From contig NZ_LMVP01000013.1 of NCBI RefSeq assembly GCF_002287235.1, forward strand, positions 1-50,859: 50,859 nucleotides of DNA, in the 5' to 3' direction. Origin of the DNA: Methanosarcina spelaei. Lineage in GTDB: Archaea > Halobacteriota > Methanosarcinia > Methanosarcinales > Methanosarcinaceae. Positions 1-50,859 of this stretch are shown piece after piece (position 1 is the stretch's first letter; each line of letters begins with the position of its first letter). The notes beneath the pieces were generated by a model. The model saw only the letters and a program-made list of their open reading frames with translations, ran no database searches and had not been told where the DNA came from. The position numbers were made by a program, and so were the translations under genes.

Positions 1-361
1 TTATGAAAATCAATGCAATTGATAACGATTTTTCCTTAACCGATGACCAATGGGTAACTCTTAAGAAATCAACCAGACTCAAATAGATTTCAAGTAAATT
101 TGAATAATTTCAAATAGATTTCAAGTAAATTTGAATAATTTCAAATAGGTTTCAACTAGATTCGAATAGATTCCAGATGCCTGTCTTGATATAAAAATAG
201 CTAAAGTTTTATATCTCTTTTTCCACAAGAGTCCATGTTACTGAAATTTCTTTAAAAACCCCTTAACCTATCGATATACTTAACTGCTATATATGCTTTG
301 AAACTTATATTAAATAAGCAGATATATTAATCAAGGAACATCTCCGGATTATTAGGGGATT
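1..361. other. AT-rich leader region upstream of the P-type ATPase
   Basis: No convincing gene. It holds a short tandem repeat (80-172) and, closer to the ATPase, two TATA-like elements: CTATATATG at about 287-295 and TTATATTAAA at about 305-314. Either could place a transcription start 20-50 bases before the ATPase start codon. Assignment is by eye only. Confidence 0.4.
80..172. repeat. Tandem repeat, period about 31 bp
   Basis: A unit beginning CAAATAGATTTCAAG and ending TTTGAATAATTT occurs twice almost perfectly and then a third, decayed time. It lies in the spacer before the ATPase gene. Similar short tandem repeats of different sequence occur in most other long spacers of this window. 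Confidence 0.75.
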
Positions 362-3121
362 TTGAGGGATAGAGGGGTGTATTACGATCAGGAAGTCAAC
401 TCCGTTTTTGAAGAGCTTGGAGTATCGGAAGCAGGTTTGAGTTCAGAGGAAGCCGAAAAAAGACTTAAAAAATATGGCGAAAATGAACTTAAAGAAAAGG
501 AAAAAGTATCGGTTCTGCAGCTCTTTATCTCACAGTTTAAAAGTATCTTGATTTTTATTTTGATTACGGCCTCTATTGTTTCGGCTCTTCTCGGGGAGGT
601 AGTTGATGCAATAGTCATTATTTTTACGGTTTTTCTTGCAGGGATTCTCAGCTTCGTGCAGGAATATCGAGCCGAGAAAGCAATTGAGCTTCTAAAGTCC
701 CTTACTTCACCTGAAGCTACTGTTATAAGGGACGGGGTTGAAAAAAATATTTCCTCAAACAATCTCGTTCCTGGGGATCTTATCCTTATTGAAACCGGAG
801 ACCGCATTCCTGCGGATGCCAGGATCGTTAAAGAGTTCAATCTCAAACTTGATGAGTCCTCCCTTACAGGAGAGTCCGTGCCTGTTCAGAAAAACATTGA
901 AGCCGTGCCCTCCGAAACTCCTGAAGCTGACAGGACAAACATGGTCTATACAGGAACTGCAGTTGCTTACGGAAGAGGCAGTGCAATCGTTACCGCAACC
1001 GGAATGAATACGGCTTTTGGGGAGCTGGCCGGGCTTCTGGGGACAATAGAGAGGTCCAGAACTCCTTTACAGGAAAGCCTTGATAAGTTCGGCAGATGGA
1101 TTGGTATTGCGACTCTTGTAATTGTGGCTTTTATTGCAATGCTTGGGGTTTTTTATGGTTTTCCTCTCCTTGATATGTTTTTATGGGGCGTTGCTCTCGC
1201 GGTTGCTGCTATTCCTGAAGCTCTTCCTGCAGTTGTTACGGTAGGGCTTGGGCTCGGAGTAAGACGTATGGTCAAAAGGCATGCCCTTATAAGAAAACTG
1301 CCATCTGTAGAAACTCTTGGAGCAACAAACGTTATCTGTTCGGATAAGACAGGCACGCTTACGCAGAACAAAATGACGGTTGAAAAAATTTGTGTTAACA
1401 AGCAGGTTTTGAATGTTACGGGAGCAGGATATTCTCCTGAAGGAGAGTTCTTTAAGGGAAGTGATAAAGTTTCTATGGATGACTCCCATCTTCAGATCCT
1501 CTTACTGGGAGCTGCTCTTTGTAACGATGCTGGTCTTTTTAAGGAAAATGAAAAATGGGAGATCAAAGGAGATCCCACGGAGGCAGCTCTTGTGGTTGCT
1601 GCGGCAAAGGCAGGGCTTCATAAAGTTGATATTGATCAAAAATATCCTCGCCTTGGGGAAATACCCTTTTCCTCTGAAAGAAAACGAATGACCACTATCA
1701 GTAAACTGGAAGCTGATTCTGGCAGCTTTCCTCTTAAAGGGCTGGTTGCTTTCTCAAAAGGAGCTCCTGAGGTAATTCTTGGCTCATGTACGAAGATTTT
1801 TCTTGATGGTGAAATAAAATCTTTATCTCCAGAGATGAAGCAGTTGATTACAGGGGAAGTTAGGGAAATGGCTGATCAGGCCCTCAGGGTTATGGCTCTT
1901 TCATTCCATCCTCTGGATGAGGAACTCTTTATTGAAAATAATTCTTCAGGAGAACTTCCATCTGAGAAAATTGAAGAAGATATGATCTTTTCAGGCTTAA
2001 CTGGCATGAGAGATCCACCAAGAGAGGAAGTAAAGGTTGCAATCCAAAAATGTGAAAACGCAGGTATTAAAACCATAATGATAACAGGTGACCATAAGAT
2101 TACGGCATCTGCAATTGCAAAGGAACTGGGGATTTTGAAGGAAAACGATCTTACTCTTACAGGCTCGGAACTTGATACCCTCAGTGATGCCGAGTTTGAA
2201 GGGGAGGTTGAAAGAGTCTCGGTTTATGCCAGGGTTTATCCTACCCATAAATTGAGGGTTATAGACGCCCTTAAGAAAAAAGGCTATGTCGTAGCAATGA
2301 CCGGGGACGGAGTAAACGATGCTCCTGCCCTTAAAGCTGCAGATATGGGAATAGCTATGGGGATTACGGGCACGGATGTCAGTAAAGAAGCTTCAAGCAT
2401 GATCCTTACGGACGATAATTTTGCATCAATTGTTGCAGCGGTTGAGGAAGGACGAAATATATTCAAAAATATTAGAAACTTCATTACTTACGGGCTCTCA
2501 GCCCATATAGGTGAGGTGCTCATAGTCCTTATTTCTATTCTGGGGTGGCAGATTCTGCCTCTGATTGCGGTTCAGATCCTCTGGATTAACTTAATTACGG
2601 ACGGGCTTCCTCCTATGGCTCTATCAGTTGAGCCTCCTGACAGCGGCATTATGAGACAGAAGCCAAGAAACGTTGAGGAAGGTCTTATCACTCGCCGGGA
2701 AATCACAGCCGGGCTGGGAATTGGAGGGTTGATTGCTCTTCAGGCTCTTCTAGTCTTAACCTGGGCTCTTGACAGAAACTTCTCTATTGAGAAACTCCAG
2801 ACTCTGATTTTTACTCTCGTAGTTTTTTCAGAAATGTTTAATGCTTTCAACTGGCGATCTGACCGTTACTCAATATTTTCCCTGGGAATTTTTACAAACA
2901 GGTCCCTGGTTTATGCAGTCCTGACAACAATAATCCTGCAACTGGTAGTAATTTATGTTCCTTTTTTCCAGACTGCTTTTAGGACCGTTCCGCTTTCTCT
3001 CTCTGACTGGGGAGTGATACTGCCTCTTGCTTCTACCACGCTTATCTCAATGGAACTGATAAAATATTTCTCAGGAAAAAGTTCTCAGGGGAAAACTAAA
3101 GAAAAGACAAACTTTGATTGA
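362..3121 (+). CDS. Cation-transporting P-type ATPase, Ca2+ (P2A) type
   Basis: A 919-residue membrane pump that couples ATP hydrolysis to cation export. The order is typical: cation ATPase N-terminal domain (about 10-75), first membrane pair, actuator domain with TGES at 169-172, membrane helix with PEALP at 285-289, phosphorylation motif DKTGT with D328, nucleotide-binding domain, hinge motif TGDGVNDAP, and a C-terminal bundle of about six helices. PEALP and the NLITDGLP motif of the sixth helix match the Ca2+ ligands of SERCA-type pumps, so Ca2+ is the likely ion, although Na+ or Mn2+ pumps of the family look similar. The start chosen is TTG at 362. A GTG at 377, preceded by GAGGG, is an alternative that would remove five residues. 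It converges with the broken antiporter gene, with one base between the two stop codons. Confidence 0.93.
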   Translation: MRDRGVYYDQEVNSVFEELGVSEAGLSSEEAEKRLKKYGENELKEKEKVSVLQLFISQFKSILIFILITASIVSALLGEVVDAIVIIFTVFLAGILSFVQEYRAEKAIELLKSLTSPEATVIRDGVEKNISSNNLVPGDLILIETGDRIPADARIVKEFNLKLDESSLTGESVPVQKNIEAVPSETPEADRTNMVYTGTAVAYGRGSAIVTATGMNTAFGELAGLLGTIERSRTPLQESLDKFGRWIGIATLVIVAFIAMLGVFYGFPLLDMFLWGVALAVAAIPEALPAVVTVGLGLGVRRMVKRHALIRKLPSVETLGATNVICSDKTGTLTQNKMTVEKICVNKQVLNVTGAGYSPEGEFFKGSDKVSMDDSHLQILLLGAALCNDAGLFKENEKWEIKGDPTEAALVVAAAKAGLHKVDIDQKYPRLGEIPFSSERKRMTTISKLEADSGSFPLKGLVAFSKGAPEVILGSCTKIFLDGEIKSLSPEMKQLITGEVREMADQALRVMALSFHPLDEELFIENNSSGELPSEKIEEDMIFSGLTGMRDPPREEVKVAIQKCENAGIKTIMITGDHKITASAIAKELGILKENDLTLTGSELDTLSDAEFEGEVERVSVYARVYPTHKLRVIDALKKKGYVVAMTGDGVNDAPALKAADMGIAMGITGTDVSKEASSMILTDDNFASIVAAVEEGRNIFKNIRNFITYGLSAHIGEVLIVLISILGWQILPLIAVQILWINLITDGLPPMALSVEPPDSGIMRQKPRNVEEGLITRREITAGLGIGGLIALQALLVLTWALDRNFSIEKLQTLIFTLVVFSEMFNAFNWRSDRYSIFSLGIFTNRSLVYAVLTTIILQLVVIYVPFFQTAFRTVPLSLSDWGVILPLASTTLISMELIKYFSGKSSQGKTKEKTNFD

Positions 3122-3122
3122 T

Positions 3123-3650
3123 TTACCCGTTCTTTCGTTGCCTGGCTTGAACAGCCCATCTCACACAGATCGGTGAGATTAGAATAGATACAACTACCAT
3201 CAGGACCATTGACGAAAATGTTTCCTGATTGATTATTTGTAATTCTCTTCCTATAGTAAGTATCACAAGCTCAACTCCTGCCCTCGGCATAACCCCTGTG
3301 CCGAAAATTAAACTTTCGTAAAAGTCGAAACCTATAACTTTTGATCCGATAAAGCCTCCTGCTAATTTCCCAGAAAGTGCTGCAAGGATAATTAGAAGGG
3401 TAAAGCTGCCAGTGTTTTTTAGAGTGTATGGATTAATTAAAAATCCTATAAAAGCGAAAAAAAGAGGAATCAAAACTCCATGAGCCAGTCCATCAACTTT
3501 GCTTTGTATATCCGGGAGTTTAGCAAGGGGAATTTCCGACACCATTATGCCTCCTGTAAAGGCCCCTATTGATGATGAAGTCCGAATAGTTCTGCAAGAT
3601 AAGCAGAAGCTATTTTTCAGACTGAGTGTTCTGTCCATACCATCTCCCAC
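3123..3650 (-). pseudogene. Broken Kef-type (CPA2) Na+/H+ antiporter, C-terminal part only
   Basis: The readable frame encodes about 150 residues resembling the last five or so membrane helices of a monovalent cation/proton antiporter: IGAFTGGIMVSE, LFFAFIGFLINP, GTGVMPRAGVELVIL. Intact members are 380 residues or more, so the N-terminal half is missing. Near 3560-3565 the frame breaks. The preceding frame reads AYLAELFGLHH, as expected of the family, and then hits TAG; a single missing base would join it to SIGAFTGG. Upstream of that, a stop and a repeat-filled spacer follow. The apparent ATG at 3650 therefore encodes an out-of-frame leader and not a real N-terminus. I read this as a truncated and frameshifted relic. 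Whether it is expressed is unknown. Confidence 0.8.
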
Positions 3651-3659
3651 TTAAAGATT

Positions 3660-3836
3660 GTTCTTCTAGTACTATTCTTCTAGTACTATTCTTCTAGTGC
3701 TTCGATTCCAAAATAAATTCCTTAATTCCTGGAAAAATCCGTGATTCTCGGCTCTATTCAAAAGTCAAATTTTATGAACTACTTGGGAATCACAGTACTA
3801 GTACTATTCTTCTAGTACTATTCTTCTAATACTATT
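3660..3836. repeat. Two blocks of a 14-bp tandem repeat
   Basis: The unit TAGTACTATTCTTC recurs about three times at 3660-3702 and again about three times at 3792-3836, with unrelated sequence between. The blocks lie where the missing 5' half of the antiporter gene would be, so repeat-mediated deletion is conceivable but not shown. Confidence 0.75.
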
Positions 3837-3888
3837 GTTTTCCTGTACTTAAAATGTAAATTTCCTTTTTCCGGTCTGGTATATGTTT

Positions 3889-5517
3889 TTATATGTTTTT
3901 TTCAAGTTCTTTTTTATAATAAAGAGTAAACTCCTTTCCAGGGCGTAAGGAGAAATTATATGAGGAATATTTTTCTTCTGAAATCAGATCGTACATCCGG
4001 TATGTTGAAGGTACTATTATCGCGTCGTACTCTTTTTTTGTTGGCGGTTCTGTATAATATGCTGCTTTCTCATAGTCCCTGAGGTACCATGGGAGAGGCC
4101 AGTAAAGGCTTTCGGGATCCACAACGGATATTCTTAGAGTTTCAGGCCCGAGATTGAATCCTTCTATTTTCTCCATAAGTTCCCTGATATCCGGAGATGT
4201 CTGTGAATACGTCATCAGCTCATCAGGTTCCATACTCCTGTAAAAGTTTACGGAGAAGCACTGAGCCAATGATATTATTAGCGTAAGTGCCAGAATCCCT
4301 GTAATAAGGATATAGGCTCTGGAATATTTTATCCCGGAAACGGGAGGTTTGTCTGTTCCGAAACTCATGTTTTCTTTTTCGAGTAAATTCTTCTGTCTTC
4401 GGCCAGGTATCCCTGGAAAAAAATCTCCAAGATAAGCCCCTGCCAGAATCCCAAAAGGCAGGACAATATGCACAACAAGCCAGGGGACTTTTTCCTGAAG
4501 ATAGGAGTAAAGCAGTAAACTCGAAACTGCCCAGTAAGAAACAAACAGGAAAAAGGAGGCGTTTTTTCCTTTCTTTCTCAGAAAATGAACTATACCTGCA
4601 GCCCCAAAGATCAGAATCGGGCTTTCGTATACAAGAAGGATAGGAATATAATAGTAAAAAGGGCCTCCTATACGTTCAATTCTATGCATCTCCATCCAGT
4701 GAGAAAAAGCTTTTTCCACAATTGAATAGAGAGTTTCCGGGGTTCTGAAGAGGCTTGTATAAAACAACATTACAATAAAAACAAAGAGAGTGCCTGAAAT
4801 CAGAATTTCTGGTATGAATGGAGAAACGGCTGAAATTTTGAGAATAAAAGTTCTTTTAAGGCTCAGATTTTCTTTTTTCCAGTCGGAGTAAAATCTGTAC
4901 AAGGAATAAATCAATACATAGGCTCCGAACATAAGGATAACAAGATAAGCGTTTTCTTTTGAGGATACGGCAACTGCAAGAGAGGAAGCAGCAAGGATAA
5001 GATAAGAGTACCTCTTTGAGCTGTGAAGGTTCTCAAGATAGCGAATTCCACCTATAACCGTTGCCAGGGTGCAGAAAACAATGATCAGGTCATTCCTGAA
5101 GAACCTTGAAAAGTACACCATACTTGGAGAAAAAGAGAGCAAGAAAGCCGACCAGAGTACACCCCTTTCTCCAAGTTCCTTCTTAAGTAAAAAGAGCAGA
5201 AGAATTGCTGCTACTCCGAAGAAAACAGGGATCAGGCGTGCTGTCGCATCGTTTATTCCCAGGAAGTGAAAGACGAGAGCAGTAGAATGAAATAGAAAGG
5301 GGCCGTGATAGGCAGGGTCATATTTATATTGCCCGCTTTCGAGAAGTTTAAGGGTAAAACTGGCATGTACGCTTTCATCGTGATGAAGTACTCGCTCTCC
5401 CAGATCGAACAATCTTATTAACAGGGCAAAAAGAATGATCAGAAACCCGAGCAATTTGTATTTTTTCTCAGAAAGCTCTGGCGAGTTCTCAGTGTTGTAA
5501 TCCTGACCTTGCTGCAT
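3889..5517 (-). CDS. Membrane glycosyltransferase-like protein, Agl23/PMT (GT39-like) family
   Basis: A 542-residue polytopic membrane protein with about ten hydrophobic segments and a short soluble C-terminal domain. After the first helix it has the acidic loop HHDESVHASF (H45-H46-D47-E48) and then YDPAYHGPF, a pattern of the archaeal family annotated as 'flippase activity-associated protein Agl23', related to dolichyl-phosphate-dependent mannosyltransferases. This suggests transfer of a sugar from a lipid carrier on the outer face of the membrane in surface-glycoprotein or glycolipid synthesis. The start at 5517 is chosen because GGAAGG lies about 12 bases upstream. The frame runs open to 5811, but that would overlap the divergent MoaD-like gene. 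Family assignment is fairly sure; the exact reaction is not. Confidence 0.75.
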   Translation of the reverse strand: MQQGQDYNTENSPELSEKKYKLLGFLIILFALLIRLFDLGERVLHHDESVHASFTLKLLESGQYKYDPAYHGPFLFHSTALVFHFLGINDATARLIPVFFGVAAILLLFLLKKELGERGVLWSAFLLSFSPSMVYFSRFFRNDLIIVFCTLATVIGGIRYLENLHSSKRYSYLILAASSLAVAVSSKENAYLVILMFGAYVLIYSLYRFYSDWKKENLSLKRTFILKISAVSPFIPEILISGTLFVFIVMLFYTSLFRTPETLYSIVEKAFSHWMEMHRIERIGGPFYYYIPILLVYESPILIFGAAGIVHFLRKKGKNASFFLFVSYWAVSSLLLYSYLQEKVPWLVVHIVLPFGILAGAYLGDFFPGIPGRRQKNLLEKENMSFGTDKPPVSGIKYSRAYILITGILALTLIISLAQCFSVNFYRSMEPDELMTYSQTSPDIRELMEKIEGFNLGPETLRISVVDPESLYWPLPWYLRDYEKAAYYTEPPTKKEYDAIIVPSTYRMYDLISEEKYSSYNFSLRPGKEFTLYYKKELEKNI

Positions 5518-5596
5518 TATTCCCCAAACCTTCCAGCATAGCTGATTCTTAATGGGCATAGGTATATTTAAGGAATAGGATGAAATAATCTCTCTC

Positions 5597-5890
5597 ATGG
5601 CTGAGGTTAAAGTCAAGTTATTTGCAAATTTGCGTGAAAAAGCGGGCACATCGGAACTGCAGCTGTCGGGAGAAAAGGTTATTGATATCCTTTTATCTCT
5701 TACTGAAAAATATCCCGAGTTAAAGCTCCTTATTTTTGAGGAACTCGAAAGAGAAAGTAAAGCTCCAATTATGTGCGGTTCAATTAATGTCCTTGTAAAC
5801 GGAAACAACATTCGGCATCTTGACGGACTTGATACTCTTCTTTCTGACGCTGATGAGCTTGCAGTCCTGCCTCCGGTTTCGGGAGGCTAA
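5597..5890 (+). CDS. MoaD/ThiS-family small sulfur-carrier (ubiquitin-like) protein
   Basis: A 97-residue beta-grasp protein ending in VSGG, the C-terminal Gly-Gly that is adenylated and thiocarboxylated in MoaD, ThiS and SAMP proteins. It has VKVKLFANLREKAG at the N-terminus and LAVLPPVSGG at the C-terminus, as in MoaD. The neighbour 21 bases downstream is moeA, so a role as the sulfur donor subunit of molybdopterin synthase is likely. Archaeal members can also act as protein modifiers (SAMPs). The start ATG has no strong ribosome site immediately before it; AAGGAATAGG lies about 20 bases upstream. Confidence 0.85.
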   Translation: MAEVKVKLFANLREKAGTSELQLSGEKVIDILLSLTEKYPELKLLIFEELERESKAPIMCGSINVLVNGNNIRHLDGLDTLLSDADELAVLPPVSGG

Positions 5891-5911
5891 TTCTCTTCAG
5901 GAAGGACGATT

Positions 5912-7105
5912 ATGGGCAGGATATTCAAAAAACGAACCTCGGTTGACGAAGCTTTGAACCTTTTTCTTGAGCGTATTTCTACCATAAAAAAAACAGAAGA
6001 AATCTCCCTTGAAACCTGCACAGGCAGGGTACTGGCAGAAGCCGTAATCTCTGAAAGGAATGTGCCACATTACCGACGTGCAGCTATGGATGGATACGCT
6101 GTAAGGGCTTCAGACACTATGGGAGCTTCCCCTTCAAATCCGGTAATGCTGCAGCTTTCTGACCGAGTAGAGGAAGGAACTTCAACCTGGGTCCATACCG
6201 GAGCGTTAGTGCCTGAAGGAGCTGATGCTGTCGTAATGGTTGAAGATACCATAACCGCAGGAAACCTTGTAGAGATTAGGGCTCAGGTCTATCCTGGCAA
6301 GAATGTGGGACAGATCGGAGAGGACATAAAAAAAGGAGAGGTAGTTTTTGAGGAAGGGCATCTTCTTCGCCCATGTGATATTGCTGTTCTTGCATCGCTT
6401 GGATTTGGCAGGGTCAAGGTTTTCAAAAAGCCTGTTGTTGCAGTTATTCCAACAGGGGACGAGCTCGTAAGCCGTCAGGAGGAAAGGGATGTCCCTCCTC
6501 CTGGCATGGTGCTTGAGACTAATGGATTGATGTCGTCTCTTTACGTGAAAAAATGGGGTGGAATTCCTCGTTATCTCGATATAGTTCCTGATAATCCGGA
6601 TAATATAAAAAGAGCCATAGAAGCAAACCTGGATGCCGATATGATTCTTCTTTCAGGCGGAACATCAGTAGGAAAAAGAGATCATGCCTCTGAAGTTGTA
6701 GCAGCTCTAGGAGAACTGCTCGTACATGGCATAGGAGTCAGTCCAGGTAAACCTTCAGCTCTTGGAATTATAAGTAACATCCCTGTAGTTTGCCTGCCAG
6801 GTTATCCGGTTGCCGGGCTCGTTTCCCTCTATTTCTTTGTCCGCCCGGGGATTCGAAAACTGGCTACAATTCCAGAGATTCCTGAACCTATTTTTAAAAA
6901 GCGCCTGGCTGCAAAAATCAGTTCGAAAATAGGATACATTAATTTCGTCCGTGTTGTCTTTGAAGGAGATAAGGTGCGCCCTCTGACCGGAAACGGAGAC
7001 AGAGTTCTGACTTCAGTTGCAAAGGCTGACGGGTATGTGCTTGTGCCGGAAAACGTTGAAGGATATGAAGAAGGAGAAGAGGTAGATGTCTTCTTAATCG
7101 AATGA
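5912..7105 (+). CDS. moeA: Molybdopterin molybdenumtransferase MoeA
   Basis: A 397-residue cytosolic enzyme that inserts molybdate (or tungstate) into adenylylated molybdopterin, the last step of Mo/W cofactor synthesis. This cofactor is needed by formylmethanofuran dehydrogenase in methanogens. The characteristic motifs are present in order: HYRRAAMDGYAV near residue 55, GADAVVMVEDT, the MogA-like domain with PTGDEL and SGGTSVGKRD, GKPSALG, and a C-terminal beta-barrel domain IV. Full length for the family. The start is supported by AGGAAGG eight bases upstream. It is probably co-transcribed with the MoaD-like gene. Confidence 0.95.
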   Translation: MGRIFKKRTSVDEALNLFLERISTIKKTEEISLETCTGRVLAEAVISERNVPHYRRAAMDGYAVRASDTMGASPSNPVMLQLSDRVEEGTSTWVHTGALVPEGADAVVMVEDTITAGNLVEIRAQVYPGKNVGQIGEDIKKGEVVFEEGHLLRPCDIAVLASLGFGRVKVFKKPVVAVIPTGDELVSRQEERDVPPPGMVLETNGLMSSLYVKKWGGIPRYLDIVPDNPDNIKRAIEANLDADMILLSGGTSVGKRDHASEVVAALGELLVHGIGVSPGKPSALGIISNIPVVCLPGYPVAGLVSLYFFVRPGIRKLATIPEIPEPIFKKRLAAKISSKIGYINFVRVVFEGDKVRPLTGNGDRVLTSVAKADGYVLVPENVEGYEEGEEVDVFLIE

Positions 7106-7521
7106 CACTCCTGTATTCTCTCAAAATACCTTTTTAATCTTCTTTTACCTTATTGTTATATTCTTCAGATTGGATTAATGAAAAAACGTTCCAGTTTTTA
7201 TTCCACTTTTTGTAAAAGTAAGTCAAAAATAATGAACGAAATCCCTTTCTTTCTTCCTTCAGGTCCAGTGATTCGCTTTTTCTTATATGAAGTTTTATGC
7301 TTCAAAGGCTAATCAAACGGAGAGAGCCAGCAAAATATTCTGGTCTAAAGTATTCTGGTCTAAAATGTTCAGAGCTATGATCTAAATTCAAAATTAAAGT
7401 TCAAAATTAAAGCTCAAAATTAAAATTCAAAATTAAAGCTCAAAAATTAACCTCAAAAGTAAATTCAAAACAACAAATTAAAAAAGTAAATTTAAAAAAA
7501 TAAATTTAAAAGCCCTTAAGA
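7106..7521. other. Convergent spacer with tandem repeat
   Basis: The spacer between moeA and the small basic gene. It is AT-rich, with T-runs after moeA that could stop transcription. It contains a repeat of about 14 bp (about 7384-7510; core TTCAAAATTAAAG, decaying to AAATTTAAAA). No ORF of note was seen on either strand. Confidence 0.5.
7384..7510. repeat. Tandem repeat, period about 14 bp, decaying
   Basis: Five or six copies of an A-rich unit with core TTCAAAATTAAAG, the later copies increasingly degenerate. It lies immediately downstream of the small basic protein gene (minus strand), so it is in that gene's 3' region. Confidence 0.65.
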
Positions 7522-8027
<506 letters not shown>

Positions 8028-8768
8028 TTGCATAATTCTTTTTTTAAAAAGGTGATTAACGTAAAAAAGAATAACATTGAAACAAGGCTTGCAGACGCAC
8101 GGGAAGAACTTGCAGGCGTAGAAAAATTTCCTGATCCTGAATTTGTAGGCATTATTAAAGAGCTGGGGTTCAGGTGTGAACTCTGTGCACGCTGCTGCAC
8201 CAGAGAGTTCAATGACCATGTTTTCCTGCTGGATGTAGACCTGGCTGTTATAAGGCAAATAAATCCAGATTTCGTTACTCCTGCTCCTTATTACGAGTTT
8301 TGTGACCAGAGGGGCAGGTTTTATGTTTCAGGCTACGCACTGAAAACAAAGCCTGACGGCTCCTGTATTTTCCTTGAGAATAAGCGCTGCAAAATTTATG
8401 ACAGGCGTCCTTCAATTTGCAGAGTCTATCCTTACATGCTCCATCGGGAAGCTGACGACTCAGGCAAGGTGGATTGGCGCCAGATAAGCGGCTTAAACGA
8501 GCATGGAAGCTATTATTCCGAACTTGAGGATTCCGAGTGTGAAGCAATTGCGCGGGAGACCAGGGCTTATGAAGAGGCTTATTTGAGACAGATGATCGGG
8601 TTTTTTGAAGCTGTGGAAACCCACTTCCAAAAAAATGGCCTGAGACACGTTCAAAGCATATATGACCGCAGAATGCGGGAATTCCTTAAAGGCAAGTGTG
8701 AACTTGAAGTCTTCGTATATTATAAGGGCGGGTTCGAAAAATATAATCTTAAACCAAATACCGATTAA
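8028..8768 (+). CDS. YkgJ-family cysteine cluster protein (putative zinc or iron-sulfur binding)
   Basis: A 246-residue soluble protein with the CxxCxxCC cluster of the YkgJ/UPF0153 family (C50, C53, C56, C57: CELCARCC). It is followed by GSCIFLENKRCKIYDRRPSICRVYP, which supplies further conserved cysteines. Members are thought to bind a metal or Fe-S cluster; no reaction is established. The start taken is TTG at 8028, with AAGGTAG five bases upstream. GTG at 8052 is possible but lacks a spaced ribosome site. Flanked by long spacers, so monocistronic. Confidence 0.82.
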   Translation: MHNSFFKKVINVKKNNIETRLADAREELAGVEKFPDPEFVGIIKELGFRCELCARCCTREFNDHVFLLDVDLAVIRQINPDFVTPAPYYEFCDQRGRFYVSGYALKTKPDGSCIFLENKRCKIYDRRPSICRVYPYMLHREADDSGKVDWRQISGLNEHGSYYSELEDSECEAIARETRAYEEAYLRQMIGFFEAVETHFQKNGLRHVQSIYDRRMREFLKGKCELEVFVYYKGGFEKYNLKPNTD

Positions 8769-9303
8769 CAATGCGGTAGAATCCGATTGGCAATCCGATT
8801 AAATACTGGAAGTTAATCTTCTATTTTCAGTTAGGGAAAAATCCTGTATAGTAATGAAGATCTAGCTTCGGTGAACCAAAATTAAGTAAAGTCTAAGTAA
8901 AAAACAAAAGCTAGGAATAGTAAAAATTCAAATAGCTATTTTACGTGAAAAGAGAATTTGAGATCTACTTTTGGAGGCAATTCTTTCCGATATTTTAAAC
9001 GATAATGATAGCTCTTTTGCTGGAAAACACATTATCCCTATAAACTAATTATTATTGAAGAAAGTGTTCATTGCTTAAGCGTTCATTGCTTATATGTCGT
9101 GAGATCTGCATTATGTGAGATCTGGGTTATGTTACATTTTCAACCTTAATAAATTATAAAGATTTCAAAAAAGTAACCATCACCAATTATCAAAATATAA
9201 TATTGACCTGCTGAACGCAGGTTGAAACGATCTAATCAGACTGCCTCAAAAATTATTTAGTATTCATTCCGGAAAATTCAGATTTCAAATTGAGAGGAGT
9301 AGC
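8769..9303. other. AT-rich spacer
   Basis: No gene seen. It contains two short direct repeats (GTTCATTGCTTA twice near 9068-9095; GTGAGATCTG twice near 9100-9125) and a small hairpin ACCTGC-TGAAC-GCAGGT near 9206-9222. The last 60 bases hold the leader of the next gene. Confidence 0.4.
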
Positions 9304-9816
9304 ATGTCTTTTAAAAGTTTCCTATTGAAGAGACTGATTATATGGGATTTTATACCATATTCTTTGAGATGGAAAAAGTCCGTCAGTGGAATTGGGATGA
9401 TATATGTGGACACTCTGGAAATGATGCAGAAGAACTATGGAAAAGGCGGTGTAAGCAACTTAAATGAGATTATGTATAATATTGGTCTTGGGCAATCAAC
9501 CGAAATTCTGAAGATGCTGGATTTAAAAAGAGATCTGGAAGGATGTGCATATGTGTTGCTGGCAATGCACCGGATTTTTGGAATCAAAAGTAAAATAGTA
9601 CAGAAAGATAATGACAAAATAATAATTCATGCCAGGAAATGTCTTTGGGGGGGACATTTAAAAAAATGGAATGCCAGAACCTGTTTATCCATCGATAATT
9701 ATGAAGCAGGATTGATTGAAGGTATACTGCCTTTTTCTGAACATACATATACCAGAAGAAGGAGTTGTGGCGATAACGTTTGCGAACTTGTTATCCGTTT
9801 TAGTGACAGTGATTGA
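9304..9816 (+). CDS. Hypothetical protein with clustered cysteines (170 aa)
   Basis: Not recognised with certainty. A soluble protein of 170 residues with a strong ribosome site (GAGAGGAG before ATG). The second half carries HARKCLWGGHL, NARTCLSIDNYEAGLIEGI and RRRSCGDNVCE, giving four cysteines in a spacing that resembles small ligand-binding or ATC-hydrolase-like (L-2-amino-thiazoline-4-carboxylate hydrolase) domains found in methanogen sensory and regulatory proteins. This resemblance is from memory and weak. There is no signal peptide or membrane helix. It is flanked by long spacers and convergent with the riboflavin reductase. Confidence 0.6.
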   Translation: MSFKSFLLKRLIIWDFIPYSLRWKKSVSGIGMIYVDTLEMMQKNYGKGGVSNLNEIMYNIGLGQSTEILKMLDLKRDLEGCAYVLLAMHRIFGIKSKIVQKDNDKIIIHARKCLWGGHLKKWNARTCLSIDNYEAGLIEGILPFSEHTYTRRRSCGDNVCELVIRFSDSD

Positions 9817-9983
9817 TTTTTTTCCACCACTGTTGCTGATACTAAAAACGATGAAATTTAGATTTCACCATATTCCACGCAGCCTCTTCATTATTTGATG
9901 AAATAAAGTTTAAATTGATGAAACAATGTTTAAATTAAAGATAAATATCAGGTAAAAATTAAAAAAGTTACGAAGGCAAAAAA

Positions 9984-10682
9984 TTAGGATACAATCTGAT
10001 TTGTTTTTCCTTTGACCTTCCACTTAAGAAGTACCCCTTCTTCGATTGTTTCAGCAGAAAACAGTTCAAGCCCCAGGAGTTCGGCTTCTGAAAATCCTTC
10101 TCCGTCAGTGAAAGTTGGAGATGTAGCGCCACCTATAATAAGATTTCCTATGAAGGTGTAAATTTCATCAACAAGGCCTGCAGAAAGCATTCCCCAGTTT
10201 AGGGTTGCCCCTCCTTCGACCATAATTGTATTTATATCCATTTCCTTTAGTCTTCTTACAAGCTCCGGAAGGTCGACTTTCTCAGTTCCTGCCTTGATAA
10301 CAAGAGCTTTTTCTTCCAGTTTTTCTATCTTTTCAGCAGGTGCAGAAGTCGAAATGGCAATTATCCTGAGTCCTTCCCCTTTTTTGAAAATGTCGGCATC
10401 AAGCGGAGTCCTTGCTGAACTGTCCACAATAATCCTTACTGGATTTTCGTTTTTTCCGGCGGCTTTCCTGACTGCCCGTCTCTCTGGAGATTTTACAGTT
10501 AAACTTGGATCATCCGAAAGGACAGTTCCTATTCCTACCATAATTGCATCTACTTGGGCTCGGAGTTCGTCGACTCTTTCAAAATCAAGTTTTCCTGAGA
10601 TTCGGACTTGTTTTCTTTCTTTTGTTGAGAGTTTGCCGTCGGCTGACATAGCAGAATTAATAAAAACAAAAGGTCTGTCCAT
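9984..10682 (-). CDS. 2,5-diamino-6-(ribosylamino)-pyrimidinone 5'-phosphate reductase
   Basis: A 232-residue RibD C-terminal-like reductase of the archaeal type. It reduces the ribosyl side chain of the pyrimidine intermediate with NAD(P)H in riboflavin and F420/FAD precursor synthesis. Motifs seen: PFVFINSAMSADGKL at the N-terminus, GIGTVLSDDPSL near residue 50, RIIVDSSARTPL, and the dinucleotide-site motif MVEGGATLNW near 155. Length matches the stand-alone archaeal enzymes. The start ATG gives MDRPFVF. No other riboflavin genes are adjacent. Confidence 0.9.
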   Translation of the reverse strand: MDRPFVFINSAMSADGKLSTKERKQVRISGKLDFERVDELRAQVDAIMVGIGTVLSDDPSLTVKSPERRAVRKAAGKNENPVRIIVDSSARTPLDADIFKKGEGLRIIAISTSAPAEKIEKLEEKALVIKAGTEKVDLPELVRRLKEMDINTIMVEGGATLNWGMLSAGLVDEIYTFIGNLIIGGATSPTFTDGEGFSEAELLGLELFSAETIEEGVLLKWKVKGKTNQIVS

Positions 10683-10854
10683 TTTTCTAGCTCCTGAAAA
10701 AAGTAGTTTTCGGAGGCGTCTCTAGAAAGAATGCCTCCTTACTGGTAAAAATTTTGAATAGGCATCAATAGCCTTATTTTTCTTAAATAGCTTTATTATT
10801 CTTCGTCTTACGTTAAAAGATTTAACGGTTCTTAGAAGCGAGATTAATCTTAAT

Positions 10855-11709
10855 TTATTCGATTTCTATCAGAGGCTTCAGAAGATCATGGTCTCTCAAA
10901 AGTCCCTGAAGTTTCCGGTTTGAATTAATAATCGGAACCTGGTCAATTCTGTTCCGCTTCATTTTCCGTGCACAGTCGCTGACAGATGTAATATATGTGG
11001 CTGTGATTGGCTCTCTTATCATGATATCGCTTCCGATCAGGTTGGGAACCTTAATCCTTGAGACGCTGTAGTAAATGCTCATGGTGTCTCGCATCGATTC
11101 CCAGGTCCAGGCATCGTCGTCCTGACCTGCAGACATATCTGACATCTCTACACTGTCTTCAATTATGCTTGCAGCAATAACGTCACGGTCCGAGATAATT
11201 CCTACAAGTTCCAGGCTTGAGTCAAGTACAGGTACAGCCTTAACACCTGCCAGTTCCATAATCCTGGCAACAACGGGTAAAGGCGTTTCATTGTATATTG
11301 CAACGACTTTCTTTTCCACATAGTCCTTTATCGGGATATCAATGTTCATGTCTGCAATTGTACCTATAATATCTGCCACGGTAACAAGCCCTACAAGTTT
11401 CCCGTCATCTACTACCGGAAGCCTTCTTATGCGGTGTTCCAAAAGTAAACGTGCTGCAGTCTGCAGATCAGATCCGGAGGATATGGTTATCGGATCCCGT
11501 GTCATAAGAAGAGCCAGTTGTTCTTCTTCAGGGTTTTGTAATAGGTTTGTCCTTGTTACAACTCCCACAACTTTGGAGTCTTTAATTACTGGAACTCCTG
11601 AAATGTGTTTGTTCTTAAGAATTTTAAGAACCTCGTCCCTTGAACCTGGAAGGGTTGCACTTGCTACATCCCTTACCATGATATCTTCAATGAAGATGCT
11701 TTTTGGCAT
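10855..11709 (-). CDS. Protein with four CBS domains
   Basis: A 284-residue protein built almost only of CBS domains (two Bateman pairs): about residues 8-60, 70-122, 128-185 and 228-282, each with the pattern of a variable loop, GVPVIKDSKVVGVVT-like strand and DI/DLL helix. CBS pairs bind adenosyl ligands such as AMP, ATP or SAM and usually regulate a partner. A poorly conserved segment (190-225; DMSAGQDDDAWTWESM) separates the last domain. It is followed on the same strand by a universal stress protein gene located upstream (88 bases away), which also binds adenine nucleotides. The partner is unknown. Confidence 0.88.
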   Translation of the reverse strand: MPKSIFIEDIMVRDVASATLPGSRDEVLKILKNKHISGVPVIKDSKVVGVVTRTNLLQNPEEEQLALLMTRDPITISSGSDLQTAARLLLEHRIRRLPVVDDGKLVGLVTVADIIGTIADMNIDIPIKDYVEKKVVAIYNETPLPVVARIMELAGVKAVPVLDSSLELVGIISDRDVIAASIIEDSVEMSDMSAGQDDDAWTWESMRDTMSIYYSVSRIKVPNLIGSDIMIREPITATYITSVSDCARKMKRNRIDQVPIINSNRKLQGLLRDHDLLKPLIEIE

Positions 11710-11796
11710 GTGATATACACCTTTGTATACGCTAAATCCTGGTTTTCTTTCTCCGATATCTATTTTCTCAAAAGGCTTCCAGTTGACTAGAAAGTC

Positions 11797-12249
11797 TTAA
11801 TCTTGTTTTTCACTCCGGACGACCAGGACCGGGACTTTTGAGCCTCTTACTACTTTCTCTGCAACACTTCCCAGCAGAAACCTATCGAGCCCGCTTTTGC
11901 CGAGGGTGCCTACAACTATCAGATCAATATCGTTATTTTCTGCGAAATTTATAATCTCATTACTCGGGTGACCTTCCAACATCACTTCTCTTACCTCAAC
12001 TCCTGAGGCATCTCCGTGTTCCTTTACCACGGATATTGCTTTCTTCCCCTCCTCTCTCAGGGTGTCATACATTATTTCCAATCCCGCATCCATAGGCATT
12101 GAAGAAAAAGAAGTTATATCTGTTACGTAGAGAGCGTGAACCGTAGCTCCGCTGAGTTTTGCAATCTCAATACCGTAAGAAATAGCCCTAAGGCTGTTCT
12201 CGGATCCATCTGTTGCAATCACTATATTCCGGTAAAATTCGCTCATCAT
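11797..12249 (-). CDS. Universal stress protein, UspA family
   Basis: A 150-residue cytosolic Usp domain. The N-terminus has IVIATDGSENSLRAI. The C-terminus has the ATP-binding pattern G-2x-G-9x-G(S/T) (GTLGKSGLDRFLLGS), followed by VPVLVVR. It therefore belongs to the ATP-binding subclass. The first ATG has GGAG seven bases upstream; a second ATG follows directly. It sits 18 bases after the amidohydrolase gene and before the CBS gene, so the three may form one transcript. Confidence 0.92.
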   Translation of the reverse strand: MMSEFYRNIVIATDGSENSLRAISYGIEIAKLSGATVHALYVTDITSFSSMPMDAGLEIMYDTLREEGKKAISVVKEHGDASGVEVREVMLEGHPSNEIINFAENNDIDLIVVGTLGKSGLDRFLLGSVAEKVVRGSKVPVLVVRSEKQD

Positions 12250-12267
12250 GTTTATTCTCCATTTGCT

Positions 12268-13377
12268 TTATGAATGAAGTACTGATAGTATGTCATCGGG
12301 TCTTGCTCGCCTTGTAATTCCACTTATGGGGTTCTTTATCCCTGCAAGATTATTGGAATTTCCATTCAGGATCATGAGATTAGCTTTATTCCCCTTTTGT
12401 ATTGAGCCCGTAGAATTAAATCCCATTACAAAGGAACCATTAAGTGTGCAAATTTTAAATACTTGCCTATCATCAATGGAAAAAATCTTAGACATAAATT
12501 CCATTTCAGCAAACATATTTACAGAATTTAACATTACATTATCCGTTCCTGCAGCTACTTTTATCCCAGCTTCCAGCATCTCGGCAACAGGTGCGATTCC
12601 GGCTCCTGTAATTAGATTAGATCTGGGACAGACAACAACCGGAATCTTTGCATCAGCCACCTCTTCAATATCTTTTCTTGTAGCATTTGTCAAATGAATC
12701 AAGAGATCAGGCTCAAGCGACAATGATTTTTCTATATCGCTCGTATCTTTTTCTCCGGCATGGATCGCAAAGAACTTTTTATGCTGCCGTGTGCAGGTAG
12801 CAATATTCTCCAACAGTTTGAAATCAAGGTCATTTGCTCCACTCATCCCAAGTCCGGTGGAGTGTAGAAGAATTCTTCTCACTTCTGCCAGTACAACCTG
12901 AGTCGGTAGTTCAGGCTCTGTAGGTCTGCCCAGTGTCATGGAGTGAAGTTTGAGTCCTTCAAGAGCTTTATTCAGGGCTGCAACTCCTACAACACCCCCT
13001 TCCCTGAAATCAGCAAAAGCACAGGTTCCGGTTTCTATCATATCCAGCAAGGACTTTCTCATGCCTTCGATCAGAGTTTTGTACGGCGTGTCTCTTAATA
13101 TTCTATGTTTTAACCCGTCAGGAGGCTTTACAAGAGAATCCAGGTCTCTTTGAATCCGAAACCCGGAAGTCCTTCCCAGAGGAGGGTCTTTGAATACCGA
13201 GTCTCCAAGGTGAGTATGCGCATTGACAAAGCAGGGAGCAATTATATTTTTAGAGGGTGTACGCTCCTCCCCAATTTCCGTAATTATTCCTCTCTTCACG
13301 CAGATGTACCCCTCAATGGGTTCCAGTTCGGGGCCTGCAATAATTGTCCCTGGAATTATCTGTTCAGTGCCGTACAT
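12268..13377 (-). CDS. Metal-dependent amidohydrolase (cytosine deaminase/chlorohydrolase-like)
   Basis: A 369-residue TIM-barrel amidohydrolase. The metal ligands typical of the Atz/Trz-like deaminases are visible: HTH in NAHTHLGD near residue 54-58, FAIHAGE, LLIHLTN and the catalytic Asp in AAGTDN. Family members deaminate purines, pyrimidines or S-adenosyl derivatives; the substrate is not predictable here. The ATG at 13377 is preceded by GAGGTG three bases away; an in-frame GTG at 13383 overlaps that site and is the alternative. It is first of a probable three-gene unit with usp and the CBS gene. Confidence 0.85.
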   Translation of the reverse strand: MYGTEQIIPGTIIAGPELEPIEGYICVKRGIITEIGEERTPSKNIIAPCFVNAHTHLGDSVFKDPPLGRTSGFRIQRDLDSLVKPPDGLKHRILRDTPYKTLIEGMRKSLLDMIETGTCAFADFREGGVVGVAALNKALEGLKLHSMTLGRPTEPELPTQVVLAEVRRILLHSTGLGMSGANDLDFKLLENIATCTRQHKKFFAIHAGEKDTSDIEKSLSLEPDLLIHLTNATRKDIEEVADAKIPVVVCPRSNLITGAGIAPVAEMLEAGIKVAAGTDNVMLNSVNMFAEMEFMSKIFSIDDRQVFKICTLNGSFVMGFNSTGSIQKGNKANLMILNGNSNNLAGIKNPISGITRRARPDDILSVLHS

Positions 13378-13770
13378 ATGCACCTCAGCTACTCATTAAG
13401 CACTATGCTCAATTTGTGGAAGAGCAAACATGTACATGATATATAAGTTTTTCTTCATATTTTTACATTATAATCTTTTCAGGATAAAACAGAATGTAAA
13501 CTTCTTCAAAATTCAATTTTCTCAGAACACAGTCTTTTTGAGAATGTAATTTTGTTAGGAATGTCACTTACTACTCTTTTCTTTTTTGAATCTTTTTTAT
13601 GATATTTATCTCCGCAGTTAGCAGTTAACTCTGAACTCTTTTAGGTTATTTTTGCATTCTCATGTTCTTATGTTGCCCTTATAATCTAAATCATTTTCTT
13701 GAGAAAAATCAGTTTCAATGTAACTATCTCCTTAATATTGCAATGTAATAAATCAACAGTTCATCGACAT

Positions 13771-13780
13771 TTTTATATAT
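13771..13780 (+). promoter_or_regulatory. TATA box (box A) of the putative RNA gene
   Basis: TTTTATATAT lies about 26-30 bases before the point where sequence changes from AT-rich to structured and G+C-rich, the spacing expected for an archaeal TATA box and a transcription start near 13800-13806. Confidence 0.55.
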
Positions 13781-13800
13781 TATTATGTATATAATATGGC

Positions 13801-13985
13801 TTCGTCGCATTGTATAGGTCCTTGCATGAGGTAATGGAAAATCCTGACTGTGAGTGTACAGACAACCCCAATGCGGTACATTGATAGTGTGATACTGCCC
13901 TGCACGAGGGTAACTGAAAGTGACTGCGGAAAACCAGAGGATGAGCTTTCGGAGTTAGTGCGCCAGGGCTACAGCACTATTTTCC
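13801..13985 (+). ncRNA. Putative structured non-coding RNA of unknown family
   Basis: About 185 bases, clearly less AT-rich than its surroundings, with no ORF. Two folded domains can be drawn. Domain 1 is closed by CGCATTG (13806-13812) with CAATGCG (13869-13875). Domain 2 is closed by GCCCTG (13897-13902) with CAGGGC (13964-13969) and continues CAC/GTG, TAACT/AGTTA (13911-13915 with 13953-13957) and GAAAG/CTTTC (13916-13920 with 13946-13950), leaving a GAGGG bulge, a CGC bulge and a 25-base loop. Both domains share a motif like CCTTGCATGAGG / CCCTGCACGAGGG. A TATA box lies before it and T-rich sequence after it. ACA follows the closing stem of domain 2, so a guide RNA (H/ACA-like) is one possibility. 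It does not match RNase P or SRP RNA motifs that I know. Confidence 0.55.
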
Positions 13986-14035
13986 CATTCTTTTAAAAAC
14001 TTTTTTCCAGAAATTACTTGAACAATATCTAGTTT

Positions 14036-14190
14036 GAATTGTTACTTGTTGAGTTATTATTTGTTGAATTATTACCTACTTGTATTATTACCCACTTGTA
14101 TTATTACCTACTTGTATTATTACCTACTTGTATTATTGCCTATTTGAATTATTACTTATTTGAATATTAATTGTTTTAATATTACTTGTT
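14036..14190. repeat. Tandem repeat, period 16 bp
   Basis: Five close copies of TATTACCTACTTGTAT, flanked on both sides by decaying copies (TTATTTGTTGAA, TTACTTATTTGAA). Located between the putative RNA gene and the DUF167 gene. Confidence 0.8.
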
Positions 14191-14307
14191 TGAAACTTCA
14201 TTTGCTTGAAATTCTAAGCTTATGTTCTTCACTGTCTCCGATTATTTTTTTACTTTAAAAGGTCAATCCGTCATTGATTTATATGATCCTCCAGAAAGGT
14301 AAAAGAT

Positions 14308-14625
14308 ATGTCTTTCGAAGAGGCGATATCAGATATGGGGTCCAGTGTGATTGTTGATATAGAGGTTACTCCAGGCTCCAGGTCTATTTCGGTTCCAAGC
14401 GGTTATAATGAGTGGCGCAAACGAATTGAAGTAAAACTAACCAAAAATGCCCAGAAAGGAAAGGCAAACGAACAGCTGGTAGAATGCCTTGCTGAACTCT
14501 TTGCAATTAGTAGTTCGGATATTCTTATAAACAGCGGGGCAACAAGTAGTAAGAAATCTTTATTGTTAAATGGAGTTTCATATCAACAGGCAGTTTCAGT
14601 TTTTGGAGAGCGTTTAAAGAAATAA
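14308..14625 (+). CDS. DUF167 (YggU/UPF0235) family protein
   Basis: A 105-residue protein of the DUF167 family: DIEVTPGSRSISV near the N-terminus, IEVKLTKNAQKGKANEQLVECLAE in the middle with the signature KGKAN, and SSDILINSGATSSKKSLLL. Function unknown in all domains of life. Full length. It is followed 100 bases downstream by the Toprim gene, a pairing that suggests a shared transcript. Confidence 0.88.
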   Translation: MSFEEAISDMGSSVIVDIEVTPGSRSISVPSGYNEWRKRIEVKLTKNAQKGKANEQLVECLAELFAISSSDILINSGATSSKKSLLLNGVSYQQAVSVFGERLKK

Positions 14626-14725
14626 ACCAGAAATTTAAAACTGTATTTAAAAATAACTAAACGTTAAGAGTAACTTCTTTATTCTCCTGATAAGCAAACT
14701 GTTATAAGTAAACTACTTATAAGTA

Positions 14726-15202
14726 ATGCGGTTCTCTAAAGTTTTAATTAATAATAAGGTTGCAGAAAACGTGGCTGATCTTGAAATTTACAGAAAAAGG
14801 CTTGAAAGGATTGAAGAGCTGCTCTCCGAACTCTCTGAATATTCTGTAAGGGGAGCAATTATCATTGTTGAAGGAAAAAGAGACGTCCTCTCACTGAAAA
14901 GGCTTGGAATTAAAGGCAATTTTGAACTTGCAACTCGTCAATCTCTTTTTAACTTCTCTGAGAAAATTGCGTGTCTTGGTAGTGAAGTAGTTATACTAAC
15001 TGATTGGGACAGACGAGGTGACATTCTGGCTATAAAGCTTTCTGGATACTTCCAGAGTTTCGGTTTGAAACCTGATCTTGAGATCCGAAATAAACTCCGA
15101 TTCATCTCTCAGAAGGAAATTAAAGATATAGAAAGTCTGTACACTTATGTTTCCAAGCTGAGACTGAAAACTGGTTCCTGCTTAACACAGGATTTCCAAT
15201 AA
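14726..15202 (+). CDS. Toprim domain protein, UPF0292 family
   Basis: A 158-residue protein in which a short N-terminal helix is followed by a Toprim fold: catalytic Glu in [17 protein letters not shown] (about 45-60) and the DxD of LTDWDRRGD (about 92-100). Stand-alone Toprim proteins of this archaeal group resemble the M5-like/OLD/RecR type nuclease or primase core and are probably involved in RNA maturation or DNA repair; the precise role is not known. The start is ATG at 14726. Confidence 0.87.
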
Positions 15203-15355
15203 GTCTAAATCTTAAAAATTAAATTTGAAAGTCAAGTTCAAAAATTAATATTAAAGTAATGTTTAATATTAAAGTTAATGTTATAAATATTGTTGAATAC
15301 AAAATATTTGAGTTAACACTGACTTAAGTTAACATTAACAATTGACGGAGTTGTT

Positions 15356-15772
15356 TTATTCTTTATGCATGGGATTGGAAGACTCTGCTTTCTCCTGAAT
15401 TATCTCCATACTCTGCGGACTCTTCTGATGGTTGAATGTTCTGTCAAATTCCGGATATTTTGGAAACTTGCCAGCCAGCTCTTCAAACATTTTGTGTCTT
15501 GGGCTGATGATAATTATATGAGCAGGAGGATGAATTTTTTTCAGCCTACTAATTGCCGCTCCTGCGTGATTATTTAATTCCACCAGTGCTGCAGAGTTGC
15601 ATTTTGACTTGAGGGATACGCCCATTACACTAACAAGAAGTTCATCAGCATAGTTTGGCTCTATGCATTTTGGAGTCGCTGAAAATTGAATATGTCCGTA
15701 TCGTTCTAGATCATGTAAGGCTATTTTTACTTTGTCCGAATCGTCTGCCCGGACTAATGCAAATGATTTCAT
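15356..15772 (-). CDS. DUF356 family protein (methanogen-specific)
   Basis: A 138-residue soluble protein of the DUF356 type, restricted as far as I know to methanogenic archaea. The N-terminus MKSFALVRADDSDK and the segment PAHIIIISPRHKMFEELA are characteristic. The reading frame extends to 15808, but the ATG at 15772 fits the family N-terminus and follows GGTGGTG. Function unknown. It is convergent with the Toprim gene, 153 bases away. Confidence 0.8.
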   Translation of the reverse strand: MKSFALVRADDSDKVKIALHDLERYGHIQFSATPKCIEPNYADELLVSVMGVSLKSKCNSAALVELNNHAGAAISRLKKIHPPAHIIIISPRHKMFEELAGKFPKYPEFDRTFNHQKSPQSMEIIQEKAESSNPMHKE

Positions 15773-16334
15773 TTTTACACACCACCAATATACTGAAGTT
15801 ATCCCCATTTCGATATGGATTTACCCCTATAATAATCTTTGTGTATGAGATATGCTGAACAGCCGAGTTTTCGGATATTTTAGGCCTCTTATGACCTTTT
15901 AGTTACTTTTACGGCGCGATATATGGTCTGGTCCCTGGGCTGTAAAATTCATCTCTCTTATATAAGAGATCTTCAAAAATTATAAGGGTACCTTGCAATT
16001 TCTTTTTTCAGATGTAGTATACGCTTCCAAATTATAGAGTCGCGTATTCTAGTTATATTCATCTTATATATATTCGTTTTGAAATAATATCTTTCTATAA
16101 ACCCGAAATCAACTATTTTTATAAACGTATCAAAATAAATAACATCATGCGACTGCATCGTTCATTCAAAACTTTTCCAAAGTTAAAACTAGTATCTGAG
16201 CTGATCCCAAAACTAAAAATTGCTTCTCTGAATCCTGTATTTCGAATGATCACTCAAGTTTCTGATCATGACAACAATCCTGAAAATTCTTGATGATTAA
16301 GAACTAAATGGCTTTTGGGATAGGCTCTCTAAGT

Positions 16335-16417
16335 AATTTAGTTATTGAGCATAATTTTGGTAGTTTCTTGTCAGTACACAATGATTTTTAACTCATTAGA
16401 TCACCAATAACTAAATT
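16335..16417. repeat. Perfect 13-bp inverted repeat with 57-base interior
   Basis: AATTTAGTTATTG at 16335-16347 is exactly reverse-complemented by CAATAACTAAATT at 16405-16417. It could be a long-loop hairpin or the ends of a tiny decayed mobile element; there is no obvious target duplication. Confidence 0.55.
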
Positions 16418-16653
16418 TTCGTGACACTAGAGTAACTTTATCCATTATATCAACCTACTCAAAGTTAATTCCCAATTTTGTAGAATCAAAAATAAACTTT
16501 AAAAAATAAATTTTAATAAGATAAAGCTTTACTTTAAAACCTTACTTCAGGTTAATATAATAAGAAATATCTTAGCAAGTTGCGCTCCTGGGACCAGGTC
16601 ACCAGATAAAATGTCCAGAGTTAAAAACCTCTTTATAATGCTGCAAAAAATAT

Positions 16654-16708
16654 TGTGAGTAAAACACTGTGAGTAAAACACTGTGAGTAAAACACTGTGA
16701 GTAAAACG
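16654..16708. repeat. Tandem repeat, period 15 bp
   Basis: Almost perfect copies of ACTGTGAGTAAAACA, about 3.7 units. Located in the long spacer before proA. Confidence 0.85.
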
Positions 16709-16793
16709 TTATAAATACAACATTGCCGGTAAAATGAAATCTCTTATTTAGAACTTCGCTATATCATATACCGAAACAGTGTATAAATAAGGT

Positions 16794-16871
16794 ATTAAAA
16801 GGTACTACAGAATTTAAAAGGTATTACGGAACTTAGAGGATATTACAAAAATTAAAAGGTATTACAGAACT
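16794..16871. repeat. Tandem repeat, period about 20 bp
   Basis: Four diverged copies of a unit like TTAAAAGGTATTACAGAA. Located in the long spacer before proA. Confidence 0.7.
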
Positions 16872-17054
16872 ATATTCGTTTTTTCCGCATTTATTTCTAT
16901 ATGAAGCGGAAGAATTAATACGTCTTTAGAATTATGGATATATCCTCAATACTAAAGAGGAAATGACCTTCAGTTTATTCGATATTCAATCTAAGTTCAG
17001 TACTATTATTCAATGATTTAACGGTAAGTTCTATCATTTGTAATTCAATTACGA

Positions 17055-17141
17055 AACTGTTACCTGTAATTTAGTAATAAGACCGTTACCTATAATTCAG
17101 TAATTAGACCGTTACCTGTAATTCAATGATAAAATCATTAC
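17055..17141. repeat. Tandem repeat, period about 28-30 bp
   Basis: Three diverged copies of a unit like ACCGTTACCTGTAATTCA about 140-230 bases before the proA start, so probably near or within the promoter/leader. Confidence 0.65.
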
Positions 17142-17283
17142 ATAATCTAATAGTAAGATCTTATTTCTATCCGATATCGAGTAATGCCGAATCTTCTGCA
17201 AATTTACTGATACAGTAACAGGTTTGGCTGCCCAGCTTCTTAATTAGGGACATACAGAAGTCGTCATATTAGAAGGTAATTAT

Positions 17284-18627
17284 ATGGCTGAAGATATTAA
17301 ATCCAAAGTAATACAGGCAAAAAAGGCATCGATTGAGCTTTCCAGTGTAAGTGCGGAAATAAAAAACCAGGCGCTTGAGGCTATGGCTCAGGCCCTTGAC
17401 AAGGAAAGGAAAGCTATTCTGGATGCAAACGCAAAAGATCTTGAATCTGCAGTGGAACTGAAAAAGAAAGGGAAGCTCACTCAGGCTCTTGTAGATAGGC
17501 TTAAAGTAAGCGACTCAAAAATTGACGGAATGATTGCAGGAATCAGAGATGTAGTTAAACTTAAAGATCCTGTAGGAGACACCCTCTCTACTCTTGAGCT
17601 GGACAAAGACCTCATTCTCTACCAGGTGAGCTGTCCAATCGGCCTTATAGGTGTCATCTTTGAATCCCGGCCTGATGTGGTGCCTCAGGTTATGTCTCTT
17701 TGCCTTAAGAGCGGGAACGCGACCATCTTCAAAGGCGGGAGTGAAGCGCGAGAGTCAAACCGCACTATTTTTCAGATCCTTGTAAAAGCCATAGAATCTA
17801 CCGCCGGCATGCCAGTAGGGGCTTTCCAGCTTATGGAAACAAGAGAAGAGATAATGGACCTTTTGAGTCTTGATACCTATGTAGACCTCCTGATCCCAAG
17901 GGGCTCAAATGAGTTTGTTAAGTTTATCCAGGAAAATACGAAAATTCCGGTACTCGGACATACTAGCGGGATCTGTCATATCTATGTGGATGAATATGCG
18001 GACCTCGATACAGCCTGGAAGGTTTGCTTCGATGCGAAAGTACAGTATCCTGCAGTATGCAACGCCATTGAAACCCTTCTGGTAAACCGTAAAATTGCGG
18101 ATACTTTCCTGCCGAAAATGGCAGAAATATACCTCGGCGCAGGGGTTGAATTACGCTGTGATGAAGACAGCTATGCTCTGCTTGAAAAAGGAGGAATTTC
18201 TCCTCTTTCAAGAGCTACGGACGAAGACTGGAGTCTTGAGTACAACGATCTTGTTCTTTCGATAAAACTCGTTGATACCATAAAGGAAGCCATCGACCAT
18301 ATAAACATGTTCGGTTCTCATCACACCGATGGAATAATAACTGAGAATGCTTCTAGAAGAAAAGAGTTTACAGGACTTGTTGATTCTTCGAGTGTTATGG
18401 TAAACGCTTCAACCCGCTTTGCCGATGGCTATCGTTATGGGAAAGGGGCTGAGGTAGGAATCAGCACAAACAAAATCCATTCTCGTGGGCCTGTAGGCAT
18501 GGAAGGCCTCCTGATCTACAAATATATCTTGCTAGGGAAAGGGCAGGTTGTCGCAGATTATGCAGGAGAAACCGCAAAAGCCTATACACACAGAAAACTT
18601 GACCTTAAATTTGAAAATGTAGATTGA
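17284..18627 (+). CDS. proA: Glutamate-5-semialdehyde dehydrogenase (gamma-glutamyl phosphate reductase)
   Basis: A 447-residue NADPH-dependent enzyme of the aldehyde dehydrogenase superfamily. It reduces gamma-glutamyl phosphate to glutamate 5-semialdehyde, the second step of proline synthesis. The catalytic Cys is C259 in VQYPAVCNAIETLL. Other signatures are IGVIFESRPDVVPQ near 122-135, KGGSEARESN near 150, and ASTRFADGYRYGKGAEVGIST near the C-terminus. Full length. ATG with GAAGG eight bases upstream. First of a proA-proB-proC gene cluster, although the spacers (about 200 bases) are long. Confidence 0.97.
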   Translation: MAEDIKSKVIQAKKASIELSSVSAEIKNQALEAMAQALDKERKAILDANAKDLESAVELKKKGKLTQALVDRLKVSDSKIDGMIAGIRDVVKLKDPVGDTLSTLELDKDLILYQVSCPIGLIGVIFESRPDVVPQVMSLCLKSGNATIFKGGSEARESNRTIFQILVKAIESTAGMPVGAFQLMETREEIMDLLSLDTYVDLLIPRGSNEFVKFIQENTKIPVLGHTSGICHIYVDEYADLDTAWKVCFDAKVQYPAVCNAIETLLVNRKIADTFLPKMAEIYLGAGVELRCDEDSYALLEKGGISPLSRATDEDWSLEYNDLVLSIKLVDTIKEAIDHINMFGSHHTDGIITENASRRKEFTGLVDSSSVMVNASTRFADGYRYGKGAEVGISTNKIHSRGPVGMEGLLIYKYILLGKGQVVADYAGETAKAYTHRKLDLKFENVD

Positions 18628-18634
18628 AATCCTG

Positions 18635-18714
18635 TCGAAGATTATCGAAGATTATTGAAGAATATTGAAGAATATTGAAAAATATTGAAGAATATCGAAG
18701 AATATCGAAGAATT
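18635..18714. repeat. Tandem repeat, period 12 bp, between proA and proB
   Basis: Six or seven copies of ATATTGAAGAAT / ATATCGAAGAAT begin a few bases after the proA stop codon. If proA and proB share a transcript the array lies within it. Confidence 0.85.
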
Positions 18715-18836
18715 ATGATATGTTTATATATCTGAATTGAAATACCAGCGCAAATTGAGTGCAAGCGATGGAAATCCGGATTGTGGCTGTTACTTATTTC
18801 AGCTGCATTCTCAAAATATTTTACGAGGCCTTGTGA

Positions 18837-19988
18837 TTGACAGATAGAAATCAATTTCTCAATGATGTTAATAAAATCGTTATCAAGATAGGTACTTCCT
18901 CAATTACAAAACAGAATTGTGACAGTACAAAAGAAAACTGCAGTATTGATCCGGCTTTTATGGAAAGTATCGCAGCCCAGGTCTCCGAGCTTCGAAGGCG
19001 CGGAAAAGAGGTAATTGTGGTAAGTTCGGGAGCAATAGGCGTAGGACTCTATGAACTGGGCATTGCCCCAAAACCTCGTGAAATTCCTATCAGACAAGCA
19101 GCGGCAGCAGTTGGACAGAGTATCCTTATGCAGTACTGGAGCGAAGCTTTTTCGAAACATGGGATAAAAGTTGCTCAGATCCTTCTTACTTATGACTTTT
19201 ACTCTGACCGGATATCCTACCTTAACCTCAGAAACAGTATTTCTACCCTTCTGGAATATGGGGTAGTTCCCATAATAAACGAAAATGACTGCACCTGTAC
19301 AAACGAGATTGAAGCAATCTTCGGAGACAATGACAAGCTTTCTGCAATGGTTGCAAGCAAAATCGATGCTGATCTCCTGGTTATTCTTTCGGATATCGAT
19401 GGTCTCTTTGACAAAAACCCAAAGATGCACGACGATGCCAGACTCATCTATCTCGTGGAAAAAATCACACCTGAAATTGAAAGCTATGGGGGTGACCCAA
19501 CAAGCTTCAAGGGTGTAGGGGGAATGAGGACCAAAATAAAAGCTGCAAAGATCTGTAGTATGGCAGGTTGTTACGTCTTGATTGCAAATAGCGAGATTGA
19601 GAACGTGCTTCTGAAAGTTTTGTCCGGAGAAAAGATTGGTACCCTATTCCTGGCTGAAAGGCATATCCAGAAGAACCGTGCTCGCTGGATCCTTCTTGCA
19701 AGGGCTTCGGGCACTATCCGTGTAGACGCAGGGGCAAAAGCTGCAGTCCTCGGAAAAAACAGCCTTCTTCCTGCAGGAGTTGTAGAGGTTGAGGGAAGTT
19801 TTGATAGGGGAGATGTGGTTAGATTAGAGTGTGAAGGCAGGGTCTTTGCGAAAGGAATCACAGACTATACTTCTGAAGAACTTATGAAGATAAAAGGAGC
19901 CCACACCGACGAAATTGAGGGTATTTTGGGCTATAGCAACTACAACAATGTAATAAAAAAAGAAAACGTTGGCATACTGGAAAACTGA
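18837..19988 (+). CDS. proB: Glutamate 5-kinase
   Basis: A 383-residue enzyme that phosphorylates L-glutamate with ATP, the first committed and feedback-controlled step of proline synthesis. N-terminal amino-acid kinase domain: VIKIGTSSIT, VVSSGAIGVGLYELG, INENDCTC, FGDNDKLSAMVA, LSDIDGLFDKNP, VGGMRTKIKAA. C-terminal PUA domain from about residue 285 (RVDAGAKAAVLGKNSLLPAGV). This two-domain form is usual in bacteria and methanosarcinas. The start is TTG at 18837, supported by GAGG eight bases before it. Confidence 0.97.
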   Translation: MTDRNQFLNDVNKIVIKIGTSSITKQNCDSTKENCSIDPAFMESIAAQVSELRRRGKEVIVVSSGAIGVGLYELGIAPKPREIPIRQAAAAVGQSILMQYWSEAFSKHGIKVAQILLTYDFYSDRISYLNLRNSISTLLEYGVVPIINENDCTCTNEIEAIFGDNDKLSAMVASKIDADLLVILSDIDGLFDKNPKMHDDARLIYLVEKITPEIESYGGDPTSFKGVGGMRTKIKAAKICSMAGCYVLIANSEIENVLLKVLSGEKIGTLFLAERHIQKNRARWILLARASGTIRVDAGAKAAVLGKNSLLPAGVVEVEGSFDRGDVVRLECEGRVFAKGITDYTSEELMKIKGAHTDEIEGILGYSNYNNVIKKENVGILEN

Positions 19989-20207
19989 ATTAAATCTCCA
20001 GCGTGTTCGAAGAACTAAACCGGATTTTTCGGAATTTATGAAGAATCCAATTAATTTCTTGTAGTTTGCAAATTTTATCAATCTATTAATTTCTTACAAA
20101 CTTATTTGGATTATAAAGTCCTTTTTAACTACTCAATATTACTTAAAAACACGTTTTGAGGCAATTGCCTCTATATTTGCATTTATTTTGGAAATAGGAG
20201 AAATTAT

Positions 20208-21026
20208 ATGGTAGATTATAACCGAAAGATAGGATTTATCGGAGCAGGAAAAATGGGCTCTGCTCTCATGCAGGGAATTATAAAGGCCGAAATTGTAAAA
20301 CCTGAAAATCTTGGTGCAAGCGATGTATACGAGCCTTTCTTGAACGATCTGAAAGCAAAGCTTGGCATAAATATATCTACTGACAATTCTGTTATCGTCA
20401 AGGCATCCGATATTCTTATCCTGGCAGTGAAGCCCCAGACTCTGGGTTCGGTACTTGAAAATCTTAAAGCTTACATAACTTCAGATAAACTTATAATCTC
20501 AATTGCAGCCGGTGTGCCTCTTGCTACTTACGAAAATGCACTTCCTGCTGGCACAAGAGTAATACGTGTAATGCCAAACATTGCAGCCACAGTTTCCGAA
20601 GCTGCTTCAGGCATTGCACCAGGTAAATATGCTACCTCCGAAGACATGAAAACTGCTCTTGAAATTTTTTCTGCGGTAGGTACCGCAGTTCAGGAGCCTG
20701 AATCCCTGATGGATGTCGTTACAGGTCTTTCAGGCAGCGGGCCGGCATTTATCTTTCCAGTGATTGAGGCAATGGCCGATGGGGCTGTCCTTGAAGGAAT
20801 GGATAGAAAAAGTGCCCTCACTCTCTCAGCCCAAACTGTACTTGGAGCTGCAAAAATGATGCTTGAGACAGGCATGCATCCCGGAGAACTCAAAGATATG
20901 GTTACTTCTCCTGCCGGGACTACCATTCAGGGTGTTCATGCCCTTGAAGAGGCCGGAGTCAGAGCTGCATTTATGAATGCAGTTATAAGGGCAACCGAAC
21001 GCTCAAAAGAGCTTGGGAAGAAATAA
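20208..21026 (+). CDS. proC: Pyrroline-5-carboxylate reductase
   Basis: A 272-residue NAD(P)H-dependent reductase that completes proline synthesis. The N-terminal Rossmann motif is IGFIGAGKMGSALMQGI. VIRVMPNIAATV and the C-terminal dimerisation domain with GLSGSGPAF and MVTSPAGTTIQGVHALEE match the family. Full length. The ribosome site AATAGGAG lies eight bases before ATG. It is downstream of proB by 219 bases. Confidence 0.97.
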   Translation: MVDYNRKIGFIGAGKMGSALMQGIIKAEIVKPENLGASDVYEPFLNDLKAKLGINISTDNSVIVKASDILILAVKPQTLGSVLENLKAYITSDKLIISIAAGVPLATYENALPAGTRVIRVMPNIAATVSEAASGIAPGKYATSEDMKTALEIFSAVGTAVQEPESLMDVVTGLSGSGPAFIFPVIEAMADGAVLEGMDRKSALTLSAQTVLGAAKMMLETGMHPGELKDMVTSPAGTTIQGVHALEEAGVRAAFMNAVIRATERSKELGKK

Positions 21027-21073
21027 ATTTATTTTCTTCATTTTTCTATTTTTTACTAGTTACATTTTACTGG

Positions 21074-21763
21074 TTACTTTTTACTATCTTTTTTAAAGCA
21101 CAAAAACCAGTCAAGACAGTACATGTTCTCTTCTGGTTTACCAATTCTTTCTTTTACTGCTTCCATCGAATTGGGAGCTGGAATAATAACATCGTCTCCA
21201 GGTTGCCAGTTAGCCGGAGTTGCGACTTTTTCGGCCGTATTTTTCTGCAGGGCGGTCACAATCCTTTTGATCTCCTGCATATTCCTTCCTGTTGACTGCG
21301 GATAGTAGAGTATTGTTCTTATTTTTGCCTCAGGATCAATAATAAATACGGCTCTTACAGCCTGTGTTGTTGAGGTTTTTGGCTGGATCATACCATATTT
21401 TTTTGCGACTTCCATCTTCAGGTCTTCGATCACCGGAAATTTGATCTCGAGATTTTTCATTCCTTTATATTCGATTTTCTCTTCTATTCTCTTAAGCCAG
21501 GCAATATGGGAGAACACACTGTCTATAGAAAGCCCTATAAGCTCAGTGTTCATCTCTCTGAATTCTTCCTGCATACTGGCAAAAGTCATGAATTCGGTAG
21601 TACATACTGGTGTGAAATCTGCAGGATGACTGAAAAGAATAACCCACTTACCTTTGTAATCCTCGGGGAAATTGATTTGTCCCTGAGTTGTCACTGCTGT
21701 AAATGATGGTGCATCATCTCCGATAAGAGGCATACGTATCTGTTCATACTCAACTTCTACCAT
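21074..21763 (-). CDS. Peroxiredoxin (archaeal Prx6-like thioredoxin peroxidase)
   Basis: A 229-residue thiol peroxidase that reduces hydrogen peroxide and alkyl hydroperoxides. The peroxidatic Cys lies in HPADFTPVCTTEF (about residue 54), and the C-terminal YCLDWFLCFKK carries two Cys spaced like the resolving pair of the Aeropyrum-type enzymes. AVFIIDPEAKIRTILYYP and TPANWQPGDDVI are family signatures. The ATG at 21763 is chosen for its AGGTGA site; an in-frame ATG at 21787 (after AAAGGA) would add eight residues. It is convergent with proC. The upstream region contains a short repeat. Confidence 0.95.
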   Translation of the reverse strand: MVEVEYEQIRMPLIGDDAPSFTAVTTQGQINFPEDYKGKWVILFSHPADFTPVCTTEFMTFASMQEEFREMNTELIGLSIDSVFSHIAWLKRIEEKIEYKGMKNLEIKFPVIEDLKMEVAKKYGMIQPKTSTTQAVRAVFIIDPEAKIRTILYYPQSTGRNMQEIKRIVTALQKNTAEKVATPANWQPGDDVIIPAPNSMEAVKERIGKPEENMYCLDWFLCFKKDSKK

Positions 21764-21787
21764 ATTTTCACCTATTTTTGAGCTCAT

Positions 21788-22247
21788 ACAGTTTCCTTTC
21801 GGGATCGAAAATTGAGTTCAATTTAGAAGGCTTTCCTCTTTCAATTTAGAAGGCCCTCTTTCAATTTAGAAGGCTTTCCCCTTATACGAGTTCGAAGGCT
21901 TTAACATTAAAAGCCTTTTCTTCCCTCAACCGTCCCCAAAATTATCTTATAGTTATTTTCATTGTTATATATCTGTTACGAGGAAGGAAAATAAGTTTAT
22001 TTTGTTAGGAAGATTCTCTTTAAAATTTTATTATCTTTTGGCTGTTATTTCTTTTAAAATAAATGCACAGTGCTTGTTTTTGGATCATTTTTCCATCAAA
22101 ACTTTTTATTTTTTTAAATTATGTGTTTTAATGTCTTTTTTTGAAAGATCCTCACACACTAACGTTTTATTTTTAAAAAAGAAGTGTTTTAATCCTCTAT
22201 TTTAGAAAATAATTTATGCTGGTAATCCTTTGTTATATGGGGGTTAA
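21788..22247. other. Divergent spacer between peroxiredoxin and DUF523 genes
   Basis: Contains the repeat at 21818-21902 next to the peroxiredoxin start and a strongly T-rich stretch (about 22000-22200) before the DUF523-DUF1722 gene. No RNA or ORF is supported. Confidence 0.45.
21818..21902. repeat. Direct repeat, unit about 23-27 bp
   Basis: TTCAATTTAGAAGGC followed by CTTTCC or CCTCTT occurs three times, with a fourth, diverged copy (GTTCGAAGGCTTT). It lies 30-140 bases upstream of the peroxiredoxin start, so it overlaps the likely promoter or leader. Confidence 0.75.
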
Positions 22248-23231
22248 ATGAGGGAGTTTGTTCGGCCAAAGGTTGTGGTTAGTAGGTGCCTTGGGTTTGA
22301 TCACTGTCGATACAACGGGAATATTATAAACAGTTCGATAGTGGCGAACCTCATGGAGTATGTTGATTTCCTGCCTGTCTGCCCGGAGGTGGAGATAGGG
22401 CTCGGTGTTCCAAGAGATACAGTAAGAATTGTTCTCGAGAACGGGGAAGAGCAGCTTATTCAGCCTGCAAGTGGCAGGAATATAACTGAGGCTATGAAGG
22501 CATTTTGCACTGATTTTCTCGGTTTCACAGGAGAGATTGATGGTTTTATTCTTAAATACAGGTCTCCTTCCTGCGGCATTAAGGACGTAAAAGTTTATCC
22601 GACCACATCGCTCAAGTCAGCGGTAATTGGGAAAACTTCAGGGTATTTCGGGAGGGCAGTCCTGAAAGAGTTTTCATATCTTCCTGTTGAGGATGAAGGA
22701 AGGCTAAGGAATGCTCGTATAAGAGAACATTTCATGACCAGAATCTTTATGCTTGCCGCTTTCCGAAAAGTAAAATCAGAAGGCAGCATGAAAGACCTTG
22801 TCACGTTCCATTCCGAAAATAAGTATCTGCTCATGGTATATGGCCAGGAGGAGCTCAAGAAACTGGGAGCTATTGTTGCAAATAAAGAAAGAAAAAACTT
22901 TAATGAACTGATCTCTGAGTACGAGAAGCATCTTTACAGCATCCTCTCCAGGCCTCCTAGGTACACTTCAATTATTAATGTACTCATGCATGCCTTCGGA
23001 CATTTTTCAGAGAAGCTCTCAAGCAAGGAAAAAACATTATTTTTTGACTGGATCCAGAAGTACAGGAACGGAAAAGCCTCTCTTTGCCCTACAATTAATA
23101 TCATCAGGTCATGGGCTATACGCTTTGAGGACCAGTACCTTATGAATCAGACCTTTTTTGAGCCCTATCCAGAAGGACTGATGGAAGTAGACTCTACAGA
23201 ATCCCACCTGAGGGAAGACCTCTGGAAATGA
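22248..23231 (+). CDS. DUF523-DUF1722 two-domain protein (YbgA-like)
   Basis: A 327-residue protein. The N-terminal DUF523 domain has VSRCLGFDHCRYNG, FLPVCPEVEIGLGVPRDTVRI and YRSPSCGIKDVKVY, giving four conserved cysteines (about 14, 20, 45, 109). The C-terminal DUF1722 domain (about 185-305) includes HSENKYLLMVYGQEELKKLG and HAFGHFSEKLSSKEK. The same fusion is common in bacteria and archaea, often near photolyase or nucleotide-metabolism genes; the DUF523 part probably binds a metal or Fe-S cluster. Function unproven. The transglutaminase-like gene follows after 36 bases. Confidence 0.88.
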   Translation: MREFVRPKVVVSRCLGFDHCRYNGNIINSSIVANLMEYVDFLPVCPEVEIGLGVPRDTVRIVLENGEEQLIQPASGRNITEAMKAFCTDFLGFTGEIDGFILKYRSPSCGIKDVKVYPTTSLKSAVIGKTSGYFGRAVLKEFSYLPVEDEGRLRNARIREHFMTRIFMLAAFRKVKSEGSMKDLVTFHSENKYLLMVYGQEELKKLGAIVANKERKNFNELISEYEKHLYSILSRPPRYTSIINVLMHAFGHFSEKLSSKEKTLFFDWIQKYRNGKASLCPTINIIRSWAIRFEDQYLMNQTFFEPYPEGLMEVDSTESHLREDLWK

Positions 23232-23267
23232 ACTCGTAATCTATGAAATTCTAGGTGGGAATAATTT

Positions 23268-24359
23268 ATGAAAAGCTTAACCGCTTTGTTTTATTTCTGT
23301 TTACTCATTTATCTGGCCGAGTTTATCTCAACCTGGTCCGACTCTGAAACTTCCATAGATTCCTATATAGGCGATGCTGGGGAGAATCTGATAGGAATAG
23401 ATATTGTAAATTCCGAGCCTTACAGTGCCTCGATAACTGAGGAGTCAGTAACTCCCGGAACGTTTTCCCGAACTTACTCCTGGGACTACGAAGGCTACAA
23501 CTGGCAGCTTACTCTGCCTCTTGACAATGAACTGTATGAAAAATATAAATCAAGGTCTCGAAACAGGGACTACGACCTGTTTGCTTCAGATCCATATGAT
23601 GATCGGTTAATTAAGGACATTGCAGAGGCTTTATCTTCTCTCTCCAAAGCTCACGGACTTGAAAAGTGTGAAATTCCAGGACTCTGCATTTCTTTTGTCC
23701 AATCGCTGAATTATACCTCGGATCTTGAAAGTTCGGGTTACGACCAATATCCTCGTTTTCCTTATGAAACTCTTTATGAGAATGGTGGAGACTGTGAAGA
23801 TACCTCAATTCTCTCCGTGGCAATTCTTCAGGAGATGGGTTACGATGCTGTCCTTTTAGAGCTCCCTGAACATATGGCTCTCGGGATAAAATCTAATACT
23901 GGGCAGCAGGGAAGGAGTTTCGAGTACGAAGGCAGTAATTACTATTATTTGGAGACTACAGGGAGTGATTGGCAGATAGGTGAAATCCCGGAGGTTTATG
24001 CAAACCAGCCTGTACATGTTGTCCCGGTCTACAGAAGGCCCATGATTAAGCTTGATTTCAAAGCCCAGTGTGCATTCTCAAAAAGAGAAGGGGTTGTTGA
24101 TGTTAATGTAACAGTAAGAAACCTGGGTTCGAAGAGAGCTGAAAACACAACCGTTTATGTTGCCCTTCAGGCTGAAGATAAGCTTTCTTTATGGGATGAA
24201 ATTGAGAGTTCTTCTATTACTATTGAGCCTGAAGAAGCTTTTAATTACACTGCAAAAGGCCTTACTTTTCCTGCAGGGGGAAAATTCAGGGTATACGTGC
24301 AGGCATCTGGAGAGGACATGGTGCCTGAAAACATAACCAGTGAATGGGCCATGATCTGA
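23268..24359 (+). CDS. Exported or membrane-anchored transglutaminase-like protein
   Basis: A 363-residue protein with an N-terminal hydrophobic segment (about 4-20) acting as signal or anchor. The central papain-like core has a candidate triad C176 (NGGDCEDTS), H202 (PEHMAL) and E229 (YYYLETTG). The C-terminal 100 residues (KRAENTTVYVALQAEDK...) resemble a CARDB/Ig-like domain. This architecture is frequent among methanosarcinal surface proteins, where such domains may cleave or cross-link proteins. The substrate is unknown. The start ATG follows TAGGTGGGAA. Confidence 0.8.
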   Translation: MKSLTALFYFCLLIYLAEFISTWSDSETSIDSYIGDAGENLIGIDIVNSEPYSASITEESVTPGTFSRTYSWDYEGYNWQLTLPLDNELYEKYKSRSRNRDYDLFASDPYDDRLIKDIAEALSSLSKAHGLEKCEIPGLCISFVQSLNYTSDLESSGYDQYPRFPYETLYENGGDCEDTSILSVAILQEMGYDAVLLELPEHMALGIKSNTGQQGRSFEYEGSNYYYLETTGSDWQIGEIPEVYANQPVHVVPVYRRPMIKLDFKAQCAFSKREGVVDVNVTVRNLGSKRAENTTVYVALQAEDKLSLWDEIESSSITIEPEEAFNYTAKGLTFPAGGKFRVYVQASGEDMVPENITSEWAMI

Positions 24360-24360
24360 G

Positions 24361-24674
24361 AACCCGGATTTCTGGCAGGCCTGTAAGAAAAGGGACTGCC
24401 GTAAAAAACCAACTTTAAGAGTTAACTTCTACCTGCAAACACAAGGAAATCCCAGATAAAATTAACATATGGAAATTTCGGATAAAATTCTGATCAACGA
24501 ACTTATCAATCCACGGTTACTTATTAACCACGAGTTACTTATAAATCGGATATCAGCAGTTTATTAATTGCAATCCTTTTAAAGGGATGAAAAGCTATAC
24601 TTAGAAATCGAATATAAATATAGTAGCGTGATAAATAGTAGTATGTTAAGCATTTTGAATTTAGGGGTGGTCAA
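24361..24674. other. AT-rich spacer before pspC-like gene
   Basis: No ORF or RNA recognised. It contains small direct repeats around 24485-24550 (CCACGGTTACTTATTAA / CCACGAGTTACTTATAA). The PspC-like gene has the ribosome site AGGGGTGGT. Confidence 0.4.
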
Positions 24675-24860
24675 ATGAATAAATTATATAGGTCAAAGAA
24701 GAACAGGATTATTGCAGGGGTATGTGGTGGGATAGGTGAATATTTTAAAGTTGATCCTACGCTTGTACGACTTTTATGGTTGCTCATTTCTATAGTGGGT
24801 GCGGGAAGCGGTTTAGTTGCGTACATAATTGCATGGATTATAATTCCTGAAGAGCCCTGA
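24675..24860 (+). CDS. PspC domain protein (61 aa)
   Basis: A 61-residue membrane protein consisting of a PspC domain only: KLYRSKKNRIIAGVCGGIGEYF, DPTLVRLLW, then one hydrophobic helix ending IIAWIIIPEEP. In bacteria PspC takes part in the envelope stress (phage-shock) response by sensing membrane damage; the archaeal role is not known. The start ATG has AGGGGTGG eight bases upstream. Monocistronic. Confidence 0.93.
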   Translation: MNKLYRSKKNRIIAGVCGGIGEYFKVDPTLVRLLWLLISIVGAGSGLVAYIIAWIIIPEEP

Positions 24861-25493
24861 AGGCTTTCGGTTTTATTTTTAAATAATACAAATTTCAAAT
24901 TTTTTTACAAATATCTTTTTTATATAGTCTAAAAAATCTCATTCCAGTCTGAGTTTTGCATTAATTGGAATCTGCTTCAGACTACATCTTGTTGTGATTG
25001 AAATAATAACAAAAAACGAGAGTTTTTTAGGTATTTGTAAAAAGAATGATCACTCAAAGGGCAATAATTCCTGAGTCAACGAAATTTAATGAAAAAAACT
25101 AAAGATGGAGATCGAAATGTAAAATCCGGTGAAAAGAAAAATAGTGAAATCACCGGATTAACACAATTGAACTGAAAAATCAATAGCATCAGATCATTAA
25201 CCTTATAAAACATAACTTTAATCCATATTCTTTACTGTAATTGATTTTGGTTCTCAAGCGCGTAATTTCTATGGATTATGAAACTTACACTTAGTTTTTT
25301 ATCTAAAGTTATATGATCTGAGCTTTTATTCTTGTAATTATGTCTTTATTCCCGTAATTATAACATTTCTTCCCGTAATTATGTCTTTATTCCTGTAATT
25401 AGAGCCTGTATTTCTATGATTAGAGCCTGTATTCTCATAATTATGTCTTTATTCTCATAATTAGAGCCTGTACTCCCGCAGTTGTTATCTCAC
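24861..25493. other. 633-base spacer with repeat array before the transport island
   Basis: No gene supported. The repeat array (25325-25486) abuts the 3' end of the first island methyltransferase gene, which is transcribed toward it. The rest is AT-rich. Confidence 0.5.
25325..25486. repeat. Interspersed tandem repeat, unit about 22-24 bp
   Basis: About seven copies of a unit TTATTCCCGTAATTATGTC or its variant with AGAGCCTGTATTC. The two sub-units alternate irregularly. It marks the left edge of the transport island. Confidence 0.75.
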
Positions 25494-26252
25494 TTACCTG
25501 TAAGCAATTACACGGAACTTTTTTCCTTGATACCCATATCTCCAGAACTCAAGACGTAACGGACTGTTGCGGAAACAGTCCTTTGTCACCTCTACTTTTG
25601 AAAAACCTGCTTTCAGCAATAGTTCTTGATCATATTGCGGTCGCCTGTGCCGAATCATCGGCAGTTGCTCAAATCCGTTACCTACGGAACTATGCTGTTG
25701 TTTTTTTCGAGGTTTCCCCTCCATTAAGAGAGTAATCAGACCTGAGCTCAATTTCAGTACATGATAACGCAAAGACGACCGATCCCGCCTGTAATCGCCG
25801 TCATAAATGACGATTTTACCACCTGTTTTCAGCAGATTTTTCCACCTGATGAAAGCTTTCTCAGGGTCATAGAGTGTCCAAACAACATCACGTGATACTA
25901 TGGCATCAAGGCTGCCTTCCTTCTCCTTATCCAAAAGCACGGCGTCACTTTTATATATTTTTGTATTTGCCGCCTCTTTTTTGATATTGATTCTGGCACG
26001 CTTTACCATTCCCTCAGCACCATCGACAGATGTCACATTATGTTTTAGCCTGGCAAGCATGATTGTAAAAAATCCCGGTCCGCACCCGACATCAAGTACA
26101 TGCAATGGTTTTTCACCAAACACCAGACGAAGTTCGTCTTGCCAATGCTTCACGTCTTTTTTATTGCTTAGCTGTTTTTGAATTGCCTGGTCATATCCTC
26201 CGGCATCGGCAGACCAGGCTTTTTCAATATGTTCAAATACAGTTCCCGACAT
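25494..26252 (-). CDS. Class I SAM-dependent methyltransferase, island paralogue 1
   Basis: A 252-residue Rossmann-fold methyltransferase. The SAM-binding motif I is LDVGCGPGFF (about 54-63), motif II has SVDGAEGMVKRAR, and the later signature SRDVVWTLYDPEKAF..W..LLKTGGKIVIYDGD is shared with the three other methyltransferases of this island (31771-32520, 41207-41986, 42002-42754). It resembles the UbiE/Coq5-type fold, but no substrate can be assigned. The C-terminal half after about 165 is variable among the paralogues and probably binds the substrate. It lies 22 bases after the importer's binding-protein gene, with GAGGT before ATG, so it is the last gene of that operon. Confidence 0.88.
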   Translation of the reverse strand: MSGTVFEHIEKAWSADAGGYDQAIQKQLSNKKDVKHWQDELRLVFGEKPLHVLDVGCGPGFFTIMLARLKHNVTSVDGAEGMVKRARINIKKEAANTKIYKSDAVLLDKEKEGSLDAIVSRDVVWTLYDPEKAFIRWKNLLKTGGKIVIYDGDYRRDRSSLRYHVLKLSSGLITLLMEGKPRKKQQHSSVGNGFEQLPMIRHRRPQYDQELLLKAGFSKVEVTKDCFRNSPLRLEFWRYGYQGKKFRVIAYR

Positions 26253-26274
26253 GCTTTTACCTCTTTTTTACCTC

Positions 26275-27891
26275 TTACTTTGCTATGGTGATCAACTGCC
26301 ACTCTATGCCTTCATAGGTTGTCGGTGCAACTGTCACGTTTTGCAAGCGGGCATTATACGCATATTGTTTATCGGGATAGCACAGAGGAACAACAAGTGC
26401 TTTGTCATTGATCAGCTTAAATATCTGGTCATATTTTGCCTGACGCATTGCCTCGTCCTGCGTCTTAATGACCTCGTCAAGGTATGTATTTAACTGCGGG
26501 TCATACCAGCACACGGACGTGCTACCTTCGGCCTGATAAAACATGGAGCGCAAAAATCCGTGAGGATTCCATGAATCTTCATATGTGCGGTAAATAATCA
26601 TGTCGAAATCACGGTTTTTCCAGATCGCGTCATAGTAAGCCGAAGTGTCCAGTTGTTCAAGCTGAATATCAATTCCGACCTCTTTGCCAGCCGCCTGCAG
26701 GTACTCACACATGGATTTCCAGCTTGCATATTCCTCAGACTGGAAAACAAGCTTGAGGGACAGAGGCACACCGTTCTTATCAACGATACCATCCCCATCA
26801 CTATCCGTATATCCTGATTTGGCTAGCAGTTCTTTTGCTTTTTCCGGGTTATAAGAGTAGCCCTTACTGTTTTCATCAGTGACATACGGTACCGTGTCAG
26901 GTAAAATTCCCTTTGCAGCAACAGCGTCGCCTCCGAATATATTTTTCACAATGCTGTCTTTGTCTATTGCATAATTTAACGCAAGACGGACATTTTCCTC
27001 CTGCAGTACTGTATTTTCCTGATTTAGCATAAGGAAAAATCCCATTGTACCTTTAGCATTTTTAACGTCAAGATTTTTTGATGATTCAACGATTGATTTG
27101 CTTTCGGAAGGCAGATCGGCAAGAGAAAGGTCAGCTTCTCCGCTCTGAAGCGCCATAATTCTTGATTCGCCGTCAGTAACTTTTCTGATAGTTATCTTTT
27201 CAATATTCGGTTTTGTTCCGTAATAATACGGGTTGGGCACCATGACTACCTCTTCCTCAGGGACATAGCTCTTCACCATCCACTCACCTGTGCCAATCAT
27301 TTTTGCAAAGTTGCCTTTCGTATCAAATGAATTATCAGAAGCAATGCGGAAAGGCCGTGGGTAAGTCAGTTCGGTTAATACGGGATAGCAGTTTTCTTTA
27401 AATGTCAGCCTGACTGTATAGTCGTCTACTTTCTCCACATTTGTAAGCGGCGTGGAAAACTTCGTGGGGTCCCAGTGTTTTGCACTGCTTACCACGCTGT
27501 CCGCGTTAAAGTTGGTACCATCTGAAAATTTGATATCTTTACGTAAATAGAAAGTATATTGCGTTCCGTTATCGCTGATTTCCCATTTCTCAGCAAGTCC
27601 AGGCTCAATCACGCCGTCTTTTCCGTACTTGACCAGCGGTTCGTACACCATTTCATAAAGGCACATTTCCGTGCTGGACTCTATCGGGCTGGCGTCTTCG
27701 GGATTCAGTTTGCCTGAGATCATAATTGTAACTGAATCGGACCGATTGCTATCGCCCATAGCTGTAGTAGCTGAAGAACCAGAAGTTCCGTTCTGGGTAT
27801 CGTTTGACACTTGACTTGAAATGCATCCACTCATCAACAGCACCAGTGATAGTGCTGACGCAATAACTGCCCAGATATACTTTTTCTTCAT
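26275..27891 (-). CDS. Nickel/peptide-type ABC transporter substrate-binding lipoprotein (family 5)
   Basis: A 538-residue solute-binding protein of the oligopeptide/nickel family (SBP_bac_5). The N-terminal signal ends in a lipobox with C23 (LMSGC), so it is tethered to the outer face of the membrane. WEISDNGTQYTFYLRKDIKFSDG and the C-terminal MIIYRTYEDSWNPHGFL are typical; the latter resembles the NikA/CntA region (RT....DPH) that contacts a metal chelate. This makes a nickel- or other metal-chelate substrate attractive, but peptides cannot be excluded. Ribosome site GGGAG before ATG. In the operon it is fifth, after two permeases and two ATPases, instead of first. Confidence 0.88.
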   Translation of the reverse strand: MKKKYIWAVIASALSLVLLMSGCISSQVSNDTQNGTSGSSATTAMGDSNRSDSVTIMISGKLNPEDASPIESSTEMCLYEMVYEPLVKYGKDGVIEPGLAEKWEISDNGTQYTFYLRKDIKFSDGTNFNADSVVSSAKHWDPTKFSTPLTNVEKVDDYTVRLTFKENCYPVLTELTYPRPFRIASDNSFDTKGNFAKMIGTGEWMVKSYVPEEEVVMVPNPYYYGTKPNIEKITIRKVTDGESRIMALQSGEADLSLADLPSESKSIVESSKNLDVKNAKGTMGFFLMLNQENTVLQEENVRLALNYAIDKDSIVKNIFGGDAVAAKGILPDTVPYVTDENSKGYSYNPEKAKELLAKSGYTDSDGDGIVDKNGVPLSLKLVFQSEEYASWKSMCEYLQAAGKEVGIDIQLEQLDTSAYYDAIWKNRDFDMIIYRTYEDSWNPHGFLRSMFYQAEGSTSVCWYDPQLNTYLDEVIKTQDEAMRQAKYDQIFKLINDKALVVPLCYPDKQYAYNARLQNVTVAPTTYEGIEWQLITIAK

Positions 27892-27917
27892 TTTTCATTC
27901 TCCCTTTCTATAATGGC

Positions 27918-28883
27918 TTATACGATATGACATGCTACAAAATGACCGCTTGCAACTTCTTTTAGCAACGGCTCTTCATTGGTGCAACGTTCCGTACAGC
28001 AAGGACAGCGTGGAAAGAACCGACAGCAGTATTTTGAATCAGGTATAACTGTCGTATCAATTATGCTCTCCATTGTACATTTTTTCCGTTCTGCAGGCAT
28101 CTTTGCCGGTATACATGAAAACAGCAGGCTGGTATACGGGTGAAGTGCATTCTGCATCGAGTTTTTCTTTAAATCGATTTGCTCCACTATCTTACCCGCA
28201 TACATAATGGCCATAATATCGCAGACATAAGGCACACAGTTGAGGTCGTGAGTGATAAACAAGTAGGTTAAACCAAATTTATTTCGTAAATCATTAAGTA
28301 AAGTCAGAATTTGTTTTCGCAATGAATAATCAAGGCTGGAAACGGGCTCGTCACAAACAACAAACTCAGGGTGAAGAACAAGCGCACGTGCAATATTGGC
28401 ACGCTGGCGTTGTCCTCCGCTCAACTCCTTTGGATACCGCTGAGCGTATAAGGCATCCAGACCGACCTGTTCCAATATTGTCTCAACTTTTTCCAAGCAT
28501 TCTTTTTTTGATACTTTCTCGCTGTTTTTAATCACCTCAGCAATACTTTCTCCCACGGTATAGGATGTATCGAAAATACTGCTGCTATTTTGAAAGATCA
28601 TCTGAATATTACGTCTCAGTGGGCGCATTTTTCTAAGGGAAATATATGATATTGACTGTCCTCGGAACAATGCCTGTCCTTCTGTAGGAGTTTCCAGTCC
28701 GACCATCATTCTGCCAAGCGTGCTTTTTCCGCTTCCGCTCTCCCCTATAAGCCCTACTGAACATCCCTTCCGAATTTTAAGAGACACACCGTTTACGGCA
28801 GAAACTTGCTCTCTCTTTTTTGTAAACAAATTTTGTTTTTCGTAGGTTTTTCGTATGTTCAGGGTTTCTGCCAACACTTCCAT
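27918..28883 (-). CDS. ABC transporter ATP-binding protein, NikE/OppF-like
   Basis: A 321-residue cytoplasmic ATPase. It has Walker A GESGSGKST, the Q-loop region IQMIFQN, signature LSGGQRQR, Walker B FVVCDEPVSSLD and a C-terminal cysteine-rich oligopeptide-transporter tail (YCCRFFPRCPCCTERC), richer in Cys than usual and perhaps carrying an Fe-S cluster. The start at 28883 is chosen because GAGAGG lies seven bases before it; the frame is open to 28922 but that would overlap the previous gene. It energises the two permeases encoded upstream together with the NikD-like protein. Confidence 0.9.
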   Translation of the reverse strand: MEVLAETLNIRKTYEKQNLFTKKREQVSAVNGVSLKIRKGCSVGLIGESGSGKSTLGRMMVGLETPTEGQALFRGQSISYISLRKMRPLRRNIQMIFQNSSSIFDTSYTVGESIAEVIKNSEKVSKKECLEKVETILEQVGLDALYAQRYPKELSGGQRQRANIARALVLHPEFVVCDEPVSSLDYSLRKQILTLLNDLRNKFGLTYLFITHDLNCVPYVCDIMAIMYAGKIVEQIDLKKNSMQNALHPYTSLLFSCIPAKMPAERKKCTMESIIDTTVIPDSKYCCRFFPRCPCCTERCTNEEPLLKEVASGHFVACHIV

Positions 28884-28894
28884 GGCCAAACCTC

Positions 28895-29707
28895 TCAGAG
28901 TGCAGCTGCCAGTAATTGGCATGTATACCTATGTTGCGGATTAGAAAATATGTCTTCTACCGTGCCGCTTTCTACGATATATCCGTCTTTCATGACACAT
29001 ACATCGTCTGCTATTTCCGCGACTACTCCCAAATCATGCGTAATAAGCAGAATTGCAGTTCCTTCCCTCTTCCGCATAGAATCCAATTGATGCAGGATTT
29101 GAGCCTGAACAGTTACATCAAGAGCAGTCGTTGGTTCATCTGCAATGAGAAGCGCTGGACGGAAAACGCTGGCAATAGCAATCATAACGCGCTGACACAT
29201 TCCTCCGCTCAACATAAAAGGGTACTTTTTCATCAATTCCTCAGGTTGTGGAAGGCTGACAGCCAGAAGTTGATTAAGCGCAATGGTGAAAGCTTGTTTT
29301 TTTGTTATTTTTTCATGTATAAGGACTGCCTCCACCAACTGTTCTCCAACAGTTAATAACGGGTTCAGCGAATCAATCGGGTCCTGAAAAATAATGCCTG
29401 CATGGTTCGATATATAAGACCTCAGACCTTTTTTTGGCATCGAGAGTATATCCGTCCCTGCCAGGTAAATCTCACCACCTGGTATTACAGCATTTTTGTC
29501 CTGAATGCCCATTACAGCAAGTGCGACAGTGGATTTTCCACTACCGCTTTCCCCAACAAGTGCGGTGATTTTTCCTGTTCTTGCAACAAGGTTCAAATCT
29601 ACCACAGCGTGGATACTTTGATCAGGCATAATGTAGTCAAGAGAAAGGCTTCGGATTTCTAGTGCCTTGTTTTCACTCTGAACTCCCTGGTTAGTTTTGT
29701 ATTGCAT
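28895..29707 (-). CDS. ABC transporter ATP-binding protein, NikD/OppD-like
   Basis: A 270-residue ATPase with Walker A GESGSGKST (near 52), a signature in the unusual form MLSGGMCQR, Walker B LLIADEPTTALD and the H-loop ITHDLGV. The variant signature (Met in place of Gln after LSGG) occurs also in other OppD-like subunits. It lacks the long C-terminal tail of many OppD proteins. It overlaps the preceding permease gene by 17 bases, which supports translational coupling. Confidence 0.9.
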   Translation of the reverse strand: MQYKTNQGVQSENKALEIRSLSLDYIMPDQSIHAVVDLNLVARTGKITALVGESGSGKSTVALAVMGIQDKNAVIPGGEIYLAGTDILSMPKKGLRSYISNHAGIIFQDPIDSLNPLLTVGEQLVEAVLIHEKITKKQAFTIALNQLLAVSLPQPEELMKKYPFMLSGGMCQRVMIAIASVFRPALLIADEPTTALDVTVQAQILHQLDSMRKREGTAILLITHDLGVVAEIADDVCVMKDGYIVESGTVEDIFSNPQHRYTCQLLAAAL

Positions 29708-30560
29708 TTTTCAGTCCTTCTCCCAGAAGATTAAATGCCATGACTGTAACAATAATTGCAATTCCCGGATAAACCATCAGCTGCGGCTGTGTCTGCATAA
29801 ATTCTTTACTGTCGCTAAGCATAATGCCCCACTCGGGCGTAGGCGGCTGTGCACCTAACCCTATAAAAGAAAACGACGCGATAGCCAGTATAATCGAACC
29901 GATTTCAAGTGTGGCCATTACAATAATTGGCGGTGCGATATTGCGAAGGATGTGACGAAAAATAATTTGGGTGTGAGTACAGGCGGCTGCTTTTGCTGCA
30001 AGCATAAAGTCCTGCTGTTTTGTTTGCATTGCCATACCGCGTATTATTCTTGCATAAGGTGCCCACCAAACGCTGGCCATGGCTATAATCATATTTTTCA
30101 CACTGGGTTCCAGCATACCTGAGATAGCTAATGCCATCAGAAAAGTAGGAAGTGATAAAAATATGTCAATAATCCGCATAATAAATGTATCTATGCGACC
30201 GCCTGCATACCCGGAAAGGAGCCCTATCGGAATGCCAATTGCCATCATAAGGCCCAGCACGCACATGCTGTATATTAGTGACATCCGGGCACCCCAAATC
30301 AGGCGGGATGCAATGCATCGCCCCAGATTGTCGGTGCCAAGCCAATATAACGAGCTTAGGCCCTTTAGACGCATTGACATATTTACCTTAAGCGGGTCAT
30401 TTGGCGCGATTACAGATGCAGTTATGGCAATAATGATAATCAAAGCAACTATTACAAAACCGAAAACTGCTGCTTTTTGCGTAAGTATACGATTTATAAT
30501 GCCATGGGATGAACAAAACCGTGCATTCGATCTTTTTACTGCTTGAATTTTGACCTGCAT
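29691..30560 (-). CDS. ABC transporter permease, NikC/OppC-like
   Basis: A 289-residue inner-membrane permease with about six helices, an extended cytoplasmic N-terminus before the first helix, and the EAA loop AAKAAACTHTQIIFRHILRN that docks the ATPases. GADxLGRC (GTDNLGRCIASRLIWGARMS) is a signature of the OppC subfamily. The start at 30560 (second of two adjacent ATGs) is best spaced from GAGAGGG; ATG at 30575, overlapping the stop of the upstream permease by four bases, is the alternative. Confidence 0.88.
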   Translation of the reverse strand: MQVKIQAVKRSNARFCSSHGIINRILTQKAAVFGFVIVALIIIIAITASVIAPNDPLKVNMSMRLKGLSSLYWLGTDNLGRCIASRLIWGARMSLIYSMCVLGLMMAIGIPIGLLSGYAGGRIDTFIMRIIDIFLSLPTFLMALAISGMLEPSVKNMIIAMASVWWAPYARIIRGMAMQTKQQDFMLAAKAAACTHTQIIFRHILRNIAPPIIVMATLEIGSIILAIASFSFIGLGAQPPTPEWGIMLSDSKEFMQTQPQLMVYPGIAIIVTVMAFNLLGEGLKNAIQN

Positions 30561-30571
30561 CATATTCCCTC

Positions 30572-31501
30572 TCATACGTTTTTAAGACGCGGATCAATGA
30601 TGCCGCATATGATATCTACAGTCAGGTTAATTAACACCATCAAAACAGCCATAAATAGTACATATCCCTGGACTACAGGATAGTCTTTGAGTTTAACAGA
30701 TTCGAGCGCCAGATTTCCAAGCCCGTTCCATGAAAATATTGATTCGATAATAGCAGATCCGGCTAACAAAGAGCCGAATCCTATTCCAAGCTTGTTGATT
30801 ACGGGAAGCATTGCGTTTTTTAGAGCATGTTTTGTTATAATTTTATATTCACTAACGCCTTTTGCTCTGGCTGCACGGATATATCCTTTGTTCAGCACTT
30901 CCTCCATATTTGTACGAATTAGTCTGACATAAATCCCACCACTGCATAAAGACATTGTAAGAGCAGGTATTATTGGAAATTTCATTGAATTTCCACCAAG
31001 CACTGATATCAGTCCAAGGCGAGCACCGAAAATATACAGCAGAATGAGTCCAAACCAGAACTCGGGCATTGACACACTCCAAAAACAGTATATTCTGGAA
31101 ATTTTGTCAATCAACGAGCCGGAAAACACAGCTGATGAAATTCCGAGAGTAAATGAAATTATAATTAAAAACAATAGTGCTAGAAGTGATAACTGTAATG
31201 TTTTAGGAAAATACTGAACGATCTCGTCAACTACCGGTTTGTCATTTGAATAAGAAAAGCCCAGATTACCCCTCAGAGCATCTTCAAGCCAGCTTACGTA
31301 CCGGACCAGCACCGGCCGGTCAAATCCCATTTCGGTCCGTATTTTCTCAATCTGCTCATACGTTGGCCTGTCATATTTCTTTTCAGCTAGCGTACGTGCC
31401 GTGTCGCCGGAAGACATACTGCCAAGGACGAAAGTTATTAATGAAACAGCCAGCAGTACAGGAATCAGTGTGAATAGCCGTTCACCTATGTCTTTAAGCA
31501 T
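30572..31501 (-). CDS. ABC transporter permease, NikB/OppB-like
   Basis: A 309-residue inner-membrane permease, partner of the NikC-like protein. It has an N-terminal helix with LIPVLLAVSLITFVLG, DRPVLVRYVSWLEDALRGNLG and the EAA loop TKHALKNAMLPVINKLG. First gene of the importer set, preceded by a 269-base spacer after the second methyltransferase gene. Ribosome site GGAAGTGGAG before ATG. Confidence 0.9.
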   Translation of the reverse strand: MLKDIGERLFTLIPVLLAVSLITFVLGSMSSGDTARTLAEKKYDRPTYEQIEKIRTEMGFDRPVLVRYVSWLEDALRGNLGFSYSNDKPVVDEIVQYFPKTLQLSLLALLFLIIISFTLGISSAVFSGSLIDKISRIYCFWSVSMPEFWFGLILLYIFGARLGLISVLGGNSMKFPIIPALTMSLCSGGIYVRLIRTNMEEVLNKGYIRAARAKGVSEYKIITKHALKNAMLPVINKLGIGFGSLLAGSAIIESIFSWNGLGNLALESVKLKDYPVVQGYVLFMAVLMVLINLTVDIICGIIDPRLKNV

Positions 31502-31770
31502 TACTCCACTTCCTGTAGCCTGTAATGTTACTCATCGTTTAAACTGATGTCTATTTTTGTAGTTGTGACCCACTAAAGATCCTGTAAAAGCCGGGCTGCT
31601 TTATTAGTGCGTCAAAGGTGGCAACTTATGTAACCAAACATTTTTTAAAAACAGCACGCTGTGGCAAAAGACCAATTGTTTTCGTCTTCTATATCTTTTT
31701 TAGAATCCGTGAAGGGATCGTAAAAGCCGTAAATATTTTGCCACAACTCGCAACACTTAGTATGTCCCTT

Positions 31771-32520
31771 CTATTTTTCCCCTCCCACCAAAAACGGAGG
31801 ATGCATACTGTTTATATCTTGCTGCTGTTCATTAAGTATCCGTTCACCCACTGAAACATCCGCAAATACTTTTGAAAACCCGATTTTAAGCATTATATCC
31901 AGATCCCACTGCGGCCTGACTTTATCACTCATAAAAAGCTTCCTGCTAAGTGCTTCGCCTTCGGCCTGGTCCTTGTGCCGGTGCACCGGGTACCCGTATT
32001 TCGTAAGGATCTCTTTTTCCTTTTTCTCATAGGCTATTTTCATATTTTCATCAAACAGGTGCAGATACCAGCAAGCGTCGAAGACAAGAACCCTACCCCC
32101 AGGTCTTAGGACGCGATGCCATTCTTGATATGCTCTGGCGGGGTCGTCAAGTGTCCACGTGAGATTACGGCAAACTAACAGATCAAAATTGTTATCTGGG
32201 AATTTCAAGTCCTGACAGTCCATAGTCATCAACTTTGCACTGGCACCTTCACGTGCAAGGTTAAGCCGTGCAAACTCGACCATATTTTCTGTTAAGTCTA
32301 TACCAGTAACATTATGTCCACCCTGTGACAGGACAATTGGAAAAAATCCCGGTCCGGTACCAATATCCAGTATGTCAAGAGAATCTTTTAAGGGAGCGTA
32401 TTCCAGTACCAGATCAGACCATGCTTTTCTCTCAAAACCGTTTAGTTCATTGTCAATAAATTCACTGTAACCTTGCGCCTCGCCTTCCCAATAATTTTTA
32501 ATGCGGATGTTTAAACTCAT
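31771..32520 (-). CDS. Class I SAM-dependent methyltransferase, island paralogue 2
   Basis: A 249-residue methyltransferase with motif I LDIGTGPGFFPI (about 50-61), GIDLTENMVEFAR, and CRNLTWTLDDPARAYQEWHRVLRPGGRVLVFDACW, the signature shared with the other three island enzymes. Probably the first gene of the minus-strand operon (ribosome site GAGGGACAG). It ends in TAG, one of only two genes in the window to do so. Beyond this TAG the frame stays open for 41 codons to TAA at 31645, including GHTKCCELW and ATACCF. Methanosarcinas can insert pyrrolysine at UAG, so a longer product is possible; plain termination is the default reading. The substrate is unknown. Confidence 0.86.
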   Translation of the reverse strand: MSLNIRIKNYWEGEAQGYSEFIDNELNGFERKAWSDLVLEYAPLKDSLDILDIGTGPGFFPIVLSQGGHNVTGIDLTENMVEFARLNLAREGASAKLMTMDCQDLKFPDNNFDLLVCRNLTWTLDDPARAYQEWHRVLRPGGRVLVFDACWYLHLFDENMKIAYEKKEKEILTKYGYPVHRHKDQAEGEALSRKLFMSDKVRPQWDLDIMLKIGFSKVFADVSVGERILNEQQQDINSMHPPFLVGGEK

Positions 32521-32605
32521 TTTACTGTCCCTCTAATGTACAACATTTTTTGGCTAAATTCATGATAATCTTTATGGAATTGCTATTTTTCAGATACTAT
32601 CATAA

Positions 32606-32624
32606 GAAAAATTCCGTATTTTTC
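32606..32624. promoter_or_regulatory. Inverted repeat, candidate operator
   Basis: Perfect 7-base arms GAAAAAT and ATTTTTC separated by TCCGT, about 90 bases before the methyltransferase start on the minus strand. Confidence 0.35.
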
Positions 32625-32680
32625 CAATTAGCATATTTCGATTTTTAGAACAGTCGTCGGCGTTTTAACCTTTCTTGACT

Positions 32681-32701
32681 GGTATATTTATTAAAAATAC
32701 C
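32681..32701. promoter_or_regulatory. 21-base near-palindrome, candidate operator
   Basis: All positions pair across the centre except one (A/A), with outer arms GGTAT and ATACC. It lies in the divergent promoter region, 160 bases from the methyltransferase start and 320 bases from the ABC gene. Confidence 0.4.
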
Positions 32702-33023
32702 ACATTTTTAATTAATTTTTATTATTATATCTTTTTAATATTATTTGACCTGATATTTATACATTCTTATTTGACTAATGAATATTATCTTTCTTAACAA
32801 CAATGATATTTATATTATTTTTAATTACTAATCTCATTCAAAGTAAATTAATATGTTATAAATATTGTTATTAATGTTAATTAATAAGTTATTTATATAT
32901 TCTTTATAGCAAATGTATTAAAAAAATTCGTTGAATTGGCTTTTCTCAAGCAAGCAATAACCCGAAAACTAACTAAAATTTTATCAACTGATACCAAATT
33001 GCAATTATTAACAGAGAGATCAT

Positions 33024-34835
33024 ATGTCAAAAAAAACAGATGTCGTCAACGAGTATACCCGAGTTGAGTCAAAGCGTGGGCTCTCGATCACAACAGGGTC
33101 GAACAGAGTGAAACTGTTCGACCGCAGAGTGCTTGAGCTCGGCCGCGGAGAGTACGGCAAGCTACGGAGCGTTATCATTCTTGGCCTTCTCATTTCTTTC
33201 AGTTATATAGTCCAGGGGCTGCTCATTGCAGTCATACTCAACGGAGTATTCGCTGGGGCATCGCTCCGTAATTCCGAACTGTACTTTGCCGCCGTGGCGC
33301 TCCTCATAGTCCTGCGATGGGCTATGATCCGGGAAAACGATCGTATCGCGGCCAAAACTGCCAGCAGCATCGCCATGTCTCTTCGGCGGCGAATGTATCG
33401 TAAGTTGTACGAGCTTGGCCCGGGTTGGGTCTCTACCCAGAAAAGCGGCGTCATACAGGCTACGCTGGTCGATGGAGCTGAAGCTCTGCAGAATTATTAC
33501 GGGCGTTTCCTACCCCAGGTTATTGTGTCTATTGTCGCCGGCGTCTCGATTGTGGCGATACTGCTCCATGTCGACATAATTATCGGATTGGTTATCGGTG
33601 CTATGATGATTGCTGCGCTAATCCAGCCGATTGCCATCTACAAGGGAGTAGGAAAGGGAATAAGGATCTGGTTTGTCGCCATGCCTCGCCTGTTCGCTGA
33701 GTACGTGGATAATATCCAGGGCATTGTTACGTTGAAGTCTTTCAATGCCAGCCAGAAGCAGGGTGAGATCCTCTACCAGCGGACAAATGACCTGTACGAT
33801 GCGGAAATCGGTATTCTGCGGGATGAGATCCTGTGGAGCATCCTTCCTGGGCTGGTTACTGCAATCTGCAGTACCGTAGCTATCATTATAGGCGCCATCC
33901 GCATGGATGCAGGTGCCATATCCGCAGAAGGCCTGCTTTTCGTGCTGCTGCTGGTGAGAGAAGCACTCCGTCCGGTTACTGACTTAAGCCAGATTATACA
34001 TTTCTCCTTTACCGGAATGGGAGCAGCCGAAGGCGTACTGGATATACTGGAAGCAGTTCCGCTCGCTGTGGCGTCAACCAGGACTCCCACAACCTCCTTT
34101 CCTCCCTCCTTTGCCTTTGAAGGTGTCACTTTCAGATACCGAAAAACTGACGCTCCTGCCATAGACAACCTTTCCTTTTCGGTCAGTCCTGGTGAGAAAG
34201 TAGCACTGGTAGGCCGTTCCGGAAGCGGTAAAACGACAGTAACTGCCCTCCTGATGAGATTTTTCGATCCTCAGGCTGGTTTTGTCCGACTAGGCGGCGA
34301 AGATGTACGGTTTATCCCGGCAGATGAATTACATGCTATGTACTCGATTGTGTCCCAGGACATGTTCCTGTTCCACGGTACTGTACGTGAGAATCTGTTG
34401 ATGGCAAAGCCGACGGCCTCACAGGAAGAACTTGAGCAGGCTGCTCGGGCCGCTGCAGCGCACAAATTCATAACAGCCCTCCCGCAAGGCTACGATACCC
34501 TGATAGGAGAAAGGGGAGTACGGTTATCCGGAGGAGAACGGCAGCGCATTGCCATAGCTCGGGCTTTCCTGAAAGACGCCCCCATCCTCATTCTGGACGA
34601 GGCAACATCCAGCGTAGATGTTGCTAATGAAGCGTTGATTCGCAAAACAATAGCCGGGTTAGCCCGTAACAGGACTACCCTGATCATCTCGCACCGCCTT
34701 CTGGCAGCTAGAGACGCCGACCGAATCTATGTGCTGGAAAAAGGCCGTCTGGCTGAAGCGGGTACGCATTCGGAACTGGTAGGCTATAAAGGAAATTACA
34801 GTGCTCTGGTCAGGGCTGAGGAGGCATGCATATGA
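33024..34835 (+). CDS. ABC transporter, fused permease/ATPase (exporter fold), CydD-like half
   Basis: A 603-residue half-transporter with six helices (about 50-330) followed by an ATPase domain: Walker A GRSGSGKTT, signature LSGGERQR, Walker B ILILDEATSSVD, H-loop ISHRL. The membrane domain segment LGPGWVSTQKSGVIQATLVDGAEALQNYYGRFLPQ is reminiscent of CydD of the CydDC thiol exporter, and the same fold is used by the IrtAB/YbtPQ siderophore importers. It is expected to form a heterodimer with the next gene product, which overlaps it by four bases. The gene is clearly more G+C-rich than its flanks, suggesting separate ancestry. The substrate is unknown. Confidence 0.88.
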   Translation: MSKKTDVVNEYTRVESKRGLSITTGSNRVKLFDRRVLELGRGEYGKLRSVIILGLLISFSYIVQGLLIAVILNGVFAGASLRNSELYFAAVALLIVLRWAMIRENDRIAAKTASSIAMSLRRRMYRKLYELGPGWVSTQKSGVIQATLVDGAEALQNYYGRFLPQVIVSIVAGVSIVAILLHVDIIIGLVIGAMMIAALIQPIAIYKGVGKGIRIWFVAMPRLFAEYVDNIQGIVTLKSFNASQKQGEILYQRTNDLYDAEIGILRDEILWSILPGLVTAICSTVAIIIGAIRMDAGAISAEGLLFVLLLVREALRPVTDLSQIIHFSFTGMGAAEGVLDILEAVPLAVASTRTPTTSFPPSFAFEGVTFRYRKTDAPAIDNLSFSVSPGEKVALVGRSGSGKTTVTALLMRFFDPQAGFVRLGGEDVRFIPADELHAMYSIVSQDMFLFHGTVRENLLMAKPTASQEELEQAARAAAAHKFITALPQGYDTLIGERGVRLSGGERQRIAIARAFLKDAPILILDEATSSVDVANEALIRKTIAGLARNRTTLIISHRLLAARDADRIYVLEKGRLAEAGTHSELVGYKGNYSALVRAEEACI

Positions 34836-36691
34836 GCCATGAACATAGTACGCACTTTGATCTGCCTGTAGGGCAAGTATTTCGAAAAGTGAGGGTCATT
34901 GACCGGCTGTTGACCAGCTATCATATGGACCTCTGGAAAGTGAAAATTGCCAGCATTGTGATTCAGGTGCTTGGTATCCTGTCGGCAATCACAGGAGCTT
35001 ATCTTGTAGGGTCGGTAATCACCGGAGTCTCCGTTATCGACCTGTGGCCAACAATCGGGCTATTGCTCCTGTTTACTGTTACTCAATTCGGTTTATCCAA
35101 CCTCAATACTTACTGGGCTCATGTTATCGCATTTCGGTCACTGGCTGAGATTCGCAAGGCATTATATCAAAAACTGGACGAGCTTGCCCCTGCATACGTG
35201 ATCAAGCAACGTTCCGGCAACCTTGCCCGGTCTGCCCTCTCTGACGTCAACCTTCTGGAGCTATACATTGCTCACACACTTCCCGAGTTTTTACAGGCGA
35301 TCGTAGTGACGCCTCTGGCATTAATCTTCCTCGGGCTTATCCATTGGAGCCTGATGATAGCACTTGCCCCGTTTTTAATAGCCGCGATAACGGTTCCAGA
35401 CTGGTTCGCTCGCCGGGCTGAAGCTCAGGGTAAAGCCCATAGGGAATCAGCAGGGACAATGAGTGCGGATGTTATAGACTACATCCAGGGAATGCGGGAA
35501 GTTGTGGCTTTCGGAGCCGTAAAACTGTCGATGAACCGTCTCGATGCCAGTCAGCAAAAGTACTCTGACACTTATGTAGCCTATGAGAGCCGCAGCGGCA
35601 TGGAACGCGGGGCAGGCGATGCGCTGCTGGCGGGAGGGATGGTTGTCACCGTAGCACTGGGAGGTTGGCTCTCTATCATGGGCTACATGGACGTTGCACT
35701 GTACCCTGTGGCAGCAGTCCTTACTGCAATGGCATTCTCGCCTGTTATGCACTTGCTGAACATCGCTAGACAGCTCAGCCAGACTGCGGCAGCAACCGAT
35801 CGGGTATTTGGCATCATGAACACTCAGCCTTCAGTCGTCGATCGGGTTTCTGCCCCTCCCGAAGGGCCTATCACTCCAGAGGTCTGCTTCGAAGACGTAC
35901 GGTTCAGGTATGGCGCTGAACTACCCGAGGTACTGAAAGGTGTGAACCTGAAGGTATCACCGGGTGAGACGGTTGCGCTGGTCGGACCGTCGGGTGCGGG
36001 AAAGTCAACCTGCACTTATCTGCTACTCAGGCTATGGGACCCTGCCGAAGGCTCGGTAAGGATCGACGGACATGATCTGCTCGAGTTTCCCCAGGAGTAC
36101 CTCAGGGATATGATCGCCTATGTGCCTCAGGATGTTTATCTGTTCAATATGTCAGTGAAGGAAAACATCCGCATTGGTAGAAGCGACGCTACGGAAACCG
36201 AAATAAAAGACGCGGCTCGCCGGGCCTTCGCTCTCGATTTCATAGAGGCTTTGCCTGATAAGTGGGACACTGTACTGGGGGAGCGAGGCACGACACTTTC
36301 CGGTGGCCAGCGCCAGAGAATCGCAATAGCCAGGGCATTTCTGAAAAACGCCCATATCCTGATCATGGACGAAGCGGTCTCCAGCCTGGACACCGAATCG
36401 GAGGTCAATGTCCGAAAAGCGATCAAGGAAATATCGGCAGGACGCACAACGCTGATCGTAGCACATAGACCTTCAACGATTCGATCTGCAGACCGGGTGA
36501 TAATGCTAGCAAATGGGAAAGTCGAGGAAAATGGCACATTCGATGAGCTGATCGCTGCTAATGGCGCTTTCAGCCGACTAATGGCTGCACAGATAATCAC
36601 ACAGATGGACCACAAGATGACCACACAGATGGATCACAAGACGACCACACAGACGACCACAAAGATGACCGTGCAGAGAGCCACACCTTAA
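34832..36691 (+). CDS. ABC transporter, fused permease/ATPase (exporter fold), partner subunit
   Basis: A 619-residue half-transporter: His-rich start (MSHEHSTHF), six helices (about 35-320), ATPase domain with Walker A GPSGAGKST, signature LSGGQRQR, Walker B ILIMDEAVSSLD and H-loop VAHRP. The start at 34832 overlaps the upstream stop in ATGA and has GAGGAGG seven bases before; ATG at 34826 is too close to that site. The last 30 residues are a degenerate peptide repeat (TQMDHKMT, TQMDHKTT) encoded by a DNA repeat, not part of the fold. It pairs with the upstream gene product. Confidence 0.88.
   Translation: MSHEHSTHFDLPVGQVFRKVRVIDRLLTSYHMDLWKVKIASIVIQVLGILSAITGAYLVGSVITGVSVIDLWPTIGLLLLFTVTQFGLSNLNTYWAHVIAFRSLAEIRKALYQKLDELAPAYVIKQRSGNLARSALSDVNLLELYIAHTLPEFLQAIVVTPLALIFLGLIHWSLMIALAPFLIAAITVPDWFARRAEAQGKAHRESAGTMSADVIDYIQGMREVVAFGAVKLSMNRLDASQQKYSDTYVAYESRSGMERGAGDALLAGGMVVTVALGGWLSIMGYMDVALYPVAAVLTAMAFSPVMHLLNIARQLSQTAAATDRVFGIMNTQPSVVDRVSAPPEGPITPEVCFEDVRFRYGAELPEVLKGVNLKVSPGETVALVGPSGAGKSTCTYLLLRLWDPAEGSVRIDGHDLLEFPQEYLRDMIAYVPQDVYLFNMSVKENIRIGRSDATETEIKDAARRAFALDFIEALPDKWDTVLGERGTTLSGGQRQRIAIARAFLKNAHILIMDEAVSSLDTESEVNVRKAIKEISAGRTTLIVAHRPSTIRSADRVIMLANGKVEENGTFDELIAANGAFSRLMAAQIITQMDHKMTTQMDHKTTTQTTTKMTVQRATP
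36599..36671 (+). repeat. In-frame 24-bp tandem repeat at the C-terminus of the ABC protein
   Basis: ACACAGATGGACCACAAGATG and its variants recur about three times just before the stop codon, extending the protein with Thr, Gln, Met, Asp, His and Lys. Confidence 0.8.
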
Positions 36692-36736
36692 GATGGGCAT
36701 GGATTTCTCTGGACTGCAGTGGATTTTCTTTCCCTC

Positions 36737-36762
36737 TTCGTTCGTAATATATTACGAACGAA
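36737..36762. promoter_or_regulatory. Perfect 26-base palindrome, candidate operator
   Basis: TTCGTTCGTAATA followed exactly by its reverse complement, no spacer. It lies 46 bases after the ABC gene stop and about 230 bases before the binding-protein gene. There is no T-run on either side, so an intrinsic terminator is less likely than a dimeric-regulator site. Confidence 0.5.
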
Positions 36763-36912
36763 AAATATGTTATTTTGAAATTTCAGCGTGTTTTAATATG
36801 AAATATTTGGTGCTGAATATAAAGTAACACAATTTATAAAATTATTAGCACGTTAAATAATCTACTGAGTAATATATAATTACTAAATTACAGATGGCTG
36901 TGAAATTAGTGA

Positions 36913-36959
36913 TGGACCCTGATAGTAAACTCCGTTTTAGTTTATCTGAAAGTGGTCCA
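36913..36959 (+). promoter_or_regulatory. Leader stem-loop before the first FecB-like gene
   Basis: Outer stem TGGACC (36913-36918) with GGTCCA (36954-36959); inner pairing of GATA-GT-AAACT with AGTTTATC, leaving a short loop CCGTTTT. It sits 32 bases before the start codon, in the probable 5' untranslated leader. Confidence 0.45.
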
Positions 36960-36991
36960 GCCCCGATATAATTTGAATAGTAGAGGTCAAC

Positions 36992-38143
36992 ATGCGCAAT
37001 AATTTAACAACAATCCCTATACTTACGATCATATTGGTCGTTTTTTTGACATTTTCAGTTTCGGGCTGTGTCACGAAAGGTGGCACAGGGGACCAGGCAA
37101 AAACGATTACTGTTACGGACATGGCTGGAAGATCGGTGACATTAAAATATCCGGTGGAGCGCCTTGTACTGATGGACTCGACGTGTACGGCCGAATTTTC
37201 ATCGGTCTATGGTGAGGGTTTTGATAGCAAGATTGTTGGCTGGGATAATAACCTCAGGGATAATTCCGGCGACATATATGAAAAATACGTGGAAAAATAT
37301 CCGTCGATGGCCGAAATACCTGATGTGGGCTCCCTGGATGATAATACTTTTAATATTGAAAAAGTAGTCGCGTTAAATCCTGACGTCGTCATCATGCACG
37401 ACTGGGAGTTCATGTGGGATGGGGACGCCACAAAAGAGGCACTGGCCAGGCTGGACCAGGCCGGCATTCCCGTAGTATTTTTAGACTTCTATATGGACCC
37501 CATGACTAATTCAACAAAGAGTATGCAGTTGCTTGGAAAGATCACGAGCAAAGAACAGAGAGCACAGGAGATAGTTGACTATTATGATGAGAAAGTCAAC
37601 AGCATATATTCTCGCCTGGAAAAAATACAGGGAAAGAAACCTACCGTTTACATCGAATGCGCATATAAAGGCCCGGATACTTACGGTATATCTTACGGGG
37701 ATGTGGCATGGGGAGCTATCGTAAAGAAAGCTGGTGGAGACAACATTGCAGAGCCGATTTTACTCAACAAAAGCAAGGCTCTTAGCTCGGAGTATCTGGT
37801 CAACCAGAGTCCGGATATTATCATATTGACCGGTAGGAACTGGTCTACGCCAGGATCACTCAGGATGGGCTATACTTCTACATCTAACGTAACAAAGAGC
37901 ACGATGACGCCATTCGTCAACCGTCCAGGGTGGGATACGATAAATGCAGTAGAGAATCAGAAGGTATACGGCATATACCACGGCTATTGCACGGACATAT
38001 TTAACTTCGTTGCACTGGAAGCATTCGCCAAATGGTTCTACCCCGAAGAGTTCAAGGACGTGGACCCTGCTGAGACGCTCAAGGAATATCACAGGAAGTT
38101 CATGCCTATAGATTATAGCGGTACGCTGGTGTACAACTATTAA
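36992..38143 (+). CDS. FecB/BtuF-like ABC substrate-binding lipoprotein 1
   Basis: A 383-residue periplasmic-binding protein of the iron-chelate/cobalamin class (two lobes joined by a long helix). Signal with lipobox SVSGC, C26. TVTDMAGRSVTLKYPVERLVLMD opens the N-lobe; the C-lobe has NQSPDIIILTGRNWSTPGS and NRPGWDTINAVENQKVYGI. About 70% similar by eye to the next gene product, so they are recent duplicates. It should deliver its ligand (siderophore, corrinoid or other chelate) to the FecCD permease encoded two genes on. The ligand is unknown. Confidence 0.9.
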   Translation: MRNNLTTIPILTIILVVFLTFSVSGCVTKGGTGDQAKTITVTDMAGRSVTLKYPVERLVLMDSTCTAEFSSVYGEGFDSKIVGWDNNLRDNSGDIYEKYVEKYPSMAEIPDVGSLDDNTFNIEKVVALNPDVVIMHDWEFMWDGDATKEALARLDQAGIPVVFLDFYMDPMTNSTKSMQLLGKITSKEQRAQEIVDYYDEKVNSIYSRLEKIQGKKPTVYIECAYKGPDTYGISYGDVAWGAIVKKAGGDNIAEPILLNKSKALSSEYLVNQSPDIIILTGRNWSTPGSLRMGYTSTSNVTKSTMTPFVNRPGWDTINAVENQKVYGIYHGYCTDIFNFVALEAFAKWFYPEEFKDVDPAETLKEYHRKFMPIDYSGTLVYNY

Positions 38144-38184
38144 TTGATGCCGGGAGCTGAGAGAAAAAATACTGGAGGAATTGG

Positions 38185-39339
38185 GTGCGTGAAAGATTTA
38201 CTATGTTGGCAATCCTGGCAAGCGTATTAGTTATCTTTATGGCTTTTACCGTTCCGGGTTGTGTCACAAAAAGCGGCACTGAAGACCAGACGAAAACGAT
38301 TACCGTTACGGATATGGAGGGAAGATCGGTTACTGTAAAAGCGCCGGTTGAACGAATTGTCCTGATGGAATCATCGAAAACACATGAACTGGCCGCTATA
38401 GATGGAGCCGGAATTGTCGACAAGATCGTCGGATGGGATAACGATTTCAAGGACAACGCCGGCGACGGATACGTAAAATTTGTAGAGAAATATCCAGAGC
38501 TGGCCGATATCCCAAATGTAGGCTCCCTCGATGACAATACATTCAGTGTTGAAAAGGTGATTGCGTTAAATCCTGATGTTGTCATCATGCATAACTGGGA
38601 ATTTATGTGGAGCGGAGACGCTACGAAAGAAGCCCTGGCCAGGCTGGAACAGGCAGGTATCCCGGTTGTTTTCGTGGATTTCTATATGGATCCGATGGTC
38701 AACTCCACAAAAAGTATGCTGCTGCTTGGTCAGATACTTGGGAAAGAACAAAGGGCAAAGGATATTGTCGATTTTTATGACCAGCATGTAAACACGGTCT
38801 ATTCACGCCTGGCGAAGAGTGACGGACCGAAGCCCGGTGTATATATAGAGACAGGATACAATGGCCCGGAGACATACGGGATAACCGAGGGAGATGTCGG
38901 ATGGGGATCGATTGTAAAGAAAGCGGGTGGAGACAACATTGCTGAGACTTTATTAGGAAATACCAGCAAAGCGATTAGCCCTGAATTCCTTGTCAACCAG
39001 AGTCCGGATATTATAATATTGACAGGCCGGAACTGGTCAACACCGGGATCGATCAGGATGGGATATACCTCAACTGCTGCAGATACAAAGAGTACTATGG
39101 ATGCATATGTTGCACGTCCGGGATGGAACACGATCAATGCCGTCAAGAACCGCAATGTGTACGGCATTTATCATGGATACTGCTTCAGCATCTATAATTT
39201 CGTGGCGCTGGAAGCTTTTGCAAAATGGTTCTATCCGGAGGAATTCAAGGATATCGACCCCAATGCTACTATTCGGGAATACCATGAAAAGTTCATGCCT
39301 ATTGAATACGACGGGACGTTCATGTACAGCTATTATTAA
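38185..39339 (+). CDS. FecB/BtuF-like ABC substrate-binding lipoprotein 2
   Basis: A 384-residue duplicate of the preceding gene product. Lipobox FTVPGC, C26; TVTDMEGRSVTVKAPVERIVLME; GYNGPETYGITEGDVGWGSIVKKAGGDNIAE; NQSPDIIILTGRNWSTPGS. GTG start at 38185 with GGAGGA six bases before. The two differ most in the N-lobe (SSKTHELAAIDGAG versus STCTAEFSSVYGEG), where the ligand may be contacted, so different chelates may be bound. Permease gene follows by 27 bases. Confidence 0.9.
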   Translation: MRERFTMLAILASVLVIFMAFTVPGCVTKSGTEDQTKTITVTDMEGRSVTVKAPVERIVLMESSKTHELAAIDGAGIVDKIVGWDNDFKDNAGDGYVKFVEKYPELADIPNVGSLDDNTFSVEKVIALNPDVVIMHNWEFMWSGDATKEALARLEQAGIPVVFVDFYMDPMVNSTKSMLLLGQILGKEQRAKDIVDFYDQHVNTVYSRLAKSDGPKPGVYIETGYNGPETYGITEGDVGWGSIVKKAGGDNIAETLLGNTSKAISPEFLVNQSPDIIILTGRNWSTPGSIRMGYTSTAADTKSTMDAYVARPGWNTINAVKNRNVYGIYHGYCFSIYNFVALEAFAKWFYPEEFKDIDPNATIREYHEKFMPIEYDGTFMYSYY

Positions 39340-39366
39340 CAGCGGACTTGAAAAGTAGGGCTCAGG

Positions 39367-40410
39367 ATGAACGTTAAATCAAAAGAGGCATACAGAAAAA
39401 TGATGGGGAGGAAATATTTATTTCTCCTCTCTATTTTGGTAGCGATCTTTCTCACTTTTATCCTCGACATTATGACAGGGCCGGCTTCTTTATCGGCAAA
39501 AGAGGTCATTTCGACGATATTCTTCCCTGCCTACAGCGAGAGATCGGTCCAGGTCATTGTTTGGACTTTCCGCCTGCCAGTCGCCCTCATGGCGGTTGTG
39601 ACCGGAATAACTTTAGGCCTTGCCGGCGCAAACATGCAAACTATTCTAGATAACCCCCTGGCCAGCCCTTATACGCTTGGAATATCCGCAGCAGCCGGGT
39701 TTGGTGCTGCGCTGGCTATCGTGTTCGGCGTTGGAGTGCTGCCTTTCGCAGATACCTTATTCGTGCCGGTCAATGCATTCGTGTTCTCGTTAATCAGCTG
39801 CATGGCAATATATGGCATTGCCAGGTTCAAGCGAGCCACCTCCGAAACCATAGTGCTTACCGGCATTGCTGTACTGTTCCTGTTCGACTCTCTGCTGGCG
39901 CTCCTTGAATATACGGCGAACCCGGAGCAAGTCCAGGCCATAGTTTTCTGGCTCTTCGGCAGCCTGACCAAGACCACATGGACTACTCTGGGTATTACGG
40001 TGGGAATTGTTTTGCTGGTCATACCACTGCTAGCCATAGACGTCTGGAAGCTCACCGCTCTCAGGCTGGGCGACGATAAGGCAAAAAGCCTTGGAGTGAA
40101 CGTCGAAAGGATGAGACTAAAGGGATTGATCCTGGTCTCGGTTCTTACGTCCACGGCAGTAGCATTCGTGGGCACCATAGGGTTCATCGGTCTCGTAGCA
40201 CCACATATAGCACGGATGCTCGTAGGTGAGGACCACCGGTACTTTTTACCTTTTTCAGCCCTGTCCGGGGCGTTTATACTCTCCACCGCATCGGTCCTCA
40301 GCAAAGTCGTAGTCCCTGGAATCATATTCCCTATAGGGATACTCACATCACTTATTGGCATACCGTTTTTCGTCTGGCTCCTTCTATCTAAAAAGAGGGG
40401 ATACTGGTGA
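39367..40410 (+). CDS. FecCD/BtuC-like ABC permease
   Basis: A 347-residue permease with about ten helices, typical of iron-chelate and vitamin B12 importers: GITLGLAGANMQTILDNPLASPYTLGISAAAGFG near the N-terminus and GTIGFIGLVAPHIARMLVGEDHRYFLP near the C-terminus, the latter the ATPase coupling loop. It overlaps the ATPase start by four bases. It is the only permease for three binding proteins in this locus. Confidence 0.93.
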   Translation: MNVKSKEAYRKMMGRKYLFLLSILVAIFLTFILDIMTGPASLSAKEVISTIFFPAYSERSVQVIVWTFRLPVALMAVVTGITLGLAGANMQTILDNPLASPYTLGISAAAGFGAALAIVFGVGVLPFADTLFVPVNAFVFSLISCMAIYGIARFKRATSETIVLTGIAVLFLFDSLLALLEYTANPEQVQAIVFWLFGSLTKTTWTTLGITVGIVLLVIPLLAIDVWKLTALRLGDDKAKSLGVNVERMRLKGLILVSVLTSTAVAFVGTIGFIGLVAPHIARMLVGEDHRYFLPFSALSGAFILSTASVLSKVVVPGIIFPIGILTSLIGIPFFVWLLLSKKRGYW

Positions 40411-41204
40411 AGCTGGAAATCAAAAACCTCAAGTTCGGATATAATTCCACTCCGGTATTAAAAAGCGTAAACATGGTCGCCGAGCCAATGATCACTGCGA
40501 TCATAGGCCCGAATGCGGTCGGAAAATCCACTTTGCTAAAATGCATATGCGGGATACTCAAAGCTGAAGGATCGATAATCTTCAACGGAAAAGACCTGAA
40601 GGAATATCGAAAGGACGAGGTCATAAAAGCCATTAGCTACCTCCCCCAGGAATCCTCTACAAGTGCGGTTATGACTGTGCTGGAGGCAACAATGCTGGGA
40701 AGGATAAATTCGCTTGGCTGGAGGATAAATGACGAGGACCTGTCTGCATCTATGGACACGCTTGAAAAGCTCGGGATTGAAGAACTGGCGATGCGTCCAA
40801 TGAACGAGCTCAGCGGTGGGCAGAAGCAAATGGTGTCCATTGCCCAATCGATTATCCGAAAGCCCAAAGTGCTCCTCATGGACGAGCCAACGAACTCGCT
40901 TGACCTCCAGAGGCAGCTCGAGCTTTTTGACGTGATTCAGACCATCACGGAAGATCACGGAATGACAACCGTAGTAGCGTTACACGACCTCAACCTGGCA
41001 GCCCGGTATGCGGGCAATGTCGTATTGATGAACGGAGGTAAGGTCGTTGCATCGGGAAGCCCGGCTTCCGTGATAACCGAAGCAATGATTCGAAAAGTGT
41101 ATGGGGTCAACGCAAGGGTAACGCTCGATGGTGAAGGCATACCGCAAGTCATACCAATCAATTCGACGCGAAAATGCAGGATAAAAAAAGCTATAATGGG
41201 ATGA
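40407..41204 (+). CDS. FecE/BtuD-like ABC transporter ATP-binding protein
   Basis: A 265-residue ATPase of the siderophore/B12 class. Walker A GPNAVGKST, Q-loop YLPQESS, signature LSGGQKQMVSIAQ, Walker B VLLMDEPTNSLD, H-loop VALHDLN. GTG start at 40407 within the stop of the permease gene (GTGA), indicating coupling. The stop overlaps or abuts the start of the third methyltransferase gene. Confidence 0.93.
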   Translation: MKLEIKNLKFGYNSTPVLKSVNMVAEPMITAIIGPNAVGKSTLLKCICGILKAEGSIIFNGKDLKEYRKDEVIKAISYLPQESSTSAVMTVLEATMLGRINSLGWRINDEDLSASMDTLEKLGIEELAMRPMNELSGGQKQMVSIAQSIIRKPKVLLMDEPTNSLDLQRQLELFDVIQTITEDHGMTTVVALHDLNLAARYAGNVVLMNGGKVVASGSPASVITEAMIRKVYGVNARVTLDGEGIPQVIPINSTRKCRIKKAIMG

Positions 41205-41206
41205 TT

Positions 41207-41986
41207 ATGACGGAATCGGGAAAACTAAAACTCGACAGGACCAAGGAAGGAGTTAAGAAGTACTGGGATTATGGGAGCAAGTTCTACGATACGGCTCCAG
41301 GGAGTGGAGGGACTGAGGAAAGCGAGATGTGGAGAAATATATTATCAGGAGCGATCGGCCAGAACCCTAAAAATATCCTGGATGTTGGCAGTGGTACCGG
41401 AATAATCGCAATGTACCTGGCAGAGTTGGGGCATAGCGTAACTGCGGTAGATTTTAGTGAAGGAATGATGGATGTAGCCCGGAAGAAGGCCCTGGCAAAG
41501 GGAGCGGATATCCGGTTCATGGAAATGGATGTTGAGAACCTTAGCTTTGAGGACGATACTTTTGATTGCATCACGGCCAGGTACGTACTCTGGACTATGT
41601 CTCACCCGGAAAAAGCGGTAAAAGAATGGGTCAGAGTCGTAAAGCCAGGAGGCAGGATCGTCATTATTGATGGCAAGTGGATCACAAAAGGTCTACTTCC
41701 CTGTATATCCGCAGTGAATTACCACATTTACAGATTTATAAAATACGGAAAAAATCCCTTCACCTATGATTATAAGAAAGATATCAATGTTAGCCTCCCA
41801 AACCCGCATGGGGTCGATAAAGAGCAGGTCGTGGAATACATGTCTAAGGCCGGCTTAGTCGATACCACTGTTACTGACTTGAAGATAATTCGGGATATAC
41901 AGCGGAAAAGGTTACCATGGTACTTAAAATACGCCAATGATCACCCCATTTTTATGATTCATGGTATCGCGGTAAAAAATAAGTAA
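41207..41986 (+). CDS. Class I SAM-dependent methyltransferase, island paralogue 3
   Basis: A 259-residue methyltransferase with motif I LDVGSGTGIIAMYLAELGH, AVDFSEGMMDVARKKA, and TARYVLWTMSHPEKAVKEWVRVVKPGGRIVIIDGKW. It begins KKYWDYGSKFYDT, the N-terminal motif W.Y.S..YD shared with paralogue 4. ATG at 41207 follows GGGATGATT; ATG at 41201, overlapping the ATPase stop, is the alternative. Directly linked to the ATPase gene, so it belongs to the transporter operon. Its 5' half is copied in the broken gene at 44142. The substrate is unknown. Confidence 0.88.
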   Translation: MTESGKLKLDRTKEGVKKYWDYGSKFYDTAPGSGGTEESEMWRNILSGAIGQNPKNILDVGSGTGIIAMYLAELGHSVTAVDFSEGMMDVARKKALAKGADIRFMEMDVENLSFEDDTFDCITARYVLWTMSHPEKAVKEWVRVVKPGGRIVIIDGKWITKGLLPCISAVNYHIYRFIKYGKNPFTYDYKKDINVSLPNPHGVDKEQVVEYMSKAGLVDTTVTDLKIIRDIQRKRLPWYLKYANDHPIFMIHGIAVKNK

Positions 41987-42001
41987 ACTTCGAGGCATTT
42001 T

Positions 42002-42754
42002 ATGTCAATTAATGAAAACAAGATAAAGGAAGAAATCACGAAGCGATGGGACTATTCATCGCAGCGCTACGATACATATCACGGCCACGGGGTGAAGAGC
42101 GATGAAGAGGCAGCAGCCTGGAAAGTTCTTTTCAAACAGGTAATCCCAGGGGAAAATCTAAACGTTCTTGATGTCGGCTGCGGTACGGGCGAGATGAGCA
42201 GGATACTGGCGGATATGGGTCATAAGGTGACGGGTATAGACCTGTCCGAGAAAATGCTCTCTGTAGCGAAATCTAAGTCTCTTAGAGACATAGAATTCAG
42301 GATAGGCGATGCGGAAAATCCTCAGTTTAACGAAGGGAAGTTCGATGCAGTCGTGACCCGGCACGTACTCTGGACGCTGCCGAATCCTGAAAAAGCCCTT
42401 AAAAGCTGGAGAAAGGTGCTGAAACCAGGAGGAAAAGTAGTCGTCATAGACTGCTTATGGGATGACGGCCGCCTTGAGACACACCTGAAAAGGAAGATCG
42501 GTGAGGTTATGATACGTATCGTCGAAAGAAACGATATTTCCAAAGACAGTTATACTGCGGAAGTAAACGCTATCCTGCCCAACGCAAAAGGAGTATCCCT
42601 GGATAAGACAAGGGAATACATGGAAAAAGCCGGGCTTAAAGACGTGCGGTCAATAGGACTGGAAGACCTGGTACGAATCCAGAAAAAACATATGCCGCTC
42701 AGATATAAAATTGCCTACAAGTATGAGTATTATGTGATCTATGGCCTGAAATGA
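42002..42754 (+). CDS. Class I SAM-dependent methyltransferase, island paralogue 4
   Basis: A 250-residue methyltransferase with motif I LDVGCGTGEMSRILADMGH, GIDLSEKMLSVAKSK, and TRHVLWTLPNPEKALKSWRKVLKPGGKVVVIDCLW. N-terminus KRWDYSSQRYDTYHGHG. It starts 15 bases after paralogue 3. Its last 117 bases are identical to the end of the broken gene at 44142-44774. Probably the last gene of the FecB-like operon. The substrate is unknown. Confidence 0.88.
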   Translation: MSINENKIKEEITKRWDYSSQRYDTYHGHGVKSDEEAAAWKVLFKQVIPGENLNVLDVGCGTGEMSRILADMGHKVTGIDLSEKMLSVAKSKSLRDIEFRIGDAENPQFNEGKFDAVVTRHVLWTLPNPEKALKSWRKVLKPGGKVVVIDCLWDDGRLETHLKRKIGEVMIRIVERNDISKDSYTAEVNAILPNAKGVSLDKTREYMEKAGLKDVRSIGLEDLVRIQKKHMPLRYKIAYKYEYYVIYGLK

Positions 42755-42816
42755 AATCTCAGGACAAATTTGCGAATAAACATTAACTGATGAAAAAATA
42801 GTAATAAATCTCATTA

Positions 42817-42836
42817 TTTGTCAGTATAATGACAAA
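42817..42836. promoter_or_regulatory. Inverted repeat before the third binding protein, candidate operator
   Basis: Perfect arms TTTGTCA and TGACAAA with spacer GTATAA, 100 bases before the start codon of the third binding-protein gene. A TATA-like ATATTTATACAA follows at about 42887-42898, so the repeat would sit upstream of the promoter. Confidence 0.4.
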
Positions 42837-42936
42837 AAATAGGGGAAAAATAAACAAAATTCAAATATTGTATTACATAAAATCCAAATATTTATACAAT
42901 TGAAACTTATACCTGAAGCAGGCAAGAGGTACAGAT

Positions 42937-44082
42937 ATGAATAAAAATAATTCAATTGTAATCGTTATAACTTTCATAATTTTTGTTATGTTAGTTGCCG
43001 GTTTATTTTTATTATCTGATTCTCCCAGGGCGCCGACAGAAAATAATACGATAATAGTGACAGATTTAGCGGGAAGAACTGTATCTCTTAAAGTGCCAGC
43101 TGAAAGAGTAGTTCTAGGTAGTTCAAGAGACCTTCACGAATTTGCTGCTATCGAAGGAGAAAACTTTTCCAAAAAAATAGTTGGCTGGGGTACGGATCTT
43201 AGAACATCTGATAAAGACACCTACGACAAATTTAGCGAAAAGTACCTGGAGATCAAAAATATACCTGAAGTTGGCTACTATGGGAATCAAGATTTCAGTA
43301 TCGAAAAAATCATTTCATTGAACCCCGACCTGGTCATATTACCCATGTTTGATTATGATCTGGCAAAAGACGATTTGAACAAATTTGAACAGGCTGGCAT
43401 CCCGGTGGTTTTTACTGATTTTTATCAAAACACGCTTGAAAATTCAACCAAGAGTATTACACTGCTGGGCAAGCTGCTGGGCAAGGAAAAAAGGGCAAAG
43501 GAAATCACAGATTTTTACAATGACCAGACAAACATTGTGTATTCAAGACTTGCTAAGATCAATAAGACCAAGCCCAGGGTCTATATTGAAAGTGGTTGGA
43601 AGGGTGCTTCTGAATATGGTAGAACATATAGCAGTTTGGGTTGGGGTCCAATTGTGAGTAAAGCCGGTGGTGATAATATTGCTAAGAGTTTTACTTCTGA
43701 GTCGGCGACTGTAACTCCCGAGTTTCTGATTGATGCTAATCCAGACATTATCATCATTACCGGTTCCAATTGGGTGACGACGCCAGATAGCATAAAACTA
43801 GGGTACTATGCCAGTAAAGACTCATCTAGATCTCTCCTTAAGGTATATCTAAAGCGTCCAGGTTGGGACTCACTGAAGGCCGTAGAAAATCAAGAAGTGT
43901 ACAGTATCTTTCACACATACGACAGCAGGATTTACAGCTTTGCCGGTCTCCAGGCACTTGCCAAGTGGTTCTATCCTGAAGAGTTCAGTGATGTAGACCC
44001 GGAAGCCGGAATAAAGGAGTTTCACAAGAGGTTCATGCCCATTGATTATAGTGGAAACTGGATGCTTGAATTAAAAGAGTAG
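42937..44082 (+). CDS. FecB/BtuF-like ABC substrate-binding protein 3 (non-lipoprotein)
   Basis: A 381-residue member of the same family as the two preceding binding proteins but more diverged: VTDLAGRTVSLKVPAERVVLGSS, GIPVVFTDFYQNTLENSTKSITLLG, ANPDIIIITGSNWVTTPDS. The N-terminal hydrophobic segment (about 8-27) has no lipobox Cys, so it is probably anchored by an uncleaved helix. It has its own promoter region and is more AT-rich than copies 1 and 2. It ends in TAG, followed in frame by ten codons to TAA. No permease or ATPase of its own is present nearby. Confidence 0.87.
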   Translation: MNKNNSIVIVITFIIFVMLVAGLFLLSDSPRAPTENNTIIVTDLAGRTVSLKVPAERVVLGSSRDLHEFAAIEGENFSKKIVGWGTDLRTSDKDTYDKFSEKYLEIKNIPEVGYYGNQDFSIEKIISLNPDLVILPMFDYDLAKDDLNKFEQAGIPVVFTDFYQNTLENSTKSITLLGKLLGKEKRAKEITDFYNDQTNIVYSRLAKINKTKPRVYIESGWKGASEYGRTYSSLGWGPIVSKAGGDNIAKSFTSESATVTPEFLIDANPDIIIITGSNWVTTPDSIKLGYYASKDSSRSLLKVYLKRPGWDSLKAVENQEVYSIFHTYDSRIYSFAGLQALAKWFYPEEFSDVDPEAGIKEFHKRFMPIDYSGNWMLELKE

Positions 44083-44141
44083 CACAACCTCGAAAACACA
44101 TACAATATTGGATAACCTGCCGTCCCCTTTACATTTGGAAA

Positions 44142-44774
44142 ATTGGAGATAGTATACCATAGGTCGTCCCAGGTCCTAAAAACGTCTTGGATGTCGAGTA
44201 GTACCAGAATAATCGACATGAATTTGGCATGGTTAGGCCATGATGTGACGGTGGTCTACTTTAGCGAAGGAATGATGGACATATCCCGTAAGAGAACTCT
44301 GGTAAAGGGAGCTAACATCCGGCTTATGAAAAGATGTAAAAAATCTCATCTTTGAGATGTGACCTTTGGTTCACTGCCCAGTACGTGCTCTGGGAAACTG
44401 CCGAATCCGGAAAAAGCCCTTGAAAACTGGCGTAATATGCTGAAGCCTGGAGGAAAAGTAGAGTCGTAGATGGCTTATGGGATAATAGCAGCCTAGAAAC
44501 ACGTCTGAGACGAAAGATCTGCGACATTACGATACTTCTTGTCGAAAGAAATGATGTCTCTAAATACAGCTTAATTCGGAAATGAATGCCATGCTGCCCC
44601 CAACGTGAAAGAGGATGTCTTTGGGCTACCCGGAAATATATGGAAAAAGTCGGGTTTAAAGACGTGCGGTCAATAGGACTGGAAGACCTGGTACGAATCC
44701 AGAAAAAACATATGCCGCTCAGATATAAAATTGCCTACAAGTATGAGTATTATGTGATCTATGGCCTGAAATAA
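44142..44774 (+). pseudogene. Broken mosaic methyltransferase gene
   Basis: Remnant of a fifth island methyltransferase. The first 200 bases match paralogue 3 (VVYFSEGMMDISRKRTLVKGANIRLM against AVDFSEGMMDVARKKALAKGADIRFM). The part after about 44375 matches paralogue 4 (VLWETAES..., ENWRNMLKPGGKV, TRLRRKICDITILLVERNDVSK), and the last 117 bases (44656-44772) are identical to paralogue 4. The N-terminal 40 or so codons are missing, a segment is deleted at the junction, and stops and frameshifts interrupt it. So the locus is a mosaic made by recombination between the two neighbours, with recent gene conversion at the 3' end. Confidence 0.85.
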
Positions 44775-44784
44775 TTTCCAGAAC

Positions 44785-44829
44785 AATCAAAGTTGTGTTA
44801 ATCGAAGTTGTGTTAATCAAAGTTGTGCT
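44785..44829. repeat. Tandem repeat, period 15 bp
   Basis: Three copies of AATCAAAGTTGTGTT with single-base variants, between the broken methyltransferase and the ftsY end. Confidence 0.85.
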
Positions 44830-44926
44830 GGCGTGAAAATACACAGTTGTTTACAACACAGTATTCGCCTGCACATCTTTGATATGAAAAATTTGTTATC
44901 AGTCAATAACTCCACATTGAAGTGAT

Positions 44927-46156
44927 TTACTGGTTAAAAAGCTGGCCTATAAACCATTCGGGATCGAACTTTTTTAAATCTTCATAACCCTGCCCCATTC
45001 CGAAAAAGAGAATGGGTTTGCCTGTGATATAGGCAATGGATATTGCAGCTCCTCCTTTAGCATCGGCATCAATTTTTGTCAGGATGGACCCGTCGATTGG
45101 CACAGCATCATTAAACTGCGCAGCCCTTTCAACGGCATCATTCCCTGCCACGGCTTCATCTACGAAAATTATAAGGTCAGGAGTGCTTACCCTGCAGATC
45201 TTTTCCATCTGTGACATGAGGTTAAGGTTAGTATGCATTCGGCCTGCAGTGTCGGAAAGTATAAAATCGATTTTATGACCTTTTGCATACTGCACGGCAT
45301 CGTAAATAACTGCAGCAGGATCAGCACCAGGCTGATGTTTTATCATTTTTACTCCTAGCCTGTCGGCATGGATCCCAAGCTGGTCGATTGCACCTGCTCT
45401 GAAAGTGTCTCCTGCAGCGAGGACTACGGAATAATCCGATTTGAGCAGTCTGTGTGTCATTTTTGCAATCGATGTCGTCTTTCCTGTCCCGTTAATTCCG
45501 ACAAATACAATATGGACAGGCTTTTCTTTGTCTTTTACATACTCATCAAAGTCAAAAGTATTAGCAGACACCACATCAAGGATGGCTTTTTTCAGGGCTT
45601 CCTCTACAATCTCTCCGGTATTGCCGCCAATGCGCTTTGTAGTACCTGTGAGTTGTTTTTTAACTGATTCCACAATTGCCTCGGAAACCGATAAGGCAAG
45701 GTCACTTTCAAGAAGTCCCATTTCAAGTTCCCAGAGAGGCTCTTCCAGGTCTTTACTATCCAGATAAACTTCTCTATTAAGGACCAGGGCTTTTGCTTTC
45801 TTTGTAAATCCTATATTTGAAAATTTTTTGAAAAAGGACTTTTTTTCTTCAGGTATGTTTTCTTCTTCGGGTTTGCTCTCGATCGCCTTTTTTCTATTTT
45901 CCAGTTTTTTCCTGTATTCAGCCTTTTTTCTATCTTCGGTCTCAACAGTTGCAGAAGCAACCGTTACAGGTTTGGCTTCGTAACTTTCTTCTTCAGTCAG
46001 CGTTTCAAGAGCTTCTTCCTCAGGAATGGGCTCAATGTCCTCTTCAAAATCTTCTTCAGCCTCAGGTACAGGTTCGATGTCTACTGCTTTATCATCAATA
46101 GTTTTGCTGAGCGCCTTTTTAAAATTCCCCAGTTTCTCTTTGAATTTGTTGAACAT
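44927..46156 (-). CDS. ftsY: Signal recognition particle receptor FtsY
   Basis: A 409-residue GTPase that docks SRP-ribosome complexes to the membrane. Acidic, Glu-rich N-terminal A domain (about 20-110), helical N domain, then G domain with GINGTGKTTSIAKM (P-loop), DTAGRMHTN (G3) and TKIDADAKGGA (G4/G5). The ATG at 46156 gives MFNKFKEKLGNF; an ATG at 46171 would add five residues. Last gene of the translation cluster, downstream of prefoldin alpha, an order common in euryarchaea. Confidence 0.95.
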   Translation of the reverse strand: MFNKFKEKLGNFKKALSKTIDDKAVDIEPVPEAEEDFEEDIEPIPEEEALETLTEEESYEAKPVTVASATVETEDRKKAEYRKKLENRKKAIESKPEEENIPEEKKSFFKKFSNIGFTKKAKALVLNREVYLDSKDLEEPLWELEMGLLESDLALSVSEAIVESVKKQLTGTTKRIGGNTGEIVEEALKKAILDVVSANTFDFDEYVKDKEKPVHIVFVGINGTGKTTSIAKMTHRLLKSDYSVVLAAGDTFRAGAIDQLGIHADRLGVKMIKHQPGADPAAVIYDAVQYAKGHKIDFILSDTAGRMHTNLNLMSQMEKICRVSTPDLIIFVDEAVAGNDAVERAAQFNDAVPIDGSILTKIDADAKGGAAISIAYITGKPILFFGMGQGYEDLKKFDPEWFIGQLFNQ

Positions 46157-46265
46157 AGGATCCCATTCCAAAAAAAGCCAATAAAAAATAGTAGTTAAGT
46201 CAAAATAAAAAGTTCTTTCTCAAATGCAGCTTTGAGTTCCATCTTTTGTTTCTGAGACAGGTTTT

Positions 46266-46700
46266 TCAGGCCTGGCTGGGTTGCTGAAGCTTTGCAGCTT
46301 CAGATTCCAGAGCCTGCATACCCTGTATATATTTAGTCAGTGAAGCATTCATCTGTTCGAGAATTTTCGTAAGCTGCTCTTTACGGCGTTTCAGAGTTTC
46401 AATGGCCTCATCAGCAGTCTCTTCTGCGCTAAAGCCTGCTCCAAGATCCACAATAACCTTGTCTGCGTTTTTTATTTCGGCGTAAACGAATGAACCAAAT
46501 CCAACAGGTACCATCGTTTCGGCAATCTTACCTTCAGCTGAAACGGTTTTAAGCTCGTTGATGGTTACAATTGTCTGGTCGCAGCTTGTAATGGAAGCCT
46601 GGACCATGTTCATCTGCTGTCTTAAGCCTTCGGCCTGCCTCTGGAACTCCTGGTGCCTGGCTGCCAAATTTCTCATGTCTTCTTCACTGACTTCTACCAT
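46266..46700 (-). CDS. pfdA: Prefoldin subunit alpha
   Basis: A 144-residue subunit of the hexameric chaperone that hands unfolded proteins to the thermosome. Two long coiled-coil helices (about 1-50 and 95-135) flank a beta-hairpin region (VPVGFGSFVYAEIKNADKVIVDLGAGFSAE). The ATG at 46700 lies just after the L18a stop and is preceded by GAGGAG; an in-frame GTG at 46709 is less likely. Confidence 0.94.
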   Translation of the reverse strand: MVEVSEEDMRNLAARHQEFQRQAEGLRQQMNMVQASITSCDQTIVTINELKTVSAEGKIAETMVPVGFGSFVYAEIKNADKVIVDLGAGFSAEETADEAIETLKRRKEQLTKILEQMNASLTKYIQGMQALESEAAKLQQPSQA

Positions 46701-46705
46701 ATCCT

Positions 46706-46882
46706 TCACTCCTCAGCAATGCTTTCGATCTGGATCTGGCTCCTCTTAATCCCATGCTTGCTTCCGAAGACAGAATAGACCTTATCAGTTGCGTTCTTTT
46801 CATTCTGACTTTCGATTTGCTTTGTGAATTTTTCCCAGGAATTTCCTGCTTTAAATTTACCTTTAACAATAAAGTTCTTCAT
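46706..46882 (-). CDS. Large-subunit ribosomal protein L18a (LX)
   Basis: A 58-residue archaeal LX/L18a protein: [48 protein letters not shown], ending SIAEE. The start at 46882 follows GGTGA by five bases; the frame is open further to 46894. Five bases separate it from pfdA, and eIF6 precedes it, the standard archaeal arrangement. Confidence 0.93.
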
Positions 46883-46931
46883 CTTGGTCACCACTCTTGC
46901 TGTAACTTTTTATGAAACAGGTGGATTAATA

Positions 46932-47591
46932 TCAATCTAAGAATCCAAGGGCTTCTTCAATTCTTCCAAGTTCGGGGCCTGTAGTGTCTGAACCTGCCAG
47001 ATAATTCTTTGAATTCGCAAGCAGGCCTGAGCCGAGCATCTGAGTTCCAAAGTTCGTAGTTCCTATGTTTACAGGAAGCTCAAATATCTTTTCCAGAATT
47101 TCTCTTTCCGATGCTGTCACTTTCGGGTGCACCAGAAGCCCTTTGTTGGTGACAACTCCTGCCATCCCTACGTTCTTTATCCCGGCAATTGTTCCTCTGT
47201 AAACTTCTACTTTAAGGGTACTGGCAATTACCTCAATAGCCTTGTCTGACAGTTCGGGATGGACAAGGGCTGCGGAATCGTTTGCAAGTACGATGTTTCC
47301 TACTGCATTCAGCCTGCCCGGAAGGATCTCAGCCTTAACTCCTGTCAGTTCTTTTATTTCCCTGGTATCGGTCCCGTGTGAAAAAAGGAAACCGTTTGAG
47401 TTCCCTCTGGAAAGAGCTCCAATAACAACGCTTCCGTTTACAAGAGTATCAATGACCTTTGCACCGAGCGAATCCTCAAGTACGGCACAGGTTTCGGGCT
47501 TTGTTCCGGTTGGAACAAGAACAACATCTTCTGTGCAGGTTGCAAAGACCCCGATCATTGGGGTGTCGTATATATCCACTGTTCGAATCAT
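46932..47591 (-). CDS. eif6: Translation initiation factor 6 (aIF6)
   Basis: A 219-residue anti-association factor that binds the large ribosomal subunit near L24e/L14 and prevents premature joining. Pentein-fold repeats are visible: [95 protein letters not shown]. Full length. In the cluster between L31e and L18a. Confidence 0.96.
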
Positions 47592-47623
47592 ATTCTTTGA
47601 AGCTTCGCGTCTTCTGGTATATT

Positions 47624-48145
<522 letters not shown>

Positions 48146-48339
48146 TTAACCCTTGCATATCGAGATTTTTTCTCTGCCAGTCAAGCAGTAGTTTTTGAAA
48201 CCATATCCGGTAAGTTTTATAAGGGTCTTGGTTAATCTGCAGCAGTATAAGGGTTGAATATAACTCAGGGTTGAATATAACTCGATTATTGTATAAATCT
48301 TTATTCCAGAATTTTCCCCTTCCGGAAGACTTCATGATT

Positions 48340-48951
48340 TTAAGGCCTGCTCTTACAGTTTTTCCTGGAAAGCACATGAGATTGGATATGGGAAGGAAAT
48401 AGTTCTTTTATCTTCTCCTTACCGTCTCTCTGCCTGATTAACTCCCTTAGCTCGGTTTCGTAATCAGCTTTTTGAGTGTTTTCACTCGGCCCTTCTTCAA
48501 TTTTCAGATAACGCTCTACAAGAATACTCACCGTTTTTTTGCCATACCCCTTCAAAGGGCATATGTACTGAACTCCCAATCGATCTTCGATACTTCGTAC
48601 CTGTGAGATTGAAAGTACAGGAACTCTATCATCCCTTCTGGTTCCATCAGCAATGAATTTAACTTCCGGATCCGAAGCAAGAGTTTCTACGGCTTTTTCG
48701 TGAATATAATTAATAGCACTTTTCGGGAAACCGTCTTTCATTATTTTCTCGTAAGCCTTTTCAAGGACCTCCCATTCCAGAGAAAGAACCCTGTGTGGGA
48801 ATCCTAACCTTTTTGCAGTTTTTTCTGCCAGCTCACCATTGGGTAGCAGGCCAAAACTAAAGGTTACAAGTTCTATCTCAAAAAACGGTTCCATTAAAAG
48901 GGCAGAGAGAGAACTGTCTTTGCCTCCGCTAAACAGGACCGAAATTCTCAT
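48340..48951 (-). CDS. PP-loop ATPase (N-type ATP pyrophosphatase superfamily)
   Basis: A 203-residue protein with the PP-loop SGGKDSS at residues 8-14, which binds ATP in AMP-forming ligases and thiolases acting on tRNA or small molecules. GTRRDDRVP in the middle and CPLKGYGKKTV are further conserved-looking segments. It resembles the archaeal group annotated as 'alpha hydrolase'/DUF7411. It starts five bases after the PDCD5-like gene and precedes L39e, so a job in tRNA or ribosome modification is a fair guess; the substrate is unknown. Confidence 0.82.
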   Translation of the reverse strand: MRISVLFSGGKDSSLSALLMEPFFEIELVTFSFGLLPNGELAEKTAKRLGFPHRVLSLEWEVLEKAYEKIMKDGFPKSAINYIHEKAVETLASDPEVKFIADGTRRDDRVPVLSISQVRSIEDRLGVQYICPLKGYGKKTVSILVERYLKIEEGPSENTQKADYETELRELIRQRDGKEKIKELFPSHIQSHVLSRKNCKSRP

Positions 48952-48956
48952 TGTTT

Positions 48957-49316
48957 TTAAACTCTGGTTATAGATGTCTTACGTTTTTTTGGCTGCATCT
49001 TTATAAGGAGATTTTTGAGCTGTTCGTCACTAATTTGAGACGGAAGCCTTCCACTCTGAGCAAGCGAGATCAGCTGCATCTCAAGCTGTTCCCCAAGAGC
49101 CGGTCTTGACATCTTTAAAGTTGTAAGGCGTTCTCTTGCTTCAGGAGTAAGGATCTGCCTCAGGATAGCCTGTTTCTGAGCTTCCATCTCAGCTTTTGCC
49201 TGTTCCTGCTGGTAAGCTGCCTGGATGTCAGACGGTTGGTTCTGTGCCTGCTGTTTCTGAATTTCTGCAAGCCGTCTCTTTCGGATTTCGTTGAGTTCGT
49301 CATCCATTGTAGACAT
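48957..49316 (-). CDS. PDCD5-family DNA/RNA-binding protein
   Basis: A 119-residue helical protein of the archaeal PDCD5 (TFAR19/MTH1615) family: [65 protein letters not shown], then basic [10 protein letters not shown]. Binds nucleic acid in vitro in other species. The start is uncertain: ATGs at 49325, 49316 and 49307 all lack a good ribosome site; 49316 is used here. Downstream of S19e, the usual archaeal neighbour. Confidence 0.9.
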
Positions 49317-49460
49317 GGCAATCATCTAAAAAACCGGTTTTCCGGAGCAATCTGGGTTATGATTAATAATATCTGGATTAAGATCAATAATCTGGATTGA
49401 GATTTATGATATTTGAAAGGGAATCCTAAGAATTTTTCAGGTCCCTTTCGGATGGAATTC

Positions 49461-49910
49461 TCAGTATTTTGCAAGTCCAGGGATCTTCTCAACAAGTTCT
49501 TGCCTGAGCTCATTAGCTGCATTGTCAAGCATGGAGCGTCCACTTGCAGATACCGTTCTTCCGTCCTTTACTTTTTGCAGGTAACCTGCAGCTTCAAGCT
49601 GCTGTACTGCCTTTCTGGCAATCGAACCGCTGCCTTTTGCTTTGTGGGACGGCTGTGATCCGTTGTCCTTCTTTCCACCGTATACTGATCTGAGCCTTTC
49701 AATTCCTATAGGCCCGTCGGTATAGATTTTTCTCAGGATCGCTGCGGTTCTGATATACCACCAGTCATCGTTGTTCGGAGGGAGTTCTTTGTGAACCCCG
49801 GTCTTTACGTTCTTTGCCCACTCCGGGGGAACGACGGTTTCATTTTCTTTAAGAATGCCTGCAACCTTCTCGATAAGTTCCATTGCAGGGACATCAAATA
49901 CTGTTGTCAT
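49461..49910 (-). CDS. rps19e: Small-subunit ribosomal protein S19e
   Basis: A 149-residue ribosomal protein: [96 protein letters not shown]. The ATG at 49910 has AAGGTG seven bases upstream; the upstream in-frame GTG overlaps that site. First gene of the minus-strand translation cluster. Confidence 0.96.
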
Positions 49911-50196
49911 ACATGCCACCTTTTCTGAATTAGGTTGTCTTTGCAGATCCTGAGAGATAGTGCCGATTCTTCTCCCCTGGCTGCTAGAAATCTACTTTTC
50001 CCGAAACGAGGTAACTCTTTCTCTTTCGAGAGGTCCTTTCCGATCTTTATAGCTGGATTTGCGGACTCTTATGATTTGGGCTTTCAGGCCCGATAAGCCG
50101 GTAAATATGATTTTAGTTTAAACTGGAAGGAGGTTGATATATTTATCAATTACTGTGTTCAGGTATTCATATACAATCGATCAGCTGATTTATAGT

Positions 50197-50440
50197 ATGA
50201 AAAGCTTCAAACTGAAAAACGATCAAATTGTATTGAATTGGCTCTTGTCGATTGACGCAAGTACGAACATCCAGCGTAATTACTTTCAAGCTATAAAAGC
50301 ATTTTGTGAACTCATAGATAAATGCTTGATGAACTTATTCCGGAAGCTGAACAGGAAGCTAAACTTAATTTGTTGATGAGATAGAGGAGAATTAAAATAT
50401 ATTTTATCAATTTTCTTGTTAAACAGTTAACTTATTCCGA
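50197..50440 (+). pseudogene. Decayed tyrosine-recombinase (integrase) N-terminal fragment
   Basis: The segment NWLLSIDASTNIQRNYFQAIKAFCE resembles the SAM-like core-binding domain of methanosarcinal phage-type integrases. After DK the frame shifts by one base (about 50312-50320); the next frame continues DELIPEAEQEAKLNLLMR, then TAG (50382-50384), then RRIKIYFINF. The catalytic domain is absent before the window end. The relic therefore has a frameshift, a TAG and a truncation. It could be read through TAG in an organism that uses pyrrolysine, but the frameshift still breaks it. Confidence 0.6.
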
Positions 50441-50859
50441 TATTTATAGGCCGGAAAATTCATTTATGATTGTATTTTGCCATGAATTTTTGATTTACAT
50501 TGTGTGTAGGTGATTGATTTCATGGGGACATTATCAGAACTTTCTCCATTTTTTCCTTCGATGCTTCTATAGCTTTCGGATTAATCAAGCCATGAACCTA
50601 CATATCTGACTATTCTTTATCTTTTTGAGGCCTATAAGACACAATTCCATAATCTAGTGATTTCTCTTATTGTTCTTTCCTCAAACCTACAATTTTCTCT
50701 GCTAACTACCTCAAAAAGCTGCAATAATCTTGAAAAACAAATTCTTTGGCATTTTTGCCAAAGAATTTGTTTATTCATTAGATATTTTTTTTGAATATTT
50801 TATCTAAAATCAATACGCTCCGCTACTTTCTAAAGTGAAACTTTTATCAAAATAGCTTA
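50441..50859. other. Terminal spacer with a strong hairpin
   Basis: No gene seen. It contains the 17-bp hairpin at 50735-50772. The remainder is AT-rich with no recognised motif. Confidence 0.5.
50735..50772. repeat. Perfect 17-bp hairpin
   Basis: Arms AACAAATTCTTTGGCA (plus one flanking A/T pair) and their exact complement, separated by a TTTT loop. A T-rich tract (TATTTTTTTTG, 50784 on) follows on the plus strand. It could act as a transcription terminator or be the end of a mobile element. Confidence 0.7.

Follow-up and report, generated by a model that had tools for sequence, protein, structure and literature searches.

Locus and gene limits

The window, which is the whole 50,859-nucleotide stretch of Methanosarcina spelaei DNA analysed here, carries at positions 13798-13985 of its forward strand a real, strongly conserved and stand-alone non-coding RNA gene of Methanosarcina, with the parts listed in Table 1. 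Across 29 Methanosarcina sequences profiled in 10-nt blocks, there is a sharp rise in conservation at about 13804 and a drop at 13980, with an identity per block of 0.84-1.00 over 13801-13980 and of 0.47 immediately beyond. A separate conservation island of 0.88 in the same sequences is the TATA box, which is 88% conserved among Methanosarcina against 50-77% for the non-RNA sequence around it, and transcription would be expected to start at about 13797-13802. The 3' end shows no hairpin terminator-like site, and its T-rich sequence is a probable region of oligo-T termination. ARAGORN found no tRNA or tmRNA at the locus, and a literature search returned no description of the two-hairpin RNA in Methanosarcina.

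Table 1. Features of the RNA gene and its promoter in the window
Feature	Position	Strand	Sequence, pairing or basis
Whole RNA gene, assigned as a two-hairpin H/ACA guide sRNA of the HgcG/Pab40 family (hairpins II + III)	13798..13985	+	homologues, covariation, covariance searches, RF00064 matches of homologues
TATA box	13771..13780	+	TTTTATATAT; sequence and conservation
Domain 1, H/ACA hairpin II (Haloferax HP1-like), lower stem to ACA box	13806..13880	+	
Domain 1 lower stem, 5' strand	13806..13812	+	pairs with 13869-13875
Domain 1 5' guide	13813..13820	+	UAUAGGUC; target scan; near-invariant across the order
Domain 1 upper stem with K-turn	13821..13861	+	CUUGCAU-GA / UGU-GA-GUGUACAG
Domain 1 3' guide	13862..13868	+	ACAACCC; target scan
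Domain 1 lower stem, 3' strand	13869..13875	+	pairs with 13806-13812
Domain 1 ACA (ANA) box	13878..13880	+	2 nt after lower stem
Outer stem around domain 2, 5' strand	13883..13890	+	pairs with 13974-13981
Domain 2, H/ACA hairpin III (Haloferax HP2-like), lower stem to ACA box	13897..13973	+	
Domain 2 lower stem	13897-13902/13964-13969	+	GCCCTG/CAGGGC, 6 bp, then T-ACA
Domain 2 5' guide	13906..13911	+	GAGGGU; target scan
Domain 2 upper stem with K-turn	13912..13956	+	AACUGAAAGU-GA / GAU-GA-GCUUUC-GG-AGUU
Domain 2 3' guide	13954..13959	+	GUUAGU; target scan
Domain 2 ACA (ANA) box	13971..13973	+	1 nt after lower stem
Outer stem around domain 2, 3' strand	13974..13981	+	pairs with 13883-13890
T-rich 3' end, probable oligo-T termination region	13981..14007	+	sequence

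The initial annotation had proposed a structured RNA gene with its own promoter, and the features on which it drew are all present in the sequence: a TATA box, two domains closed by perfect stems of 7 and 6 bp, a T-rich end, GAGGG on one side of domain 2 with CGC on the other, and an ACA after the domain 2 stem. Its statement that the locus holds no ORF was nearly right, as the overlapping reading frames of 48 aa (+) and 40 aa (-) are short and mechanical, and coding is unlikely because the alignment shows indels and paired substitutions. The compensatory base changes in homologues on which it had staked its proposal are extensive in both domains.

A DNA search recovered the gene in 53 of 60 related Methanosarcinales genomes and in 43 of the 44 that are of good quality, nearly always as one copy. 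One genome of family f7 (G060) carries the whole two-hairpin RNA twice, on contigs C9 and C24. A pattern search of genomes placed the RNA in Methanosarcina, Methanolobus, Methanosalsum, Candidatus Methanoperedens, ANME-2 archaea, Methanosaeta and Methanocellales, and also returned a minority of unrelated bacteria, which were taken as chance matches. A DUF167 gene adjoins the RNA in families f1 and f3; this neighbour was not found in the other families, where the RNA is still present, and since the neighbour varies while the RNA stays, the RNA would be an independent gene acting in trans. Directly behind the RNA gene, between it and DUF167, lies a 16-bp AT-rich tandem repeat array with about 8-10 copies of TTGAATTATTACCTAY (14034-14194).

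Structure of the two domains

Archaeal H/ACA hairpins are built on a common plan of a lower stem, a two-sided guide pocket, an upper stem with a K-turn, and an ANA box, and domains 1 and 2 are each a hairpin of this kind. The minimum free energy of the RNA does not stand out from shuffled sequence (z = +0.09), so the structure cannot be argued from energy and the evidence is covariation, drawn from structure alignments of 23 diverse sequences for domain 1 (A1) and 25 for domain 2 (A2) that were tested against the named structure. Covariation is found in the lower and upper stems of both domains, in agreement with the stem, pocket, stem plan. In both, the ANA box lies 1-2 nt 3' of the lower stem and keeps A-N-A with C, T or A in the middle, so that it varies only in the permitted way (ACA, ATA, AAA), and both contain a K-turn with tandem sheared G-A pairs (CAY-GA / UNU-GA in domain 1, GU-GA / GAU-GA in domain 2) whose G-A columns are invariant or nearly so. 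The guide-RNA role that had been hinted at from the ACA after domain 2 was the right one; domain 1 has an ACA of its own, and both domains carry K-turns. Productive H/ACA folds are limited to 10/5/9 and 10/6/9 (PMC4652768); counted from the sequence, the stacked layers number 9-11, depending on bulges and mismatches, and the rule fits only if a C-A mismatch is taken as the layer that closes the upper stem.

In domain 1, 87.6% of alignment cells are paired, a value that drops to 26-45% when the partners are slid, and double-change cells number 45 where shuffles average 19, with no shuffle as high. The closing stem (CGCATTG/CAATGCG, 7 bp) is paired in 97.5% of cells with compensatory changes in four of its seven pairs, and the upper stem, paired as CU-UGCAU/GUGUA-C-AG, also has compensatory changes among its pairs. 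The K-turn is formed by sheared G-A pairs of 13828-13829 with 13852-13853 and a 3-nt bulge at 13849-13851, and its GA and UGA columns are invariant in the 23 sequences, as are both A columns of the ANA box, which reads ATA or AAA in some relatives.

Domain 2 is paired in 83.0% of cells, with double changes at 18 pairs and 88 double-change cells against 28 in shuffles. Its upper stem covaries around invariant GAC and UGA columns, the GUUAG of the 3' guide is invariant in 25 sequences, and the K-turn (13922-13923 / 13940-13944) has sheared G-A pairs of 13922-13923 with 13943-13944. Just above the K-turn, the C-stem has a tandem mismatch, 13926-13927 / 13936-13937 (A2 columns 51-52 versus 64-65), that is conserved in nearly all sequences. 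An outer stem around domain 2, absent from the features first listed for this locus, shows compensatory change at five of its eight pairs and occurs at full length mainly in Methanosarcinaceae. A repeated CCTTGCATGAGG-like motif had also been pointed out (13820-13831, and as CCCTGCACGAGG at 13898-13909). As a conserved repeat it does not persist in other families, and it was rejected as a structural repeat, as it falls in the upper stem and K-turn of domain 1 and in the lower stem and guide of domain 2.

Relationship to the HgcG/Pab40 family

A scan of the window at the Rfam gathering thresholds gave no match, and two permissive Rfam scans of the locus (E up to 10) returned chance matches only, with RF00064 absent. 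Covariance models built from Methanosarcinales sequences, R1 for domain 1 and R2 for domain 2, score 91 and 95.5 bits on the window domains, and in separate searches over 197 genomes of the phylum their matches lie next to each other with the order kept, both in methanogen groups and in high-GC genomes, which are taken to be haloarchaea from their composition. Two high-GC genomes of the phylum have the guide RNA some 1-2 kb downstream of a 23S rRNA gene (G226:C1 912418-916353 and G245:C1 28744-33979).

Fourteen distant R1/R2 loci were scanned against Rfam, where RF00064, the family known as Pab40 or HgcG (PMC4652768), has a gathering score of 77 bits. One locus, L154, exceeds it at 98.4 bits, and others match below it (L151 at 65.1, L147 at 35.1 and L158 at 31.7 bits); in L154, L147 and L158 the RF00064 and R1/R2 matches cover the same bases. 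Methanosarcinales relatives score 20-31 bits, below the gathering score, among them L042 (31.5 bits, E = 4e-5) and L049 (28.8 bits, E = 3e-4), both of which are in register with RF00064 across hairpins II and III. The window RNA aligns with the RF00064-matching homologues, and because the window copy itself gives no RF00064 match, family membership rests on these intermediate sequences. The initial annotation had recognised no RNA family here, which agrees with the scan of the window and not with the matches of its relatives; its structured RNA gene with a promoter-like TATA box stands, and its new family gives way to the RF00064 match of L154. By these alignments the window RNA is best read as a diverged HgcG/Pab40-family H/ACA guide that the Rfam thresholds miss, not as a new family.

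Hairpin I is absent before 13806 in the window, where the TATA box is found instead. L042, of family f3, aligns over the full three-hairpin RF00064 model (1-276), hairpin I included, and hairpin I appears to have been lost in Methanosarcinaceae. Upstream of domain 1, several f3 relatives (L036, L041-L043, L045) have hairpin I-like sequence with its own ACA (..GGGGCACA), and the same relatives have no TATA box at the usual place.

Predicted targets in 23S rRNA

In an H/ACA pocket the 3' guide pairs upstream of the target UN and the 5' guide downstream. Unrestricted complementarity of the RNA to 16S and 23S rRNA gave many chance runs of 9-12 bp, and the target scan was therefore kept to pocket geometry (E. 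coli numbering throughout). Domain 1 has its two best rRNA targets at U2555 in the A-loop (6+6 bp), where AUAGGU pairs with GCCUAU after U2555-C2556 and ACAACC with GGUUGU before U2555, and at U2586 (4+5 bp), where GGUC pairs with GACC after U2586-A2587 and AACCC with GGGUU before U2586; these registers are offset from each other by two nucleotides. Domain 2 has its best 23S target at U1917 (6+4 bp), where the 5' guide GAGGGU pairs with ACCCUC of helix 69 and the 3' guide offers UAGU before U1917 or GUUA before U1915, which is the best target (9+4 bp) of the domain 2 pocket in the relative L038. The distance from target to ANA box is expected to be 14-16 nt and is 14 nt for U2586, 16 for U2555 and 15 for U1917; for U1915 it is 17 nt in the window and 14-16 in other families. 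All three target sequences are present in the 23S rRNA of the window genome itself. In one genus the domain 1 5' guide reads AAAGUUC, not AUAGGUC (L033, G035), with the 23S targets unchanged, and its guide function may have been lost or shifted.

The best score of domain 1 is reached in 2 of 200 dinucleotide-shuffled rRNA sets, and overall in 1-3 of 200 per pocket, so complementarity alone is only suggestive. A 16S site, SSU 1267, outscores the 23S targets for domain 2 of the window (9+4 bp) and is taken as chance because its duplex uses the CAC/GTG stem bases and its register lies 17 nt from the ACA box. What makes the putative assignments convincing, in our analysis, is their agreement with known modification sites. 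In Haloferax volcanii HP1 is a candidate guide for Psi2621 (E. coli 2586) and HP2 for Psi1956/1958 (E. coli 1915/1917) (PMC2584109), and the Haloferax guides are listed as experimentally validated (PMC4652768). In Archaeoglobus fulgidus Af4.2 guides L2601 and Af4.3 can guide L1970 (PMC4652768). The spacing of L1970, L2601 and L2639 (631, 38) equals that of U1915, U2555 and U2593 in the several genomes measured, and because L1970 is U1915 and both spacings agree, L2601 appears by position to correspond to U2555 and L2639 to U2593.

Alternative explanations

Two other identities for the locus have to be weighed. The RNA could belong to a genuinely new structured family, riboswitch-like or a regulatory sRNA, that merely resembles H/ACA hairpins, as might be argued from the lack of an Rfam match in the window itself, the extra covarying outer stem and the unusually conserved upper-stem bases near the pocket. 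We regard this as very improbable, given that both K-turns and both ANA boxes stand in the proper register, that homologues score against the HgcG H/ACA model (one of them beyond the gathering score) and that the pockets fit known H/ACA target sites, and a cis-regulatory version is further opposed by the persistence of the RNA while adjoining genes change. Still more remote is a small protein gene or a cis-acting leader of the downstream DUF167 gene: compensatory substitutions and indels ignore the reading frame of the 48-codon ORF that overlaps the RNA, and the DUF167 gene found downstream in f1 and f3 genomes is missing beside the RNA in other families and in the window is separated from the T-rich end by AT-rich sequence of more than 300 nt. 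On the grounds of synteny, a role in cis-regulation of DUF167 was rejected. We hold with high confidence that a TATA box at the locus drives the gene of an archaeal H/ACA guide sRNA that belongs to the HgcG/Pab40 family and has been reduced to its hairpins II and III.

Within this H/ACA explanation, and compatible with it, there is the further question of how many sites hairpin 1 serves. It may modify U2586 only, as in haloarchaea, with the A-loop complementarity a side effect of the conserved structure; haloarchaea are known to have U2586 as the target (PMC2584109), the AACC and GUC guide core is common to nearly all lineages, and the 5/9 spacing to the ACA box fits. We consider this possible but doubtful, as the U2555 duplex is the longer (12 versus 9 bp), methanogens keep the A of AUAGGU and the C of ACAACC with little or no variation though U2586 needs neither, both are lost in the high-GC, haloarchaea-like relatives with identical 23S target sequence, and L2601 of A. 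fulgidus appears to be U2555. Hairpin 1 of methanogens carries AUAGGUC/ACAACC, which matches both U2555 and U2586, and that of the high-GC relatives UAGUC/CGAACCC, which matches the U2586 core only. The 23S sequence around both sites is identical in the two groups, so it is the guide that changed and not the target. Of the 23S pseudouridines of Haloarcula, reported to number only three, none is at U2555 (PMC2584109). We give about even chances to one methanogen hairpin serving both U2586 and U2555, with the A-loop match lost in the high-GC haloarchaea-like lineages. The A-loop U2555 adjoins the site that binds the CCA end of A-site tRNA, and if both targets are used, pseudouridylation of the peptidyl transferase region would have switched between lineages through the guide alone.

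Proposed function and significance

Once transcribed, each hairpin of the H/ACA guide would assemble with a single set of L7Ae (at the K-turn), Cbf5, Nop10 and Gar1; gene presence was checked for two of the likely partners, and the genome encodes a Cbf5-type DKCLD domain protein and Nop10. In the assembled particle the pocket strands would pair with 23S rRNA on both sides of the target U, which Cbf5 would isomerise to pseudouridine. Hairpin 1 is predicted to guide modification of U2555 in the A-loop (GGUUGU-U-C-GCCUAU) and also of U2586 near the peptidyl transferase centre (GGGUU-U-A-GACC), and hairpin 2 that of U1917, perhaps also U1915, in helix 69. This would explain a conserved RNA gene of Methanosarcina and its order and tie it to HgcG/Pab40 despite the failure of the Rfam model there. 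It also yields site-level predictions of ribosomal pseudouridines for a genetically tractable methanogen, and a natural comparison between a guide with one target, haloarchaea-like, and a guide with two, in methanogens.

Comparison with known guide RNAs

Among the closest known systems, HgcG/Pab40 (Pf7 of P. furiosus) is a three-hairpin RNA; the Methanosarcinales RNA aligns with its hairpins II and III and has in common with them the GGUCC..AACCC pocket of hairpin II and the GAUGA K-turn, GUUA and ACA of hairpin III. Unlike HgcG/Pab40, the window copy lacks hairpin I, is too diverged for cmscan and has its TATA box directly before hairpin II. The Haloferax volcanii HP1 and HP2 (PMC2584109; Hvo1/Hvo2 in PMC4652768) are likewise two hairpins, homologous to stems II and III of Pf7 with hairpin I absent (PMC2584109). 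The haloarchaeal hairpins are reportedly split by a long spacer, whereas in the window a gap of 16 nt separates the domain 1 ACA from the domain 2 lower stem, and the A-loop complementarity that methanogens keep is missing from the HP1-like hairpins of the high-GC relatives. Afu4 of A. fulgidus has a third hairpin, Af4.1, with target S1167, and resembles the window RNA through published targets and spacing, with Af4.2 directed to L2601, which would be U2555 by spacing, and Af4.3 to L1970, which is U1915 (PMC4652768).
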